A DNA stretch of 64,000 bases from Bacteroidota bacterium (lineage in GTDB: Bacteria > Bacteroidota > Bacteroidia > Flavobacteriales > Schleiferiaceae), in contig JANSYJ010000001.1 of the NCBI GenBank assembly GCA_024742495.1, positions 434,001 through 498,000 of the forward strand, in the 5' to 3' direction. The stretch's first letter is position 1. Every line of letters starts with the position of its first letter. The position numbers and the translations under genes are program-made. The notes beneath the pieces were generated by a model. That model was given only the letters and a program-made list of their open reading frames with translations. It ran no database searches and was not told the origin of the DNA. Below are positions 1 through 64,000 of the stretch, piece after piece.

Positions 1-136
1 GGAGTTTGCAAGAGTTCTTGCACACGGTTTGCTGCATTGCATGGGTTGGGATGACCAAACGGAGGTGGATCGACTAGCGATGAGAAAGGAGGAGGAAATT
101 TGTTTAATTTCGCGGCCAGTTTTAGAAGGGAAATAG
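1..136 (+). CDS. ybeY: Endoribonuclease YbeY, C-terminal end (partial)
   Basis: Only the last 44 codons are in the window; the frame is open at base 2 and stops with TAG at 134-136. YbeY is a metal-dependent RNase acting in 16S rRNA maturation and ribosome quality control. The fragment contains the family metal-binding signature HGLLHCMGWDD, with two His ligands. The position of the usual third His is Asp, which I recall as common in Bacteroidota YbeY. The gene sits 24 nt upstream of mnmG, the usual order in this phylum. The N-terminal part lies outside the window and cannot be judged. Confidence 0.85.
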   Translation, partial: EFARVLAHGLLHCMGWDDQTEVDRLAMRKEEEICLISRPVLEGK

Positions 137-141
137 CTAAA

Positions 142-157
142 TGTTTCACGTGGAACG
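142..157. promoter_or_regulatory. parS: parS-like centromere site upstream of mnmG
   Basis: The 16-mer TGTTTCACGTGGAACG is centred on CACGTG (147-152). It matches the broadly conserved parS consensus TGTTNCACGTGAAACA at all but two defined positions. It lies in the 24-nt gap between ybeY and mnmG, so coding constraint does not explain it. A second site lies at 2031-2046. parS binds ParB and nucleates origin segregation; binding here is inferred from sequence. Confidence 0.7.
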
Positions 158-160
158 CAT

Positions 161-2032
161 ATGATTAACAAGGAGTATGATGTAATAGTAGTTGGCGGCG
201 GACATGCAGGTGCGGAAGCTGCAGCTGCGGCGGCTAACCTGGGAGCTAGGACGCTATTAGTTACAATGAATTTGCAAACCATTGGACAGATGTCGTGTAA
301 TCCGGCCATGGGCGGAATTGCTAAAGGTCAAATTGTACGAGAAATAGATGCCTTAGGAGGACTTTCTGGCATTATATCAGATAATACAGCCATTCAATTC
401 AGAATGTTAAATCGCTCTAAAGGCCCAGCTATGTGGTCGCCAAGGGTTCAAAGTGATAGATGGCGTTTTGCCGAGGACTGGCGTTTGGCTTTGGAAGCAA
501 TACCGACATTGGATTTTTTCCAGGACATGGTTGTTGACATTGACGTGGAGCAGGATAGGGTTATAGGGGTGCGAACCGGCATGGGTGTAAGCATTAAGGC
601 CAAGAAGGTGATTCTAACCAATGGCACCTTTTTGAATGGTTTGATTCATATTGGCGATAAGCAGTATGGAGGAGGCAGAGCCGGCGAAAGAGCTTCCTTC
701 GGTATAACAGAGCGTTTAATGGATTTGGGTTTCATTTCAGGTAGAATGAAAACGGGCACGCCTCCTAGAGTGGACGGCCGTTCTCTGAATTATAGCTTGA
801 TGGAGGAACAAAAGGGTGATCCTGTTCCTGAGAAGTTTTCTTACAGTTCATCCACAAAGCCATTAGATAAGCAAAGAAGCTGTCATATAACATATACCAG
901 CCCAGAGGTTCACGAAACCTTAAAAGAGGGTTTTGATAGGAGCCCAATGTTTAATGGAGCGATCCAATCAACGGGGCCAAGGTATTGCCCGTCTATTGAG
1001 GATAAAATATTCAAGTTTGCTGGAAAGGACCAACATCAAATATTTGTAGAGCCCGAGGGTTGGAATACGGTTGAGGTGTATGTGAATGGTTTTAGTACTT
1101 CATTACCTCAAGAAATACAAGAGAAGGCATTACGGAAGGTTGTGGGCTTCGAAAATGTGAAGATTTTCAGACCTGGTTATGCCATTGAGTACGACTATTT
1201 TCCACCTACACAATTGAGCCATAGCTTGGAAACCAAGCTAATATCAGGTTTGTATTTTGCTGGTCAAATTAATGGGACTACCGGTTATGAAGAAGCCGCT
1301 AGTCAGGGTTTAATGGCAGGTATAAATGCGGTAAAAGCGATTAGGGAAGAGGCACCGGTTGTATTAAGCAGGGATCAGGCTTATATCGGTGTTTTAATTG
1401 ATGATCTTATAACTAAGGGAACGGAAGAGCCCTATCGTATGTTTACTTCTAGAGCGGAGTATCGCATACTTCTTCGTCAGGATAATGCAGATGAAAGGCT
1501 TAGTCCTTTAGGCAATAGCATTGGCTTATTGGCTAATGATCGAATAAAGGAGTTTGAGTCGAAAATGGAAAAGACCAAAAACTTGAAGGATTGGGTTAGC
1601 AAATATTCAATTAGCCCAGAACAGGCCAATCCTATTTTAGAGGAAAGGGGATTAAGTCCCATAAAGCAAAAACTAAAATTTGATCGCCTAATAGCTAGAC
1701 CTCAGTTGGGTTTTAAGGATTTTGAATCGATTTCGGATCTTTCTAACCATTTAAAGAGCAACGGAATTTCTCAAGAGAATGTGGATAGAGTTGAAATAGA
1801 GGCGAAGTATTCGGGTTATTTAGCAAAGGAAAAGGAAGCTGCATCAAAAATCGATCGTTTAGAAGATCTGCGGATTCCATTGGACTTTGATTACCGTAAG
1901 TTAAAGTCTTTGAGCTATGAAGCTCGCGAGAAATTAAGCGAGCAAAAGCCAGATTCAATCAAGGCGGCTAAACGCATTAGCGGTGTTAGTCCAGCAGATA
2001 TAAGTGTATTATTGGTCTATATGGGCCGCTAG
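161..2032 (+). CDS. mnmG: tRNA uridine-5-carboxymethylaminomethyl(34) synthesis enzyme MnmG (GidA)
   Basis: At 623 aa this is full length for MnmG. With MnmE (not in the window) it installs the cmnm5 group on wobble U34 of a set of tRNAs, using FAD and a folate one-carbon unit in the cytoplasm. The N-terminal Rossmann FAD motif GGGHAG is at residues 12-17. The family motif CNPAMGGIAKG (about residue 46), the KGPAMWSPR segment and the C-terminal helical domain ending at VLLVYMGR are all present. ATG at 161 is chosen because the FAD-binding strand starts a few residues later. The gene is flanked by two parS-like sites and followed after 13 nt by a methyltransferase gene. Confidence 0.97.
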   Translation: MINKEYDVIVVGGGHAGAEAAAAAANLGARTLLVTMNLQTIGQMSCNPAMGGIAKGQIVREIDALGGLSGIISDNTAIQFRMLNRSKGPAMWSPRVQSDRWRFAEDWRLALEAIPTLDFFQDMVVDIDVEQDRVIGVRTGMGVSIKAKKVILTNGTFLNGLIHIGDKQYGGGRAGERASFGITERLMDLGFISGRMKTGTPPRVDGRSLNYSLMEEQKGDPVPEKFSYSSSTKPLDKQRSCHITYTSPEVHETLKEGFDRSPMFNGAIQSTGPRYCPSIEDKIFKFAGKDQHQIFVEPEGWNTVEVYVNGFSTSLPQEIQEKALRKVVGFENVKIFRPGYAIEYDYFPPTQLSHSLETKLISGLYFAGQINGTTGYEEAASQGLMAGINAVKAIREEAPVVLSRDQAYIGVLIDDLITKGTEEPYRMFTSRAEYRILLRQDNADERLSPLGNSIGLLANDRIKEFESKMEKTKNLKDWVSKYSISPEQANPILEERGLSPIKQKLKFDRLIARPQLGFKDFESISDLSNHLKSNGISQENVDRVEIEAKYSGYLAKEKEAASKIDRLEDLRIPLDFDYRKLKSLSYEAREKLSEQKPDSIKAAKRISGVSPADISVLLVYMGR

Positions 2033-2046
2033 TTCCACGTGAAACA
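2031..2046. promoter_or_regulatory. parS: parS-like centromere site downstream of mnmG
   Basis: AGTTCCACGTGAAACA matches the parS consensus TGTTNCACGTGAAACA at every defined position except the first. It fills the 13-nt gap between the mnmG stop (2030-2032) and the next ATG (2046-2048) and overlaps both codons by one to two bases. Together with 142-157 it brackets mnmG. ParB binding is inferred. Confidence 0.75.
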
Positions 2047-2933
2047 TGAAGCATTATTCAGAATGTCCAATTTGCTCGAAGGCCTCCTTTAAAGGGGTGC
2101 GAGAGCCTTATTACTTCCGTGGAGAAAGGGAGTATTTTAACGTCGACGAGTGTCAGAATTGTGGATTTTGGCTAACAAATCCAGCTCCAGAAGGAGAAGA
2201 ATTAGCGGCCTATTATCAGAGCGATGATTATGTAAGTCATACGGACGGTAAGGGCGGATTAATGGATCGAGTTTATGGTTTTGTTCGCGGAAAGGCGATT
2301 AAATCGAAATTTGAGCTTGTTCGCTCTTTGCTAGGAAACTCTACAATGCTGGTAGATTATGGAGCTGGAACGGGGGAATTTTTAAAGCACGCTAAAAACA
2401 ATGGTTTCGATGTGCTTGGCTTTGAACCATCGGAGGTGGCGCGCGAAAACGCAGCAAAAAAGGATTTAAAGCTATTAGACCCTGCCAACAGACAGGACTT
2501 AGCAGAATCCTCGGTTGGTGTTTTTACCTTATGGCATGTACTGGAGCATATCCCTGATTTAAACGAGACGCTTCACTATTTTCATAGCAGGCTTGTGGAC
2601 TCAGGATATTTGGTTTTAGCTTTGCCCAATCACGAGTCCTATGATGCTAATTATTATAAAAGTGATTGGGCGGCCTTAGACGCGCCGTTGCACCTTTGGC
2701 ATTTTGCGAAAAATGATATTCAGGCTTTAGCCAATAAGCATGGCTTTGAATTAAGGGAGATAAGGAACATGCCTTTCGATAGTTTCTATGTTTCCCTTTT
2801 AAGTGAAAAGAATAAACATGCTAAACAGAGACCGCTACAGGCATTGCTTCGTGGATTAGCATCAAATATGAAGGGAGCGGGAAGGGTAAAGAATATGAGT
2901 AGTCTTATCTATGTGCTACAAAAGAAGGTTTAA
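2046..2933 (+). CDS. Class I SAM-dependent methyltransferase with N-terminal zinc ribbon
   Basis: A 295-aa protein. Four cysteines (C7, C10, C36, C39 in two CxxC pairs) form a predicted zinc ribbon. A class I Rossmann methyltransferase fold follows, with the SAM-binding motif DYGAGTGEFL at about residue 105 and the post-motif LWHVLEHIPD. The substrate cannot be read from the sequence; related proteins are annotated only as class I methyltransferases, some acting on surface sugars or lipids. Its ATG overlaps the parS-like site, and co-transcription with mnmG is likely. The 3' end overlaps the convergent holB stop by 4 nt. Confidence 0.85.
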   Translation: MKHYSECPICSKASFKGVREPYYFRGEREYFNVDECQNCGFWLTNPAPEGEELAAYYQSDDYVSHTDGKGGLMDRVYGFVRGKAIKSKFELVRSLLGNSTMLVDYGAGTGEFLKHAKNNGFDVLGFEPSEVARENAAKKDLKLLDPANRQDLAESSVGVFTLWHVLEHIPDLNETLHYFHSRLVDSGYLVLALPNHESYDANYYKSDWAALDAPLHLWHFAKNDIQALANKHGFELREIRNMPFDSFYVSLLSEKNKHAKQRPLQALLRGLASNMKGAGRVKNMSSLIYVLQKKV

Positions 2934-4066
2934 CGCTCCTTCAAACGTAGAAGGTTACTAAACTGAAAGCTAGCATCGCTAATAATCAATTTGGCATTAC
3001 CATTTCTCTTTAGGTCATGAATCGCATCTTCTAAAACCTGTAATGCCATCTGAGCATTCTTAAGATGAAGCACCGATGCAAAACCATCTAACTTAAAGGA
3101 GAGCTTTTCATAAACGGGATGATGTGCGGATTCCGACTTTTGCTTGGAGCTAAAAGCTATTTGTAAAGTTTGTATAAAAAACTGTAATGCCTCCTTTTGC
3201 GACTCTTTATCGAGGGTGGTAAATTGATCGGCAAAAGCGAAGATTTCTTTTACTTTGGCGCTATAGCAGCCGCGCATCCAATTCTGAAATAGCTCAGCAA
3301 ATGTTACATAACGAGCACTATCCTCGGCTATATCCATGGCCAATACCATATCGTTTTCAGCAACCGTGGCTGCAGTATTTGCAACGGACTCTTCAATGCC
3401 TCTACTTTTAAGGAATGCTTGAATATCAGCAGTTTTCGGTCGAGGTATATGTAGTTTTTGACAACGGCTAGTTATCGTTTGTATAATTCTTTCCGCGTTT
3501 TCGGAGATTAAAATGATAATACTATTAGGACTCGGCTCTTCTAAGGTTTTTAAGAGCTTATTAGCCGCAGCAGAGTGCAAAAGCTCCGGTAAATAAAGCA
3601 AAACAAACTTTGGGCCGCCACTATATGACTTCAATTGTAGTTTGGAAATTACCCGTGCTGCTTCATCTACATTAATTTGCGCTTGCTTATTGGCCACATC
3701 CAGTTTACTAAGCCAATCATTTAAATGAAACAAGGGCTTGTGCTGTATAAAGTCGATCCAATCTTTGTTGAAATAATCGCAGTTTAGTTCCCTTGGAGAG
3801 CCAGCTACTCTAGCAAAAGGAAAACTAAAGTGTAAGTCGGGATAAGTCAGTTTTTGAAACTGTTTGCAGGGCACGCATTGTCCGCAACTATCGTCCTCAA
3901 CAGGCGCTTTACAGGCTAAGTATTGGGCGTAGGCAAGGGCTAAGGAGAATGATGCCGTGCCAGTTGGTCCGTGAAATAGTTGAGCGTGGCTGTTGTGCGA
4001 CCGCCTCACAGAATCCAATAATTTTTTCTTTTCGGCCAAGAGCCCAGGAACTTCTTTTAATAACAT
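2930..4066 (-). CDS. holB: DNA polymerase III subunit delta prime (HolB)
   Basis: A 378-aa AAA+ clamp-loader protein. Delta prime is the rigid stator of the clamp loader that puts the beta clamp on primed DNA. The Walker A region reads GPTGTASF at residues 33-40 and lacks the catalytic Lys, as expected for a delta prime rather than a tau/gamma subunit. Four cysteines (C52, C61, C64, C67) form the zinc module. The sensor-type segment LLKTLEEPSPNSI is present. The gene is monocistronic on this strand, divergent from pgk, and overlaps the end of the convergent methyltransferase gene by 4 nt (TTAA serves as stop on both strands). Confidence 0.9.
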   Translation of the reverse strand: MLLKEVPGLLAEKKKLLDSVRRSHNSHAQLFHGPTGTASFSLALAYAQYLACKAPVEDDSCGQCVPCKQFQKLTYPDLHFSFPFARVAGSPRELNCDYFNKDWIDFIQHKPLFHLNDWLSKLDVANKQAQINVDEAARVISKLQLKSYSGGPKFVLLYLPELLHSAAANKLLKTLEEPSPNSIIILISENAERIIQTITSRCQKLHIPRPKTADIQAFLKSRGIEESVANTAATVAENDMVLAMDIAEDSARYVTFAELFQNWMRGCYSAKVKEIFAFADQFTTLDKESQKEALQFFIQTLQIAFSSKQKSESAHHPVYEKLSFKLDGFASVLHLKNAQMALQVLEDAIHDLKRNGNAKLIISDASFQFSNLLRLKER

Positions 4067-4122
4067 GTTGCTATACGAATGTTAAATGAAAGCGGTGTAT
4101 TTTCGCAGTAAAATTACAAGAA

Positions 4123-5316
4123 ATGCCAAGCATAAACGACCTTAATATGGAAGGTGCACGTGTTTTAGTGCGTGTAGACTTTAACGTGCCCTTAAATGAG
4201 GACCAGCAAATAACCGATGATAGCCGGATGCAAGCTCATATTCCTAGCCTTAAAGCGATATTAGCAAAGGGTGGCCGGCCAATCGTTATGTCGCATTTAG
4301 GCAGACCAAAAGGAGGCAGAGACCCAAAATTATCCTTAGCCCACCTGGTTGATCATTTAAAGGCTATTAGTGGAGTAGAGGTGCAATTTATAAACGACTG
4401 TATTGGTGAAGAGGTGGAGATTGCAAGTAAGAACTTACCGGAAAATACCATCCTACTTTTAGAAAACCTGCGTTTCCATGATGGAGAAACTAAAGGGGAT
4501 GAGAATTTCGCCTATGGACTCTCTAAAAATGGAGACTTTTATATCAATGATGCTTTTGGAACCGCACATAGAGCGCACGCCTCAACCGCAATTATTGCCA
4601 ATTACTTTTCCGGGAAGAAAGCCTTCGGTTTGGTAATGAAGGCCGAAATTGACAATGTGAACAAAGTTTTGAATGGCGGACAAAATCCAATAACTGCAAT
4701 TGTTGGTGGCGCAAAGGTGTCGTCCAAAATTTCGGTGCTAGAAAATTTGCTTCCAAAAATTGATCACCTGGTCATAGGAGGAGGAATGGCCTTTACTTTT
4801 CTAAAAGCACAAGGGGCTTCAACTGGAAATAGTCTTGTTGAGGATGATTTTGTAGAAATGGCCGCGAAAATAATGCAGGAAGCTGAAAAACAAGGAGTTA
4901 AGATTCATTTACCTGTCGATGCCGTGATTGCCGATGATTTTAACAATTCTGCAAAACGCGATATAGTGGACGCTAAGAGCATCCCAGACGGGTGGATGGG
5001 ATTAGACGCCGGCCCCGAGACGATAAGCGCTCTCGCGCCAATTATGGAGGCCAGTAAAACCATACTTTGGAACGGGCCGATGGGCGTGTTCGAATTTGAG
5101 AACTTTTCCGCAGGTACAAAGGGTGCTGCCGATCTTATTGCCAAGGCAACCTCGCAGGGTGCTTTTAGCTTAGTTGGAGGTGGAGACTCCGTGGCCGCGA
5201 TAAAAAAGTTTAATATGGCGGAACAAGTAAGCTATGTTAGCACTGGAGGAGGAGCAATGTTAGAATTTTTGGAAGGTAAAACTCTTCCTGGTATTGCCGC
5301 AATTCAGGATAAGTAA
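4123..5316 (+). CDS. pgk: Phosphoglycerate kinase
   Basis: At 397 aa this is the usual length. It transfers phosphate from 1,3-bisphosphoglycerate to ADP in glycolysis, or the reverse in gluconeogenesis. The N-terminal signature RVDFNVP is at residues 17-23. The substrate-binding segment MSHLGRPKGG and the C-terminal nucleotide loop SLVGGGDSVAA are intact. The 56-nt upstream gap contains TATTTTCG (4098-4105), close to the phylum's TAnnTTTG element, but I find no -33 element at proper spacing. The stop lies 1 nt from the stop of the convergent CvpA gene. Confidence 0.98.
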   Translation: MPSINDLNMEGARVLVRVDFNVPLNEDQQITDDSRMQAHIPSLKAILAKGGRPIVMSHLGRPKGGRDPKLSLAHLVDHLKAISGVEVQFINDCIGEEVEIASKNLPENTILLLENLRFHDGETKGDENFAYGLSKNGDFYINDAFGTAHRAHASTAIIANYFSGKKAFGLVMKAEIDNVNKVLNGGQNPITAIVGGAKVSSKISVLENLLPKIDHLVIGGGMAFTFLKAQGASTGNSLVEDDFVEMAAKIMQEAEKQGVKIHLPVDAVIADDFNNSAKRDIVDAKSIPDGWMGLDAGPETISALAPIMEASKTILWNGPMGVFEFENFSAGTKGAADLIAKATSQGAFSLVGGGDSVAAIKKFNMAEQVSYVSTGGGAMLEFLEGKTLPGIAAIQDK

Positions 5317-5317
5317 A

Positions 5318-5845
5318 TTATCCCGCGTCTTTTATTAAGTACTGCTTATCGATAAGGTCGTCGAAGCCTATAGTTTCTGCGGCCTTATCGCTATATCTTA
5401 GGAGTTTTTGATAAACCTGACTTTGACGAAGGGTACTTTTTTGGAAAATAGTACGATTCTTTTGAATGCGGTTTAGGGAGAATACTACTAAGGTCATAAT
5501 GGCCGCCCATTTTATTGCGCCAAAAATGGCTCCTAGAATGCGATTAATGCCATTTAAGGCCACTATCTTAAGTGTTTTAGTAAGCAGGCTCGCAAGCACG
5601 TTTACCAAAAGAATCGTAGCAAAGAAAACAACCACGTAGCTAATAATTTTGAGCTCAAAATCAACGGACTCAAAATATATGGTGAAGTATTTAAAAACCT
5701 TATCAGCTAACACATAGGCGGCAACGACGCCGATGAAAATTCCTAAGATCGCGGCCAGTTCACGAATGAAACCTTTCATAAAGCCCTTAATGATTCCAAA
5801 AACCATTGGGGCGAGAAGAATTATATCGAGTGCAGAAAAGTTCAA
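5318..5845 (-). CDS. CvpA family inner-membrane protein
   Basis: A 175-aa protein with about four hydrophobic segments and the CvpA-family opening in which a short N-terminus leads into a Gly-rich helix (FGIIKGFMKGFIREL). CvpA was named for colicin V production in E. coli, but its role elsewhere is unsettled. The start is TTG at 5845; an ATG would begin inside the first helix. The gene stands alone on the minus strand, divergent from the 5888 gene with a 42-nt gap, and nearly touches pgk at its 3' end. Confidence 0.8.
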   Translation of the reverse strand: MNFSALDIILLAPMVFGIIKGFMKGFIRELAAILGIFIGVVAAYVLADKVFKYFTIYFESVDFELKIISYVVVFFATILLVNVLASLLTKTLKIVALNGINRILGAIFGAIKWAAIMTLVVFSLNRIQKNRTIFQKSTLRQSQVYQKLLRYSDKAAETIGFDDLIDKQYLIKDAG

Positions 5846-5887
5846 AAGCCAGATTTAGACCGACAAGATAAACACAAAAGCCGAAAA

Positions 5888-6250
5888 ATGCTGGAGCAAG
5901 AAAATAGAAACAAGTGGAATAGAATAATTAATTATGTAAAAGAGCGCTTCGGTGATGGTGAAGAACCAGATCTAGACGTTATTCTATTTCTAATCGGGGT
6001 AAGAGAGCTCGGTACTCCTCCACAAAAGAAAACCTTTAAAAAGGATCAAAAGCTGGAGCTGATGCATATTGCTATCTGTCGTTTGCTAAGCTCCTACGGT
6101 TATTATCAGCTCGATGGACTAGATGAAGAAGGCTGGCCACATTACACCTTGCTGAAAAAGTTACCCTTTTTAAAACCCGGTGAGCAAAGTGTATTAATGA
6201 AAGAAGCGGTTATTCGCTACTTCGATGAAGAAATTTGGGAGGATACTTGA
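5888..6250 (+). CDS. Conserved hypothetical protein, 120 aa
   Basis: A soluble, charged protein without signal peptide or membrane segment. The sequence (ILFLIGVRELGTPP near residue 40, a middle helix rich in Lys/Leu, acidic C-terminus) resembles an uncharacterised family I associate with Bacteroidota, but I recognise no catalytic motif and assign no function. The start follows an A-rich stretch, the usual translation signal in this phylum. It converges on a tandem lipoprotein pair with a 5-nt gap. Confidence 0.65.
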   Translation: MLEQENRNKWNRIINYVKERFGDGEEPDLDVILFLIGVRELGTPPQKKTFKKDQKLELMHIAICRLLSSYGYYQLDGLDEEGWPHYTLLKKLPFLKPGEQSVLMKEAVIRYFDEEIWEDT

Positions 6251-6255
6251 GATAA

Positions 6256-6642
6256 TTAATCAAATGAACAACCCACTAATAAAGAGTCGTAGGGCTGAAT
6301 GTAAACCGTTTTAGTTACATGTTCATTCGGAAGTAAGCGAATTTCGGTGCAACCAATCCAAGTATAATCTGGTCGATCACCTCTACTGGCGCGAACCCCT
6401 AAGGTTGCTGCTTGATCGTATTCGAAATCAACCTCGCCATTTGTATTAGTTCGGCCGTCTAACCAAACTTTATTTCCTGGAACTGGCGCAGCTACTTCCA
6501 CACGAACATTCTGCACTAGAAGGGAGTCCGACTGTGTTTTTACAACAATGGTAAAAGGGTAATTCGGATTGAGCTCCTCATTTTCACAGGAGCTATAGAA
6601 AAACATGCTGGCAATGGCCAGTCCTAAAAACAGCTTCTTCAT
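6256..6642 (-). CDS. Predicted lipoprotein with a single transthyretin-like beta domain
   Basis: A 128-aa protein with a signal peptide ending in a lipobox (FFYSSC), so probably lipid-anchored in the cell envelope. The mature part is one small beta domain with the pattern VRVEVAAPVPGN...NTNGEVDFEY, like carboxypeptidase-regulatory or transthyretin-like folds. It lies 2 nt after the gene at 6645-7016, which encodes a similarly built lipoprotein, so the two look like diverged tandem duplicates in one operon. Function is unknown. Confidence 0.7.
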   Translation of the reverse strand: MKKLFLGLAIASMFFYSSCENEELNPNYPFTIVVKTQSDSLLVQNVRVEVAAPVPGNKVWLDGRTNTNGEVDFEYDQAATLGVRASRGDRPDYTWIGCTEIRLLPNEHVTKTVYIQPYDSLLVGCSFD

Positions 6643-6644
6643 AA

Positions 6645-7016
6645 TTACTGATCGTCTCTACAACCGCTATCAGGGTCACCGGAAATCGTCATATCCAAAT
6701 ATTGGGTCTTTGAACCCCTTTCCAATTCCGCATAGGTGCAACTCTTGTAAGGTCGCTTTGTAGCAACGATTTCTACCACCGCCTTATTTTTTAAGCTGAT
6801 GGAAACTTTTCCTTCTTCATCAGTATAAAGGAAAAAATCTACTGCAGAATTGTCTACTGGAGCGTAAATATGCACCAAGGCATTTTGCGCAGCAACCGTG
6901 CCGTCTTCAACCGTAACATAAAGGTCGAGCGCAAAATCACGATTGTCCTGTTCGCAGGATCCCGCTAGGAAAACAGCAAGGCTTAGGAGTAGGATGTAAC
7001 GATATATACGGGACAT
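6645..7016 (-). CDS. Predicted lipoprotein, paralogue of the adjacent gene
   Basis: A 123-aa protein with signal peptide and lipobox (LAGSC). The mature domain shows the same layout as its downstream neighbour: a beta strand ending in VHIYAPVDNS, a turn with DEEGKVSISL, and Cys pairs near the C-terminus (C93 region and a terminal SGCRD). It probably adopts a transthyretin-like fold. The role is unknown. It is first in a two-gene minus-strand unit and divergent from pheS across a 78-nt gap. Confidence 0.7.
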   Translation of the reverse strand: MSRIYRYILLLSLAVFLAGSCEQDNRDFALDLYVTVEDGTVAAQNALVHIYAPVDNSAVDFFLYTDEEGKVSISLKNKAVVEIVATKRPYKSCTYAELERGSKTQYLDMTISGDPDSGCRDDQ

Positions 7017-7094
7017 GACTATGCTAAATAATTATCATCTTTGCGGCTCAAATATAACAATTAACGTAGGCTATTAGCTTATTAGCATCATATA

Positions 7095-8114
7095 ATGAAA
7101 GAACGTATTGATTTGTTGCGTCGTGAAGTAGAGAAATTTGGCAGTCAAGCGGCGGCCGAAGTAGAAACTTTTCGCGTAGAAATGCTTGGTAAAAAGGGTA
7201 AAATCACTTCTTTGTTTAATGATTTTAGGGAACTTGCTGGAGATCAGAAAAGAGATCTTGGCAAGCCGCTCAATGAGTTAAAGAAATTTGCACAGGAAAA
7301 AATTAACGACTTAAAGAACACTGCTGCAGAGGATAGGGACCAGGAATCAGGCGAGGATTTAAGCCGCCCCGCCAATTTTACTAAGCTAGGTTCACGGCAT
7401 CCGGTTAGCCTCGTTAAAAATGAGATTGTTTCTATTTTTCAAAGAATAGGCTTTAATGTTTCCTCCGGTCCCGAGATAGAAGATGACTGGCATAACTTTA
7501 CCGCTTTAAACTTTCCAGAAGAACACCCTGCACGCGATATGCAGGATACATTTTTCGTAAATAGAGAGCCAGACTGGGCGCTTAGAACGCACACATCAAG
7601 CGTACAAGTGCGGGTTATGGAAAATAATCAGCCTCCAATTCGCACCATTTCTCCAGGACGCGTTTTTCGAAACGAAGCCATTTCGGCACGATCACATTGT
7701 TTCTTCCACCAAGTAGAAGGTCTCTATATTGACAAAGACGTAAGCTTTGCCGACCTCAAACAAACATTGCTGTATTTTGCTCAAGAATTTTTTGGCCCCG
7801 AAACGAAAATACGTTTACGACCCAGCTATTTCCCATTTACCGAGCCTAGCGCTGAAATGGACGTTTATTGGGGTTTAGAAAACGAAAGGGATTACCGAAT
7901 GACAAAGGGCACCGGTTGGTTGGAAGTTTTAGGATGTGGTATGGTTGATCCCAATGTCCTCAAAAACAACGGAATTGATCCCGATGTATATTCAGGTTAT
8001 GCTTTTGGTATAGGAGTAGAACGCATGGCTTTGCATCGCTTTCAAATTCCAGATATCCGAATGTTATTTGAAAATGACGTTCGCTTTTTAGAGCAGTTTA
8101 AAGCAGCTTATTGA
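7095..8114 (+). CDS. pheS: Phenylalanine-tRNA ligase alpha subunit
   Basis: At 339 aa this matches the family. It is the catalytic subunit of the alpha2-beta2 PheRS that charges tRNA-Phe. There is an N-terminal coiled-coil tRNA-binding region (about residues 1-85), then the class II core with motif 2 (PGRVFRNEAISARSHCFFHQ) and motif 3 (FGIGVERMALHRF). pheT is not adjacent, which is frequent in Bacteroidota. The 78-nt divergent gap contains CATCTTTG at 7036-7043, one base off the TAnnTTTG element, but no clear -33 box. The 3' end overlaps the convergent pterin dehydratase gene by 17 nt. Confidence 0.96.
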   Translation: MKERIDLLRREVEKFGSQAAAEVETFRVEMLGKKGKITSLFNDFRELAGDQKRDLGKPLNELKKFAQEKINDLKNTAAEDRDQESGEDLSRPANFTKLGSRHPVSLVKNEIVSIFQRIGFNVSSGPEIEDDWHNFTALNFPEEHPARDMQDTFFVNREPDWALRTHTSSVQVRVMENNQPPIRTISPGRVFRNEAISARSHCFFHQVEGLYIDKDVSFADLKQTLLYFAQEFFGPETKIRLRPSYFPFTEPSAEMDVYWGLENERDYRMTKGTGWLEVLGCGMVDPNVLKNNGIDPDVYSGYAFGIGVERMALHRFQIPDIRMLFENDVRFLEQFKAAY

Positions 8115-8340
8115 TCGCTAAAGCCAAATTGTAGTCTTTATCCGTAATCGCATCCTTCTGATCATGTGTGCTCAAAGAGAGCTGCACTCGATTGTAAACA
8201 TTGTAGATTTCAGGGTGATGATTTTGCTCTTCAGCCAATTTTGCTACATCCTCCAAAAAATGGAATGCAGCTTTGAAGTCATTAAACTCAAAGCTGCGCA
8301 CCAGTTTATTTTCCTTAAGACTCCATTTATCCGGGCTCAT
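8098..8340 (-). CDS. Pterin-4a-carbinolamine dehydratase
   Basis: An 80-aa protein with the family signature: HHPE at residues 41-44, then tyrosine-rich NVYNRVQLSLSTHD with the conserved His at 59. The enzyme dehydrates 4a-hydroxytetrahydrobiopterin in the recycling of pterin cofactor used by aromatic amino acid hydroxylases. No phenylalanine hydroxylase gene is in the window. It is last in the minus-strand run from acpP, and its start overlaps the end of pyk by 14 nt, implying translational coupling. Confidence 0.88.
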   Translation of the reverse strand: MSPDKWSLKENKLVRSFEFNDFKAAFHFLEDVAKLAEEQNHHPEIYNVYNRVQLSLSTHDQKDAITDKDYNLALAINKLL

Positions 8341-9760
8341 TTATACTAGTGATTTTTAGCATATTGGTCATCCCTTGGTCATGAATTGGCATACTGGCAA
8401 CCTTAACGATTAAATCGCCTTCGCTAACCAAGTTACTTTCAATAACCAGCTTTTTAATGTCGTCGAAGGTTTCGTCCGTACTTACCATTTTATCGTAAAA
8501 GAAGCCTCTAACACCCCATAAGAGGCTCATAGTATTGAGAATATTCCGATTGGAAGTAAACATAAACACATTGCTCTTGGGGCGATGTGCGGAGATTTTA
8601 AAGGCGGTATAACCACTAAAAGTCATGGTAAGTATGGCCGCTGCACCAATCTGATCCGCCACCTTACTGGCATTATAGCAGATGGAATCGGTAATAAAAC
8701 GCTTGTTTCTGTAGCGCGGAGGATTTTCTTCTTTTACGGCTACCTGGCCACTTTCCTCAACGTGGGCAATAATTTTGCTCATGGCCTCAATTACCGCCAC
8801 TGGGTTTTTCCCTACTGAAGTTTCACCACTCAACATCACGGCATCGGCTCCATCTAACACAGAGTTGGCCACATCATTAACCTCCGCCCGAGTTGGGGTA
8901 AGGTTTTCAATCATCGTTTCCATCATTTGGGTAGCAATAACCACTGGCTTAGCCATCAAATGACATTTATTTACGATCATTTTTTGAATGAGGGGAACCC
9001 CTTGCATAGGCACCTCTACCCCGAGATCTCCACGAGCAACCATAATACCATCTGAAGCATCAATTATCTCATCAATTTCTACTACCGCCTCAGGTTTTTC
9101 AATTTTTGAAATAATATGACAAGGGGCATTATTCTGCTGGAGAATATCCCGCAGTTGATAGACATCATTAGGGTTTCTAACGAAAGAAAGTGCCACCCAT
9201 TCTGCTTTGCATTCCATGGCAACCTCAAGGTCAGCAAGGTCTTTTTTAGTAAGGCAGGGAAGGCTAATTCGCGTATTAGGAAGGTTAACGCCTTTTCTCG
9301 ATTTTAAAGGACCACCTTGAATAACTTTGGCTTCAACCTTATCCTTACCATTACTCTTAATGGCTTCTAGAATGAGCTTACCATCATCAATGAGAATGCG
9401 GTCGCCAGGACGAACATCATTCGCAAACTTTTCATAGGTCATGTAAACCTGCGTAGAATCTCCTTCTAACTCAGTATTTGTGAAGGTAAGAACATCACCA
9501 ACCTTTAAATGCGAACCTTCTTTAACGGTGCCGACACGCAGTTTAGGTCCCTGCAAATCAGCTAATACAGCTATATTGGTGTCCAACTCTTCATTTAGCC
9601 TCCTAACTTTGTCTACTATTTCACGAGCGGCATCATGGCTACTGTGCGAAAAATTGATTCTGAAAACATTTACGCCAGCATGGACCATGTTTTTCATCAC
9701 CTTGTAATTGTCGGATGCCGGACCTAATGTGGCAACGATTTTAGCTTTATTTGCGGTCAT
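8327..9760 (-). CDS. pyk: Pyruvate kinase
   Basis: At 477 aa this matches bacterial pyruvate kinase, which makes pyruvate and ATP from phosphoenolpyruvate. It carries the N-terminal NFSHSSH phosphate site, the active-site segment SKIEKPEAV with the catalytic Lys, the metal and substrate motif MVARGDLGVEVP, and the C-terminal regulatory domain. It overlaps the upstream gene by 14 nt and the downstream dehydratase by 14 nt, so it is part of one transcript. Confidence 0.97.
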   Translation of the reverse strand: MTANKAKIVATLGPASDNYKVMKNMVHAGVNVFRINFSHSSHDAAREIVDKVRRLNEELDTNIAVLADLQGPKLRVGTVKEGSHLKVGDVLTFTNTELEGDSTQVYMTYEKFANDVRPGDRILIDDGKLILEAIKSNGKDKVEAKVIQGGPLKSRKGVNLPNTRISLPCLTKKDLADLEVAMECKAEWVALSFVRNPNDVYQLRDILQQNNAPCHIISKIEKPEAVVEIDEIIDASDGIMVARGDLGVEVPMQGVPLIQKMIVNKCHLMAKPVVIATQMMETMIENLTPTRAEVNDVANSVLDGADAVMLSGETSVGKNPVAVIEAMSKIIAHVEESGQVAVKEENPPRYRNKRFITDSICYNASKVADQIGAAAILTMTFSGYTAFKISAHRPKSNVFMFTSNRNILNTMSLLWGVRGFFYDKMVSTDETFDDIKKLVIESNLVSEGDLIVKVASMPIHDQGMTNMLKITSINEPG

Positions 9761-10250
9761 TATAATATTTTATTGATTTATTGAGCCTTTCTAAACCTTT
9801 GTCAGAAAGGCGATTTGCCTTATGTATTCCAGAGCAGGCCGCTAAGCGCTCTTCCCACCTTAGTGTAAATTTTACAACTTCTATATTTCCTTCAAACCAA
9901 AGAAAAAAATTGTAACCTTCTTTACTTGCTAGCCAGTTTTTTTCAAGAATCAGCTCATCTTCAAATAAAGCACCCTGGCTAGCCTGTTTCCCAATACTTT
10001 TATAGGAGCGGTTTTCCACGAATTTTATTTCGTGTTCGCGTAGTTCGTCATAAAAGCCCCAATTGCGATAAAGGTATCGCAATCCCTTATGATCGCTATA
10101 AAGGTCTTCCTTTAAGCGCGTTAGCTTAAGCCCTTCAAGCTCTCGGTTAAGGCCATAGCATAGGTTTAAGGCGCTCTTTTGGCTGATTAAACCGAAGGCA
10201 CAATTGATGGAACTATTTAAATCTTCAAGCTCGAGTTTGAACTTCGCCAT
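9747..10250 (-). CDS. IPExxxVDY-family-like hypothetical protein
   Basis: A 167-aa soluble protein without recognisable catalytic motifs. Its place between rnc and pyk is the conserved location of the uncharacterised IPExxxVDY family in Flavobacteriia. The C-terminal third has a segment (KEGYNFFLWFEGN) that could correspond to the name-giving motif, but the motif itself is not preserved. The family call rests mainly on context. It overlaps rnc by 26 nt and pyk by 14 nt, so translation is probably coupled. Confidence 0.6.
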   Translation of the reverse strand: MAKFKLELEDLNSSINCAFGLISQKSALNLCYGLNRELEGLKLTRLKEDLYSDHKGLRYLYRNWGFYDELREHEIKFVENRSYKSIGKQASQGALFEDELILEKNWLASKEGYNFFLWFEGNIEVVKFTLRWEERLAACSGIHKANRLSDKGLERLNKSIKYYNDRK

Positions 10251-10971
10251 GCGGCAAATTTAAGACTTGAAAAGCCGCTTTGGCAGATTCTTCTTCTGCT
10301 TTCTTTTTAGTAGCGGCGCTTCCTTGGCTTAGTTCCTGTTTCCCTAGCAAGCAGGCCACGTGGTAAATGGGATCATGGCTTTTGCCTTCGGTACGAATTA
10401 ATTGAAAGCTAATTTGTTTTTTCTCCTTCTGACTCCATTCTAATAGCCCGCTTTTATAGGAGGTTAAGCGCAGGGATAAGCTTTCAAGATTTAGCTTTTT
10501 TAAAACTTTTCGTTCTAAGAATTTTTGACAAGCTTCGTAGCCGTGATCAAGGTATAATGCCCCAATTAGTGCCTCAAAGGCATCACCTTTTAGCGATTTG
10601 GCCTTGGTTCCACGTGAGGGGGTAAAGTCTAAGAGTTGGTCTAAATTCATCCCATCCCCAAGTTCGTTTAAGTGTTTACGACTCACTAACTTACTCCGTA
10701 AACTGGTCAACTCCCCTTCTTCTCGGTTGGGATAGATGCGGTATAGATAATCTGTAATGACGGCCCCTAAAATGGCGTCGCCTAAAAACTCAAGTCTTTC
10801 ATTATTGAGTTTTTGGCCGTTTTTGAGCTCCTTACCGGCCGAACTATGCGTAAAGGCTAGCTGATAAATGGCCCCTTTTTGCACTTTAAAGCCGGTAATA
10901 GCTTCGATTTTAACAAAAAAGTTCTCGCCTTTTGAGGGGCGAGAACTCAATTTTTTTAGAAAAGAAAGCAT
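10225..10971 (-). CDS. rnc: Ribonuclease III
   Basis: A 248-aa enzyme with the signature NERLEFLGDAILG, the second metal-site helix GDAFEALIGALYLDHG and a C-terminal double-stranded RNA-binding domain. It cuts dsRNA in rRNA processing and mRNA turnover. ATG at 10971 is preferred over the in-frame TTG at 10974. Codons 9-18 (10920-10947) fold into a perfect 10-bp stem with an 8-nt loop followed by six T, a structure reminiscent of rnc self-cleavage or attenuation. It lies 15 nt downstream of fabF and overlaps the next gene by 26 nt. Confidence 0.96.
   Translation of the reverse strand: MLSFLKKLSSRPSKGENFFVKIEAITGFKVQKGAIYQLAFTHSSAGKELKNGQKLNNERLEFLGDAILGAVITDYLYRIYPNREEGELTSLRSKLVSRKHLNELGDGMNLDQLLDFTPSRGTKAKSLKGDAFEALIGALYLDHGYEACQKFLERKVLKKLNLESLSLRLTSYKSGLLEWSQKEKKQISFQLIRTEGKSHDPIYHVACLLGKQELSQGSAATKKKAEEESAKAAFQVLNLPHGEVQTRA
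10915..10947 (-). other. Perfect hairpin with T tract inside the rnc start region
   Basis: On the rnc strand AGTTCTCGCC, loop CCTCAAAA and GGCGAGAACT form a 10-bp stem. It is followed at once by a T run (bases 10915-10919 plus the stem end), the layout of an intrinsic terminator or attenuator. It lies within codons 9-18. On the opposite strand the hairpin is followed by CAA and a T7 run, so it could also stop antisense transcripts. Confidence 0.6.
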
Positions 10972-10986
10972 CAAACAATCTGAAAG

Positions 10987-12237
10987 TTAAGACAACTTTC
11001 GAAACATTACTGAAGCATTGTGGCCTCCAAAACCAAAGGTATTGCTGATGGCCGCCCTTACTTCACGCTTTTGAGCTTTATGAAAGGTGAGGTTCAATTT
11101 GGCATCAATCTCCGGGTCATCAGTAAAGTGATTAATCGTAGGAGGAATAATGTCATTTTGCACAGCCAATACGCAAGCAATCGCCTCTATCGCTCCAGCG
11201 GCACCAAGGAGGTGGCCGGTCATGGATTTCGTAGAGCTGATGTTTAAACGATAGGCATCATCACCAAATACAGCTTTAATAGCTTTTAACTCTGCAACAT
11301 CTCCAAGTGGAGTAGAAGTTCCATGCACATTGATGTAGTCAACGTCCTCGGGCTTTAAGCCAGATTCTTCAAGAACTTGTTTCATAACACCCATGGCACC
11401 AAGTCCCTCAGGGTGAGGAGCTGTGATATGATGGGCATCGGCAGAAATCCCTGAGCCAACTAATTCCGCGTAGATCTTTGCTCCGCGGGCCTTAGCGTGC
11501 TCATATTCTTCAAGTACCAAACACCCTGAACCCTCTCCTAGTACAAAGCCTTCACGATCTTTATCAAAAGGCCTGCTGGCCGTTTCTGGAGAATCGTTTC
11601 GCGTACTTAGGGCGTGCATGGCATTAAAGCCACCCATACCGGATTGGTTTACTGCTGCTTCGCTACCACCGGATAAGCAAACATCAATTTTGCCTAAGCG
11701 GATGTAGTTAAAAGCATCAATCATGGAGTTTGTTGAAGAAGCACAGGCCGAAACAGTGGAGTAGTTAGGACCCCTAAAACCATACTTTATGCTAATGTGG
11801 CCAGGAGCCAAATCAGCAATCATCTTAGGTATAAAAAAGGGATTGAAACGAGGAGTTCCATCGCCATTAGCGAAATTGATACATTCCTCTTGAAAAGTAT
11901 CTAAACCTCCAATTCCTGAGCCCCAAATTACACCTACACGTTCTGGGTTTAGGTTTAAGTCCGCGATACCACTATCCGCAACCGCTTGATCGGCGGTAAC
12001 AATAGCGTACTGCGTAAAGCGATCCATGCGTCGGGCTTCCTTGCGATCTATATAATCCTTTACATCAAAGTCTTTGAGCTCGCAAGCAAACTGCGTTTTG
12101 AACTTTTCGGGATCAAAACGAGTAATCCGGGCCGCACCACTTTTACCTTCCAGCAAATTTTGCCAGTAGGTATCCACGTCGTTACCGATAGGAGTTAAAG
12201 CCCCTAATCCTGTTACTACAACCCTCTTTAGTTCCAT
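10987..12237 (-). CDS. fabF: Beta-ketoacyl-[acyl-carrier-protein] synthase II
   Basis: A 416-aa condensing enzyme of type II fatty-acid synthesis. It elongates acyl-ACP with malonyl-ACP. The catalytic triad is visible as Cys165 (SACASSTN), His305 (VHGTSTPLGD) and His342 (GHLLGAAGA). It lies 8 nt downstream of acpP, whose product is its substrate carrier, and 15 nt upstream of rnc. The acpP-fabF-rnc order is widespread in bacteria. Confidence 0.97.
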   Translation of the reverse strand: MELKRVVVTGLGALTPIGNDVDTYWQNLLEGKSGAARITRFDPEKFKTQFACELKDFDVKDYIDRKEARRMDRFTQYAIVTADQAVADSGIADLNLNPERVGVIWGSGIGGLDTFQEECINFANGDGTPRFNPFFIPKMIADLAPGHISIKYGFRGPNYSTVSACASSTNSMIDAFNYIRLGKIDVCLSGGSEAAVNQSGMGGFNAMHALSTRNDSPETASRPFDKDREGFVLGEGSGCLVLEEYEHAKARGAKIYAELVGSGISADAHHITAPHPEGLGAMGVMKQVLEESGLKPEDVDYINVHGTSTPLGDVAELKAIKAVFGDDAYRLNISSTKSMTGHLLGAAGAIEAIACVLAVQNDIIPPTINHFTDDPEIDAKLNLTFHKAQKREVRAAISNTFGFGGHNASVMFRKLS

Positions 12238-12245
12238 AGCGGAGA

Positions 12246-12482
12246 CTACTTTTTGGCCTCTTCTATATAGGCTACAGCTTGACCTACAGTTGTGATGTTT
12301 TCAGCTTGATCGTCTGGGATCTGGATATCGAATTCCTTCTCGAATTCCATAATTAACTCGACGGTGTCCAAGGAATCAGCACCCAAATCATTGGTGAAAC
12401 TTGCTTCGTTGGTAACTTCGTTTTCGTCTACTCCTAGCTTGTCTACAATGATAGCTTTTACTTTAGAAGCGATTTCTGACAT
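12246..12482 (-). CDS. acpP: Acyl carrier protein
   Basis: A 78-aa acidic protein with the phosphopantetheine attachment motif [15 protein letters not shown]; Ser37 is the modified residue. It carries the growing acyl chain in fatty-acid synthesis. It is the first gene of the minus-strand run acpP-fabF-rnc-9747 gene-pyk-dehydratase. The promoter should lie in the 111-nt gap to purN; TTTCTTTG is the nearest -7-like element there, without a convincing -33 box. Confidence 0.97.
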
Positions 12483-12542
12483 GATAATTTGTTTAAAATT
12501 ATAAGCTGCAAAGAAAGGAAATAAATCAAAATGGGCGCCTTG

Positions 12543-12576
12543 TTTTGTGCTTGCATTATTTGCTTTTGTATTTTCG
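12543..12576 (+). promoter_or_regulatory. Probable purN promoter (Bacteroidota type)
   Basis: TTTTG at 12543-12547 is followed after 21 nt by TATTTTCG at 12569-12576. This is one base off the TAnnTTTG -7 element established for Bacteroidota, with acceptable spacing to a -33 TTTG. Transcription would start about 10 nt before the purN ATG. Confidence 0.35.
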
Positions 12577-12593
12577 TGGGGTAGATTTTTGCC

Positions 12594-13160
12594 ATGAAAA
12601 ATATTGTAGTCCTTGCTTCTGGTTCAGGGACCAATGCCGATAACATCGCGCATTATTTTGAAGATAGCGACATCGCTCGGGTTGTTGCAGTCATTACCAA
12701 CAGATCTGATGCAGGGGTTTTGGATAAAGCTCGCAAGCTGGGTATCAGAGCGATAACCTTAAGCAATGCGGAGATTGCCGATGGTACTCTGCAAGAGAAA
12801 CTGCTAAACCTTCGCTGCGATTTAGTGGTGCTAGCTGGCTTCCTTCGCAAGGTTCCACAGGAGCTTATTCAAGCATTTGAAAAGCGAATAATTAATATCC
12901 ATCCGGCATTATTACCTGATTATGGTGGCGAAGGAATGTATGGAAAATATGTTCATCAGGCCGTTGTTGAGAACGAAGAGGAGGTTTCGGGCATCACAAT
13001 TCACTATGTAAATGAGGAATATGACGAAGGCGAAATCATTTTTCAAGAAGAAGTAGAGATTGATTTCGAAGATACTTGGGAGGACGTGGAGTATAAAGTT
13101 AGAGAACTGGAATACCGTCACTACCCCTCAGTAATCGAGTACCTGCTACCAAACCTCTAA
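12594..13160 (+). CDS. purN: Phosphoribosylglycinamide formyltransferase
   Basis: At 188 aa this is full length. It formylates GAR with 10-formyl-tetrahydrofolate, the third step of de novo purine synthesis. The N-terminal SGSGTNADN phosphate loop is present, and the catalytic residues are Asn101, His103 ([12 protein letters not shown]) and Asp144 (EYDEGEI). It is followed after 1 nt by rnhA, so the two are co-transcribed. It is divergent from acpP. Confidence 0.95.
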
Positions 13161-13161
13161 A

Positions 13162-13623
13162 ATGATCATCTATTTATACACCGATGGCGCGGCCAAGGGA
13201 AATCCTGGGCCCGGAGGCTACGGTATTGTTTTGGAAGCCGGTAAATATCGCAAAGAGCTATCGGGAGGCTTTAGAAAAACCACCAATAACCGAATGGAAT
13301 TATTGGCGGTAATCGTGGGCCTAGAGGCATTAAAAAAACCCGCATCCCAAGTACGGGTGGTTTCCGACTCTAAATATGTGGTGGACGCCATTAATAAAGG
13401 TTGGTTAAAGTCGTGGATACAAAAGGATTTTAAAGCCAAAAAAAATGTGGACTTATGGAAGCGAATGGTGCCCCTTTTGCACAAACATCAAGTAAGCTTT
13501 CACTGGGTAAAAGGACATAATGATCATCCTCAAAATGAAAGATGCGACCGACTAGCCGTTGCCGCAAGCGAAGGTCCAGGTTTGCCTCCGGATCACGGTT
13601 TTGAGACTCAAGATCGCTCCTAA
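13162..13623 (+). CDS. rnhA: Ribonuclease HI
   Basis: A 153-aa enzyme that cuts the RNA strand of RNA-DNA hybrids, with the complete DEDD metal centre at Asp8 (TDGAAKGNPGPGG), Glu46 (NNRMELLAV), Asp69 (VSDSKYVV) and Asp129 (ERCDRLA). The catalytic-loop His119 lies in WVKGHND. The gene begins 1 nt after purN. Its stop overlaps that of the convergent M23 peptidase by 4 nt. Confidence 0.95.
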   Translation: MIIYLYTDGAAKGNPGPGGYGIVLEAGKYRKELSGGFRKTTNNRMELLAVIVGLEALKKPASQVRVVSDSKYVVDAINKGWLKSWIQKDFKAKKNVDLWKRMVPLLHKHQVSFHWVKGHNDHPQNERCDRLAVAASEGPGLPPDHGFETQDRS

Positions 13624-14486
13624 AAGAGAATATATTCCTCAGGGTCAACAGGGTATCCGTTAAACCAAAGTTCAAAGTGTAGATGCGGTCCATTGGTTAA
13701 TTCACCCGAATTACCAATAATTGAAATGGGCTCGCCCGCCGTAACTTCTTCCCCTTGTGATTTCAATAAGGCGGAATTATGCTTGTAAACGGATATAAAC
13801 TTCTCGGCATGTTGCAGGATTATCACATATCCTGTTTCGGCAGTCCATTCGGAGAAAATAACCCGACCATCTTGTGCCGCCTTAATAACCTCATTTTCTT
13901 TAGCGACCACATCAACACCTAAATGATCATCTTTGGGATTAAAGGCATTTGTGATGAGGCCCTTGATAGGGGAAAAAAAGTTTAAACTCTCAAGCTTCAG
14001 TCCAGGATCACCTTCAATAGGAATATTAAATCGTTCCTCTTCCTCCACCAGTTTCCGTAAAATAGAATCTTCTTCACTAGGGCTAAAGTCTAAACTCACT
14101 TGGTTTAAGCTATCCAGCACTAAGCTGTCGCTGAGGTCTAAGGGTGCCTTTCCATTAATAATACCTTGAATATTATCGAGGTATAATGCATTAAAGCTTA
14201 GTTGATCTTCAATACTGTCGGTTACCCGCGCTAAGCGGATGGCGTTGCGCTTCAATTTAGTGCTAGAATAGCCCGGAATATATTCACGCAATGGCGTAAA
14301 AGCAATTAAGAGGGTCGTGCCTGCAATCAGTAGAATGCCGGTTAAACCTGAAACAACAAACACATTGAGGCGACTCAGCTTAAAACTAAGTTTTTCTTCA
14401 AAGGTGTCATCGTTTAGAATCACCAAGCGGTATTTGTTCCGCAACTTGGTAATTACCCTATTCGAATCTTTTCGCTCTTTAGCCAT
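13620..14486 (-). CDS. M23 family peptidoglycan metallopeptidase, membrane anchored
   Basis: A 288-aa protein. A short cytoplasmic N-terminus is followed by one membrane helix (about residues 42-63), a periplasmic linker, and a C-terminal LytM/M23 domain. Zinc ligands His188, Asp192 and His270 and the catalytic His236 and His268 are all in place, so it should be an active cell-wall endopeptidase rather than a degenerate activator. A -7-like element (GATATTTG, 14492-14499) ends 5 nt before the ATG, so the message may be leaderless. Confidence 0.88.
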   Translation of the reverse strand: MAKERKDSNRVITKLRNKYRLVILNDDTFEEKLSFKLSRLNVFVVSGLTGILLIAGTTLLIAFTPLREYIPGYSSTKLKRNAIRLARVTDSIEDQLSFNALYLDNIQGIINGKAPLDLSDSLVLDSLNQVSLDFSPSEEDSILRKLVEEEERFNIPIEGDPGLKLESLNFFSPIKGLITNAFNPKDDHLGVDVVAKENEVIKAAQDGRVIFSEWTAETGYVIILQHAEKFISVYKHNSALLKSQGEEVTAGEPISIIGNSGELTNGPHLHFELWFNGYPVDPEEYILF

Positions 14487-14491
14487 TGCTG

Positions 14492-14499
14492 CAAATATC
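14492..14499 (-). promoter_or_regulatory. -7 element abutting the M23 start codon
   Basis: On the minus strand GATATTTG is one base off TAnnTTTG and lies 21 nt downstream of a TTG. Only 5 nt separate it from the M23 ATG, so transcription would begin at or next to the start codon. Confidence 0.35.
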
Positions 14500-14580
14500 T
14501 AAAATCCCAAACGGATGCATCAAGAATTCAGCTTTTTGCTTAAAAGCGAAGAAATTCCAAGCTTAGTATTTAGATTACAA

Positions 14581-14588
14581 TATTTTTG
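14581..14588 (+). promoter_or_regulatory. Consensus -7 element upstream of porW/sprE
   Basis: TATTTTTG matches TAnnTTTG exactly and lies 44 nt before the TTG start of the PorW-like gene. No clear -33 TTG is found 17-23 nt upstream, so it is a partial match. Confidence 0.35.
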
Positions 14589-14632
14589 CGCTTAGAATGT
14601 TAATCCATCCCAAACTCAATTAGGAGCATCCC

Positions 14633-17239
14633 TTGAAGTCGGCACGTACTGTTTTTCTTTTCCTGTTAATAATACTTGGTCTAGGCGCATGCTCTAGAAC
14701 GAAGGATATTTTTACAGCCCGAACTTACCATCGGATGGTGAGCAAATACAATATTATCTTTAATGGAGAAGAGGCGCTCCTAAAAGCACGTACCACCCTT
14801 CGCACCCAGCATAAAGACGATTATGATAACTTCCTTCCCATCTATAGAGAAGGAACGGAAACGAGTGCCTCCAGCGTTAAGCCGGATCTTGAAAAAACCT
14901 TGGAAAAAGGCACTAAAACCATCCAAAAGCATTCGATGCTAATTGATGGCAAACAAAAGAACAGCTATATAGACGACGCGTATTTATTGATGGGTAAAGC
15001 CCACTATTTTAATCGCGATTATCCTCAAGCTTTAGAAGCTTTCAACTTTGTAATTCAAAAATTTAGAGATCCAGAAATTAGAGCTGAAGCGGAATTGTGG
15101 GCTGCAAAAACCGAAACGGCCATGGAAAACTTTATTCCCGCCAAAGCTCGTTTCGATAAACTTTACAGCAATGCATCTCTTTCCAATCACCTTAATGCTC
15201 ATGTTTTTGCATCATTTGCCCAACTCGAATTTGTGCAAGGGAATTATGAAAACGCCTATCAGCTCTTAATACAAGCAGCAGAAAAGGTTGATGAAAAGGA
15301 ATTATCGCTACGCTGGCTCTATATCTGTGGACAGCTACAATCGGAATTGGGTCGGGATTATGAAGCCAGCCAGCTCTTTGAGCGCGTTATTAAAAAAGGG
15401 CCTCCCTATGAACTGCTTTTTAATGCGCAGCTTAATAATGCCCGCAATTACGATGTAAACTTAATGGACCCTTCCGAGGCCTATGAGAAGCTCGAGAAGA
15501 TGCTGCGCGATGAGAAAAACTATGATAATCGCGATCAGATTTATTATGTGATGGCGGAACTAGCGCAGAAGCTAGAAGACGATGGCGACCGAGATGACTT
15601 CTTGAATAAATCAATACGGGTAAGCACTCAAAACCCAAAACAGAAGGCCTTGAGCTATCTGTGGTTAGCAGAAATTCGTTTTGATGAAAAGGTTTATGAA
15701 AAGGCTCAGGCCTATTACGACAGCTGTTTTCAGTTCTTACCTAAGGACCACCCTAAGTACAGCCTTGTAGAAACTTTAAAAAAGAGCTTGGGGCGCTTAG
15801 TGACCAACCTTCAAACTATCGCTTTACAGGATAGCCTTCAATCTTTAGCCTTGCTTTCCGAAAAGCAGCAACTTGCTGTGGCTGAGAAAATCATCGACAA
15901 GATTAAAGAAGCAGATGAGGAAGCCCTAAGAGCTAAAAACAATGAACTTGATAATCTCGCCTTTAATAGCGGGAATAATAATCAACAGGGTATTGGCGGC
16001 TTGGCCGGAATGGGCAATGCCAATCAACAGTTTTACTTTTACAATCCTACCCTCCGATCGGCGGGAGTTTCCGCCTTTACAACGAAATGGGGTAATAGGA
16101 AACTCGAGGATAATTGGCGCCGTAAGGACAAGTCTATTGTTCTAAACGACCCTGAAGCACAAGAAGGTGGTGGAGAGGCCGGCGGAACAGAGGGTGACCC
16201 AGAGGAGCTTGACCCCCGCTATGATCCCCAAATCTATATTGCCCAAATCCCGAACGACTCTGCCTCACTGGACTCGAGTAATGCCCTCATTGTTGCGGCC
16301 TTATTTGATAACGGCCTTCTTTATAAGGAAGAAATAAAAGACTTGGCGGCTGCATCGGAAGCCATTTTGGACTTACTAAAACGCTATCCCGACTTAAAGG
16401 AAAAACCAAGGGCTTGGTATATTCTTTACAGGGTTTACACCCAGATGCCCGACGAAACAAATAGGGCGATTTACAAGAATAAAATTCTAAGTGAGTTTCC
16501 ACAATCGGAGTATGCCTACTTAATTTTAAATGAAGGAAAAGATAAAAAGAGCGTTGATGAATCTGAAGCCAAACAAACTTATGCTAGCGCTTTTCAGCAA
16601 TATGAAAACAAAAACTACGGCCAGGCTTTAAGCCTTTGTAAGCAGGGTATCGAAAAGTACCAATCGAGCCGATATGGCGCACGTTTCTTTTTATTACGAG
16701 CCTATTGCGAGGCGGGCCTGCAAAAAATGGAAGAGCTTAAACTTGCTTTGCAAACGGTTTTAAAAACCTATCCGCAAACGCCAGAATCAGCGCAAGCTCA
16801 AAAAATTCTCAATGCCATGGGTAATGAGGGCGCGGAGCAACCCACGGAAGCGAAAAAGGCTAATGCAAATGCGTATCGAACCGATTTTAGCACCAAACAC
16901 CGCTACGTTTTGTTGGTTCCCAATAAACGGGGAAACGCCAATCAGATGTCCATTGAACTGGCCAACTTTAACAGCAAGTATTATCCATCGAGCAAATTAT
17001 TGGTTAAAAAACTTTTAATGGGCCTGGACTGGCAGTTAATAATGGTTAGTGGCTTAGCTAATAAGCAGCAGGCAGAGCGCTATTTAAAGACCATAATTAA
17101 TGAAAAACCCCTTGAAAAAGAACTCCTTTCTATTAGTTTCGAACAATTTGTAATTTCGAACTCCAATTTTTCGCCTTTTTACAAGGCGCAAGATATTTCG
17201 GGATACAAAGAGTTTTACGAGGAACATTATTCAAAATAG
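14633..17239 (+). CDS. porW: T9SS-associated TPR lipoprotein PorW/SprE
   Basis: An 868-aa protein with a signal peptide and lipobox (LGLGAC). The N-terminus (RTKDIFTARTYHRMVSKYN, then IIFNGEEAL) is typical of PorW/SprE, and many TPR-like helical repeats follow. PorW/SprE is an envelope lipoprotein required for type IX secretion and gliding in Flavobacterium. A Gly/Asn-rich linker lies near residues 440-470. The start is TTG at 14633, preceded by AGGAG, one of the few clear Shine-Dalgarno-like sequences here. It is followed by bactofilin after 2 nt and leads into the ATP synthase genes, as in other Flavobacteriales. Confidence 0.85.
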   Translation: MKSARTVFLFLLIILGLGACSRTKDIFTARTYHRMVSKYNIIFNGEEALLKARTTLRTQHKDDYDNFLPIYREGTETSASSVKPDLEKTLEKGTKTIQKHSMLIDGKQKNSYIDDAYLLMGKAHYFNRDYPQALEAFNFVIQKFRDPEIRAEAELWAAKTETAMENFIPAKARFDKLYSNASLSNHLNAHVFASFAQLEFVQGNYENAYQLLIQAAEKVDEKELSLRWLYICGQLQSELGRDYEASQLFERVIKKGPPYELLFNAQLNNARNYDVNLMDPSEAYEKLEKMLRDEKNYDNRDQIYYVMAELAQKLEDDGDRDDFLNKSIRVSTQNPKQKALSYLWLAEIRFDEKVYEKAQAYYDSCFQFLPKDHPKYSLVETLKKSLGRLVTNLQTIALQDSLQSLALLSEKQQLAVAEKIIDKIKEADEEALRAKNNELDNLAFNSGNNNQQGIGGLAGMGNANQQFYFYNPTLRSAGVSAFTTKWGNRKLEDNWRRKDKSIVLNDPEAQEGGGEAGGTEGDPEELDPRYDPQIYIAQIPNDSASLDSSNALIVAALFDNGLLYKEEIKDLAAASEAILDLLKRYPDLKEKPRAWYILYRVYTQMPDETNRAIYKNKILSEFPQSEYAYLILNEGKDKKSVDESEAKQTYASAFQQYENKNYGQALSLCKQGIEKYQSSRYGARFFLLRAYCEAGLQKMEELKLALQTVLKTYPQTPESAQAQKILNAMGNEGAEQPTEAKKANANAYRTDFSTKHRYVLLVPNKRGNANQMSIELANFNSKYYPSSKLLVKKLLMGLDWQLIMVSGLANKQQAERYLKTIINEKPLEKELLSISFEQFVISNSNFSPFYKAQDISGYKEFYEEHYSK

Positions 17240-17241
17240 AG

Positions 17242-17658
17242 ATGATTAAAAAATCAAAAGAGGTAAATATTAGCCCCAGCAGCAGCAACCGCATCTTACA
17301 GGGAACGAGTATAGATGGTAATGTGAGCTCAGAAGGCGATTTTCGAGTAGACGGTCAAATTAATGGTAACATTAACATTACTGGTAAACTTGTAATTGGC
17401 GAAAAAGGATTGGTTAAAGGGGAGGTAAAATGCGGTTCCGCCCGAATTTCTGGTCGATTAGAAGGAACCATGATTGTGGAAGATCTTTTAAACCTCGAAG
17501 CTTCAGCCCGAGTGGAAGGAGATATTTTCACCATTAAATTAGCGATAGAACCAGGAGCAGAATTTAGTGGTTCTTGTAAAATGGGAGCGGTAGTTCGCGA
17601 AATTCAGAATGATGGCAGCACCCAAAAAGAACAACGACGATCTGAAAAGATCTCTTAA
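17242..17658 (+). CDS. Bactofilin (polymer-forming cytoskeletal protein)
   Basis: A 138-aa protein. Its central part is a run of short beta-helix turns (EGDFRVDGQINGNI, LVIGEKGLVKGEV, ARISGRLEGTM), the bactofilin fold that polymerises into membrane-associated filaments. The Arg/Lys-rich C-terminus runs into the overlapping start of the next gene (50-nt overlap). Context between porW and AtpZ is conserved in Flavobacteriales. The specific role in this cell is unknown. Confidence 0.88.
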   Translation: MIKKSKEVNISPSSSNRILQGTSIDGNVSSEGDFRVDGQINGNINITGKLVIGEKGLVKGEVKCGSARISGRLEGTMIVEDLLNLEASARVEGDIFTIKLAIEPGAEFSGSCKMGAVVREIQNDGSTQKEQRRSEKIS

Positions 17659-17851
17659 GTCCTACGCAAAGTACTCTAGCTTAGGTTTTCAAATGGGCGC
17701 GCTTATTTTCGGTGGTGCTTATGGTGGTAAATGGCTCGATGCCGAACAGGGCACAGATAAGCCTTGGTTTACCATGCTCGGAACCCTTGGCGGGATGGCT
17801 TTAGGACTCTATCTATTTTTAAAAGGAATTAAATCCGATCAGGATGGCTAG
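17609..17851 (+). CDS. AtpZ/AtpI family membrane protein
   Basis: An 80-aa protein with two hydrophobic helices. The first has a Gly-rich face (FQMGALIFGGAYGGKWLD), as in AtpZ/AtpI, small proteins linked to c-ring assembly or Mg uptake for ATP synthase. Two adjacent ATGs (17609, 17612) are possible starts. It overlaps bactofilin by 50 nt and the next gene by 8 nt and precedes atpB, which supports the assignment. Confidence 0.8.
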   Translation: MMAAPKKNNDDLKRSLKSYAKYSSLGFQMGALIFGGAYGGKWLDAEQGTDKPWFTMLGTLGGMALGLYLFLKGIKSDQDG

Positions 17852-18230
17852 TTTATCTTTTAAGCAGGCACCAATATTGCTCCTCCTAACAATGCTCTTA
17901 GGCTTTGGCCTGCACGCTGGCTTAGTTTTAAACTTTGGTGGCAGTATAAATGACCATTTACTATGGCAAGCCTACCTTTTTAATCTTTTGGCCGCCGAAA
18001 TAATTCTGGCGGTGATGCTAAAAATTGCTGCTAAGCAAAAAGACCATCTAGGCTTTATTTTTATGGGTGGAAGCCTCTTAAAGTTCTTGTTTTTCTTTTT
18101 GTTCTTCTACCCTGATTATAAGGCCGACGGGGATATTTCCACGGTGGAATTTGCCGCTTTTTTTGTGCCCTATATTATCGCGCTGAGCTTCAAATCTTTC
18201 CTCTTATTGAAAAGCTTAAATCAAGCTTAA
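17844..18230 (+). CDS. Small membrane protein upstream of atpB (DUF6168-like)
   Basis: A 128-aa protein with four predicted transmembrane helices, including a Phe-rich segment (LLKFLFFFLFFYP). Position and size match the DUF6168-type protein found before atpB in Flavobacteriales, in the place AtpI-type proteins hold in other phyla. No catalytic residues are seen. A role in ATP synthase assembly is inferred from context only. Confidence 0.6.
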   Translation: MASLSFKQAPILLLLTMLLGFGLHAGLVLNFGGSINDHLLWQAYLFNLLAAEIILAVMLKIAAKQKDHLGFIFMGGSLLKFLFFFLFFYPDYKADGDISTVEFAAFFVPYIIALSFKSFLLLKSLNQA

Positions 18231-18274
18231 AAAAAGAACCCGAAAAAATAAGGAGGTCGGAACGCAAATATGTT

Positions 18275-18282
18275 TACTTTTG
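18275..18282 (+). promoter_or_regulatory. Consensus -7 element upstream of atpB
   Basis: TACTTTTG fits TAnnTTTG exactly and lies 34 nt before the atpB ATG. A TTG at -33 is missing, so an internal promoter separating atpB onward from the porW unit is possible but not firm. Confidence 0.35.
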
Positions 18283-18316
18283 CGCTGATTTTAAAACGAC
18301 CACTGAACGCCGAGTT

Positions 18317-19402
18317 ATGCAGATCAAAAGATTCGGATTCTTTGCTTTTCTTTTTGCCCTCTCACTGACGGCTTATGCTGGCGATGGCCACGATTCTCAT
18401 GAAAACCATGAAGCACATGGTGAGAAGTCCATCAAAGAGCAAATCAAAGAAGTAAAGGAGCACCACCTCAAAGACAGTCACAGTTTTCACCTGTGGGGAG
18501 ATCACGCGAAGGGTAATTCAGTAGAGTTCCCCTTACCTATTATCCTTTGGGATGGCCAATTACACTTTTTCTGGTCATCAGAGTTTCACCACAATGCTAA
18601 TGCGGTGGTTGAAAGTAAGGGATCCCACTTCCGACTTTATCACAGCAAGATTTACAAAACCGAAGCTGATGGTGAGATCATCTATGATGAGGATCATCAT
18701 GCCTTAAACGAAAAGCCGATTGATTTTTCAATCACCAAAACCGTATTCAGTACCATTTTAGTTGGACTGCTGATGTTTTGGATGTTCAGATCTATCGCTA
18801 AGCGCTATACCAAGGACTTAGTGCCTCGAGGTTTATCGAAGTTTATTGAGCCTCTTATCATATTGGTACGCGATGATATTGCCCGTCCTAATATTGGTGA
18901 AAAGAATTATAAGCGCTACATGCCTTATCTTTTAACGGTTTTCTTCTTTATTTGGATTGCTAACCTGATTGGTCAAACCCCACTTGGTATTAATATTACT
19001 GGTAACATCGCCGTAACTTTTGGCTTAGCCTTAATCACCTTCTTTATCACCCAGTTTTCAGGTAAGAAAGATTATTGGGCCCACATTTTCTGGATGCCAG
19101 GTGTACCTTACCTTATGCGTTTGGTTTTAATGCCCATTGAGATTTTAGGTCTGTTTGTAAAACCATTCTCCCTAATGATTCGTCTGTATGCCAACATTCT
19201 TGCTGGACACACCGTAATCATTAGCATCATTGGTCTAATCTTCGTGTTTGGCGCTTGGGGTGCAAAAGGAGCCTTCTTTGGTCTTACTTTCTTCTTATCG
19301 ATTATAGAATTATTGGTTGCCTTTTTACAGGCTTATATTTTCACCATGTTGTCTGCGCTTTACTTCGGTTCAGCGGTAGAAGAACACGATGAACACCATT
19401 AA
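18317..19402 (+). CDS. atpB: F0F1 ATP synthase subunit a
   Basis: A 361-aa stator channel subunit. It has a signal peptide (ends near TAYA), then a long His-rich extracytoplasmic segment (HDSHENHEAHGEK and more, about residues 22-95) before the channel helices; extended N-termini are usual in Bacteroidota. The essential Arg lies in PFSLMIRLYANILAGH. It conducts protons past the c ring. It is the first structural gene of the a-c-b-delta-alpha-gamma cluster. Confidence 0.96.
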   Translation: MQIKRFGFFAFLFALSLTAYAGDGHDSHENHEAHGEKSIKEQIKEVKEHHLKDSHSFHLWGDHAKGNSVEFPLPIILWDGQLHFFWSSEFHHNANAVVESKGSHFRLYHSKIYKTEADGEIIYDEDHHALNEKPIDFSITKTVFSTILVGLLMFWMFRSIAKRYTKDLVPRGLSKFIEPLIILVRDDIARPNIGEKNYKRYMPYLLTVFFFIWIANLIGQTPLGINITGNIAVTFGLALITFFITQFSGKKDYWAHIFWMPGVPYLMRLVLMPIEILGLFVKPFSLMIRLYANILAGHTVIISIIGLIFVFGAWGAKGAFFGLTFFLSIIELLVAFLQAYIFTMLSALYFGSAVEEHDEHH

Positions 19403-19433
19403 GAGTTTTATTAATGTTTAAATCACACAAACC

Positions 19434-19628
19434 ATGGAAATTCCAGCTATTGTAGGTGCAGGTTTGATCGTAATCGGTGCCGGTATGGGTATCGGTCGCA
19501 TTGGTGGTTCCGCTATGGAAGCCATTGCTCGTCAACCTGAAGCTTCCGGTAAAATCCAGACTGCGATGATTATCGCTGCTGCACTTATCGAAGGTATCGG
19601 TTTCGCTGCTCTTTTTGCAGTAAACTAA
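19434..19628 (+). CDS. atpE: F0F1 ATP synthase subunit c
   Basis: A 64-aa proteolipid of two helices with the polar loop ARQPEASGK and the ion-binding Glu in AALIEGIGF. The residue after Glu is Gly, and I see no Na-type Gln/Ser ligand pattern, so proton use is likely. It is followed by a strong intergenic hairpin (19639-19676) that may affect the transcript around this highly expressed subunit. Confidence 0.95.
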   Translation: MEIPAIVGAGLIVIGAGMGIGRIGGSAMEAIARQPEASGKIQTAMIIAAALIEGIGFAALFAVN

Positions 19629-19638
19629 AAACCATTGA

Positions 19639-19676
19639 AACCAAAGGTGAGCAGCGGTTGGCTGTCGCCTTTGGTT
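19639..19676 (+). other. Intergenic hairpin between atpE and atpF
   Basis: AACCAAAGG (19639-19647) pairs perfectly with CCTTTGGTT (19668-19676), and an inner CAGC/GCTG pair is possible. No T run follows, so it is not a standard terminator. It could protect the atpE 3' end or tune readthrough. Confidence 0.5.
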
Positions 19677-19707
19677 CCTCCTATTTTAAACAGAAAAATA
19701 AAAGATT

Positions 19708-20205
19708 GTGGCATTATTAGAAGATTTTTCAGTTGGTCTGTTTTTTTGGCAGCTCTTACTCTTTATCGTACTATTATTAGTTCTTCGTAAATATGCGTGG
19801 AAACCTATTTTAGGCGCGGTTGAAGAACGTGAACAAAGCATTGAGGATTCCTTAGCATCAGCCGAAAAGGCGCGCGAAGAAATGCAGCGTTTGCAATCCG
19901 ATAACGAGCGTATCTTAGCAGAGGCCCGTGCCGAGCGTGACGCTATCTTAAAGGAAGCACGCGAAATTAAGGACAAGATGATCAACGACGCTAAGTCCGA
20001 AGCCGGAAGTCAGGCCGAGAAGATTATCGCCAACGCCAAAGAACAAATCCAAAACGAAAAGATGGCAGCAGTTACTGATCTCAAGAATCAGGTGGCCGAA
20101 ATGTCTATCGAAATAGCAGAGCTCGTATTAGGCAAAGAGCTTTCCGCAGAAGGAAAGCAAGGCGCTTTAGTAAAAGAGCAGTTGGATCAATTTAAATTAA
20201 ACTAA
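19708..20205 (+). CDS. atpF: F0F1 ATP synthase subunit b
   Basis: A 165-aa peripheral-stalk subunit: one N-terminal membrane helix (LFFWQLLLFIVLLLVL) followed by a long charged coiled coil reaching to F1. GTG at 19708 gives the expected MALLEDFSVGL start. It lies 80 nt after atpE, separated by a hairpin, and 1 nt before atpH. Confidence 0.94.
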   Translation: MALLEDFSVGLFFWQLLLFIVLLLVLRKYAWKPILGAVEEREQSIEDSLASAEKAREEMQRLQSDNERILAEARAERDAILKEAREIKDKMINDAKSEAGSQAEKIIANAKEQIQNEKMAAVTDLKNQVAEMSIEIAELVLGKELSAEGKQGALVKEQLDQFKLN

Positions 20206-20206
20206 C

Positions 20207-20764
20207 ATGGTAGTAACCAAGTTAGGACGCGTTTACGCCAAGGCACTCATAGATTTAGCTAAAGAGCAAGATCAAGTAGAGGCTATCCGAGAAGATATGC
20301 TGATGATCGGTGCTACCTTAAATGGTTCACGAGAGCTCATTAGCGTAATGTCTAGCCCCATCGTAAAGGCCGATAAAAAACAATCCATCCTGGATGAAAT
20401 TTTTGGGAATAAGGTAAACGATATTACTAAGCGTTTCCTTCAGGTGGTAGTTAACCATGGCCGCGAAGGCGCCTTAGGCTTAATGGCTCAAGGTTACGAA
20501 AATATGTACCTCACACTTAAAGGAGTAGAGCGCGTAAACGTTACTACCGCCTACGCTCTAAGCGCTGAGGAGGTAAAGGCTGTTGAAGCCAAGGCTTCAT
20601 CATATACAGGAAAAGAAGTGGAATTAAACCAAGAAGTAGATGAGAGCATCATCGGCGGAATGGTTTTACGTGTTGGCGATAAGCGTTACAATGGAAGTTT
20701 AGCGCATCAATTGCAAAGCCTGCGCCGACAGTTTCAAGATAATCACTACATCAAAGATTTTTAA
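20207..20764 (+). CDS. atpH: F0F1 ATP synthase subunit delta
   Basis: A 185-aa protein with the OSCP/delta N-terminal six-helix domain (YAKALIDLAKEQ) and the conserved C-terminal segment DESIIGGMVLRVGDKRYNGS. It joins the b stalk to the alpha3-beta3 head. It begins 1 nt after atpF and ends 21 nt before atpA. Confidence 0.94.
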   Translation: MVVTKLGRVYAKALIDLAKEQDQVEAIREDMLMIGATLNGSRELISVMSSPIVKADKKQSILDEIFGNKVNDITKRFLQVVVNHGREGALGLMAQGYENMYLTLKGVERVNVTTAYALSAEEVKAVEAKASSYTGKEVELNQEVDESIIGGMVLRVGDKRYNGSLAHQLQSLRRQFQDNHYIKDF

Positions 20765-20785
20765 GGATCAATAAGCTCAAGCATT

Positions 20786-22360
20786 ATGGCTGAAGTAAAA
20801 TCCGCTGAAGTATCAGCAATTCTAAGAAACCAGCTTTCTGGTTTTAAAAGTGAAGCAGACCTCGAAGAAGTAGGTACTATTCTCCAAGTAGGTGACGGTA
20901 TTGCCCGCGCCTATGGTTTGAGCAACGCTCAAGCAGGTGAATTAGTAGAATTCGATTCAGGATTGCGTGGAATCGTATTAAACCTGGAAGAAGATAATGT
21001 GGGTATCGTATTACTCGGTGCCGATCCAGATATTAAAGAAGGTTCTACCGTAAAACGCACCGAACAAATTGCCTCCCTTAAAGTAGGTGAAGGTATGCTA
21101 GGTCGTGTGGTTGATACCTTGGGTCACCCAATTGATGGGAAGGGACCAATCGAAGGCGAAACCTTTGAAATGCCTTTGGAGCGTAAAGCACCAGGTGTAA
21201 TTTTCCGTCAACCGGTAAATGAGCCCCTACAAACCGGTATCAAAGCAATTGATGCAATGATCCCAGTAGGACGTGGACAACGTGAACTTATTATTGGTGA
21301 CCGTCAAACTGGTAAGTCAACCGTTGCGATTGACACCATTATCAACCAAAAAGAATTTTACGACGCTGGAGAGCCGGTATTCTGTATCTATGTTGCGATC
21401 GGACAGAAAGGTTCTACCGTAGCCGGTATTGCTAAAACCCTTGAAGAAAAAGGTGCTTTGGATTATACTGTAATCGTAGCGGCAAATGCTTCTGATCCTG
21501 CTCCAATGCAGTTCTACGCTCCTTTTGCAGGTGCGGCCATTGGCGAGTACTTCCGTGATACAGGTCGTCCAGCACTAATTGTATATGATGACCTTTCTAA
21601 GCAAGCTGTTGCTTACCGTGAGGTATCCCTTTTATTACGTCGTCCTCCAGGTCGTGAGGCTTATCCGGGAGACGTATTCTACCTACACTCTCGCTTATTA
21701 GAGCGCGCAGCGAAGGTTATTGCGGATGACAATGTAGCGAAGGAGATGAACGACCTTCCTGCTTCCTTAAAGGACAAAGTAAAAGGTGGTGGTTCTTTAA
21801 CCGCACTTCCGATTATTGAAACCCAAGCGGGTGACGTTTCGGCCTATATTCCAACCAACGTAATTTCGATTACAGATGGTCAAATCTTCTTGGAGTCTGA
21901 CCTCTTTAACTCTGGTGTACGTCCAGCGATCAACGTAGGTATTTCGGTATCTCGTGTTGGTGGTAATGCGCAAATTAAGTCGATGAAGAAGGTTTCAGGA
22001 ACCTTAAAACTCGATCAAGCACAGTACCGTGAATTAGAAGCTTTCGCTAAGTTTGGTTCTGACCTTGACGCCGTAACCATGGCGGTAATTAACAAGGGTC
22101 AGCGTAACGTGGAAATTCTTAAGCAAGGTGTTAACAGCCCGCTACCAGTTGAAAAACAAGCGGCGATCATCTATGTAGGAACTAAAGCGCTTCTAAATAG
22201 CGTACCGGTAAATAAAATCCGTGAGTTTGAGCTAGAGTTCTTAGACTACATGGATAACAAACACCGCGATGTTCTTGACCAATTGAAAGCAGGTAAGCTT
22301 ACGGATGAGGTTAAGAGTACAATTGAAAGGGTAGCCAAGGAATTGGCCGCAAAATATTAA
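20786..22360 (+). CDS. atpA: F0F1 ATP synthase subunit alpha
   Basis: A 524-aa non-catalytic nucleotide-binding subunit of F1, with Walker A GDRQTGKS (near residue 170), the segment [16 protein letters not shown] and the alpha signature [14 protein letters not shown]. It is followed by a hairpin in the 47-nt gap to atpG. No atpD or atpC follows; in Bacteroidota these are usually a separate unit. Confidence 0.98.
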
Positions 22361-22367
22361 TGAGTTT

Positions 22368-22389
22368 CCCCTGCTTTTTTTAGCAGGGG
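22368..22389 (+). other. Hairpin between atpA and atpG
   Basis: CCCCTGC (22368-22374) pairs with GCAGGGG (22383-22389), with an 8-nt loop of seven T and an A. No T tract follows, so it is not a simple terminator. It may act on mRNA stability or on the relative yield of alpha and gamma. Confidence 0.5.
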
Positions 22390-22407
22390 CTGATTAAGCC
22401 TTAAACT

Positions 22408-23271
22408 ATGGCGAACTTAAAAGAACTACGCAGTCGGATTACAACGGTAGGGAGTACCATGCAGATAACCTCTGCAATGAAGATGGTATCCGCTGCCAAG
22501 CTAAAGCGCGCCCAGGATGCGATTACCGAATTGCGCCCTTACGCACAGAAGCTAGAAGAAATTTTAGTGAATGTAAGCGCAACTTTGGATTCTTCAGAAG
22601 GAGCCTTTAGCCGACAAACTGAGAAGGTGCAAAAAGTTCTTTTGGTAGTAATTTCTTCGAATAGAGGATTATGTGGCGCCTTTAACGCGAACATTGTGAA
22701 GCGCGTTATGGCCTACCAAAAGCAAAGCACCGCTACGGTTGACACCTTTTTTATGGGTAAAAAGGGTGGAGAGATCTTGCTGAAACGCGGATCTAATGAA
22801 CCCATCGGGGAGCGAAATAACATCTATGATGACCTCTCTTACGCCAACACTACTACCGTGGCGGAGATGCTCATGGAAAAGTTTCTCGCTGGTGACTATG
22901 ACCGCATTGAGCTCGTTTACAACCGTTTCGTAAATGCCGCGACCCAGCAAGTGCAGTGCGAGCAGTTTTTACCGATTCGTGAAGTGAAAGGAGAAGGTCA
23001 GTCTTCGGGCGACTATATCTATGAGCCAGGCAAGGAAGAGATTTTGGAAGACCTTATTCCTAAGTCCTTAAAAACCCAGTTATTTAAATCTTTATTGGAT
23101 AGTCAGGCATCTGAGCACGGTGCGCGCATGACCGCTATGCATAAAGCAACTGATAATGCTCAAGACCTCAAACGCGCTCTAAGCTTAGAGTACAATAAAG
23201 CTCGTCAGGCTGCTATTACCAATGAAATTTTAGAAATCGTTGGTGGCGCAAATGCTTTAGCAGATAGCTAA
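22408..23271 (+). CDS. atpG: F0F1 ATP synthase subunit gamma
   Basis: At 287 aa this is full length. It forms the rotating central shaft. The conserved N-terminal coil (ELRSRITTVGSTMQITSAMKMVSAAKLKRAQ, shown in part) and the C-terminal coil (ARMTAMHKATDNAQDL, NKARQAAITNEILEIVGGA) are intact. It is the last gene of the cluster and is followed by a clear terminator at 23291-23325. Confidence 0.96.
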   Translation: MANLKELRSRITTVGSTMQITSAMKMVSAAKLKRAQDAITELRPYAQKLEEILVNVSATLDSSEGAFSRQTEKVQKVLLVVISSNRGLCGAFNANIVKRVMAYQKQSTATVDTFFMGKKGGEILLKRGSNEPIGERNNIYDDLSYANTTTVAEMLMEKFLAGDYDRIELVYNRFVNAATQQVQCEQFLPIREVKGEGQSSGDYIYEPGKEEILEDLIPKSLKTQLFKSLLDSQASEHGARMTAMHKATDNAQDLKRALSLEYNKARQAAITNEILEIVGGANALADS

Positions 23272-23290
23272 ACTACGCTTTAATAAAATT

Positions 23291-23325
23291 AAAACCCCGT
23301 CCTTCTGTGTCGGGGTTTTTTGTTT
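23291..23325 (+). terminator. Rho-independent terminator of the atp cluster
   Basis: AAAACCCCG (from 23291) pairs with CGGGGTTTT after an 11-nt loop and runs into a T-rich tail (TTTTTTGTTTT). It lies 20 nt after the atpG stop. Confidence 0.9.
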
Positions 23326-23379
23326 TCAGGCCCGATGATGTGCCAAAATCGGCCCGTATTTTGCTACCTTCCGTGAGTA

Positions 23380-24852
23380 ATGAAAAAAGCTTGGATACCC
23401 ATTACCCTTCGGGGTCGCATCTTCTTTTCGATGCTTCTAATATTGGCCATTTCCTTTTTGCTCACCGGCACCATTTCCTTTTATCACTTTAAGGAAGCCA
23501 ATGAAGATTATCACGAGGAGCGCTTGCGCAGAAAAGAGTCTGCCGTTCTGGAGTCGATTAAGTTTTTTCTACACGATCAAGAAATCACCAATAATACCGA
23601 TAGCATAGTTCGCTTATTTGATACCAAAGTATGTGAGCTAGCTCAGGTAAACTCTCTAGATATAAATATTTATGGGCTTAATGGAAACCTACTAATTACC
23701 AGCGCTCCCCACCTGCACGAACAAGGTATTATTCCCACTAAAATTGCTCCCGAACTTATGGAGCGGCTCTATCAAACCTCCGATCAGGTTCTCCGCCGCT
23801 ATAAAACCGATTCGGTGGAATTTTTAAGCACCTTCGATTTTATCCGAAACTTTCAGGCTAAGCCAGTAGCCATAATAAACCTCCCCTATTTTGAAACCGA
23901 TGACTTAAGTAGAGAAGATTTGCGCGATTTTCTCTGGCGCTTGGCGGAAATATACCTGCTCTTGTTTTTGGGCGCTAGTTTAATCGCTTATTTCCTCTCA
24001 AACTACATCACGGGCTCCCTGCAAATTATTGGAGAACACATCAAGAACACTCGACTAAAAGGAGGAAACTATCAAATGCAATGGCAGTATGCCGATGAAA
24101 TTGGCACCCTGGTTGAGGAGTACAACCGCATGCTTCAGGAGCTTGAGGCTTCCGCTGCAAAACTGGCCCAAACCGAGCGAGAAAGCGCTTGGCGCGAAAT
24201 GGCGAAACAGGTTGCGCATGAGATCAAAAACCCGCTTACTCCCATGCGCTTAAATGTGCAGTACCTAGAGCGAAGTTTGGAAACCGATAATCCCGAAAAG
24301 CTGCAAGAGTTTGCCGAAAGTATGATCGACCAAATCGACACCTTGAGCAATATTGCCGAAGCTTTTTCGCGTTTCGCAAGTATGCCCAAATTGCAATTGA
24401 AACTGTTCCCGGCTAGGGATATAGTTAAACGAGTAGCGGCTCTATACCCCGAAAGTAATGTGGAGTTTAATGCAGAAGATGATGACCTGCAGATTTATGC
24501 AGACCCAGATCAGTTGATAAGGGTAATGAATAACCTAATTAATAATGCCCTACAAGCCATACCGAAGGAAAGAGAGGAACAAGTAAAGGTTTCCCTTAGT
24601 CGAAAAGGAGAGCTTGCGCTGATAGAGGTTTGTGATAATGGTAGTGGCATTCCGCCCAATCAACAGGATAAGGTTTTTGAACCTAGGTTTACCACGAAGT
24701 CACGCGGTATGGGCCTGGGCCTGGCCTTGGTAAAGCGCATTGTTGATGGTTTTTCAGGAACTATCTCATTTGAAACTAAACTTGGGGAAGGCACTTGTTT
24801 TAAAGTCCTTTTACCCCTTTCGGCGCAGGAGAAAAGCCAGGAGCTTTCTTAA
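23380..24852 (+). CDS. Sensor histidine kinase, NtrY-like
   Basis: A 490-aa inner-membrane kinase. An N-terminal helix (residues 14-36) is followed by an extracytoplasmic sensor region (about 37-188), a second helix (189-208), HAMP, the H box with phospho-acceptor His280 (KQVAHEIKNPLTPMR), and the ATPase domain with N box (NNLINNALQAIP), G1 (DNGSGIPP) and G2 (GMGLGLALV). The layout recalls NtrY. No response regulator is adjacent, so the partner is unknown. It is separated from atpG by a terminator. Confidence 0.9.
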   Translation: MKKAWIPITLRGRIFFSMLLILAISFLLTGTISFYHFKEANEDYHEERLRRKESAVLESIKFFLHDQEITNNTDSIVRLFDTKVCELAQVNSLDINIYGLNGNLLITSAPHLHEQGIIPTKIAPELMERLYQTSDQVLRRYKTDSVEFLSTFDFIRNFQAKPVAIINLPYFETDDLSREDLRDFLWRLAEIYLLLFLGASLIAYFLSNYITGSLQIIGEHIKNTRLKGGNYQMQWQYADEIGTLVEEYNRMLQELEASAAKLAQTERESAWREMAKQVAHEIKNPLTPMRLNVQYLERSLETDNPEKLQEFAESMIDQIDTLSNIAEAFSRFASMPKLQLKLFPARDIVKRVAALYPESNVEFNAEDDDLQIYADPDQLIRVMNNLINNALQAIPKEREEQVKVSLSRKGELALIEVCDNGSGIPPNQQDKVFEPRFTTKSRGMGLGLALVKRIVDGFSGTISFETKLGEGTCFKVLLPLSAQEKSQELS

Positions 24853-24897
24853 ACTCAGTGGAATTCTTTTCTTTGCAGAACAAGCAACAAAACGAAT

Positions 24898-25671
24898 ATG
24901 GAATTCAATAACCTGCTCCTCGATATTGAGGATCATATCGCTCTCCTTACCATCAACCGACCTAAGCAGTTAAATGCTTTAAATAAAGAAACCATTGCGG
25001 AGTTGCACCAAGCTTTGGAGGCTTTGCAATCCAATGATGAGGTACGGGTTTTAATCATCACGGGCAGTGGAGAAAAATCTTTTGTAGCCGGTGCGGATAT
25101 TAAGGAGTTTGCCGATTTTTCGGTTACTGAAGGCACGGAGTTGGCAGCCCAAGGTCAGGCTACTCTTTTCGATTATATCGAGAACTTTTCAAAACCAGTT
25201 ATTGCAGCGGTTAATGGCTTTGCCCTAGGCGGTGGTTTAGAGCTAGCAATGAGTGCCCATATTCGCATCGCTTCTTCCAATGCTAAATTGGGCTTACCGG
25301 AAGTTACCTTAGGCCTAATTCCAGGCTATGGCGGTACCCAACGATTAGCGCAATTGGTAGGCAAAGGTCGCGCCTTTGAAATGGTATTAAGTGCTCAAAT
25401 GATAGATGCCCAACGCGCTTATGACACCGGTTTGGTTAATCACACCGTTGAGCAGGAAGAACTATTGACTAGCGCCAGAAAGCTAGCTTCAAAAATCGCA
25501 TTTAATTCACCCATGGCGATAAACAGTGCTATTAAAAGCCTCAATGCAGGTTATAAGGACGGGATGAATGGATTTCAGGTAGAAATTGAAGAGTTTGGAA
25601 AATGCTTTGGCACCAAGGACTTTACCGAAGGCACAGGCGCTTTCCTCAATAAGCGGAAACCACAATTTTGA
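24898..25671 (+). CDS. Enoyl-CoA hydratase/isomerase family protein
   Basis: A 257-aa crotonase-fold enzyme. The oxyanion-hole segments AGADIKEF and ALGGGLELAM are present, and the catalytic Glu region PEVTLGLIPGYGGTQRL fits an active hydratase. It hydrates 2-enoyl-CoA in fatty-acid or related acid breakdown; the exact substrate is not evident. Its stop overlaps the TTG start of the next gene (TTGA), suggesting coupling. Confidence 0.92.
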   Translation: MEFNNLLLDIEDHIALLTINRPKQLNALNKETIAELHQALEALQSNDEVRVLIITGSGEKSFVAGADIKEFADFSVTEGTELAAQGQATLFDYIENFSKPVIAAVNGFALGGGLELAMSAHIRIASSNAKLGLPEVTLGLIPGYGGTQRLAQLVGKGRAFEMVLSAQMIDAQRAYDTGLVNHTVEQEELLTSARKLASKIAFNSPMAINSAIKSLNAGYKDGMNGFQVEIEEFGKCFGTKDFTEGTGAFLNKRKPQF

Positions 25672-26336
25672 CTACCCTAAAAACAATAAGCATAAAACGG
25701 ACGGCTCGTTACTATTTAAGTGACGAGCCGTCTTCTTTGCATAAAAACCTCTGTTTTGTACTGCATGGTTATGGTCAACTACCTGAGTACTTTATAAAAA
25801 AGTTTGCCGCCTTAAATCGCTCCGATATACTGTTTGTGGCCCCAGAAGGATTACACCGGTTTTACCTAAATGGAAGTAAGGGAAGAGTTGGCGCCAGTTG
25901 GATGACCAAAGAAAACCGCCTCCAAGATATTTCGGATTACAACCAAATGCTGGAACAAATTGCCATGGAAATAGGCAAAGATCGAAGCTTTGAAAAGATC
26001 GCGATTTTCGGATTCTCCCAAGGGGTAGCCACCGCTTGCCGTTGGGCCAACTTTACAGCAGTAAAATTTGAAGCCCTCATCAGCTGGGCAGGAGCTTTTC
26101 CACCAGACCTTAACTTTGAGCAGGCCCTCGATAAGCTGCAGCCAAAAGAGCTTTATATTTTATGTGGAGATGAAGACGAATTTATAAGCGAAGCAGCCCT
26201 CCAAGAGCATCTGGACTTTTTAAATAGCAAAGGCCTATCGCCAAAATTGCATCGCTTTAAAGGCCAGCACGATCTTTATGCAAAACCTCTAGAAACCCTT
26301 TTCGACGAACTGTTTCCTATTCCTCCAGGTCCATAA
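25668..26336 (+). CDS. Alpha/beta hydrolase (phospholipase/carboxylesterase type)
   Basis: A 222-aa serine hydrolase. The oxyanion loop VLHGYGQ, nucleophile elbow GFSQG, an acidic residue in CGDEDEFI and the His in GQHDLY give a full catalytic triad, as in the small carboxylesterase/lysophospholipase family. There is no signal peptide, so it acts in the cytoplasm. TTG at 25668 overlaps the crotonase stop. The 3' end overlaps the convergent S4 protein gene by 20 nt. Confidence 0.85.
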   Translation: MTTLKTISIKRTARYYLSDEPSSLHKNLCFVLHGYGQLPEYFIKKFAALNRSDILFVAPEGLHRFYLNGSKGRVGASWMTKENRLQDISDYNQMLEQIAMEIGKDRSFEKIAIFGFSQGVATACRWANFTAVKFEALISWAGAFPPDLNFEQALDKLQPKELYILCGDEDEFISEAALQEHLDFLNSKGLSPKLHRFKGQHDLYAKPLETLFDELFPIPPGP

Positions 26337-26688
26337 AATCCCCCAGGTCCCTTCTTTCTTTTTTTGTGGGTCTTCCAGTTCCGCGCGGGCGATTAAGCTT
26401 GTGCATTAAATTGATAAACTCTCTTTTCTCCAGTTCCTCGGGCCGAGTTACCTCCTTAATGAGTTCTGGAAGAAGTTTGGCTCCAACTCTCGACTTGGGA
26501 ATACCCAAGACCTCAATTTCAAATTCTATAGTATCCTTTTTAAAAGCGATGCGATCACCAATCTTAATTTCCCTTGAGGCTTTTACTGGCTCATCATTTA
26601 CGCGTACGCGCGATTTTTTTAAAGCATCTGTAGCCTGGCTGCGGGTTTTATACTTTCGAATGCACCACAAGTATTTGTCTACACGCAT
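26317..26688 (-). CDS. RNA-binding S4 domain protein (HslR/Hsp15-like)
   Basis: A 123-aa protein with an N-terminal S4 fold (MRVDKYLWCIRKYKTRSQA, then KKSRVRVNDEPVK) and a basic C-terminus (RPRGTGRPTKKERRDL). In E. coli, Hsp15 rescues stalled 50S subunits carrying nascent chains; the same role here is inferred. The conserved first residues fix ATG at 26688. A perfect -7 element (TACTTTTG, 26693-26700) stops 4 nt before the ATG, so the mRNA may be leaderless. A large hairpin array lies just upstream. Confidence 0.88.
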   Translation of the reverse strand: MRVDKYLWCIRKYKTRSQATDALKKSRVRVNDEPVKASREIKIGDRIAFKKDTIEFEIEVLGIPKSRVGAKLLPELIKEVTRPEELEKREFINLMHKLNRPRGTGRPTKKERRDLGDFMDLEE

Positions 26689-26692
26689 GCCC

Positions 26693-26700
26693 CAAAAGTA
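26693..26700 (-). promoter_or_regulatory. -7 element abutting the S4 gene start codon
   Basis: TACTTTTG on the minus strand matches TAnnTTTG exactly. It touches hairpin B0 of the array on one side and lies 4 nt from the ATG on the other. No -33 TTG is visible at 17-23 nt because that space is occupied by the hairpin. Confidence 0.4.
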
Positions 26701-27285
26701 AAGAATCCCGAACGTTAAGTCCGGGATTCTTAAGATATAGAGGGGGTAATTTTCAGTTTGAAAATTTAGCCCCTTCAGCGCTTAATCTGAAGGGTACTAA
26801 AAGGGGTATAGAGGGATGTTTTAATTTCTTTGGTTAAAGGATCCCCGGAGTGGGTACCGGGGAATCCTTTGGATATAGAAGGGGTGTTTTAAACTTTTTT
26901 GGTTTTTAGCTCCCTCAGCACTTAAGCTGAGGGATACTAAAAGGGTATAGAGGGATATTTTAATTTTTTTGGTTAAAGGATCCCCGGAGTGGGACCGGGG
27001 AATCCTTTGGATATAGAGGGGGTGTTTTAAACTTTTTTGGTTTTTAGCTCCCTCAGCACTTAAGCTGAGGGATACTAAAAGGGTATAGAGGGATATTTTA
27101 ATTTCTTTGGTTAAAGGATCCCCGGAGTGGGGCCGGGGAATCCTTTGGATATAGAGGGGGTGTTTTAAACTTTTTTGGTTTTTAGCTCCCTCAGCATTTA
27201 AGCTGAGGGATACTAAAAGGGTATAGAGGGATATTTTAATTTCTTTGGTTAAAGGATCCCCGGAGTGGGTACCGGGGAATCCTTT
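26700..27285. repeat. Tandem array of nine alternating hairpins, about 138-bp period
   Basis: This noncoding stretch between the beta-helix gene and the S4 gene is an ordered series B0-A0-B1-A1-B2-A2-B3-A3-B4. B hairpins lie at 26700-26731, 26836-26870, 26975-27008, 27113-27146 and 27251-27285; A hairpins at 26771-26794, 26911-26934, 27049-27072 and 27187-27210. The B stem is AAAGGATCCCCGG with CCGGGGAATCCTTT; the A stem is TCCCTCAGC with GCTGAGGGA. Every hairpin is followed on the + strand by a related linker (TATAGAGGG, TTTTAA, TTTTTTGGTT; 40 nt in the unit measured), so the 138-bp unit is itself a diverged dimer of about 69 bp. Stems in the leftmost unit differ by compensatory changes. There is no ORF, and T runs do not directly follow the stems. 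Confidence 0.9.
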
Positions 27286-27308
27286 GGATATAGAGGGGGA
27301 TTTTAAAT

Positions 27309-30300
27309 CTATTTGCGGTACACTACTTTTTGAGTGTAGCTCTTAGTATCAGTGATTACCTTCATTAGATAGATTCCGTCAAGAAGGTCAGTTCCTGGCT
27401 GGTAAACCATAGTGTTAGTTCCGCGGAACTGATGTCCCATAGACTGAAGATCTACCATTTTACCGCTCAAGTCATATAACTCTACGCGAACGTCGCTTCC
27501 TTTATCAAGGTTTAGATCGATATGAGCTGCACCACTGAAAGGGTTAGGGTAAACATTGATACCAGTTTCTTCTTCAACTTTCAATTCACTAGTTCCAATG
27601 GTGTTCCCGTTGGTGTTAAACTCTAGGTTGCTTACGTCGAAGGTTACAGGAACATAAGTGTTGTAGTCTCCCACGATTGAGAAGGTTACATTAAGAACTT
27701 TGCTTAAATCTAGTGGCGTGTTTCCAGCAGACTGAAGATCGGCTAAGTTCACAGTGTAAGTTCCCATTGCCGCGTTGTTTACAGGAACTGTAACACGGTA
27801 CTGCTCGCTCCAGTTAGTAATGTCTGCTGTTACAACAGTTACAATCATTTCGCTCATTCCGCTTAAGCTCGCTTCGAAGCTCAGTTGGTTGAAGGCGCTC
27901 ATGTCTACCGCTTTGTGACCTGGGCGTAGCATGCGATAGATGCTTACATAGTTCTTTAAGTTACCGGCGAATTGTACATCGCGCTCTAAGTGCTTTTTGT
28001 TGCTATCGAAAACATAACCGCTTTCTGTAAGAGTAGTAAAGCTGGTATTAGTAGCTCCAACAACTTGCTCGTAGTCAACACCCCAAGCACCGTCTGCTAG
28101 GTAAAGTACGTCGCGTCCACCACCGATGTCATTTAAGATTTCAAAACCTGCATCAAAGATGTAACCGGTGTTCCAAACTACTGTCTCTTCCGTTTTTGCT
28201 GGATCTAAGGTGATTAATTCACCAAACTGAGTACGAGTAGCTTTTTCGTTGATAGTACGGTTAGCCATGATGTTGATTTCAGTAGCTCCAACAGTGTTCA
28301 CCATGGTTAAGTGAATCTTACCGTCTTCATAACGACCAGTTTTCACATAAGTAGTAGGAATCGCTACATGGCTGCTTGTTAAGCTTGATACTGCTCCATC
28401 CATTTCCATAAGGTCAAGGATATCTTCAACTAAAGCACGAGTTAAGCTTTCAGAAACTGTCCATACTTGGAAGTTATACACCTTATCAGAAGGCTGCATG
28501 TTATACTCTTGTTGATTCCAACGAGCATCAATTTCAAAAGAACCGTCTGCTTTCTTGTAAGCCACAAAGGTTACAGCAATATCAACTAAGCCGTTTCCTT
28601 GATCAAGGTGAGACATGATGAAGTTATGTCCTTTGATGTTAACCACTTTGATGTTCTCTAGAGAAGCACCGTTTAAGCGATCACAAATTACTTTGGTATG
28701 ATTGTAAACTTCATTTTGAGTTTCAATAGCAAGGATGCTTCCTAAGCGGTTGTTCGCATTGTTTAGGTAATCAACCGAAAACACATTTAAGGCATTGGTA
28801 ATTCCTACTAAGTCTGTTGGACTAGCAACTACTGCTGCTGCATTGTGAGGACCTACAGGAGGAAGGTAGTCACTAAGAGCATTAGTCTTAGCTACATTGT
28901 TTAACTGATAATCGCTTAAAGTAGGTTGAGCATCGATGCGATCGTAGAAAGTATGCTTTCCGCTGATGATACGCTCGTAGTTACGGGCAGCAATTAAACG
29001 TGCCATAGAACCTTCACTTTCAATTCCACCGTTATTAGAACCTGATGAACCAGTAGCACAGTTTTCAGTAGCACTGTTATTATTCACATTAGGATCTGGC
29101 TGATTTTGACTGTTTACAGAAGCAGTGTTACTTCCATTACCGTTCACGGTTACAGTAACTTCTAAAGTTTGTACGTTTCCACAAGTTACTTCTGGGATAG
29201 TCCACTCACCATTGGCAGCATTGTAAGTTCCGCTGCTAGGAGTGTTGTGGCTTACATAAGTAAAGTTGGCATCAATTAGGTAATCAATGATAACCGCAGT
29301 TGCAGGAACTCCACAAGTAAGGTTATCTACATAAATGGTGAAGGTTACTTGATCACCAGTGTTAGGCGTATTGTTAGTTACAGTTTGAGTAACCTCTAAG
29401 TCAGCAGGACAACGAGTGCTGTTAATGTCGGCAGTAATAGTTGTTCCTTGTAAGTACCAGCTTAAAGAGCTAACAGAAGGGAAAGTCACATCAAATACAT
29501 CACAGTGTGTTCCTGCTAGGAAAGCGCTAGTCTGACCGCGGTCTTGAGCACCTGGGCTGAAGAAGTTATTTCCGCCTACAGGAACATTTACGGTTGATCC
29601 GTTCTGATTGCTGTATCCAAATCGAGCAACAACATTACCGTTTACATCTATATATACACAATTCAACTCTGGGCTAACACTTACTAAACCGGTAGATCCA
29701 GTAGCAGTAAAGGCAGCACAAAATTCAGAAGTACCATTGGTGCTTAAGTAAGCAGTAGCAGTAAGTTTCTCACCAGCTACAAATCCAGCTGGAGCAGCAA
29801 CAGTAAACTCGAAACGGTTAGCGTTGGTTTCAGAACCTTGGGCTACACCATTTACTAAACCAGGACCATAAGAACCGGTTGTAGCATCCATATCATCTGC
29901 GCTACCTTCTACTTTAGAGAAAAGGAACTCACGACCTTGAGCCATAAAAGCACCAGCATATTCATCCGCTAAGAAGAACTCTACTAAAGCACCTGCCGGA
30001 GCAAAACCTTTAACTGTAAGGTTGGCGCCATTTAGGATAACCGCGTCAATTACCGGGAAATTTTGAGCTTTGTTTCCGCCAGCATCAATATCATTATTAT
30101 CGTTTAAAGTAACATAAGTACTAGTACCCATTCTGTGGTTATCGGTAGAGCGTAATACGTCAATCCCGATTTGCTTAGAAGTAGTTAAAGGTGCAGCAGT
30201 TGGAAGTACGTTACCATTGTTATAAATGCAGTTCTCAGTAATCCAGTGCTTTTCAGCTGCACTTGTTACAAGGATACCCGCACCCACATTATCATAAATT

Positions 30301-31271
30301 TTATTCTTGCGAATGGTATCTCCGTAAGTTCCGTAGATGCGCATTCCAGAAGTTTCATTGTTTAAGATTCCGTTACCGAAAGAAGTGTTGTTTTCGATAA
30401 GGTGGCTGCCAAAAGAGTTATAAGAATCAAAACCATTAGCTCCATTATCGCGGAACATGTTTTCACGAATAGTACAGTTTTCTGTGTGGTCTGCAACGTC
30501 TAAACCATCAGTAATGAAATCTACCAAACCGTTGTGGGCAAAATCGTTTTGGTAAATATCCCAACCGGTGCTTCCTGTGCGTAAAAAGCCTCCCATTGTT
30601 CTGCTATAAGCCACATAGTTGTTGTGAAACTTACCGTTATCAACCTGTAGAGCTTGGAAGTTAGGAGCACCATTAAAGTCGCTTCCCGCTGGAGCCATAT
30701 CCGCGTGAGCCTCAGAACCAAGAACCATATTAAAGGCTTCGAAGTCATTGGCGCTTGCACGCACTAAAAGGTTAGCTTGGTTATAGATGAACCAACCGTT
30801 ACCGAAACTGTGGATAGTAATATCGTTTACAACTTGATCGCGCTCACAAAAGTGTAATCCCCATTTAAGTGTTCCGTGTCCGTCCACTAATTCAATTTCA
30901 GGACCGTCCACTTGCGCTAAGGCTACATCATCACAACCTACAGTACCACCGATACCAAAAGTAGTGGTGTTAGTATTTCCCGTAAAGGCTGTTTGTGTGC
31001 TACCATCAATAGTTAAAACCCGGTTTCCAATTCCTGGAAGCTCGGTAGAAGTAATAGTAATGGTAAAAACCCCGGTAGTAGAATTGTAGCCTGGGTCGGT
31101 AGTAGGAATGTTGAATTCGATGCGATCAATACTCCAATTGGCATTGGCATCGGTAATAGCCTGACGTAAAGACCCCGCTCCGGAATCATTGGTGTTTGTC
31201 ACCGTTAGTGTCTGACCAAAAGCACCTATTGAAAGTGCCATTAAAATTGTTAAAATACCCCACGTTTTCAT
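27309..31271 (-). CDS. Right-handed beta-helix surface protein with T9SS sorting domain
   Basis: A 1320-aa exported protein. The signal peptide (MKTWGILTILMALSIGAFGQ) fixes ATG at 31271; a start further upstream at 31298 would lie inside the probable -7 element. The N-terminal third has parallel beta-helix repeats (phrases such as NCTIRENMFRDNGANGFDSYN and GILNNETSGMRIYG). A DUF11-like Ig domain follows (DLEVTQTVTNNTPNTGDQVT), then a long region of unknown fold, and a C-terminal type A sorting domain (GINVYPNPFSGAAHIDL to KVVYRK). It should be secreted by T9SS and anchored to the surface. Ligand or substrate is unknown. It is divergent from a LytTR regulator, and its 3' side runs into the hairpin array. 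Confidence 0.88.
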   Translation of the reverse strand: MKTWGILTILMALSIGAFGQTLTVTNTNDSGAGSLRQAITDANANWSIDRIEFNIPTTDPGYNSTTGVFTITITSTELPGIGNRVLTIDGSTQTAFTGNTNTTTFGIGGTVGCDDVALAQVDGPEIELVDGHGTLKWGLHFCERDQVVNDITIHSFGNGWFIYNQANLLVRASANDFEAFNMVLGSEAHADMAPAGSDFNGAPNFQALQVDNGKFHNNYVAYSRTMGGFLRTGSTGWDIYQNDFAHNGLVDFITDGLDVADHTENCTIRENMFRDNGANGFDSYNSFGSHLIENNTSFGNGILNNETSGMRIYGTYGDTIRKNKIYDNVGAGILVTSAAEKHWITENCIYNNGNVLPTAAPLTTSKQIGIDVLRSTDNHRMGTSTYVTLNDNNDIDAGGNKAQNFPVIDAVILNGANLTVKGFAPAGALVEFFLADEYAGAFMAQGREFLFSKVEGSADDMDATTGSYGPGLVNGVAQGSETNANRFEFTVAAPAGFVAGEKLTATAYLSTNGTSEFCAAFTATGSTGLVSVSPELNCVYIDVNGNVVARFGYSNQNGSTVNVPVGGNNFFSPGAQDRGQTSAFLAGTHCDVFDVTFPSVSSLSWYLQGTTITADINSTRCPADLEVTQTVTNNTPNTGDQVTFTIYVDNLTCGVPATAVIIDYLIDANFTYVSHNTPSSGTYNAANGEWTIPEVTCGNVQTLEVTVTVNGNGSNTASVNSQNQPDPNVNNNSATENCATGSSGSNNGGIESEGSMARLIAARNYERIISGKHTFYDRIDAQPTLSDYQLNNVAKTNALSDYLPPVGPHNAAAVVASPTDLVGITNALNVFSVDYLNNANNRLGSILAIETQNEVYNHTKVICDRLNGASLENIKVVNIKGHNFIMSHLDQGNGLVDIAVTFVAYKKADGSFEIDARWNQQEYNMQPSDKVYNFQVWTVSESLTRALVEDILDLMEMDGAVSSLTSSHVAIPTTYVKTGRYEDGKIHLTMVNTVGATEINIMANRTINEKATRTQFGELITLDPAKTEETVVWNTGYIFDAGFEILNDIGGGRDVLYLADGAWGVDYEQVVGATNTSFTTLTESGYVFDSNKKHLERDVQFAGNLKNYVSIYRMLRPGHKAVDMSAFNQLSFEASLSGMSEMIVTVVTADITNWSEQYRVTVPVNNAAMGTYTVNLADLQSAGNTPLDLSKVLNVTFSIVGDYNTYVPVTFDVSNLEFNTNGNTIGTSELKVEEETGINVYPNPFSGAAHIDLNLDKGSDVRVELYDLSGKMVDLQSMGHQFRGTNTMVYQPGTDLLDGIYLMKVITDTKSYTQKVVYRK

Positions 31272-31295
31272 AACTGTAAATGTTCGATTACACAG

Positions 31296-31303
31296 CAAAC
31301 GTA
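31296..31303 (-). promoter_or_regulatory. -7 element of the beta-helix gene
   Basis: TACGTTTG on the minus strand fits TAnnTTTG exactly, 24 nt before ATG 31271. A matching -33 TTG is lacking, which would fit a promoter that needs an activator such as the adjacent LytTR regulator. Confidence 0.45.
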
Positions 31304-31364
31304 GGGCGACTATTAAGTAAAGGAGGGGGATTTTAGATGAACCGTAATTTACTTCGATGTAAAG

Positions 31365-31394
31365 ACGAACGGTTGTTTTTCTTCGATAAACGGT
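31365..31394 (-). promoter_or_regulatory. Paired LytTR-type binding repeats
   Basis: The minus strand carries ACCGTTTAT (31394-31386) and ACCGTTCGT (31373-31365), separated by exactly 12 nt. Both fit the published LytTR consensus [TA][AC][CA]GTTN[AG][TG] at every position, and 12-13 nt is the known spacing. The pair sits in the gap between the beta-helix gene and the LytTR regulator gene. Confidence 0.65.
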
Positions 31395-31447
31395 AATACC
31401 GTAAACCCATGATTTAGGCTAATATAGAGTATATTATGTAGTATAAC

Positions 31448-31478
31448 TTGCATTCTAATTATATTAGGGCCACTTTTG
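31448..31478 (+). promoter_or_regulatory. Probable promoter of the LytTR regulator
   Basis: TTG at 31448-31450, 20 nt, then CACTTTTG (31471-31478), one base off TAnnTTTG. The ATG follows 20 nt later. Confidence 0.45.
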
Positions 31479-31498
31479 TTTATACAGAAATCTCCCTT

Positions 31499-32179
31499 AT
31501 GAAGTGTATAGTTGTTGATGATGATCCCGTGCAAAGGGAAGCAATCCGATCTTGCATTAATCGGGTTAACGACTTGGAGTTAGTAGGCATGTATCCCAAT
31601 GCAATCGAAGCACGTATTGCATTGCAAAAGAGGCAAGTGGATCTAATTTTTCTTGATGTGGAGATGCCAGAAATGAGCGGCATTGAATTCTTGGCCAGCT
31701 TTAAAGAGGTCCCTCAAGTTATAATGGTAACCGCCAAAAAGCACTATGCTTTTGAAGCTTTCGAATACGATGTTACCGATTATATTTCCAAACCGGTGGA
31801 CATGGACCGCTTTTCATCTGCGGTGCAGAGGGCGCGTTATTATGAAGATAACCTCAGTAAGCCTGATGTTGACAATTCTATTTTTATTAAATCGGACGGT
31901 GTTTTAGTAAAACTTTCTGTGGATGATGTTTATTACGTTGAAGCTTTAGGTGATTATATCAAGGTAGTAACCGACGAAAAACGCTATATCGTTCATAGCA
32001 CAATGAAAGCTTTTGTAGCAAAGTTGCCTGAAAACTTCTTACGGGTTCACAAGTCGCATATTATCAATATTGATAAGATCGAAAAGTTGGAAGAAAACAC
32101 CGTTTTCATGACTGGTCAGGAAATCCCTGTAAGCCGCAACAACAAAAAGATTTTGGTCGATCGCCTTTCTGAAAAATAG
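31499..32179 (+). CDS. LytTR-family DNA-binding response regulator
   Basis: A 226-aa protein. The receiver domain (residues 1-115) has acidic pocket Asp7-9, phospho-acceptor Asp53 (FLDVEMPEMSG) and the conserved Lys in YISKPVD. The C-terminal LytTR domain (about 125-226) has the family pattern VYYVEALGDYIKVVT, then FLRVHKSHIINI and PVSRNNKKIL. ATG at 31499 is chosen because the receiver begins at once (MKCIVVDDD); the upstream TTG extension overlaps the promoter. No histidine kinase is adjacent. It is divergent from the beta-helix gene and 265 nt upstream of the giant adhesin, so it probably controls one or both. Confidence 0.92.
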   Translation: MKCIVVDDDPVQREAIRSCINRVNDLELVGMYPNAIEARIALQKRQVDLIFLDVEMPEMSGIEFLASFKEVPQVIMVTAKKHYAFEAFEYDVTDYISKPVDMDRFSSAVQRARYYEDNLSKPDVDNSIFIKSDGVLVKLSVDDVYYVEALGDYIKVVTDEKRYIVHSTMKAFVAKLPENFLRVHKSHIINIDKIEKLEENTVFMTGQEIPVSRNNKKILVDRLSEK

Positions 32180-32233
32180 ACCCCTTTCCTAACATTTTTC
32201 AACTTTTTTTTAGCTCCGCACTCATTTTCAAGC

Positions 32234-32263
32234 TTGTGCGTTGTTAATAATTTTCTATCTTCA
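32234..32263 (+). promoter_or_regulatory. Possible promoter of the giant adhesin operon
   Basis: TTG at 32234-32236 is followed after 19 nt by TATCTTCA (32256-32263), which keeps TA and TT of the TAnnTTTG element. Two mismatches make this tentative. It would give a leader of about 175 nt that contains a 27-codon ORF. Confidence 0.3.
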
Positions 32264-32271
32264 CCATCCTT

Positions 32272-32443
32272 CAACCAACCAAACAAACTCCATTATGCGG
32301 AAAGAGTATCCTCTTGTCCCAAAACATGTCTATTTAGCTCCTTTAAACCTGCGCATTCTTGCGATGGGTGTTCCATGACTTAGACGCCAATCTGTCTTTT
32401 CTTGCTGAGCTACTTTTTCAATTTTTCCAACCAACCAAACAAA
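32272..32443 (+). repeat. Duplicated 16-nt leader preceding two MRK-start ORFs
   Basis: CAACCAACCAAACAAA occurs exactly at 32272-32287 and again at 32428-32443. The first copy precedes an ATG (32295) opening Met-Arg-Lys-Glu; the second precedes the adhesin ATG (32445) opening Met-Arg-Lys-Ala. The gap looks like a partial duplication of the gene's 5' end or a purposeful upstream ORF. Confidence 0.7.
32295..32378 (+). CDS. Small upstream ORF in the adhesin leader (27 aa)
   Basis: ATG at 32295 opens a 27-codon frame ending at TGA 32376-32378, starting MRKEYPLVPKHV. It has the same A/C-rich leader as the adhesin gene 150 nt downstream. The peptide has no signal-peptide hydrophobic core, so it is not a simple truncated copy of the adhesin N-terminus. 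It may be translated as a regulatory uORF or be a chance frame. Confidence 0.3.
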   Translation: MRKEYPLVPKHVYLAPLNLRILAMGVP

Positions 32444-32444
32444 T

Positions 32445-35400
32445 ATGAGAAAGGCACTATTCTTTTTTCTGACGTTTTACGCCTGTTCCCTTCTTGGGCA
32501 GGTTAACACCTATCCCTATGCCGAGGGATGGGAAACCTCAATTACTTGGACCCAATCTACGGCTGATGACCGAAATTGGACCAGGCAATCTGGCGGAACC
32601 ACTTCGTCCACTACTGGGCCTAGTGCAGCTAATGAAGGAACCAACTACGTTTATGTAGAAACATCCGGTTCTTCGGCAAATCAAACCGCAATCCTTGAAC
32701 AGGATTTTAATCTAAGCGGTTTAACCAACCCTCTTTTCTCCTTTGATTATCACATGTACTTTAGTGGCTCAGCCAATGGCGGAACATTAAAAGTGGATGT
32801 TTCAGACGATGGCGGAACCACTTGGTGTAACCTGTGGTCTAAATCTGGAGATCAAGGGAACACTTGGCACGACAATGAACCAATTCCCCTCGATGCTTAT
32901 GGTCTTGGTACGGTAAAATTGCGTTTCCATTTTACCGTAGGAACGAACAGTTCTTTTCATAATGACGTAGCACTAGACGATCTTAACTTAATAGATGCTG
33001 CAAGTGGCACCGCTTGTCAAGTTCCAATTTGCTTTCTTTCCAGCAATGTTCAAGCTACCTCGGTAGACTTGACCTGGTCGGGAGTTTCTACCGCAACTTC
33101 GGGTTATAACATTATTTACGGAGCAAATGGCTTCGACCCTAAAACTACCGGTACTAATATGGCTTCGGCAGGAGCAAGTACTACGGTTTCTAGTTTGACC
33201 CCAGGAACAAATTATGATTTTTACCTCTACGGTAACTGCGGCGCAGCCAATAGTGATACGGTAGGGCCAATTCAGGCGACTACCGCATTACTCTGCCAAT
33301 CGCCTACCGCATTGGGAGTGTCCAACATTACCTCCACTTCTGTGGATTTAGCTTGGACCGCTGGAGGTACAGAGACCCAATGGGATGTGGAATATGGAGC
33401 ACAAGGGTTTACGCAGGGCGCGGGGACTTTGGTTAACGGGACCACTACAAACCCACATTCTCTTTCCGGATTGAGCTCAAGTACAGATTATGACTTTTAC
33501 GTTCGTGCCGATTGTGGCGCTAATGGAACAAGCCCTTGGTCTGGACCTTTTTCTTTTACAACCGCTTTTCAGTGCCCGGCTGGAGCTGTTTGTGGAACCT
33601 ATAGTGCTGGAGATATTCAAACGGATGCTTCATTTACAAGCTTACCGGGAACCTCTACCTGCCAAGGCTCAATGGTGTTGACCATTCCTGCAGGAGACTG
33701 GATTGATAGCGTGGATGTGTTTTATGATATTACAGCTCAAGGCGGCGCTTGGCGCTCGGAACAGCGCTCTTGGCTTTACAGTCCCACCACGGGAACAGGT
33801 GAGTCGAGCATTACTAATGGCCCCAGTTTAAACTCGGCGGGCACGGCAAGCTATAATCGCTCTGCTCTTTCCTTTGCTAACACGGGCACAGGAAATGTAA
33901 CTATCGAAATTCATGGTGGTCGCACTTGGCCTGCTAATTCGGGCTGTAATACTACATACAACAAAATTGACGATGGAACTTGGTTAGTGATTGCATACCA
34001 CTCTTTAGCTCCAAGTTGTACCCCTCCAAATACTTTAACCGCAACTAATGTTACGGCAACAACTGCCGATTTAGGCTGGACCTCAACTGGTACTGAAACT
34101 CAGTGGGATATTGAATATGGTTTAAGTGGCTTTGTGCAAGGAGCAGGCACCACAATAAGTGGAACGACCTCAAACCCTTACAACCTCAGCGGGCTTAGCA
34201 CCAATTCGGCTTACGAATACTACGTGCGCGCTAATTGTGGTGGTTCAACAAGCTCATGGGCTGGACCATTTGGCTTTAGCACACCTTGTGCAACGCCCAA
34301 CCCTGCAACCTTGCCTTTTATAGAAGGCTTTGAAACAGTAAACGGCACTAGTCAAGTTGATGCAGCCATTGTCTGTAACACGGGAGTTAATATTAATTAC
34401 TCTACAACTGGTCAAGGATTGGGTCGGGCCCGATGGGGAACCAACGCAGTTACGGCGATTTCTGGTTCTGGGGCGGTAACCTTGGATAGGAATCCAAGCG
34501 GAACTTTTGTTACCAACTACCTCGACATTACCGTGAATTTAAGTTCCTATACCGCAAATACTGATTTAGAACTATTATTCGACTACCAAGATCACGGTGA
34601 CGAGGATCAGGCTGAGGATAGTGTTTGGGTGCGCGGTTCATCCGCCGACCCTTGGGTTGGTATTTACGATTTGAACCCAACCCTATTAGCTAATGGTACA
34701 ACCGCTAATGTGGGGCCAATTGATATCGATGCCGCATTATTAGCTGCTGGACAAACGGTAAGCAGCACCTTCCAAATCCGCTTTGGTCAGAATGATAACT
34801 TTCCAGCAACATCAGTAAGTGGTAGTGACGGTTTTACCTTTGATAATATTGTAGTACGTCAAGCGCCAACTTGCTTAAAGCCAGACAACCAGTCGGTTAG
34901 TAATGCAATGGCTACCAGCGTTGACCTATCATGGACCGAGAATGGCACCGCTACTACGTGGTACATAGAATATGGCACTACCGGTTTTGCACAGGGCGCG
35001 GGCACCACGATTACCACAACGACCAATCCACACAACCTTTCCGGTTTAACTGCGGATACAGAGTATGATTTTTATGTAAGATCTTATTGTGCGGTAGGTG
35101 ATACCTCCTTTTGGGAAGGACCATTTAGCTTCCGTACAGCTTGTAACCCTTTTACCGCCCCTTACTCTCAAAACTTTGATGGAGAAACAGCACCGGCAGT
35201 AAATTCTTGTTGGACGGTAATTAATACCGCAACTTCTGCACGACTGCAAACGGATGCAACTCCAATTGGCACCACCGCCAATTCGGCTCCTAACTCCGTA
35301 GAGTTTTATAATGGCTCAGGTACTACTCCAAGTCAGCAGATTTTGGTTAGTCCAATGTTCTCGGACTTAGACAATACTAAACGCATCAAATTCTTCCTTT

Positions 35401-38400
35401 ACGATTTCTCAAACACTTCCGATATGATTATCGGAACAATGAGCGATCCTAATAATGCAGCTACATTCAGTCCTTTCGACACGATTACCGAGGCCGATAT
35501 GGACGATGATGTTTGGGAAGAGTTCACCGTGAGCTTTGCCTCTTATACCGGCAGCGACAAATACATCGCTTTCGCGCATGGGATGAACACTACATTTGAT
35601 TATATCCATTTGGATGATTTTCAATATGAAGATATACCAAGCTGTCCTGAGCCGAATACATTAACTGCTTCAGGAGTAACCGCAAACAGCATTAACCTTA
35701 ATTGGGTTGAAGCTGGATCTGCTACTTCATGGCAGGTTTCTTATGGCGCGGTTGGCACTACAGCAATAGCCGGAACAAAGGTTGTTGTGAGCAGTAATCC
35801 TTATACCCTTGGCGGTTTAACGGCTGGAACCTCGTACGATGCTTATGTAAGGTCTATCTGTGCTCCCGGTGACACTAGTCCATGGATTGGGCCAGTGAGC
35901 TTTGCAACAAATTGTGCAATACCAAGTGCGCTTACTATTCCTTATGCTCAAGACTTTGAAACGATAAATGGTACCTTAATTGGCGACGGTATCGTTTCTT
36001 GTAATAGTACCGCGAACTGGAATTTCTCCACCGCAGATCAATCTGCTGGTCGAATTCGCTGGGGTACAGATGCATTTGCCAGTGTCAATGGATCGGGAGC
36101 GGCAACCTTAGACAGAAACCCAAGTGGGTCTTTCGTAAGGAATCAATTGATCCTAACCCTAAACATGACTAATTATGCCAGTAACACCGATTTGGAGTTC
36201 TTGTTTAATTATGTTGATCACGGGGATGAGAATCAAAACGGGGATAGCATCCTGATGCGAGGATCTACCTCCGACTCTTGGATTCCAGTCTATTTCCTGA
36301 GCCCGCAAACATTAGCAGGTAACCAATCTGTTGGACCACTTGATATAGATTCAATTATCGCGGCCAATGGCCAAACCTTGTCAAGTACCTTCCAAATTTC
36401 ATTTGGTCAGGAGGATAACTTCCCAACCGGATCGGATGGAATTACTTTCGATGACGTTTTAATTAGACTAACACCGAACTGTCCAGATCCTAGTGGATTA
36501 AGTGCCTCTAATGTTAGCCAAAGTGAAGCCGACATTGATTGGACTGAAAACGGCACCGCAACCGCCTGGGACATTGAATATGGAGCCAAAGGCTTTAGCC
36601 CAACCGGAACCCCGTCAAATGCAGGTATTACGAAACCTTATACCATTACTGGTTTAAGTGGAGCAATGGCTTATGATGTTTACGTTCGTGCCGCCTGTGG
36701 CGGAACCGACGGTAATAGCAGCTGGGTTGGACCAATGGAATTTACCACCTTGCCAGATACCGCTGAAGGGATCACCTGTGGAACCGGTGTTGCCAGCGTG
36801 CTCTTCTCAGAAGATTTTGAAAATAATTCTGCGGGATGGACAGGCTCCATTAACTCCGGTAATGGTAGCTGGGAAATTCCCGATGGAGCGACTTCTTCAG
36901 GAACTGGCGCCAACGCTGGTTTCGGAGGTGGAAACTACATGAATTATGAAGCGTCGAGCTCCGTAAATAATAATGGAAGTATTGTTTCTCCAGCCATAGA
37001 CCTTAGCGGTGCGGTAAGTGACGCCGAACTATCGTTTTACATGCATGCTTATGGTTCAGGAATGGGAACTTTAAACGTGGGAATTGGAACAGATCCAGCT
37101 GGGCCATTTACTAATGAATTCACCTCGACCGGACAGCTACAAACTTCTGGTGCTGACGATTGGGCCAATGTTGGAATTGACCTAACGGCTTATTTAGGCT
37201 CAACCATTTATGTGCAGTTCACACAGTATGACACCCTCAACTCTGGTGGCAGCTTTAGTGGCGATATGTCTATTGATGAATTAAGCGTATCGGCTTGTGT
37301 TAGTTGCCCTGCGCCAAGTGCCTTTACCACCGATACGGTTGGTATTGATATTGCAGATTTTTCTTGGACAGAGAACGGCTCAGCCACAACATGGTTATTG
37401 GAATATGGCGCATCTGGCTTTAGCCCAGGTAGCGGAACAGAAGTTTCAATAAGCAGTAACCCTTATAGTTTAACAGGTTTAACCGAGAACACTGCTTATG
37501 ATGTGTACCTCAGATCATATTGTGCGGTGGGCGACACCAGTACCAGAGTTGGTCCTTTAAGCTTTACCACCCTTTGTGCGGTGATAAATAGCTTCCCTTA
37601 CACCCAAAACTTCGATGGCCTAAGCCCTACGAATGGTTCAGTGGTTTGTGCAACTACCGATGCCTTGGGCGATTGCTGGTCTAATGAAGGTAATACCGAT
37701 GATAAAGACTGGGTGGCGCGCAGCGTTGCGACAGGCTCATCTAATACCGGACCATCTAGCGACAATACCGGCGGCGGAAACTACTTGTTTATTGAGACTA
37801 GTGGTTGTTATAATCAGGATGCTGACTTATACAGCCCAGTATTCGATTTTACCAGCAATACCGCACCTCGTTTAATATTTAATTACCACATGTATGGTGC
37901 TGCAATGGGTAGCTTGAATGTCGCTTACTCTATTGATAGCGGCTCAAGCTGGTCGGCACCATTTATCACTATTAGTGGTGATCAAGGAGACTCTTGGAAT
38001 GGTACCGGTGCACTTTTACTTTCCTTAGCCGGAGAAGACAAAGTGATTTTCCGATTCCGTGCTACTTCAGGAACGAACTTTACATCTGATATAGCAATCG
38101 ATGATATTACCGTGGATGAAGCGCCTCAGAATGATGTAGGTGCCTCGGCAATCGCGATTAATGGCGATGGATGTGGAACCAATCAAGCCTTAACAGTGGA
38201 TATCGGCAACTACGGTGCTGCCACTCAAACCAGTATTCCAGTAGCTTATACCTTCAATGGTTCTACAATTACTGAAACATGGACGGGTAGTTTGGCTCCT
38301 GGAGCTAACGCTCAATACACCTTTACCACTCTATTTGACGCAAGCGCAGCGGGTAATTATAACCTATCTGCTTATACCGTTCTTGCTACAGATGCGGATA

Positions 38401-41400
38401 ATAATAATGACACTTCTTTCGCCAACATTGTGACGCCGCCAAGATATAGCACCGACTATCGTGCCGATTTTGAAAGTGGCCTACCAACTGATTGGTCTAC
38501 CGATGGAAGTGTTGGTTCAGGACATAATGCAGGTTCAGCGGTTCTTTTCCGCAACCTTTATAGCAGCGTCCCTAACTTTACTTCAACCTCAGCTCGTTTT
38601 GAGAATATCGCGGCCGGTGACGTGTTCCGATTTAATTATCGTTACTCAAACTGGTCTGCCGGTACCGTGGGTACTACCCTCGGAGCAGGCGATACGCTAA
38701 AAGTGTTAATCTCTACCGACTGCGGTGCTAACTGGACCCTTTTGGATACCATTCACGCGGGAAATCATATACCAAGTGCCGATGTAAGCCGAATGGAATA
38801 CGATATGTCGGCCTATGCTGGTGACGTAGTTACTTTCCGCTTTGCAGCAGAAAGAGGAACTGGAGATTACTACTTGGATATAGATGAATTCTACATAGGT
38901 GAAGGCCTAAGCAGCGCAACGGCAGTGATTTCCGACTTTAATGGAGAGGATATTTCTTGTCACTCTGCTAGCGATGGCGAAGCTCTTGCCACGGCCATGG
39001 GTGGTGTAATGCCTTATACTTATGAGTGGGATGTAAATGCTGGCAATCAGTTAAATGATACGGCAAATGGTCTTGGTGCAGGCGAGTATTTTGTAACTAT
39101 TACAGATGCTCAAGGTTATGAGATTAAAGACTCAATCACTCTAGTTGAACCAGACACCCTTACGGTAAGTGTTAATGCCACTAACCCAACTTGTGCGGCT
39201 AACTTTGATGGCGCCTTAGATTTAACAATTAACGGCGGAACCCTTCCATATACTATTTCTTGGGCCGATGGTCCAAGTACGGAAGATCGTACCGCTATTG
39301 ATACTGGTTCCTACACCATTACCATTACTGATGCAAATGGATGTAGCTATACCGATACCTACACCTTAATTATAGAGGATGTAGTACTTCCAACGGTTGT
39401 AAGTCGAAACATTAATGCCTACCTCGACGCTAGCGGGAATGTTAGTATTCAAGGTTCGGATGTAGATAATGGTTCTAGTGATAATTGTGGTATCGCAAGT
39501 TTTGCGGTTTCTCCATCGGCCTTTACTTGCGCTGAAGAAGGAGCTAACACCGTTACCCTTACGGTTACCGATATCAACGGAAATCAGAACACGGCAACGG
39601 CAACGGTTACGGTAATGGATACTATTTCGCCTAGCGCGGTTTGCCAAAACCTCACTGTGTATCTAGACGCCACTGGCAATGCTAGTATTACGGCCTCTGA
39701 TATGAATAATGGTTCATCGGATAATTGCACTGTAAGCAGCACTGTTTTAAGTAAAACAAGCTTTAGCTGTGCTGATGAAGGAGCCAATACAGTAACGCTC
39801 ACGGTAACCGATCAAGCGGGTAATGCCAGCACATGCTCGGCAACCGTAACCGTTATGGACACTACCGCTCCTACTGCTGTTTGTCAAGATTTAACCTTGT
39901 ATTTAGATGCATCTGGATCAGCTAGTATTTCTGCAGCAGATGTAAATAATGGATCAAGTGACAACTGTACGATAAACTCCTTAGCCCTAAGCCAAACCAG
40001 CTTCAACTGCAGCGACGAAGGTCTTAATGTGGTTGTTCTTACAGTTACCGATCAAGCAGGGAACAGCAGTACATGCGCGGCAAACATCACGGTGATGGAT
40101 ACTGTTTCACCAACAGCGATCAGTCAGAACATCAACGCCTACTTAGATGGCACTGGTCAAATTAGCATCCTTCCATCGGATATTGATAATGGTTCAAGTG
40201 ATAACTGTACAGTTGCAAGCTTAAGCCTCGATAATAGCAGTTTCACCTGTGCCGATGAAGGAGCCAATACGGTAATACTTACGGTTACAGATCAAACAGG
40301 TAACTCCAGTACGGCAAGCGCAACGGTAATGGTTATTGACACCGTTTCTCCAACTGCAGTTTGTCAAAACATAACGGTTTACCTTGATGGCGCAGGTCAG
40401 GCTACGATTAGCACCGCCGATATTGATGCCGGTTCAACCGACAATTGCTCGGTACAAAGCCTAGATATCGACAATGCTAGTTTCACTTGTGCTGACGAAG
40501 GTGCTAATACGGTAACCTTAACGGTAACCGACCAAGCCGGAAATCAATCTACCTGTACCTCTACAGTTACAGTAGTGGATACCATTCCTCCTACCGCAGT
40601 TTGCCAGAACCTCACCATTTACTTAGACGCAAGTGGTGCTGCTAGCATTACTGCTGCAGATATGGATAATGGCTCATCCGATAATTGTACGGTATCAAGC
40701 TTAAGCTTGACTAAAAGCAACTTTAGCTGTGCTGATTTAGGAAGCAACACGGTTGTTCTTACGGTAACCGATCAGGCTGGAAACGCTAGTACCTGCGCCG
40801 CAACTGTTACTGTAATGGACACTATTGCACCAACTGCTCTTAGCCAAAACCTAACTATTTATTTAGATGGTAATGGTGCAGCGAGCATAACTGCAAATGA
40901 TGCGGATAATGGATCTAGTGATAATTGTTCCATAGTTTCAAGAACCGTAAGTCAAACTAATTATGGCTGCTCTGATTTAGGAGCAAACACCATAAGCTTT
41001 ACTATTCTTGATCAATCTGGAAATCAAAGCAGCAGTAACTTTACGGTTACAGTTATTGATACGATTAGCCCAACTATTTCAACCCGTTCGCATACCGTTT
41101 ACCTCGATGCGAGTGGCAATGCCAGCATTGATGTAATTGATGTAAGTAGTGGAACTTCCAATGCTTGTTCTATTGATACCGTATTCCTAGACATCTACAA
41201 TTTCAATTGTTCGAATGTTGGAGCGAATACAGTAACAGTAACGGCCCAAGCAACGGGTGGCTCCGCCTCTAACACGGCAACGGCAACGGTGACGGTGGTT
41301 GATACCATTTCACCTGTTGTAAATACCCAGTCCTTAATAATGTACCTCGACGCCAATGGGCAAACCTCCATAAACACCAGCATGGTAAATAGTGGAAGTA

Positions 41401-44400
41401 CCGATGCCTGTGGTATTGCTTCTTTCAGTTTGGATATTACAAGCTTTGATTGTAGCAACCTTGGTAATAATACGGTAGTGTTAACTGCTACGGATGTTAA
41501 TGGTAACTCTGCAACCAATACCGCCATTGTTGAGGTAAGAGATACAATCAGACCGGTGGCAAAATCTAGAGACCTTACGGTTTACTTAGATGCTACAGGA
41601 AGTGTAACAGTTTCACCAGCTACCGTAAACAATGCTTCTACCGATAATTGCGGCATTACGCCAAGTTTAAGTCAGAGCACCTTTGGATGTGGTGATGAAG
41701 GTCTTAATCAAGAGTACCTTATTGTTACCGATGCAGATGGTAATAAAGACAGCACCGATTTCTTAATCACGGTACTGGATACCATCAGCCCCAGCGTAAT
41801 AACCCGTAACATTACGGTTCAATTAGGTGCCACTGGTTTAGCTAGTATTTCACCAAATCAATTGGATAGCGCGAGTTCTGATAACTGTAGTAATCAGTTA
41901 TTCTACACCGCCACGAAAACCAGCTTTAACTGCGGCGATTTAGGCACAAATACAATAACCCTTACCGCCACGGACGTTCACGGAAACAGTACCAGTAAAA
42001 CGGCCATTGTTACCGTAGAGGACAACATTGCTCCTACCATTCAAACGCAACCCGTGATCCTTAGCTTAGATGCTAGTGGAAGCGCATCCTTAACTGCGAT
42101 GATGCTGAATAATGGCAGTAGCGATAATTGCGCCATCGACAGTATGTGGATTTCGCAAGAGAGCTTTGATTGCAGCCATATTGGCTCCAACAGCGTTACT
42201 CTATTTGCGCGTGATGCCAGTGGTAATCAAAATTCCAGTGCAGTAATCGTTACGGTTCAGGACTTAATAAACCCTGTTGCTCAAGCGACAAACCTCACGG
42301 TTTACCTCGATGCTAGCGGTAATGCAAGCATTGTAGCCATGGACCTTGAGGGTGGAAGCACCGATAACTGTGGAATTAATAGCCGCAGTATCGACATCAG
42401 CAGCTTCACCTGCAGCAATGTTGGCAACAACACGGTTACCTTAACCGTTAGCGACGCCTCAGGAAACAGCAATAGCAGTTCCGCAACGGTTACAGTAATG
42501 GACACTATTTCGCCTAGCGCTAGCGCCAAGAATATTGGTATAGCCTTAGACGCGACTGGTAATGCCAGTATTAGCGCTTCAGATGTAAATGACGGAAGTA
42601 GCGATGCCTGTGGAATTGCAAGTTTAAGTGTGAGTCCATCGAGCTTCGATTGTTCTGCCTTAGGCCTCAATACGGTAGTATTAACGGTTACCGATAATAA
42701 TGGTAATGTTTCTACAACAACCGCCCAGGTAACGGTTTCCGATAACCGCGCTCCAACCGCAGTTGCTCAGAATACCACCATATATGTTGATGCCAACGGA
42801 AACGCTAGCCTAACAAGCGCTCAAGTGGATAATGGAAGTAGCGATAATTGCGCTATTAGCACTTATGCCCTAAGCAAAACCACCTTTAGTTGTGGCGACC
42901 TTGGGAATAATACAGTGGTACTTACCGTAAGCGATGCCAGTGGCAATTCTGCTAATACTGCGGCTATTGTTACTGTGATGGATACCATTTCTCCCACGCC
43001 AATGACTCAGAATATTAGTGTTTACCTAGATGCTAGTGGCTCGGCCAGTATTAGTGCCGGCATGATCGACAATGGAAGCAGCGATAATTGTTCTCTCGGA
43101 GCAATGAGCTTAGATATAAGTTCCTTCGACTGCAGCAATGTTGGCGCAAACACGGTAATGCTAAGTGTAAACGATGCTTCTGGAAACAGTGCCATGGCAA
43201 GCGCTACCGTTACCGTTATTGACACCATCAGTCCAAATGTGTTAACTCAAAACATTACGCTTAGCTTGGATGCTAATGGTAATGCGAGCATAAGCACTTC
43301 GGATATTAACAATGGTAGCAGCGACGCCTGTGGAGTAGCTGGAATGAGCCTGGATATGAGCAACTTTACTTGTGCCAACTTAGGCAGCAATATGGTTACG
43401 CTTACGGTTACCGATAACAATGGTAATTCTCAAACCGGAATGGCTACCGTTACCGTATTAGATAATATGGCGCCAAATGCGATTGCGCAAAACATTACTA
43501 TTTACTTAGATGCGAATGGTAGTGCGAGCACAAGCGCTTCGGCTGTAGATAATGGCTCAAGCGACAATTGTGCGGTTAGCGGCTTAAGCTTAAGTCAAAC
43601 GACCTTCGGTTGTTCCGATTTAGGACTTAATGCGGTTACTCTTACCGTAAGTGACGCCAGCGGCAACAGCAGTACAGCGACGGCCAATGTTACTGTTCTG
43701 GATACCGTTTCACCGCAAATGAGTACGCAAAACATCAATGCTTATTTGGATGCTAATGGCGTAGTGGCCGTGAGTGCCACAGCGGTAAATAATGCTTCTT
43801 CTGATAATTGCGGAATTAGCAGTTATAGCTTAAGCACTACCAGCTTTACTTGTTCGGATGTAGGTGCCAATACGGTAATCCTTACGGCAACCGACGGAAG
43901 TGGTAACAGCTCTAATATGGCGGCCACCATTACGGTGATCGACACGATTAGTCCAAATGCTGTTGCTCAAAACATCAGCGTAAGCTTAGATGCCAATGGC
44001 GCGGCCAGCATTGTGGCCTCCAATATTGCCACCGGTAGTTCAGATGCTTGTGGTATTGCCAGTATGAGTGTAAGCCCTTCGAGCTTCAGCTGCTCGGATG
44101 TAGGTGCTAATACAGTTACCCTTACGATTACCGATGTAAATGGAAATTCCAGTACTGCTACATCAACAGTAACCGTTCAGGATAATATTGCACCAACTGT
44201 GGTAACTCAGGCACATACAGTGTACTTGGACGCTAGTGGAAGTGCAACAATCGCCACTACCGACATTAATAATGGTAGTACCGATAACTGTAGTATATCT
44301 ACTTATGCACTAAACATTAGCAGCTTTACTTGTAGCAATGTTGGACAAAACCTTGTTACCCTAACGGTAACCGATGCCAATGGAAATAGTGCCAACGGCG

Positions 44401-46106
44401 GAGCAATTGTTACCGTGTTGGATACGATTAGTCCTACTATCGCCAACACACCGGCAAACATCACCGCTTACAGTACTGCTGGTTCTTGCGGAGCAACAGT
44501 TAGTTGGCCAACAATTACCGGTAATGATAACTGTAATATCAGTGGTATTAGTTCCAGTATTTCAAGCGGAAGCTTCTTTAATACCGGCACCACTACTGTT
44601 GTGCTAACCGCCAATGACCCAAGTGGAAATAGCGGTAGCAGTAGCTTCACCGTAACGGTTATAGATACCATAGCACCAGTGTTTACCTCTACAGTTAGCG
44701 GTATTACAATTACGCCTAATACAGCGTCTTGTGATGCGGTAGTTACTTGGACTTCACCAACTGCAACAGATAATTGTAGCGGTGTTACTTACAGTTCAAG
44801 CCATAGTTCTGGAGGCACCTTTGCCTTAGGAACAACAACGGTTACCGTAACCGCAACTGATGCGGATGGTAATAATCGTACCGTGAGCTTTGATGTAACG
44901 GTTAGCGATATTGTGGACCCAACCATTAGCAATGTTCCAGCGAACATTACGGTGGGGAACGATGCAGGATCTTGTGATGCAGTAGTGAACTTTACGCTAC
45001 CAACGGTTAGTGATAACTGTACCGGAGCAACTATTACCAGCTCACATGCCAGTGGATCAACCTTCCCACTTGGAACTACCACGGTAAGCTTTACGGCCAC
45101 CGATGGCGCGGGTAATACCAGTTCTGCAAGTTTCGAAATTACCGTTAATGATCAGGAAGCGCCAGTGTTTACCACGGTTCCTCCTAGCGATACGGTTGGA
45201 CAGTGTGGTCAGATTTACACCTTCACCATGCCAAGCGGAACGGATAATTGTACCGGACTCTTACTGGTTCGTCAAACCGCTGGTTTACCAAGCGGTAGTG
45301 TATTCCCTCCAGGGGCAACCACCAATACCTTTGAGATCTCTGATCCAGCAGGTAATACCAGTACCACCAGCTTTACAATTGTAGTAGTGCCACAGGGTCA
45401 ACCACAGTTGCCAAACATAATTGAGGCCTGTGTTAACGATCCTGCTGTGAACATCACTCTAGGACAAAGCATAGTTTGGACAGGAAACGGAGTAGTGAAT
45501 AATGGAACCACCTTTGATCCGGCAACGGCAGGAACGGGACGTCATTTATTGTCTTATGTTTTCACCGACTCTATGTCTTGTAATGCTTCTGGAACGATAG
45601 TAATTACGGTATTACCGAAACCAGTTACACCAGTAATCAACAAGATTGGTAGTACCACTTTACAAACGGGAATTTATAATTCCTACCAGTGGTACCGCGA
45701 CGGGGTATTAATTCCGGGAGCGAATACCAGAGATTACACTTATTCTCAAAGTGGAAACTTCCAGGTTGAGGTGAGTAATACCGTGGGATGTTTCACGTAT
45801 TCTGCCGGATTTGTAGTAGGAACTAGTGGCGGGGGCATTGGCCTTCAGGAGCTAGACCTTAAGCAGCTGGAAGTATATCCTAATCCAAGTAATGGTAAGT
45901 TTAATATTGAACTTAACGTTGATGGAATTGAGGACTTGAACATCAGCCTCTACAGTTTAGATGGCCGCAAGGTTTTCGAACAACAGGCCCAAACTGATCA
46001 TGATGGCAAGGTTCAAGTGGATGTTGGTCATTTACCAACCGCGAACTACTTCTTGTATATCCGAACCACCGAACAAGTGGCGGTACGTAAAATGCTCATG
46101 AAATAA
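32445..46106 (+). CDS. Giant modular T9SS surface adhesin, 4553 aa
   Basis: Signal peptide 1-19, then alternating Fn3 domains and MAM-like or jelly-roll sandwiches. The seven Fn3 domains start near residues 190, 284, 525, 810, 1067, 1346 and 1621, each with Cys-x-x-Pro and a YDFYVRA-like strand. The sandwich modules near 617-808 and 1159-1345 are clear duplicates, and 903-1066 resembles cleaved-adhesin domains. Two SprB-like repeats lie near 2163-2312. Residues 2315-3995 are twenty-one repeats of about 80 residues (YLDASGNASI, DNGSSDNC, ANTVTLTVTD). Four HYR-like modules follow (3996-4315), then an Ig-like stretch and a type A sorting domain (LEVYPNPSNGKFNIEL to the C-terminus). It should be exported by T9SS; adhesion or gliding is inferred from architecture. 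An OmpA-family gene follows after 8 nt. Confidence 0.88.
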   Translation: MRKALFFFLTFYACSLLGQVNTYPYAEGWETSITWTQSTADDRNWTRQSGGTTSSTTGPSAANEGTNYVYVETSGSSANQTAILEQDFNLSGLTNPLFSFDYHMYFSGSANGGTLKVDVSDDGGTTWCNLWSKSGDQGNTWHDNEPIPLDAYGLGTVKLRFHFTVGTNSSFHNDVALDDLNLIDAASGTACQVPICFLSSNVQATSVDLTWSGVSTATSGYNIIYGANGFDPKTTGTNMASAGASTTVSSLTPGTNYDFYLYGNCGAANSDTVGPIQATTALLCQSPTALGVSNITSTSVDLAWTAGGTETQWDVEYGAQGFTQGAGTLVNGTTTNPHSLSGLSSSTDYDFYVRADCGANGTSPWSGPFSFTTAFQCPAGAVCGTYSAGDIQTDASFTSLPGTSTCQGSMVLTIPAGDWIDSVDVFYDITAQGGAWRSEQRSWLYSPTTGTGESSITNGPSLNSAGTASYNRSALSFANTGTGNVTIEIHGGRTWPANSGCNTTYNKIDDGTWLVIAYHSLAPSCTPPNTLTATNVTATTADLGWTSTGTETQWDIEYGLSGFVQGAGTTISGTTSNPYNLSGLSTNSAYEYYVRANCGGSTSSWAGPFGFSTPCATPNPATLPFIEGFETVNGTSQVDAAIVCNTGVNINYSTTGQGLGRARWGTNAVTAISGSGAVTLDRNPSGTFVTNYLDITVNLSSYTANTDLELLFDYQDHGDEDQAEDSVWVRGSSADPWVGIYDLNPTLLANGTTANVGPIDIDAALLAAGQTVSSTFQIRFGQNDNFPATSVSGSDGFTFDNIVVRQAPTCLKPDNQSVSNAMATSVDLSWTENGTATTWYIEYGTTGFAQGAGTTITTTTNPHNLSGLTADTEYDFYVRSYCAVGDTSFWEGPFSFRTACNPFTAPYSQNFDGETAPAVNSCWTVINTATSARLQTDATPIGTTANSAPNSVEFYNGSGTTPSQQILVSPMFSDLDNTKRIKFFLYDFSNTSDMIIGTMSDPNNAATFSPFDTITEADMDDDVWEEFTVSFASYTGSDKYIAFAHGMNTTFDYIHLDDFQYEDIPSCPEPNTLTASGVTANSINLNWVEAGSATSWQVSYGAVGTTAIAGTKVVVSSNPYTLGGLTAGTSYDAYVRSICAPGDTSPWIGPVSFATNCAIPSALTIPYAQDFETINGTLIGDGIVSCNSTANWNFSTADQSAGRIRWGTDAFASVNGSGAATLDRNPSGSFVRNQLILTLNMTNYASNTDLEFLFNYVDHGDENQNGDSILMRGSTSDSWIPVYFLSPQTLAGNQSVGPLDIDSIIAANGQTLSSTFQISFGQEDNFPTGSDGITFDDVLIRLTPNCPDPSGLSASNVSQSEADIDWTENGTATAWDIEYGAKGFSPTGTPSNAGITKPYTITGLSGAMAYDVYVRAACGGTDGNSSWVGPMEFTTLPDTAEGITCGTGVASVLFSEDFENNSAGWTGSINSGNGSWEIPDGATSSGTGANAGFGGGNYMNYEASSSVNNNGSIVSPAIDLSGAVSDAELSFYMHAYGSGMGTLNVGIGTDPAGPFTNEFTSTGQLQTSGADDWANVGIDLTAYLGSTIYVQFTQYDTLNSGGSFSGDMSIDELSVSACVSCPAPSAFTTDTVGIDIADFSWTENGSATTWLLEYGASGFSPGSGTEVSISSNPYSLTGLTENTAYDVYLRSYCAVGDTSTRVGPLSFTTLCAVINSFPYTQNFDGLSPTNGSVVCATTDALGDCWSNEGNTDDKDWVARSVATGSSNTGPSSDNTGGGNYLFIETSGCYNQDADLYSPVFDFTSNTAPRLIFNYHMYGAAMGSLNVAYSIDSGSSWSAPFITISGDQGDSWNGTGALLLSLAGEDKVIFRFRATSGTNFTSDIAIDDITVDEAPQNDVGASAIAINGDGCGTNQALTVDIGNYGAATQTSIPVAYTFNGSTITETWTGSLAPGANAQYTFTTLFDASAAGNYNLSAYTVLATDADNNNDTSFANIVTPPRYSTDYRADFESGLPTDWSTDGSVGSGHNAGSAVLFRNLYSSVPNFTSTSARFENIAAGDVFRFNYRYSNWSAGTVGTTLGAGDTLKVLISTDCGANWTLLDTIHAGNHIPSADVSRMEYDMSAYAGDVVTFRFAAERGTGDYYLDIDEFYIGEGLSSATAVISDFNGEDISCHSASDGEALATAMGGVMPYTYEWDVNAGNQLNDTANGLGAGEYFVTITDAQGYEIKDSITLVEPDTLTVSVNATNPTCAANFDGALDLTINGGTLPYTISWADGPSTEDRTAIDTGSYTITITDANGCSYTDTYTLIIEDVVLPTVVSRNINAYLDASGNVSIQGSDVDNGSSDNCGIASFAVSPSAFTCAEEGANTVTLTVTDINGNQNTATATVTVMDTISPSAVCQNLTVYLDATGNASITASDMNNGSSDNCTVSSTVLSKTSFSCADEGANTVTLTVTDQAGNASTCSATVTVMDTTAPTAVCQDLTLYLDASGSASISAADVNNGSSDNCTINSLALSQTSFNCSDEGLNVVVLTVTDQAGNSSTCAANITVMDTVSPTAISQNINAYLDGTGQISILPSDIDNGSSDNCTVASLSLDNSSFTCADEGANTVILTVTDQTGNSSTASATVMVIDTVSPTAVCQNITVYLDGAGQATISTADIDAGSTDNCSVQSLDIDNASFTCADEGANTVTLTVTDQAGNQSTCTSTVTVVDTIPPTAVCQNLTIYLDASGAASITAADMDNGSSDNCTVSSLSLTKSNFSCADLGSNTVVLTVTDQAGNASTCAATVTVMDTIAPTALSQNLTIYLDGNGAASITANDADNGSSDNCSIVSRTVSQTNYGCSDLGANTISFTILDQSGNQSSSNFTVTVIDTISPTISTRSHTVYLDASGNASIDVIDVSSGTSNACSIDTVFLDIYNFNCSNVGANTVTVTAQATGGSASNTATATVTVVDTISPVVNTQSLIMYLDANGQTSINTSMVNSGSTDACGIASFSLDITSFDCSNLGNNTVVLTATDVNGNSATNTAIVEVRDTIRPVAKSRDLTVYLDATGSVTVSPATVNNASTDNCGITPSLSQSTFGCGDEGLNQEYLIVTDADGNKDSTDFLITVLDTISPSVITRNITVQLGATGLASISPNQLDSASSDNCSNQLFYTATKTSFNCGDLGTNTITLTATDVHGNSTSKTAIVTVEDNIAPTIQTQPVILSLDASGSASLTAMMLNNGSSDNCAIDSMWISQESFDCSHIGSNSVTLFARDASGNQNSSAVIVTVQDLINPVAQATNLTVYLDASGNASIVAMDLEGGSTDNCGINSRSIDISSFTCSNVGNNTVTLTVSDASGNSNSSSATVTVMDTISPSASAKNIGIALDATGNASISASDVNDGSSDACGIASLSVSPSSFDCSALGLNTVVLTVTDNNGNVSTTTAQVTVSDNRAPTAVAQNTTIYVDANGNASLTSAQVDNGSSDNCAISTYALSKTTFSCGDLGNNTVVLTVSDASGNSANTAAIVTVMDTISPTPMTQNISVYLDASGSASISAGMIDNGSSDNCSLGAMSLDISSFDCSNVGANTVMLSVNDASGNSAMASATVTVIDTISPNVLTQNITLSLDANGNASISTSDINNGSSDACGVAGMSLDMSNFTCANLGSNMVTLTVTDNNGNSQTGMATVTVLDNMAPNAIAQNITIYLDANGSASTSASAVDNGSSDNCAVSGLSLSQTTFGCSDLGLNAVTLTVSDASGNSSTATANVTVLDTVSPQMSTQNINAYLDANGVVAVSATAVNNASSDNCGISSYSLSTTSFTCSDVGANTVILTATDGSGNSSNMAATITVIDTISPNAVAQNISVSLDANGAASIVASNIATGSSDACGIASMSVSPSSFSCSDVGANTVTLTITDVNGNSSTATSTVTVQDNIAPTVVTQAHTVYLDASGSATIATTDINNGSTDNCSISTYALNISSFTCSNVGQNLVTLTVTDANGNSANGGAIVTVLDTISPTIANTPANITAYSTAGSCGATVSWPTITGNDNCNISGISSSISSGSFFNTGTTTVVLTANDPSGNSGSSSFTVTVIDTIAPVFTSTVSGITITPNTASCDAVVTWTSPTATDNCSGVTYSSSHSSGGTFALGTTTVTVTATDADGNNRTVSFDVTVSDIVDPTISNVPANITVGNDAGSCDAVVNFTLPTVSDNCTGATITSSHASGSTFPLGTTTVSFTATDGAGNTSSASFEITVNDQEAPVFTTVPPSDTVGQCGQIYTFTMPSGTDNCTGLLLVRQTAGLPSGSVFPPGATTNTFEISDPAGNTSTTSFTIVVVPQGQPQLPNIIEACVNDPAVNITLGQSIVWTGNGVVNNGTTFDPATAGTGRHLLSYVFTDSMSCNASGTIVITVLPKPVTPVINKIGSTTLQTGIYNSYQWYRDGVLIPGANTRDYTYSQSGNFQVEVSNTVGCFTYSAGFVVGTSGGGIGLQELDLKQLEVYPNPSNGKFNIELNVDGIEDLNISLYSLDGRKVFEQQAQTDHDGKVQVDVGHLPTANYFLYIRTTEQVAVRKMLMK
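39387..44429 (+). repeat. Twenty-one 240-bp coding repeats in the adhesin
   Basis: 5043 nt hold 21 units, nearly all exactly 80 codons. Each has a YLDAxG strand, a DNGSSDNC or D-A-C turn, a Phe-x-Cys, then TVxLTVTDxxGN and VTVxDTIxP. Conserved Cys residues suggest one or two disulphides per unit. At DNA level the same peptides use different codons from unit to unit, so the copies are old or diversified rather than recently amplified. Confidence 0.9.
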
Positions 46107-46114
46107 GAATTCCA

Positions 46115-47374
46115 ATGCTTGAAAAAATGAATAACAATAGATTTAGCATAGCGCTTATTACTTTATTCCTTTTTAGCTTTTCCCTTTCGGCCCAAGACGG
46201 GTCGGAAGCGGAAAGCGAGGAACCCCTTGGTGAAATTCAAACCTCGCAATTGAGAGGTTGGAGCATCGGCATCCGCGGTATGTGGTTGTACGATTTGGAA
46301 TCAACCCTGTATGATGGTAACATATCTGAAGACCCCCGCGGTTTAAACGGAGATAATACCAGTTTCGACCTAGGTTTTGATATCTATGTAGAAAAGCAGT
46401 TCACACCTTTTTTCGGCTTACAAGCCGGCTATAGGATGGGTGCTATGTCTGGCGCAACCAGCACCGAGTATTATGCCAACGACTTCAGTGAGTTTCGCTT
46501 AGGAGCGAGTCTTATCTGGAGCAATTTGGATCCCAATCACACCAATAGTAAATGGAATTTTTACAATGGTGTTGGGGCTTCCTTCGGTTCCTTTGAGGCC
46601 AATCGCTTTTTAGAGTTTGATGATTCTGAGAATGGCTCGGTGGATGATAGCTACGGTGGAATATATGTTAGTGGCGGAATTATGTATGAGCTGGCGCCAT
46701 CTTGGCGAATAGAGTTAGATGCCGCTTATAACATTGTGCGCAATGATGGCTTTGATGGATTCGATTATGCCACTGGCTGGGACCCTTATTTAAATGTGGG
46801 TATTGGCATCGCTTATACCTTCGGTAATAAAGAATTCCCAGCGATGTATGCCGGGAACTACTTTGAGGCTCCTTATTCGGATTTGGCTAAAACCAAAGCC
46901 AGAGTGAACGAGCTAGAAGGCCGTGTAAGCAATTTAGAGGCCTCTTCAAGCCGCCGAGATGATAAGCTTAATGAGATTAAGTCGGATAATGAGAAACGCG
47001 ATCAGGCTTTAGCTAAAGCAGATAAGATGTTGGAGTCCAAAATTGCTAATTTGGAAAGAGGCCCTGAGAAATCGACCTTGGCCCCTAAAGCAGTGGTGTT
47101 CTTCGACTTTGACTCATCCGTACTGAATATCGAAGCCAAAGAAGAACTTCTTAAGAGCCTTGCTGGCTTGAGTGAGCCATTGGTAATTAGCGCCTATACC
47201 GATGATGTAGGCTCGGATGACTATAATGCCAATTTACGAGAAGAACGCGCATTAGCGGTAAAAGACTTCTTAGTGAATGAGTTGAAAATCAGCGAAAGCC
47301 AGATAAAAATCGTACAAGGGAAGGAAATGGACTTAAAGGACCAATTCCTTGCTCGCCGTGTAGAGGTACGTTAG
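46115..47374 (+). CDS. OmpA-family outer-membrane protein
   Basis: A 419-aa protein with a signal peptide (ATG 46115; ATG 46127 is an equally good start, giving MNNNRFSIALITLF). The N-terminal half is a beta-barrel-like domain with aromatic strand ends (about 45-245). A charged coiled coil follows (KARVNELEGRVSNLEAS, about 262-308), then a C-terminal OmpA peptidoglycan-binding domain (VFFDFDSSVLNIEAKEEL, NLREERALAVKDFL). It lies 8 nt after the giant adhesin and before a terminator, so the pair forms one operon. I infer that it anchors or supports the adhesin, taking the place of the SprF partner seen with SprB. Confidence 0.85.
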   Translation: MLEKMNNNRFSIALITLFLFSFSLSAQDGSEAESEEPLGEIQTSQLRGWSIGIRGMWLYDLESTLYDGNISEDPRGLNGDNTSFDLGFDIYVEKQFTPFFGLQAGYRMGAMSGATSTEYYANDFSEFRLGASLIWSNLDPNHTNSKWNFYNGVGASFGSFEANRFLEFDDSENGSVDDSYGGIYVSGGIMYELAPSWRIELDAAYNIVRNDGFDGFDYATGWDPYLNVGIGIAYTFGNKEFPAMYAGNYFEAPYSDLAKTKARVNELEGRVSNLEASSSRRDDKLNEIKSDNEKRDQALAKADKMLESKIANLERGPEKSTLAPKAVVFFDFDSSVLNIEAKEELLKSLAGLSEPLVISAYTDDVGSDDYNANLREERALAVKDFLVNELKISESQIKIVQGKEMDLKDQFLARRVEVR

Positions 47375-47398
47375 AAGGAGTGCTATACTTCTCAATGG

Positions 47399-47432
47399 AA
47401 GCCATCTCTTATTGCAAGGGATGGCTTTTTTT
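47399..47432 (+). terminator. Terminator of the adhesin-OmpA operon
   Basis: AAGCCATCTCTT (47399-47410) pairs with AAGGGATGGCTT (47416-47427) with one mismatch, followed by a T run. Confidence 0.85.
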
Positions 47433-47450
47433 CGGCCTATAGAGCAAAAA

Positions 47451-47479
47451 AAAAACGTCAACCGAAATTGACGTTTTTT
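47451..47479. terminator. Bidirectional terminator between OmpA gene and tRNA-Asn
   Basis: AAAAACGTCAA (47451-47461) pairs perfectly with TTGACGTTTTT (47469-47479). A on one side and T on the other give a T tail in both directions. It ends the minus-strand tRNA transcript and backs up the preceding + strand terminator. Confidence 0.8.
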
Positions 47480-47484
47480 TCTAG

Positions 47485-47558
47485 CGCTCCCTCTTGGGCT
47501 CGAACCAAGGACCCTCTGATTAACAGTCAGATGCTCTAACCAACTGAGCTAAGGAAGC
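47485..47558 (-). tRNA. tRNA-Asn (GTT)
   Basis: The 74-nt cloverleaf on the minus strand has acceptor GCTTCCT with AGGGAGC (one G-T), D arm GCTC/GAGC, anticodon arm CTGACTGTTAATCAG with anticodon GTT, T arm with GGTTCGAGCC, and discriminator G. The CCA end is not encoded. It is followed by a terminator hairpin and preceded by a good promoter. Confidence 0.96.
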
Positions 47559-47587
47559 CTATTAATAATTCCCTCATAAAAGGGCTG

Positions 47588-47618
47588 CAATATTAGCACC
47601 TTCAGACAAATTACACAA
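47588..47618 (-). promoter_or_regulatory. Promoter of tRNA-Asn
   Basis: On the minus strand TTG (47618-47616), 20 nt, then TAATATTG (47595-47588), one base off TAnnTTTG. Transcription would start about 20 nt before the tRNA 5' end. Because of mirrored elements the region forms an imperfect dyad (GCTGCAATATT with AATATTTGCAGC), so a divergent promoter for the PfkB gene may share it. Confidence 0.5.
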
Positions 47619-47649
47619 TATTTGCAGCAAAATTTTTAAGCCCTTTTTT

Positions 47650-48573
47650 ATGAGCCTTACAATTGTTGGCACCGTTGCCTTTGATGAATTAATTACCCCC
47701 TTTGGTCAATCAGGTAAAATTATCGGAGGATCAGCGACTTACGCCTCACTATCTGCCTCAAATTTATTCAGTGATATTTCCATTGTTTCAATCATTGGTG
47801 CCGACTTCCCAGAAAAAAAACTGGAGTACATGCGCTCGAAAGGCATCAATACCGATGGCATAAAAAGGGTAGAAGACGGTAAAACCTTCTTTTGGAAAGG
47901 CGAATATCACAATGATATGAATTCACGTGACACTTTAATTACCGAACTCAACGTGCTAGAATCCTTTGATCCGGAGCTTCCAGAAAAAGCCCGTGAATCA
48001 GAATACCTCATGTTGGGAAATCTTACTCCGGCGGTCCAAATGAAGGTATTGCGCCAGATGAAGAAACGTCCGAAATTGGTGATTATGGACACGATGAACT
48101 TTTGGATGGACATTGCCATGCCCGAACTAAAGGAAGTGTTGAAAGAAGTGGACTTATTAACCATTAATGATGAGGAAGCCAGACAACTTAGCGGGGAGTA
48201 TTCTCTAGTGAAGGCCGCCAAGAAAATATTTGAGATGGGCCCCAAATACTTGGTGATAAAAAAGGGAGAGCATGGTGCTCTTTTATTTCACGGATCCAAA
48301 TTGTTTTATGCTCCTGCTTTGCCTCTAGAAGAAGTATTTGATCCCACTGGAGCGGGGGATACTTTTGCCGGTGGATTTATTGGACACATCTGCGCCAGCG
48401 ACGAAATTTCTTTCGATAGTATGAAGCGCGCAATTATTTATGGCTCTGCTTTGGCTTCCTTCTGTGTAGAGAAATTTGGTACCACTAAACTTCTGGAAAT
48501 CGACCGTGCAGAACTGCATAAAAGAGTAATGCGATTTATTGAGCTTACTCAATTCGATATGAAATTAAATTAG
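47650..48573 (+). CDS. PfkB family carbohydrate kinase
   Basis: A 307-aa ribokinase-fold enzyme. The N-terminal substrate glycines (GKIIGGSATYAS) and the C-terminal PfkB signature DPTGAGDTFAGGF with catalytic Asp237 are intact. It phosphorylates a sugar or nucleoside-like alcohol; substrate cannot be told. It stands alone, divergent from tRNA-Asn. Confidence 0.88.
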   Translation: MSLTIVGTVAFDELITPFGQSGKIIGGSATYASLSASNLFSDISIVSIIGADFPEKKLEYMRSKGINTDGIKRVEDGKTFFWKGEYHNDMNSRDTLITELNVLESFDPELPEKARESEYLMLGNLTPAVQMKVLRQMKKRPKLVIMDTMNFWMDIAMPELKEVLKEVDLLTINDEEARQLSGEYSLVKAAKKIFEMGPKYLVIKKGEHGALLFHGSKLFYAPALPLEEVFDPTGAGDTFAGGFIGHICASDEISFDSMKRAIIYGSALASFCVEKFGTTKLLEIDRAELHKRVMRFIELTQFDMKLN

Positions 48574-48670
48574 CACCCAACTAATTAGAGGACAGGAACG
48601 TCATCTTTACCCATGCTAGTTTGGAGTTTTCTATTTACAGCAGAAAATATAAATTAGTAGACTTGGAAAA

Positions 48671-49222
48671 ATGACGATCGACCAACAATTGCTAGACGGA
48701 TGTATCCGCGGTGAGCGGAAAGCTCAATTTAGCCTGTATAAGCAGTGCTATGGCATTTTGATGGCCGTATGTTTTCGATACGAGAGGAATAAGGAGGACG
48801 CTGAATTCCTCCTAAACAAAGCCTTTCTTAAGATCCTCAATAATTTAGAATCGTATTCCCCTAAAGTTCCCTTTGAAGCCTGGATTCGCCGGATCACCAT
48901 TAATACAGCTATTGATGAGTACCGAAAAAATCAACGCTCGAAAGTGGATTATGTGGAAGAACCTATGCAATTAGCCTCCCTGGAGGAAATGGATTACAAT
49001 GATGCCGACAAGCGTTTTGATGCCGAGGAGCTATTGGCTTTGGTGCAGAAACTGCCTCCAGTTAGTCAGAAGGTATTCAACCTCTATATTATTGATGGCT
49101 ATAATCACAAGGAAATTGCTGAGAAGCTCGGAATGAGCGAAGGAACAAGTAAATGGCACTTAAGCAGTGCTCGCAAGAAATTGCAGGAAATGATGCGCAA
49201 ATTAATGGACAATGTAGCTTAA
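48671..49222 (+). CDS. ECF-type RNA polymerase sigma factor
   Basis: A 183-aa sigma-70 family protein with region 2 (YRYERNKEDAEFLLNKAF-like helix, then FEAWIRRITINTAIDEYRK) and region 4 (LPPVSQKVFNLYIIDGYNHKE, in part, then EIAEKLGMSEGTSKWHLSSARKKL). The missing regions 1 and 3 make it extracytoplasmic-function type. It is followed after 5 nt by a membrane protein whose N-terminus looks like an anti-sigma, so the two probably form a regulator pair with envelope sensing. Confidence 0.9.
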   Translation: MTIDQQLLDGCIRGERKAQFSLYKQCYGILMAVCFRYERNKEDAEFLLNKAFLKILNNLESYSPKVPFEAWIRRITINTAIDEYRKNQRSKVDYVEEPMQLASLEEMDYNDADKRFDAEELLALVQKLPPVSQKVFNLYIIDGYNHKEIAEKLGMSEGTSKWHLSSARKKLQEMMRKLMDNVA

Positions 49223-49227
49223 GGTTC

Positions 49228-49671
49228 ATGAAAGAGCAGGACCTAAAAAAACTATTTGATCAAAAGCTGGGAGCGGCGGACTTTGAGTTCAACCCTTCCA
49301 ATTGGGATGCATTTGAGCAAATGGCGGATCCTCAAGAAGCCATGTCCGAGCAAGAGTATAAAAAGCTCTTTAAGGATAAAATGGCCCAAAGTTCTTTTGC
49401 CTTTAACCCTGGAAATTGGGAGGCCTTTGAGCAAATGACCAATCCTCAAGAGCCGCTTTCTGAACAAGCCTATAAAAAACTATTTAGAGATAAACTGGCG
49501 CAATTGAACTTTCCCTTTAATCCCGCTAACTGGGATGCGATGGAAGATGAGTTAGGGCCCGAGAATGGAATGACGGGAGCAGAAATGCAAACCTTATTTC
49601 AAAAGAAAGCCAGCCAATCAAGTTTCGCTTTTAACCCGGAGAATTGGTCGCGAATGGAGGCCATTCTAGAC
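49228..49671 (+). repeat. Four 114-bp coding repeats (38 residues each)
   Basis: Residues 1-148 are four in-register copies of a pattern LF-x-x-K-x(4)-F-x-FNP-x-NW-x-x-(F/M)E. The period is exactly 38 residues in all three intervals. Confidence 0.85.
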
Positions 49672-50847
49672 CAAAAAGTTTCCAAGCCATTGGCTTACTT
49701 TTGGCGCAGCGCGGCAGCAATTCTAATTTTCGCTGGAATAGCCTGGTCTATGTTATGGCAAGGCGGCAGCCCTAATTTAAACTTACCAATTGAAGCCGAA
49801 TTGGTAAACCAAGCTCCCAAAGCGAGCGATCAAGACCTTTTAAAAGGAAGCCCTAATTCTAGTGAAGCGCCAAGCAAAGAGACCCTTCAGGAAAGGCAAA
49901 TAGAGGAGTCCGCCCTATCCAGTAATTCAGTTCCGACTTCTAATTCAGTTCAAGCTACTATTCCCCCAATTGATCAAGGCCCTAGCAGCCCAAGGACAAG
50001 ATCAGCGGCTCCAAATCAATCCGGGTTGGCCCTGGCGAATGACTCCGAATTTGCGAATAGCACAATAGAAGGCCCTAGTGACTTAGAGCAAGCTCAACAA
50101 AATATTTACAGCGCTATACAGCTACCAACAAAGGAGATCCAAGCCTGGAATACATTCACTAGCCTTGTGCCAGGAAGCTTAAAAGACCTGAATTTTGACC
50201 CTTCTCCTTTCGTGAAAAACAAGGATCTCTATGTTCCTCAGGCTTACTCTAAGCTGTACCTATTAGCAGGCCCGGCTTTTAGTGCTCCTATGAATGGCAA
50301 AATGGGTAGCCCCGGTTGGCAGTTAGGTTTGGAATACGAATATGGCTGGAATGAAAAATCCGCATTAAGCACCGGAGTAATTTACAATCGTAGTGGAGAT
50401 ATAGGTTTAGAAACCGTGCACGATAGCACATTCTTTGGCTTGGGCCGAACCGATATTCAAACTCATCGTCATTATAAGAGCTTATCCTCCATACGTATCC
50501 CATTAAATTACCGCTATAATTTTGCCCCTAAGCAGAGTTTTGGTTTTGGCTTAAACACCGACATTTTGGTGAGCGTGCGTATGGATCAAACGAAGACTAC
50601 CCAGGTTTTTAAGCAAGACCCGCGCGTGGAAGAGCAAGCATTTAACCAAATGATGGAAAGCTTTGAGCCGGTGAATTTTTCGGCACACTTTAGCTATCAA
50701 TATCAATATAGTCCCCGTTTGAGCTTTGCATTTACTTATGCCTTAGCCTTAAATGATATTAGCCGTGACCAGGCGCAAAATTTTGAAGCGGATCACCGTC
50801 CGGGACAAGCCAACCTTCAGTTGAGGTATCGATTATTTGAAGAATGA
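49228..50847 (+). CDS. Predicted anti-sigma and beta-barrel fusion protein
   Basis: A 539-aa protein. ATG at 49228 is chosen over an upstream frame start at 49153 that would overlap the sigma gene. The N-terminus has four repeats of exactly 38 residues (Leu-Phe at 9, 47, 85 and 123; FAFNPGNWEAFE-type cores). A single membrane helix follows (about 156-177), then a Ser/Pro/Gln-rich periplasmic linker of about 150 residues and a C-terminal region of about 200 residues with alternating aromatic strands like an outer-membrane barrel. Related short motifs at the N-terminus of proteins encoded next to ECF sigma genes suggest sigma binding. If the topology holds, one chain spans both membranes. Confidence 0.7.
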   Translation: MKEQDLKKLFDQKLGAADFEFNPSNWDAFEQMADPQEAMSEQEYKKLFKDKMAQSSFAFNPGNWEAFEQMTNPQEPLSEQAYKKLFRDKLAQLNFPFNPANWDAMEDELGPENGMTGAEMQTLFQKKASQSSFAFNPENWSRMEAILDQKVSKPLAYFWRSAAAILIFAGIAWSMLWQGGSPNLNLPIEAELVNQAPKASDQDLLKGSPNSSEAPSKETLQERQIEESALSSNSVPTSNSVQATIPPIDQGPSSPRTRSAAPNQSGLALANDSEFANSTIEGPSDLEQAQQNIYSAIQLPTKEIQAWNTFTSLVPGSLKDLNFDPSPFVKNKDLYVPQAYSKLYLLAGPAFSAPMNGKMGSPGWQLGLEYEYGWNEKSALSTGVIYNRSGDIGLETVHDSTFFGLGRTDIQTHRHYKSLSSIRIPLNYRYNFAPKQSFGFGLNTDILVSVRMDQTKTTQVFKQDPRVEEQAFNQMMESFEPVNFSAHFSYQYQYSPRLSFAFTYALALNDISRDQAQNFEADHRPGQANLQLRYRLFEE

Positions 50848-51962
50848 AAAAGAAGGTATTAGTAATTGCAAGTTTCCTCATAGCCCTATTTTCAGGCTGT
50901 AAGGAGGATGAAGGGCCCAATCAAAGCTCCTTTATGGAGAGCCCTCGTTTTTATGTGAATTCCACCATTAATGGTTTGCCCTTAAACTTGGTAGCCGGCG
51001 AGGAAGGTTATCAAATGTTTACATCCTACGAATTGGAAGATTCCGTTTTAGTGATGAACGGCGTTTTGGCAGCCGATAGCCCCGCCTATCAAAAAGCGGT
51101 GGTTCTTAAAATTCGTGGATCAGAGCTATTAGGACCGAACAGTCAAATAAGCGCAGGCAATGTTTTTCAGCAGGGCCCACTTCCATTGATGGACCCAAGT
51201 GGAGCAACGGTGCAGCCAGGGTACTATGACTATCACTTCTTCGCAGATTCCATTAATAGTCATATTAATTTATTGTGGTCGGCGCCGAGAAGCTCCTACT
51301 ATGGCGACAGCTGCAGCATTATTGGATTAAATAGCAGCCTAAACCAAAGCTTTACCATTGAAATGAGTAGCGCTGGACCCTTAAGTTGCACTCCTTCAGT
51401 AAAGCACACCATTCAAACGGGTAAAGAGTGTAAAGCGCAAATTCACGTAATTAATAGTACTAGCTCCGAATTACATGTTGAAGTGCAGGAGCGCATTGGC
51501 CGAATTCAAGAGGTAAATTGGCAGATTGCTGGTCAAAACGCTGGCCAAGGAAGTAGCCTTCTCTATTCAGTGGTGGGTTTTCAGCCAGGCTATCGCGTTA
51601 AAGCGGAAGTGAAATTTGAATCGGGATGCACGGAAATAATCGAAAAAATCATCTTGCCTGGAGGCCCAAGCTGTGATATAAATATCGACTATCGGATGGA
51701 GGGTCATCGTGTAGCTAACCCTCATAACTTAGCTACGATAGAGTTGCAGTATTATGATGAATCAGGCAAGCTTTTCAGCTCTGCTTATCCAAATGCACAA
51801 GGAAGTTTTGTTATAGAATCCGTAAGCGCTTACAGCGACGCAAACTCAAGCCTTAGTCACCAGCGATTTAGCTTTTCGGGTGAGGCGGTATTAAAAAGTG
51901 CCGATGGGAGTAGCTTACAGTTTAATAATATCTTCGGGAGCTTTGCCTTAGCGCACCCTTAA
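50844..51962 (+). CDS. Predicted lipoprotein in the sigma/anti-sigma operon
   Basis: A 372-aa protein with signal peptide and lipobox (LFSGC). The mature part is beta-rich, with several Cys residues in its C-terminal half (for example GPLSCTPS, GKECKAQ, GGPSCDI). No known domain is recognised. The start overlaps the stop of the anti-sigma gene (ATGA), so it is the third gene of the unit and may be an envelope component of the same response. The 3' end overlaps the convergent biotinyl protein gene by 4 nt (TTAA stops both). Confidence 0.75.
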   Translation: MKKKVLVIASFLIALFSGCKEDEGPNQSSFMESPRFYVNSTINGLPLNLVAGEEGYQMFTSYELEDSVLVMNGVLAADSPAYQKAVVLKIRGSELLGPNSQISAGNVFQQGPLPLMDPSGATVQPGYYDYHFFADSINSHINLLWSAPRSSYYGDSCSIIGLNSSLNQSFTIEMSSAGPLSCTPSVKHTIQTGKECKAQIHVINSTSSELHVEVQERIGRIQEVNWQIAGQNAGQGSSLLYSVVGFQPGYRVKAEVKFESGCTEIIEKIILPGGPSCDINIDYRMEGHRVANPHNLATIELQYYDESGKLFSSAYPNAQGSFVIESVSAYSDANSSLSHQRFSFSGEAVLKSADGSSLQFNNIFGSFALAHP

Positions 51963-52477
51963 ACGTCAAATTCAATTAAAATTTGACTTTTTTCTACGGC
52001 CTGTCCCTTCTCGCACATAATGCTTTTAATTACCGCGTCGTTCTCGGCTTTTAAGACATTCTCCATTTTCATGGCCTCTAGAACCAAAATGGCCTGCCCT
52101 TTTTTGATGCTTTCACCCGGGCTAACCTTAATGTCTAACACCAAGCCTGGCATAGGCGCTTTAAGATCATTTACTGCTACATTGGCCAAATGCTCCATGC
52201 CAAGGTCCTTTAATAAAAGGTCGAAGCGATCAGCAACGCTAACCGGATAGGCCTCGCCATCTACCTCAATAATAAATTCTTTAGACTCGTAATCGGCTTC
52301 AACCACATGGATTTGGTGGCTTTTATTATTCCGTAATAAGTGAAAGCCTTTTTTGGCATCTCCTAGTAGGTCTAGGTTTAAGCGTTCTCCGTTGAGACTT
52401 ATTTCCGCTCCGTTTTGAGCGACCTCTACATTGAAGTCTGCGTCTTTAACTTTTACTTGATACTTTTCGCTGGCCAT
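51959..52477 (-). CDS. Biotin/lipoyl-attachment domain protein (acyl-CoA carboxylase carrier)
   Basis: A 172-aa protein with a C-terminal biotinyl domain: the attachment motif EAMKM, with its modified Lys, is in LVLEAMKMENVLKAE, and PMPGLVLDIKVSPGESIKKGQ precedes it. An N-terminal beta domain resembles the linker part of propionyl-CoA or pyruvate carboxylase carriers. The carboxylase partner subunits are not in the window. It is divergent from the 52517 gene across 39 nt. Confidence 0.88.
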   Translation of the reverse strand: MASEKYQVKVKDADFNVEVAQNGAEISLNGERLNLDLLGDAKKGFHLLRNNKSHQIHVVEADYESKEFIIEVDGEAYPVSVADRFDLLLKDLGMEHLANVAVNDLKAPMPGLVLDIKVSPGESIKKGQAILVLEAMKMENVLKAENDAVIKSIMCEKGQAVEKSQILIEFDV

Positions 52478-52516
52478 GATAGTATACTTTTGCGCTAGCT
52501 AAATTACGCATAAGCC

Positions 52517-54184
52517 ATGCATCTTTTCCGTTTTTGGTCCCTTTTATTCATCTGCATTAATGCACTAAACCTTGCAGCTCAGCGTCCGGCCATTGAGCTA
52601 AATTGGGATTTTAAAGAAGGAGGAGATCAATATTTTGAGGCCTGGATAAAAGCCCAGAAGCTTGATTCGAATTTTTATTATTTGGAGGGCGCCGAAATTC
52701 TTAGTCTGCGATTAAGCGAAGGACGCTTAAAGCAGAAGCTAGATTATCAATACGATTCGAAGCGACTGGCATTTAAGCTGCCCGCAGAAGCAGATGATCG
52801 GGCTCGCGTTTACCTAGAATATAAGATTCCCTGGGAGCATTTAGAGCGCTCCGCCTTTGTTAGTCTTCTTGAGCCAGGCTTAGTTCTAAACGCTTTAAAT
52901 ATGGAGTCCAATCAAGGCTCAGGAAAGTTGGGCTTGGTTTTCCCCTCACCTGCCGACGCTTCAAAGCAATGGCTTCGCTTAAACATCGCTTCCGCTAATG
53001 ACTTAAATATTGAAGTTCCCTTAGACTTAGAATTTCAAGCAGCGGAAGGAAACAACCTAGTTCGGTTTTACCGTTCAGAGGAGCCACTTTCCATGCATGA
53101 TTTCTATTTGGCGATTGGTTCATTTCGTCGATTTGATCCCGAGGAGGTTTTGGCAGATTTAAAAAATCAGGAACTAGCCTTGGAGGATCAGCGCATTGAA
53201 AACTTTCAAAGTAAACATCTCGATCTGCTTAACTATATCGCCCAAGAAAAGGATTATATGTTTACTCGAGAAGGTCTACTCGGTTTAAGTGAAATTGAAG
53301 CCGCTACTATGGCTCCTAGCTTTCCAAGTCTCGGCAGTTTGGATGCGGAATTAAATCAACAGCGAATAAGCTTGGCAATTTTGCAAGAGTTTTATCCAGA
53401 CGACTGGCAGTTTCATTGGGCTAATTGGAACCGCAAAGCTTTGGATGACGAGAAATGGAAGGCGCTGCTAAAAGATCAATACGAAAAGCAAGATTCATCT
53501 TTTCTCTTTTGGCGATTTTACCTCGAAGACTATCTGGCCCAATATCAGTTGGCATGGACAGACACCCTTGGCATGCAAGGAGGAAAAGACTCCCTAAGGC
53601 TCGCCAAGGCGAAGTACTTTTTGAAACAACGCAAAAGCATGCGCGTGCAGCTCAACTATCGCATGAACTTCCGAGAAGCGAGAATGGAGCTTTACCTTAA
53701 ACACCGCGATACCACCCAAAACCTGATTTTGGAATGGCAGGGAGAGGCCTATTTAAAAAATGATACGCTATTATTTGAGCGTATTAACAGCCTCAAGGCA
53801 AATGATACGCTGTTTTTTGCGGTTCCCGAGTCGCCGCGTGCGGTTTATTTGAACCCAGATCCCTATCAACTCGTTTTCCTTGCCGAAGAAAGGCCACTTA
53901 ACTTTTTACTTTTTGATCTATCCCAAAGAAACAAGCCCCAAATTAGGCGAAGGGCCATGCTCAACTTATTAGAAAACGCCAAGCCCAGTTTAAAGGCTAC
54001 CGTAATTGGCTTAGCCCTCGATAGTGAAGAAAAAGAACTACAACATTTAGCCCTCGATAAGGTTAATGAGCTTAAACCAGACGGCAGGGCCAGACTTCAA
54101 TCTACCCTTGAAGCCCTAGCCGCTCAAAATGAAGATGTTAAATTGAAGCAAAAGGCGGCTGCTCTGCTGCGGTCTGAACCATAA
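52517..54184 (+). CDS. Exported protein with M1-aminopeptidase-like N-domain, no catalytic motif
   Basis: A 555-aa protein with a signal peptide (ending NLAAQ). Residues about 25-215 follow the beta-rich pattern of the M1 peptidase N-domain (LEYKIPW, GLVFPSPADASKQWLRL, then EEPLSMHDFYLAIGSF, akin to the segment before the M1 catalytic domain). The zinc motif HExxH is absent, and the rest is helical, with HEAT-like helices near the end. It may be a non-enzymatic relative. TACTTTTG (52485-52492) upstream fits the -7 element. Function is unknown. Confidence 0.6.
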   Translation: MHLFRFWSLLFICINALNLAAQRPAIELNWDFKEGGDQYFEAWIKAQKLDSNFYYLEGAEILSLRLSEGRLKQKLDYQYDSKRLAFKLPAEADDRARVYLEYKIPWEHLERSAFVSLLEPGLVLNALNMESNQGSGKLGLVFPSPADASKQWLRLNIASANDLNIEVPLDLEFQAAEGNNLVRFYRSEEPLSMHDFYLAIGSFRRFDPEEVLADLKNQELALEDQRIENFQSKHLDLLNYIAQEKDYMFTREGLLGLSEIEAATMAPSFPSLGSLDAELNQQRISLAILQEFYPDDWQFHWANWNRKALDDEKWKALLKDQYEKQDSSFLFWRFYLEDYLAQYQLAWTDTLGMQGGKDSLRLAKAKYFLKQRKSMRVQLNYRMNFREARMELYLKHRDTTQNLILEWQGEAYLKNDTLLFERINSLKANDTLFFAVPESPRAVYLNPDPYQLVFLAEERPLNFLLFDLSQRNKPQIRRRAMLNLLENAKPSLKATVIGLALDSEEKELQHLALDKVNELKPDGRARLQSTLEALAAQNEDVKLKQKAAALLRSEP

Positions 54185-54227
54185 GTAATTGGTAGATTTG
54201 TCGCTTCCAAATTTTTGAAGACACTCA

Positions 54228-55553
54228 ATGGAATTCATTATACAAGCCTCGCAGTTTTTACTTTCCCTTTCACTGCTAATCATACTCCACGAGCTTGGCC
54301 ACTTTATACCGGCTAAACTCTTTAATACCAAGGTGGAAAAATTCTACCTCTTTTTTGATTATAAGTTCTCTCTCTTTAAAAAGAAAGTGGGCGAAACGGT
54401 TTATGGTATTGGCTGGATTCCCTTAGGCGGCTATGTGAAAATCGCCGGAATGATTGATGAAAGCATGGATACTGAGCAAATGCAGGAGGAGCCCAAGCCT
54501 TGGGAATTCCGCTCCAAACCAGCTTGGCAGCGATTAATTATCATGATTGGTGGGGTTACTGTAAATGTGATCTTGGCCTTGGTTATTTACTCGTCTATGT
54601 TCATGTATTACGGCGAAGCCTACATTCCTGTCGATAATATTGAGCAAGGATTAATGGTTACCGACAAGGGAAAATCCATTGGCTTAGAAAATGGAGATCT
54701 CGTAATACGTGTTGATGATCGCCGCCTAGAACGTTATTCGGAAATTAATAAAGAGCTCGTTTTAAGTGAGTCTAGCATTGAGGTACTGCGCGATGGAAAA
54801 AACATTCAATTAAACGTTAAGCCCGAAGATAAGGAGGCCCTCTTAGAGGGAGATGGTCCTATTGTAAGCTTGCGCTTTCCTTTTATTATCGGAGCCTTTA
54901 GCGACACCTCCGCCGCAAGAGATGCGGGCGTTCAACAGTTAGACAGTTTGGTGAGTATTAACGGAGAAAGCTTAGCCCATTATGACCAATACACGGCTGA
55001 GATTCCGAAATACGCTGGGGATACCCTCAAGCTTGGCTTATATCGCGACAAGAGCTTTAAAGAATACAGCATATTAGTTCCAGCGGATGGGCGCATAGGC
55101 ATTAGGCCAGGAGGAACACGAGATATTACCGATTATTATACTAAGGAGTACGATAAGTTTACTTTTTGGGAAGCTATTCCTGCGGGCTGGAATAAAACTA
55201 CCGGTGTCTTAAAGGATTACATCCGTCAGCTTAAGCTGATATTTACCCCTTCTACTGGAGCCTATAAAAAGGTGGGCGGTTTTATCGCTATCGGATCTCA
55301 GTTTCCGAAGGTATGGGATTGGGAGTGGTTTTGGGGCATCACAGCTTTCTTGAGCATCATGCTCGCCTTTTTAAATATTCTCCCCATTCCAGCTTTAGAT
55401 GGTGGCCATGTTGTTTTTGTACTCATTGAAATGATTACCGGCAGAAAGCCTTCAGACAAGGTTTTGGAATATGCTCAGATGGTTGGTTTTTTCCTTTTGC
55501 TTGCCCTAATCATTTTGGCAAATGGGAATGATGTCCTCGGCCTTTTTAAATAG
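54228..55553 (+). CDS. rseP: RIP metalloprotease RseP
   Basis: A 441-aa site-2 protease. The zinc motif HELGH at residues 21-25 lies in the first membrane helix, and the second metal motif NILPIPALDGGH is near the C-terminus. One or two PDZ-like domains are between (SIGLENGDLVIRVDDRRL; AARDAGVQQLDSLVSING). In other bacteria it cuts membrane-bound anti-sigma factors; the single-helix anti-sigma-like protein at 49228 is a conceivable substrate, by inference. It overlaps the next gene by 32 nt. Confidence 0.93.
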   Translation: MEFIIQASQFLLSLSLLIILHELGHFIPAKLFNTKVEKFYLFFDYKFSLFKKKVGETVYGIGWIPLGGYVKIAGMIDESMDTEQMQEEPKPWEFRSKPAWQRLIIMIGGVTVNVILALVIYSSMFMYYGEAYIPVDNIEQGLMVTDKGKSIGLENGDLVIRVDDRRLERYSEINKELVLSESSIEVLRDGKNIQLNVKPEDKEALLEGDGPIVSLRFPFIIGAFSDTSAARDAGVQQLDSLVSINGESLAHYDQYTAEIPKYAGDTLKLGLYRDKSFKEYSILVPADGRIGIRPGGTRDITDYYTKEYDKFTFWEAIPAGWNKTTGVLKDYIRQLKLIFTPSTGAYKKVGGFIAIGSQFPKVWDWEWFWGITAFLSIMLAFLNILPIPALDGGHVVFVLIEMITGRKPSDKVLEYAQMVGFFLLLALIILANGNDVLGLFK

Positions 55554-57858
55554 GGCATTAAGCCTAGTCGCCTTCATTCTGCTATCCTTTTCTGCGCAAG
55601 CGCAGGAATCGATTTTTAGTGGACGAATAAATGACCTTAACAATCAAGCCTTAATTGCGGGGGTAAAAATCACCGTCCATGAATCTGGCTTAATCGCTTA
55701 CAGCGACAGCCTGGGCGAGTTTAAGCTGCCTTTAAGGCCAGGGCATTATCATATTCACTTTGAAAAAGAGGGCTATATCGCTCAGGATTTAAACCTTGAT
55801 CATCCCACTAGTAAAAGCCTTACGATACAGTTAATTCCCGGTTCCATCGAGTTAGATGAACTGCTCATTGAGGATCAGTTTTTTAAGCTTCCCAATGCCA
55901 ATTTCTCCCAGGATTTAACCGCTATCCGATTGGATGAGCAGCAACAGGCCAATCAAATAGATCTGGCCAATATCTTAGAAGAACAGGCCGGCCTAAGTGC
56001 TTTAAATACGGGGGTGGGTATCTCTAAGCCAATTATCCGTGGCTTTAGCGGGAATCGAGTGGCGGTGATCGACCAAGGTATTAAACAGGAGGGTCAGCAA
56101 TGGGGCATGGACCACGGGCTAGAAATCGACCCCTTTCAGGTTCAAAGAGTAGAATTGGTGAAAGGGCCCGCGGCACTGCAATACGGTAGTGATGCCATTG
56201 CTGGAGCCATTCGCATTTTGCCGCCAAGCTTAGCCAAAGAAGGCTGGAGCGCCAACTTGAGGTCAAACTATCATTCCAATAACCGGGCATTGGGAAACTC
56301 AGCGGCAGCGGACTATCGCAAAGGAGCGCTGGCAATTGGTTTGCGTTTAAGTCAAAGAAACTACCACGACTTTCGGGTTCCTGCGAAATCATTTGTGTAC
56401 AATGGCTTTGTGCTTCCTATCACCGATAATACCTTGAAAAATACTGCCGGAGCACTGCAATCGGCCCAAGGCTATTTGAGCTGGAATACCGAAGCCTATA
56501 GAGCTCGTTATCTTATCTCAGTGTATCAACAAAATCAAGGCTTATACCCCGGTGCTACCGGAATTCCAAGAGCTTTTGATGTAGGGAATATTGGCGATAC
56601 CAAGGATATTGATTTGCCATTTCAAAGCATAGGGCACTATAAGGTATATACCATTCAAAACATTAAAATCGGAAAGCATTGGTTGGAAGCCGAATTGGGT
56701 TATCAGTTTAATGATCGTGAAGAACGGAGCCTGCCTCATGCCCATGGTTTTGAAGAATTAGATAGCGGCGCCACCTTGGCCTTAGGTCTTAAACTTCACA
56801 GCCTGCAAGCCAATTTGCGCTACCGTTTTCATTGGCGGGCCATTGATTTAATCGCCGGTACCGCTCAACAGTATCAAAGCAATGAAAGTAGGGGCTTTGA
56901 GTATTTGATCCCAAATTATACCGCTTATCAGTCAGGGGTATTTTTATTGGCCAAGGGCAAGCTTTACGAGCAATTGCATTGGGATGGCGGCCTGAGGTGG
57001 GAATATAAAAGACAGCAATCTCCGCTAAGCACCACCCTTTGGTGGCAGGATATCGATAGCATAGTAGTGCGCTCTCCCGAGCTGGATCGACAGTTTTCAA
57101 ATTTTGCCGCTGCCGCGGGAATGGTCTATAGTCCTAGCGATAAATGGCGATTAAAGTGGCATTTAGCCCGTAGTTTTAGAGCGCCTAATGTTGCGGAGCT
57201 CAGCAGCAATGGGGTGCACCATGGCACTTTTAGGCATGAGGTCGGTAATGCTAACTTAAATCCCGAAATAGCCTGGCAGGTAGATTGGAGTGCCAGCTAT
57301 CAAAATGAAAACTTCCTCATCCGCTTCAGTCCCTTCTATTATTATTTTGAAAACTTCATATTCCTCAGACCTACCGCGAGGTTCTCCAGCCTACCAGAAG
57401 CAGGGCAGTTGTACGAATATCAACAGGCTCCCGCTATTCAAAGTGGTGCGGAGCTTTATTTTGACTGGCACCCTTGGTCGAAACTTCATTTTAGTAATGC
57501 CTCAGAACTCATCCTAAATACCAATTTAAACACGCAATTACCCTTGCCCTTTAGTCCGCCCGCCTCTAATTTAACCAGCTTAAACTGGGAGGAGGATCAA
57601 TGGCAGCTGGGCCTTAGCTGGCGCTATACCGCAGCCCAAAACCGAGTTGATCGCAATGAAGCGGAAAGCCCCCAATACCATCTCTTTCACTTAAATGGGA
57701 GCTATCAATTTAAATGGCGAAAACAAGAGTTGCGCCTACACTTTGGCCTCCGAAATATTTTCGACCAATTTTACCTTCGGCATCTTTCGCGCTATCGTAT
57801 CCTAAACCTACCTGAGCAAGGACGCAATGTAATTTTTGGATTAAGTTGGCGGATATAA
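55522..57858 (+). CDS. TonB-dependent outer-membrane receptor
   Basis: A 778-aa protein with a signal peptide (SAQAQ), a CarboxypepD-reg-like N-domain (residues about 30-115), a plug (about 120-240: IIRGFSGNRVAVIDQGI, LVKGPAALQYGSDAIAGAI) and a 22-strand type barrel ending in an aromatic strand (NVIFGLSWRI). Several ATGs near 55522-55531 could start it. It overlaps rseP by 32 nt. The neighbouring His-rich lipoprotein and Fur-family regulator suggest a metal ion such as zinc, in the manner of ZnuD, but the ligand is inferred. Confidence 0.9.
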   Translation: MGMMSSAFLNRALSLVAFILLSFSAQAQESIFSGRINDLNNQALIAGVKITVHESGLIAYSDSLGEFKLPLRPGHYHIHFEKEGYIAQDLNLDHPTSKSLTIQLIPGSIELDELLIEDQFFKLPNANFSQDLTAIRLDEQQQANQIDLANILEEQAGLSALNTGVGISKPIIRGFSGNRVAVIDQGIKQEGQQWGMDHGLEIDPFQVQRVELVKGPAALQYGSDAIAGAIRILPPSLAKEGWSANLRSNYHSNNRALGNSAAADYRKGALAIGLRLSQRNYHDFRVPAKSFVYNGFVLPITDNTLKNTAGALQSAQGYLSWNTEAYRARYLISVYQQNQGLYPGATGIPRAFDVGNIGDTKDIDLPFQSIGHYKVYTIQNIKIGKHWLEAELGYQFNDREERSLPHAHGFEELDSGATLALGLKLHSLQANLRYRFHWRAIDLIAGTAQQYQSNESRGFEYLIPNYTAYQSGVFLLAKGKLYEQLHWDGGLRWEYKRQQSPLSTTLWWQDIDSIVVRSPELDRQFSNFAAAAGMVYSPSDKWRLKWHLARSFRAPNVAELSSNGVHHGTFRHEVGNANLNPEIAWQVDWSASYQNENFLIRFSPFYYYFENFIFLRPTARFSSLPEAGQLYEYQQAPAIQSGAELYFDWHPWSKLHFSNASELILNTNLNTQLPLPFSPPASNLTSLNWEEDQWQLGLSWRYTAAQNRVDRNEAESPQYHLFHLNGSYQFKWRKQELRLHFGLRNIFDQFYLRHLSRYRILNLPEQGRNVIFGLSWRI

Positions 57859-57889
57859 TTGCAACATTGTTGTAATAACAATATGTTTG
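57859..57889 (+). promoter_or_regulatory. Promoter of the lipoprotein-Fur operon
   Basis: TTG (57859-57861), exactly 20 nt, then TATGTTTG (57882-57889), a perfect TAnnTTTG. It starts right at the TonB receptor stop codon and gives a leader of about 10 nt before ATG 57905. Confidence 0.65.
57866..57882. promoter_or_regulatory. Fur/Zur-type operator inside the promoter
   Basis: ATTGTTGTAATAACAAT is a perfect 6-bp dyad (ATTGTT with AACAAT) around a 5-nt centre. It fills the space between the -33 and -7 elements, so a bound repressor would block RNA polymerase. The Fur-family gene downstream is the likely regulator. Confidence 0.6.
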
Positions 57890-57904
57890 CAGAAACTTAG
57901 AAAG

Positions 57905-58675
57905 ATGAATAAGGGATATCTATTTGTTTTGCTAGCGCTTGGCGCGATGGCCTGTTCGGATGATGAGGATCAGGATACAACAGCTCCTCAAATATTAGCG
58001 GCGACCATTAATGGTGAAGATCATGACTTGGTGTTTAATTCAGGCGATAATCTGCAAGTGGAATTAGACCTTAGCGATAATGAGGCATTGGGAGAGTTGA
58101 AATTAGATATACATGATATTTTTGATGGCCATGATCACAATAAACGTGGCGGAGATGCCTGGGAGCTCACGGAAATAATCCAAGTTTCAGGAGCGAGTAG
58201 CACCGTTAATCACAGCCTTTCTGTGCCCGACCCGGTGCTTGCCGGTCCCTATCACGTAATTTTTAGATTATTGGATGCTGCTGGCAATGAATCTGAGTTT
58301 AAAGAGTTAGACTTTCTAATTCAGAATGGAGAGGAGCCACTATTTAATATCAGTGCCCCCGACTTCAGCAATGAGGTTCACCTTTCAAAAGGTCAGAATT
58401 TAAGCTTAGTGGGCACCATTAGCGACGATGTGGACTTAGATGAAATTATCATCACCATAGTGGAAGAGGAAGAGCATGACCATAAAAATAGCTCGGGCTT
58501 GTTGTTTAGCTATGATGAAGATTTGCCGGGTAGCTCGGATAGCAGTTTCGATTTAAGTACCGTCACTATTCCCATTCCTGGCGATGCCGAAACGGGACAC
58601 TATGAACTGCGCATCTCTGCCAAAGATAGCGATGGTAATTATGGACAGTTTACAGCGGATATACACATAATGTAA
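57905..58675 (+). CDS. His/Asp-rich lipoprotein (DUF4625-like), probable metal binder
   Basis: A 256-aa protein with signal peptide and lipobox (LGAMAC). ATG 57905 is chosen; the upstream TTG at 57887 lies within the -7 element. Two Ig-like domains of the DUF4625 kind each carry a His/Asp/Glu-rich loop (DGHDHNKRGGD near residue 74; EEEEHDHKN near residue 191), well suited to bind zinc or a similar ion. It lies between a TonB receptor and a Fur-family gene (1-nt overlap with the latter), so a role in metal capture is inferred. Confidence 0.75.
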   Translation: MNKGYLFVLLALGAMACSDDEDQDTTAPQILAATINGEDHDLVFNSGDNLQVELDLSDNEALGELKLDIHDIFDGHDHNKRGGDAWELTEIIQVSGASSTVNHSLSVPDPVLAGPYHVIFRLLDAAGNESEFKELDFLIQNGEEPLFNISAPDFSNEVHLSKGQNLSLVGTISDDVDLDEIIITIVEEEEHDHKNSSGLLFSYDEDLPGSSDSSFDLSTVTIPIPGDAETGHYELRISAKDSDGNYGQFTADIHIM

Positions 58676-59094
58676 TGAAGGAAGCTTCAGCAGACGAAAT
58701 ATTAAAATCACATGGTTTAAGAAAAACGCTAGGACGCCTAAAGGTCCTGGAGTTTTTTAGTTCGCAACAAAAGGCGATATCGCATAGTGAGCTTAGTAAA
58801 CACTTTGAGGGTCAGCTGGATCGATCTAGCTTATTTCGTACCCTTCAGGACTTTGAGAGCCATGGCTTGGTTCACAAGGTGCCCGATGATGTAGTTTCAA
58901 CCAAATTCGCGCTTTGTAGCGGGCCTTGTGACGAGGGAGCCCATTACGATAGTCATCTTCATTTTAAATGCAGTGATTGCCAAGAAACCTATTGTTTAGA
59001 CGGCGCTCAATTGCCAAAGCTTAGCATCCCTAGCGGCTTTAAGCCCGAGCGGGCGGAAGTTTTGGTGCATGGCATCTGCCGAGCCTGCGCCTAA
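58675..59094 (+). CDS. Fur family transcriptional regulator (Zur-like)
   Basis: A 139-aa protein. A winged helix (HSELSKHFEGQLDRSSLFRT, then LQDFESHGLVHKV) is followed by the metal-binding half, with a His-rich HYDSHLHFKCSDC and Cys pairs CSDC and CRAC that form the structural zinc site. It is translationally coupled to the His-rich lipoprotein gene (TAATG). A Fur-type dyad lies in the promoter ahead of that gene, so it likely represses its own operon when metal is plentiful. Zinc rather than iron is an inference from the lipoprotein. Confidence 0.87.
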   Translation: MKEASADEILKSHGLRKTLGRLKVLEFFSSQQKAISHSELSKHFEGQLDRSSLFRTLQDFESHGLVHKVPDDVVSTKFALCSGPCDEGAHYDSHLHFKCSDCQETYCLDGAQLPKLSIPSGFKPERAEVLVHGICRACA

Positions 59095-59822
59095 TGCAGT
59101 TTTTTCCAAAGTCGTTCAAACTCCTGCTGAAAGGATCTAACTAAGTTGGCTTCAGTACTCAAAACTAGGTTTTCATAATTTCTCTCTGCCGCAGATCGGG
59201 TCCAGTTATAGCTACCGCTAAGCAGCCGCTCTTGGTCAAAGAGGGCAAATTTATGATGCATGTGCACCTCCGTATTGTCGAGTATTAAAGGAATACCCAA
59301 GCGCCGCAGGAAATCGATATCGGAACCCATATCCGCGCTTTTATCATTGTCGCTAATAATCCGGATGCGCTTCCCTAATTGGTGCATGGAGGCAATTTCG
59401 TCGCGAATTTGATTATCGCTAATGGTAAACACGCAAATGTCGATGTGTTTACGAGCTTTATGCAATTGCCTAATAATTGCCGACCTACAAGCCGTTCCAG
59501 GACTGAAATAAGCTTCCGAGGCCTCCATCGGTGGCGATTCCTTGGGCTTAAGGGCTTTAACCGCTTCATAGAACCAAGCCATTACTATTTCAGGCTTTTC
59601 AGGCAGCCGACTCATCGCTAAATCGCGAGCTCTGCTTAAGAGCCAGTCGCGTTGAGTGGAGCTAATTGTTTTTAGGGCGGGACTTTTCTTTAGCGTCCTT
59701 TTTTCTTGCCGCGAGAAAACTAGGTCTTCCAAGCTTTCCTCCAAGAGGGTCTCCAGTATTTTAATATTGTTTTCCACGGGCTTAAAAATAGGAAAACACA
59801 AAGGAGCAAGGCGCAATGCCAT
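59091..59822 (-). CDS. Phospholipase D-like protein with a single HKD motif
   Basis: A 243-aa protein. The C-terminal half is one PLD domain: His189, Lys191 and Asp196 (HHKFALFD) and then SGSYNWT. Only one HKD motif is present, so an active enzyme would be a dimer, as in Nuc-type endonucleases and mitochondrial PLD. The N-terminal 100 residues are helical and basic, without a known domain. There is no signal peptide. Nuclease or lipid activity cannot be decided. It overlaps the Fur gene stop by 4 nt and is divergent from kbl. Confidence 0.8.
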   Translation of the reverse strand: MALRLAPLCFPIFKPVENNIKILETLLEESLEDLVFSRQEKRTLKKSPALKTISSTQRDWLLSRARDLAMSRLPEKPEIVMAWFYEAVKALKPKESPPMEASEAYFSPGTACRSAIIRQLHKARKHIDICVFTISDNQIRDEIASMHQLGKRIRIISDNDKSADMGSDIDFLRRLGIPLILDNTEVHMHHKFALFDQERLLSGSYNWTRSAAERNYENLVLSTEANLVRSFQQEFERLWKKLH

Positions 59823-59830
59823 AAGGGTTT

Positions 59831-59838
59831 TATCTTTG
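59831..59838 (+). promoter_or_regulatory. Consensus -7 element upstream of kbl
   Basis: TATCTTTG fits TAnnTTTG exactly, 25 nt before the kbl ATG. No TTG is seen at -33. Confidence 0.4.
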
Positions 59839-59863
59839 TGCCCTCACCTAAAATAAAAATAGA

Positions 59864-61057
59864 ATGTACGGTAAACTTCAAGATCACTTGCAAGCGGAGT
59901 TAAATCAGATTGAGGCCGATGGGCTTTATAAGCGGGAGCGCATTATCACGGGCGAGCAGGGCGCTGAGATTACCGTTGAAGGTGGACAAAAAGTACTCAA
60001 CTTCTGTAGTAATAATTACTTGGGTTTATCGTCCCATCCGCGGGTAATTGCCGCAGCGAAGGATGCCTTGGATACGCATGGTTTTGGCATGTCATCCGTG
60101 CGTTTTATTTGCGGAACCCAAGATATTCACAAGGAATTAGAGCAACGAATAGCTCAGTTTTTAGGAACCGAAGACACCATTCTTTATGCTGCGGCCTTTG
60201 ACGCCAACGGTGGAGTCTTTGAACCACTATTAAGCAAAGACGACGCGATAATTTCCGACAGTTTAAACCATGCCTCAATTATCGATGGTGTTCGCCTTTG
60301 CAAGGCCGCGCGTTATCGCTATGAGAACAATAACATGGAGGACCTGGAGAAGCAATTGCAAGCAGCAGCGGATACAGCCCGCTTCAAAATTATTGTTACT
60401 GATGGGGTTTTCAGCATGGATGGCTATGTAGCGCAATTGGATAAAATTTGTGATCTCGCTGATAAATACGATGCCTTGGTCATGGTTGATGAATGTCACG
60501 CCAGTGGCTTTATTGGAAAAACAGGTCGAGGTACGCATGAGCTAAATGGCGTTATGGGCCGGGTAGATATCATCACAGGTACCCTAGGCAAGGCCCTAGG
60601 CGGTGCTATGGGCGGTTTTACTACCGGCCGCAAAGAGATTATTGATATGCTCAGACAGCGTTCACGCCCATACCTATTCTCTAATTCCTTAGCCCCAGCC
60701 ATAGTTGGCGCTTCAATTGCAGTTTTTGAACTACTTAGTGAAACTACCGAATTGCGCGATCAATTGGAGTCTAATGTGAACTACTTCAAGGAGGGAATTC
60801 GCAAGGCTGGTTTTGATATTAAAGATGGCGACTCAGCGATAGTGCCAATTATGCTCTATGATGCGGCCTTGTCTCAAAAATTTGCCGACGCCCTATTGGA
60901 AGAGGGTATTTATGTTATCGGATTTTTCTACCCGGTAGTACCTAAAGAACAAGCTCGTATTCGGGTTCAACTTAGTGCCGCCCACAGTAAAGCGCATTTG
61001 GATACTGCCATTGCAGCCTTCACGAAAGTGGGAAAAGAACTTAAGGTAATAGATTGA
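59864..61057 (+). CDS. kbl: Glycine C-acetyltransferase (2-amino-3-ketobutyrate CoA ligase)
   Basis: A 397-aa PLP enzyme of the alpha-oxoamine synthase family. It cleaves 2-amino-3-ketobutyrate with CoA to glycine and acetyl-CoA in threonine breakdown. The PLP lysine is Lys243 ([12 protein letters not shown]), and the segments [16 protein letters not shown] and [10 protein letters not shown] are typical. Threonine dehydrogenase (tdh) is not adjacent. Close relatives such as serine palmitoyltransferase share the fold; the KBL-like sequence favours this call. It ends 3 nt from the convergent helicase stop. Confidence 0.9.
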
Positions 61058-61060
61058 TAA

Positions 61061-64000
61061 TTAAACCTTAAGATTAAGTACATAAGGCGTTTCTTGCAAG
61101 TAGATGAGATAGGCGGCCTCCACTTTAAGTCCAGCATTATTTAAAGTGTGGCAGTAGGAACGAACTTGTTCTTGATGCCTGTCCATTACTTGCCCGGTCT
61201 TATAATCGGCCAAATACCACTTACCTTCAAATTGCACCAAGCGATCTGGAATTTGTTTGTCGTGGCCAGGAATAAGCAAGGAACGCTCATTATAAACTTG
61301 AGCTTTAGGCTCAAACAGGTTTTTTAGTTCAGGATGCTGAAAGAGGGTCTGTAATTGCTTTTTAAGTTCTGTAATTTCTTCCTTCTCAATCCAGGCTTCG
61401 TTTTCTGCTCCTTGTAAGACAGATTGTAGGTCATCCCTGGATTTAAGTCTCGCCAGGAGGTCATGCATTTTACTACCCCAATGCGCTTCTTTTAAGCGAT
61501 CTTGTTGCCAATGTCTAGGCACATTGCTAATGGTTTGTAGCTTCTTTTGCCAAGGGATGGTTTTAAAGGCCTTTAAGTCGAAACTTTCGCTTTCGTACGG
61601 GACAGCAGTCCTCTGTGATTTTTCGCCGATTTCATGGATTCCTGGGCCTTCGGCTTCAAACTGTTCGCAGAGGAAATCTTGCATATAGGCCTGGCTGCTG
61701 CCATTTTTCGGAGCCATCTGCGAAAACAAGTGCAACTCCTGAACGGCGCGGGTAAAGGCAACATAATATACATTGACTTCATCCATCATTTTCAAGGATA
61801 ACTCTTGGTCATACCAAGCGCTATATTGTGGTTGATAGTCGGGAAGCGGGGGCTTTTTAATGTCAATTAGACTAAATGGCAGTCCGTATTTGTCTGGATT
61901 TAAATTTACCCAAGCTGAGGTTTTATTACCCTTAGCAAGACTGTCTAAAGCACCCTCAGCGGAAAGGTAAATCACCACGGGAAATTCCAGTCCTTTAGAT
62001 TTATGGACACTCATGATAGAAATGGCATTGGTCTCTTGCGGAATCCCAACGCTTTTTTCATGACCACGATCCAGCCACCAGTCGATAAACTCAGCCGTTA
62101 CCGGTCGGTGGTTTCCTTGGTATTCACGCACCTGATCGAGGAAGAATTGCAAATAAGGATCTTCTTGCCAATTCATGTCAAAGCACTGCATCAATAAATA
62201 GCACTTTTCAAATAAGTCTGATGATTGCCATTGCTGATAATCAAAGCCCTCTAAGTCTGCACTTAGTTCTTCTAAAGACTTGGTGCTAAGTCTTTTGCGA
62301 TAGAGGTGTAAGTCTTCCCCTTCCTTGTTAGGCGCAAAGCTTAGCCATGGTATTCGCAGTTCTTTTTGATGCGGCCACTCCGTCATTTGCAAGAATGAAA
62401 TTATTGCTTGAACCTCTGCTGAAGCACCTACGATAAGGCTATCGGCCGAAAGTATTTGCAAGGGTTCCCCTCCCGGAATGTTGAGTCTTTTTTCGTGTTC
62501 TAATAGAAAGCGAGCGCTCTCCTTTCCTTTGCTGTTATTTCTACTTAAAAGGCAAATGTCTCTTGGTTCAAAACCGCGCTCAAACAAATCATTAATTCGG
62601 CTGATGAGTGCTTCATGATAATTTTCTATGGCCGCTCCTGCATCAAATAACTCCAAACTTAAATAGGCGCCACTTTTGCGAGCGGGCTCCTGCTTTCCAT
62701 GATCGTAAATTGCCCGAAACTGCGGATTGGGTAAATGCGCACTAATGGCTTTAAAAAGTCGATTGTTAAAATGTACCAATTCCGAGCGCGAGCGAAAGTT
62801 TTGGCCCATTTGTACAACTTTTCGCTTGTACACCTCCCTTCCATTTACTCGATTAGAGGGGTCATCATCATTAAATAGATCCACAAAAAGCTGTAAGTCG
62901 CCGCCTCTAAAACGATAGATACTTTGTTTAGCATCCCCAACTATCATTACCTCCGAATCGGCACCAGCCAGTGCATTATTAATTAAGGGAAGCATATTTT
63001 CCCATTGCAAACGAGAGGTATCCTGAAACTCATCAATGAAAAACTCTTGATAGCGCTCTCCCAAACGTTCATAGAGAAATGGGGCGGGTTGAGCTTGTAA
63101 TTCTTTAGAAATGATTTTATTGAAATCACCAATTGGCAAACGACCACTTTCAGCTTTAATATCTTCAATTCGACTTTCCAGGGCTCCCAATAATGCTAAG
63201 CCGTGCAGGCTCTTTAAGCAAAGCTCCGTTAAAAAGGCGTCTTCATAATGCGCTTCTAAGAAATCTTTGATTTCCAGGGAACTGGCGTAAAGAAGTTCCT
63301 TGAGTTGATCGTCAAAAACACCTTCTTTTTTGGCCTTGCTTGAAGGGATATGGTCTGGCCCAGCGCCATCGAAGGTTTCCTGAATAGTTTTATTGTAGGC
63401 GCTAATTTTTCCCGCTTGGATATTGGCAATAAAGGTAAAGAGTCCGCCTCTGCGGAAATGAGCGGAAACCAATCCATGTTTGCTACAGATCTCAAAGAAA
63501 CTTTTAGTTCGCAACTGGATTTCCTTTCTAAAGGCGGAGAGGCCTTTACTTAATTCGCTTTCAATGCGCAGAATTTCATTTACCTCCAATTCTTTTAAAG
63601 CCTCCAAATAGGGATAGGCTCTTTCCGAGAATAACTCTTTTCCTTTTTCTAAAAGTAAATTTCGGCTGTTTGAGGATCGCTCATCTTCTAATTGCAAACG
63701 AATATAGCGGCTTAGTACCTCAGTATAAGGATGGTCCGGAGCAAGTTCGTCGAAAAGACGGTCCACCGCCTCTTCTAGAATTCGAATGCTATCTAATTCT
63801 ATTTGGAAATTCGAGTTTAGGTTGAGGTCCTTACTAAAACTTCGAAGAAGGCGATTGGTAAAACTATCAATGGTGGATACATTAAAGGCCGCGTAATTAT
63901 GAAGAATTGAAGAAAGGCAGGCGGAAGCACGATACTTAAGCTCCGTTGGATCAAGCTCGAGCTCAAGGGCGAGCGCCTCCACATATTCTAAATCCTCCGC
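61061..64000 (-). CDS. RecB/AddA-like UvrD-family helicase-nuclease (partial, 5' end outside window)
   Basis: 979 codons are visible; the frame is open to base 64000, so the GTG at 63982 is internal and the Walker A motif lies outside the window. SF1 helicase motifs present are STIDSF (Ia), FFIDEFQDTS (II, Walker B), VGDAKQSIYRFRGG (III), SVHKSKGLEFPVVIY (V) and YVAFTRAVQEL (VI). A RecB-type PD-(D/E)XK nuclease follows near the C-terminus (YLADYKTGQ, preceded by PDRLVQFEG). It probably processes double-strand breaks for recombination together with an AddB-like subunit encoded upstream. Confidence 0.88.
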   Translation of the reverse strand, partial: AEDLEYVEALALELELDPTELKYRASACLSSILHNYAAFNVSTIDSFTNRLLRSFSKDLNLNSNFQIELDSIRILEEAVDRLFDELAPDHPYTEVLSRYIRLQLEDERSSNSRNLLLEKGKELFSERAYPYLEALKELEVNEILRIESELSKGLSAFRKEIQLRTKSFFEICSKHGLVSAHFRRGGLFTFIANIQAGKISAYNKTIQETFDGAGPDHIPSSKAKKEGVFDDQLKELLYASSLEIKDFLEAHYEDAFLTELCLKSLHGLALLGALESRIEDIKAESGRLPIGDFNKIISKELQAQPAPFLYERLGERYQEFFIDEFQDTSRLQWENMLPLINNALAGADSEVMIVGDAKQSIYRFRGGDLQLFVDLFNDDDPSNRVNGREVYKRKVVQMGQNFRSRSELVHFNNRLFKAISAHLPNPQFRAIYDHGKQEPARKSGAYLSLELFDAGAAIENYHEALISRINDLFERGFEPRDICLLSRNNSKGKESARFLLEHEKRLNIPGGEPLQILSADSLIVGASAEVQAIISFLQMTEWPHQKELRIPWLSFAPNKEGEDLHLYRKRLSTKSLEELSADLEGFDYQQWQSSDLFEKCYLLMQCFDMNWQEDPYLQFFLDQVREYQGNHRPVTAEFIDWWLDRGHEKSVGIPQETNAISIMSVHKSKGLEFPVVIYLSAEGALDSLAKGNKTSAWVNLNPDKYGLPFSLIDIKKPPLPDYQPQYSAWYDQELSLKMMDEVNVYYVAFTRAVQELHLFSQMAPKNGSSQAYMQDFLCEQFEAEGPGIHEIGEKSQRTAVPYESESFDLKAFKTIPWQKKLQTISNVPRHWQQDRLKEAHWGSKMHDLLARLKSRDDLQSVLQGAENEAWIEKEEITELKKQLQTLFQHPELKNLFEPKAQVYNERSLLIPGHDKQIPDRLVQFEGKWYLADYKTGQVMDRHQEQVRSYCHTLNNAGLKVEAAYLIYLQETPYVLNLKV

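Follow-up and report, generated by a model that had tools for sequence, protein, structure and literature searches.

REP and BIME elements are tandem intergenic palindromes that follow genes and are dispersed in many copies. Sponge RNAs of the CsrB/RsmZ type likewise consist of tandem hairpins; they repeat a short motif, GGA in the loops, and titrate an RNA-binding protein. Hairpin clusters have been described as intrinsic termination units with hairpins less than 15 bases apart, and the number of clusters falls exponentially with the number of hairpins per cluster (PMC8355165). For Bacteroides thetaiotaomicron, FopS, 14 paralogous sRNAs bound by the RRM protein RbpB, have been described as RNAs with a single-stranded seed region followed by a terminator, and RbpB is said to prefer AU-rich sequences (PMC11697453).

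The window analysed here is a 64,000-nucleotide stretch of a Bacteroidota genome of the family Schleiferiaceae (GCA_024742495.1, contig JANSYJ010000001.1, positions 434,001 to 498,000). It contains a 620-bp intergenic gap (26689-27308, minus strand) between the gene for a T9SS-secreted surface protein and the gene for an S4-domain RNA-binding protein. Folding of this gap yields nine main hairpins in the order B A B A B A B A B (26701-27285). They are visible, mostly as separate structures, in the minimum-energy fold of the minus strand, which is the coding strand of both flanking genes and folds at -210 kcal/mol compared with a shuffle mean of -127 (z -15.7, 20 shuffles); the plus strand is less distinctly folded (z -7.0, 20 shuffles). 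Tandem Repeats Finder reports a single array at the locus (26765-27307, period 138, 95% matches, score 972). Folding and repeat finding together bear out the nine hairpins, strict B/A alternation and 138-bp period described in the initial annotation, with the difference that the repeats start at the T9SS stop codon (27308), not at 27285. In line with the array being noncoding, as had been proposed, none of the listed open reading frames of at least 60 amino acids lies inside it, and one plus-strand frame (26366-26701) just touches its edge. The features, in the direction of the two genes, are as follows.

27309-31298, minus strand: gene for the T9SS-secreted surface protein, upstream of the array, with DUF11, beta-helix and Por_Secre_tail sorting domain (ORF, Pfam)
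26689-27308, minus strand: whole gap, nine box-hairpin units in tandem (138-bp dimer) (repeat finder, fold)
27287-27299, minus strand: box CCCCCTCTATATC before B4 (sequence; mean unpaired probability 0.58, predicted ensemble)
27251-27285, minus strand: hairpin B4, the first past the T9SS stop (fold)
27220-27230, minus strand: box CCCTCTATACC before A4 (sequence)
27180-27218, minus strand: hairpin A4 (fold)
27148-27160, minus strand: box before B3 (sequence)
27113-27146, minus strand: hairpin B3 (fold)
27082-27092, minus strand: box before A3 (sequence)
27042-27080, minus strand: hairpin A3 (fold)
27010-27022, minus strand: box before B2 (sequence)
26975-27008, minus strand: hairpin B2 (fold)
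26944-26954, minus strand: box before A2 (sequence)
26904-26942, minus strand: hairpin A2 (fold)
26872-26884, minus strand: box before B1, CCCCTTCTATATC, the sole inexact box (sequence)
26836-26870, minus strand: hairpin B1 (fold)
26805-26815, minus strand: box before A1 (sequence)
26767-26799, minus strand: hairpin A1 (fold)
26748-26766, minus strand: small extra (tenth) hairpin, AT-rich, in the last linker, nearest the S4 gene (fold)
26734-26746, minus strand: box before B0 (sequence)
26701-26731, minus strand: hairpin B0, S4-proximal and terminator-like, followed by TACTTTTG (fold, terminator scan)
26693-26700, minus strand: TACTTTTG, part of the T-rich tail of B0 and candidate sigma-A -7 element of a putatively leaderless S4 mRNA, at -12 to -5 of the ATG (from sequence)
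26317-26688, minus strand: gene for the S4-domain RNA-binding protein, downstream of the array (ORF, Pfam S4 E 2.8e-10)

Each main hairpin has a short box on its 5' side, one to five bases away. The nine boxes follow the pattern CCC(C)TCTATA, and eight contain CCCTCTATA exactly; those of the B hairpins, except B1, read CCCCCTCTATATC and those of the A hairpins CCCTCTATACC. The A and B units have similar linkers and boxes, and their stems are unrelated in sequence. Thus, the earlier description of each unit as a diverged dimer of about 69 bp holds for linker and box and fails for the stem. The spacers between hairpins are about 30 nt long. On the minus strand the 282 nt of linker comprise 114 A, 87 C, 71 T and 10 G, that is, 31% C and 3.5% G, compared with 21% G in the window background. 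In the predicted ensemble the boxes have mean unpaired probabilities of 0.58-0.99, compared with 0.50 for the whole gap; the B4 box is half paired, and the B1 and B3 boxes are partly paired. The box also pairs with the GGGG that precedes the S4 start when the window is folded at minimum energy; this pairing was dropped because GGGG is not kept in the sister sequences.

The four dimer copies have diverged to different degrees. Three differ from one another at 2-5 of 140 aligned positions (96-99% alike) and are therefore recent; the fourth, nearest the S4 gene, differs from the others at 22-23 of 140. Because the copies can be told apart, a simple assembly duplication is argued against. From these differences, we suggest that the recent event was amplification of the 138-bp unit, on top of an older duplication that gave rise to A and B. 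Repeats of another kind occur elsewhere in the window, where 114-bp in-frame repeats (49291-49535) encode 38-aa units of FNPxNWxAFEQM-like pattern; they lie in the N-terminal part of a 564-aa ORF, and the adjoining ORF appears sigma-factor-like by eye.

We compared the gap across the genus, one genome per species. The T9SS gene lies directly upstream of the S4 gene in all seven genomes, those of the window species and six sisters, and the number of gap hairpins varies: nine in the window species, three in G019, two in G014, G015 and G017, and one in G016 and G018. For G014 and G015 the count of two rests on sequence and local folds, as folding of the entire gap at minimum energy merges the two hairpins into one long-range structure. 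Genomes of three other genera (G001, G002 and G022) have the same T9SS/S4 neighbours and one gap hairpin, without the box. The S4 gene has a match in 75 genomes of the family, and we read its neighbourhood in 30 of them. Judged by eye from the folds, 10 of these 30 loci have a strong hairpin immediately upstream of the S4 ATG, and they are exactly the loci at which the T9SS gene precedes the S4 gene. All 17 T9SS matches were also read, to at most about 1.5 kb downstream; in the seven of these T9SS relatives whose fetched sequence shows no S4 match, a different terminator-like hairpin lies downstream, as judged by eye. Within a further set of 80 S4 loci, 27 were read upstream of the gene, together with L019, which is the G019 locus; these were kept out of the counts. 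The gap hairpin goes with the T9SS gene and its copy number varies; therefore, the array most likely grew from the T9SS terminator, by tandem amplification of a terminator-type box-hairpin module belonging to that gene.

The terminator character of the hairpins differs along the array. B0 is listed by a terminator scan (26731-26701, minus strand, 13 pairs, tail TACTTTTGGG) and has the form of an intrinsic terminator, a GC-rich stem directly followed by a U-rich tract; the same scan lists 4 sites overall, compared with 2.0 expected by shuffling. The inner hairpins have no U-tract after the stem, the linkers there being A-rich, and A1 is the only one of them listed. The earlier rejection of a terminator series thus holds only in part, since B0 is terminator-like. 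In all seven genus genomes the S4-proximal hairpin carries a T-rich tail and ends a few bases short of the S4 start codon. This tail is TACTTTTG or TATTTTTG except in G016, where it is TATTTTCG; it stops four bases from the ATG except in G018, where the distance is six bases. We read this hairpin as a probable, conserved intrinsic terminator of the T9SS gene.

The reading that we favour, and consider somewhat more probable than its rivals taken together, places the array in the T9SS mRNA as its 3' untranslated region, where it would serve as an amplified termination and protection module with a box recognised by a factor acting in trans. A long structured 3' UTR was one of the options offered in the initial annotation, and the comparison among species lends it support. 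The T9SS transcript would run through the array and end after B0. The array would have arisen by tandem duplication of an ancestral module made up of a stable hairpin and, in front of it, a C-rich box (CCCCCUCUAUAUCC). The copy nearest the S4 gene would have kept its U-rich tail and would act as an intrinsic terminator; the upstream copies would have lost this tail or never had it. The inner hairpins are most likely roadblocks that would shield the 3' end of the mRNA from exonucleases and back up termination, although they may have no role in termination, as their U-tracts are absent. The G-poor linkers would keep most boxes single-stranded. We infer that the box is most likely read in trans, by an RNA-binding protein or a complementary small RNA. 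The putative factor would also act on the box before the terminators of other genes of the genus, and nine boxes in one mRNA would make this transcript a main sink for it.

Alternatively, the array may be the result of neutral expansion, in which a single terminator is useful and the extra, harmless copies arose by replication slippage between hairpins. We regard this as possible, with about half the weight of the favoured reading. Arguing for it, copy number is 1, 2, 3 or 9 among related species, the nine-fold state is found in one species of seven, and the close likeness of three dimers marks them as recent. Counter to this, the older stems (A1 compared with A2-A4, and B0 with B1-B4) stay paired through paired changes; A1 is the most diverged A copy, and two of its stem pairs are changed on both sides relative to A2-A4. 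Furthermore, eight of the nine boxes are exact although the A and B stems are now unrelated.

Comparison with the sister species adds to the case for selection. The C-terminal T9SS codons and the S4 codons encode proteins of 65-88% amino-acid identity, and their fourfold-degenerate sites are 36-51% identical. The aligned box is almost letter-perfect in six of the seven genomes; the exception is G016, which has a weak box (CCCCCCCCTTTATTATC) and a locus that scores 20.6 bits with the covariance model. Retention of the box while fourfold sites diverged is best explained by selection on the box itself. For the stems, MAFFT on all 16 B-type units misplaced the arms of the 4-C stems, and the tool-based count was made on 11 units, an alignment in which the window stems are still shifted. 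In these 11 units 89.8% of cells are paired (as high in 7 of 500 shuffles), and the paired cells fall to at most 61.6% when the partners are slid by 1-3 columns. The covariation score of 0.160 exceeds the shuffle mean (0.113), and 12 of 500 shuffles are as high. Three pairs have two-sided changes (matched by 33 of 500); the number of cells changed on both sides is matched by 50 of 500 shuffles and the number of pair types by 141 of 500. We consider this tool-based covariation evidence supportive, not overwhelming. In a hand alignment of 15 of the 16 units, made with the structure in mind and with no control, 192 of 193 cells are paired and 7 of 14 pairs have a two-sided change; the unit G019_h2 was excluded, its stem not aligning.

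A second alternative is a platform for Rho-dependent termination, in which the linkers, poor in G and containing C, would together make up a composite rut site and the hairpins would bring them close to one another. Linkers with 31% C and 3.5% G would suit such a site. We nonetheless judge it unlikely: sister species have only one to three units, and what is conserved is a precise box and not a composition. Rho sites are not known to contain a fixed sequence of this kind.

The initial annotation also raised the possibility of a binding platform for the adjacent S4 protein, which would make the array an autoregulatory leader. The last hairpin does abut the S4 start codon in all seven genus genomes. 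However, by eye, 20 of the 30 family S4 loci lack such a hairpin before the gene, the ten that have it all lie behind a T9SS gene, and a terminator-like hairpin also follows the T9SS relatives for which no S4 match was seen. In addition, the S4 mRNA may begin at its ATG, as a TAnnTTTG element at -12 to -5 suggests, and in that case the array would not be part of it. Taken together, these points make the S4 platform very improbable.

The element just cited coincides with the tail of B0. In Flavobacterium psychrophilum the sigma-A -7 box TAnnTTTG is located at -12 to -5, and only 5.5% of mRNAs were found to be leaderless (PMC9723704). The tail occupies this same position relative to the S4 ATG; therefore, the predicted transcription start of the S4 gene is the A of its ATG. 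A leaderless S4 mRNA would be unusual given the low proportion of such mRNAs in that species. Two genomes of genus g4 lack a hairpin at the S4 gene but have kept TACCTTTG, which lies four or five bases from the ATG, and a TTG is present 21 bases upstream (by eye). No TTG was seen at that distance in the window's genus, and for this reason we offer the promoter as a suggestion only: the S4 mRNA may be leaderless and start at the end of its neighbour's terminator, with tail and promoter overlapping.

Searches for further copies point to a single locus. The 139-nt unit has four strong matches in its whole own genome, all inside the array. A covariance model of 11 B-type units, R1, which leaves the A hairpins outside its reach, scores at least 35 bits only at the T9SS/S4 locus, with 15 hits in six of the seven genus genomes; its best score elsewhere is 27 bits. 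The array has no Rfam match at E 1 and no phage match. As for a known family, which the initial annotation had named as grounds for giving up its claim, Rfam thus gave none at that threshold, and none of the open-licence titles listed concerns such a box element or such a hairpin array. The array is also distinct from a CRISPR, as had been stated, in that hairpins and linkers both repeat and identical repeats with unique spacers are absent. The suggestion of an unnamed REP-like or other mobile repeat, to which the short palindromes of an intergenic array lend some appearance, has next to no credibility and was rejected on the grounds of one locus in the genome, an orthologous position in seven species and no phage or Rfam match.

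The weaker R1 matches led us to other terminators with the same box. The 10-mer CCCCTCTATA has 44 sites in the seven genus genomes, 13 at the T9SS/S4 locus and 31 elsewhere, compared with 28 for its reversed control; therefore, the signal of the box lies in its position more than in its number. A strict script finds a terminator-like hairpin with a T-rich tail right behind 10 of these 31 sites and behind none of 96 control sites, which are occurrences of 60 permuted 10-mers in 800 kb taken from two of the genomes, intergenic and genic alike. By eye, 14 of the 31 precede a terminator, the script's ten plus L232, L239, L245 and L252. In 13 genomes of 12 other genera the 10-mer shows no excess, with 37 sites compared with 69 for the reversed control. 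We also inspected 60 terminators located by script in 800 kb of G000 and G014, where the box is absent from the 12 top upstream 5-, 6- and 7-mers of each genome. The best C-rich k-mers there are TCCCT (4 compared with 1.2 expected) and ACCCC (3 compared with 0.65), and a C-rich stretch occurs in 1 of 25 of the upstream sequences inspected. As ordinary terminators do not show it among these top-ranked k-mers, the box does not seem to be a general feature of termination.

The ten positive sites belong to lipoprotein (seven), peptidase (two) and LytTR (one) genes and are largely orthologues, which leaves about three independent gene families with the box besides the T9SS gene. Two tandem DUF4842/DUF4114 lipoprotein paralogues carry it (domains from Pfam, lipoprotein by eye from the protein start). 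At the lipoprotein loci of six genomes the stop codon is followed by CCCTATCTATACCCCTCTATAC or a close variant and then by a hairpin, and the stems differ; in G016 the sequence immediately behind the matched gene lacks the box and forms a different hairpin. One stretch, L256:5607-9941, contains the tandem paralogues, each with a box and a terminator-like hairpin after it. Downstream of an M1 peptidase gene (Pfam), CCTTCCCCCTCTATA precedes a terminator-like hairpin in G000, G014, G017 and G019, with one letter different in G000 and G017. These M1 modules were seen in L300, L303, L305 and L307 at position about 1500, with an extra 5' hairpin in two of the four by minimum-energy fold. G000 also has a LytTR/TPR gene with a box and a terminator-like hairpin downstream. 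The M1 and LytTR modules lie roughly 65-110 nt from the stop codon, a further hairpin stands just 5' of the box in three of the five (L192/L304, L305 and L307; minimum-energy fold), and TAYTTTG occurs upstream of the M1 modules in all four genomes. These modules could be small RNA genes. Searched against Rfam, nine box-terminator loci gave only a tRNA at E 0.5.

Possible antisense targets of the box were looked for among 20 of the 31 other sites. Fifteen lie in long open frames, and four of these are antisense to the frame; the distance of the four to the first visible start codon is 461-482 nt, and the frames remain open upstream. Among these 20 no antisense box target lies near a start codon. 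Two intergenic CCCCTCTATA sites, L251 (516, minus) and L255 (502, minus), have no clear terminator hairpin, and the L255 site falls shortly before a possible start codon.

The array occurs at one locus, the orthologous gaps hold fewer hairpins, the box is conserved and it recurs at other terminator-like hairpins. We consider the box to be the more interesting discovery than the array itself. Candidates for its reader are a complementary RNA and an RNA-binding protein with an RRM domain, for which one gene was found in the genome (G000:C30:540994-541200). More tentatively, and with well under the weight that we give to the favoured reading, CCCCUCUAUA may be the recognition site of a previously undescribed post-transcriptional regulon of the genus. 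Single boxes ahead of terminators would mark the mRNAs of envelope proteins, the DUF4842 lipoproteins, the series hairpin, CCUUCCCCCUCUAUA and terminator would be a stand-alone small RNA behind the M1 peptidase, and the nine-box T9SS 3' UTR would be a sponge that titrates the factor. If true, a T9SS surface protein, lipoproteins and a candidate small RNA would belong to a single regulon, in bacteria whose RNA-based control is little known. The recurring box provides a short, testable sequence for finding its putative reader. In addition, a terminator-like module present at 1, 2, 3 and 9 copies in one orthologous place constitutes a natural experiment on extra 3'-UTR hairpins.

Returning to the described systems, the array, confined to one locus, differs from REP and BIME elements with their many scattered copies. 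Like CsrB/RsmZ RNAs, it is a series of tandem hairpins that repeats one short motif; unlike them, it carries the motif in its linkers, and its reader protein is only putative. With the hairpin clusters it shares several hairpins in a row past a stop codon, explained for the clusters as joint termination, and it departs from them in its spacers of about 30 nt, its alternating sequence repeats and its conserved box in each unit (PMC8355165). The anatomy of its unit resembles that of FopS: the predicted structure has a conserved single-stranded stretch followed by a terminator-type hairpin. The box is C-rich and present in nine copies in one gap, and the array matches no Rfam family, which sets it apart from FopS (PMC11697453). 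The array is an ordinary part, a terminator-type hairpin, in the unusual state of nine ordered copies, combined with a genus-specific box.
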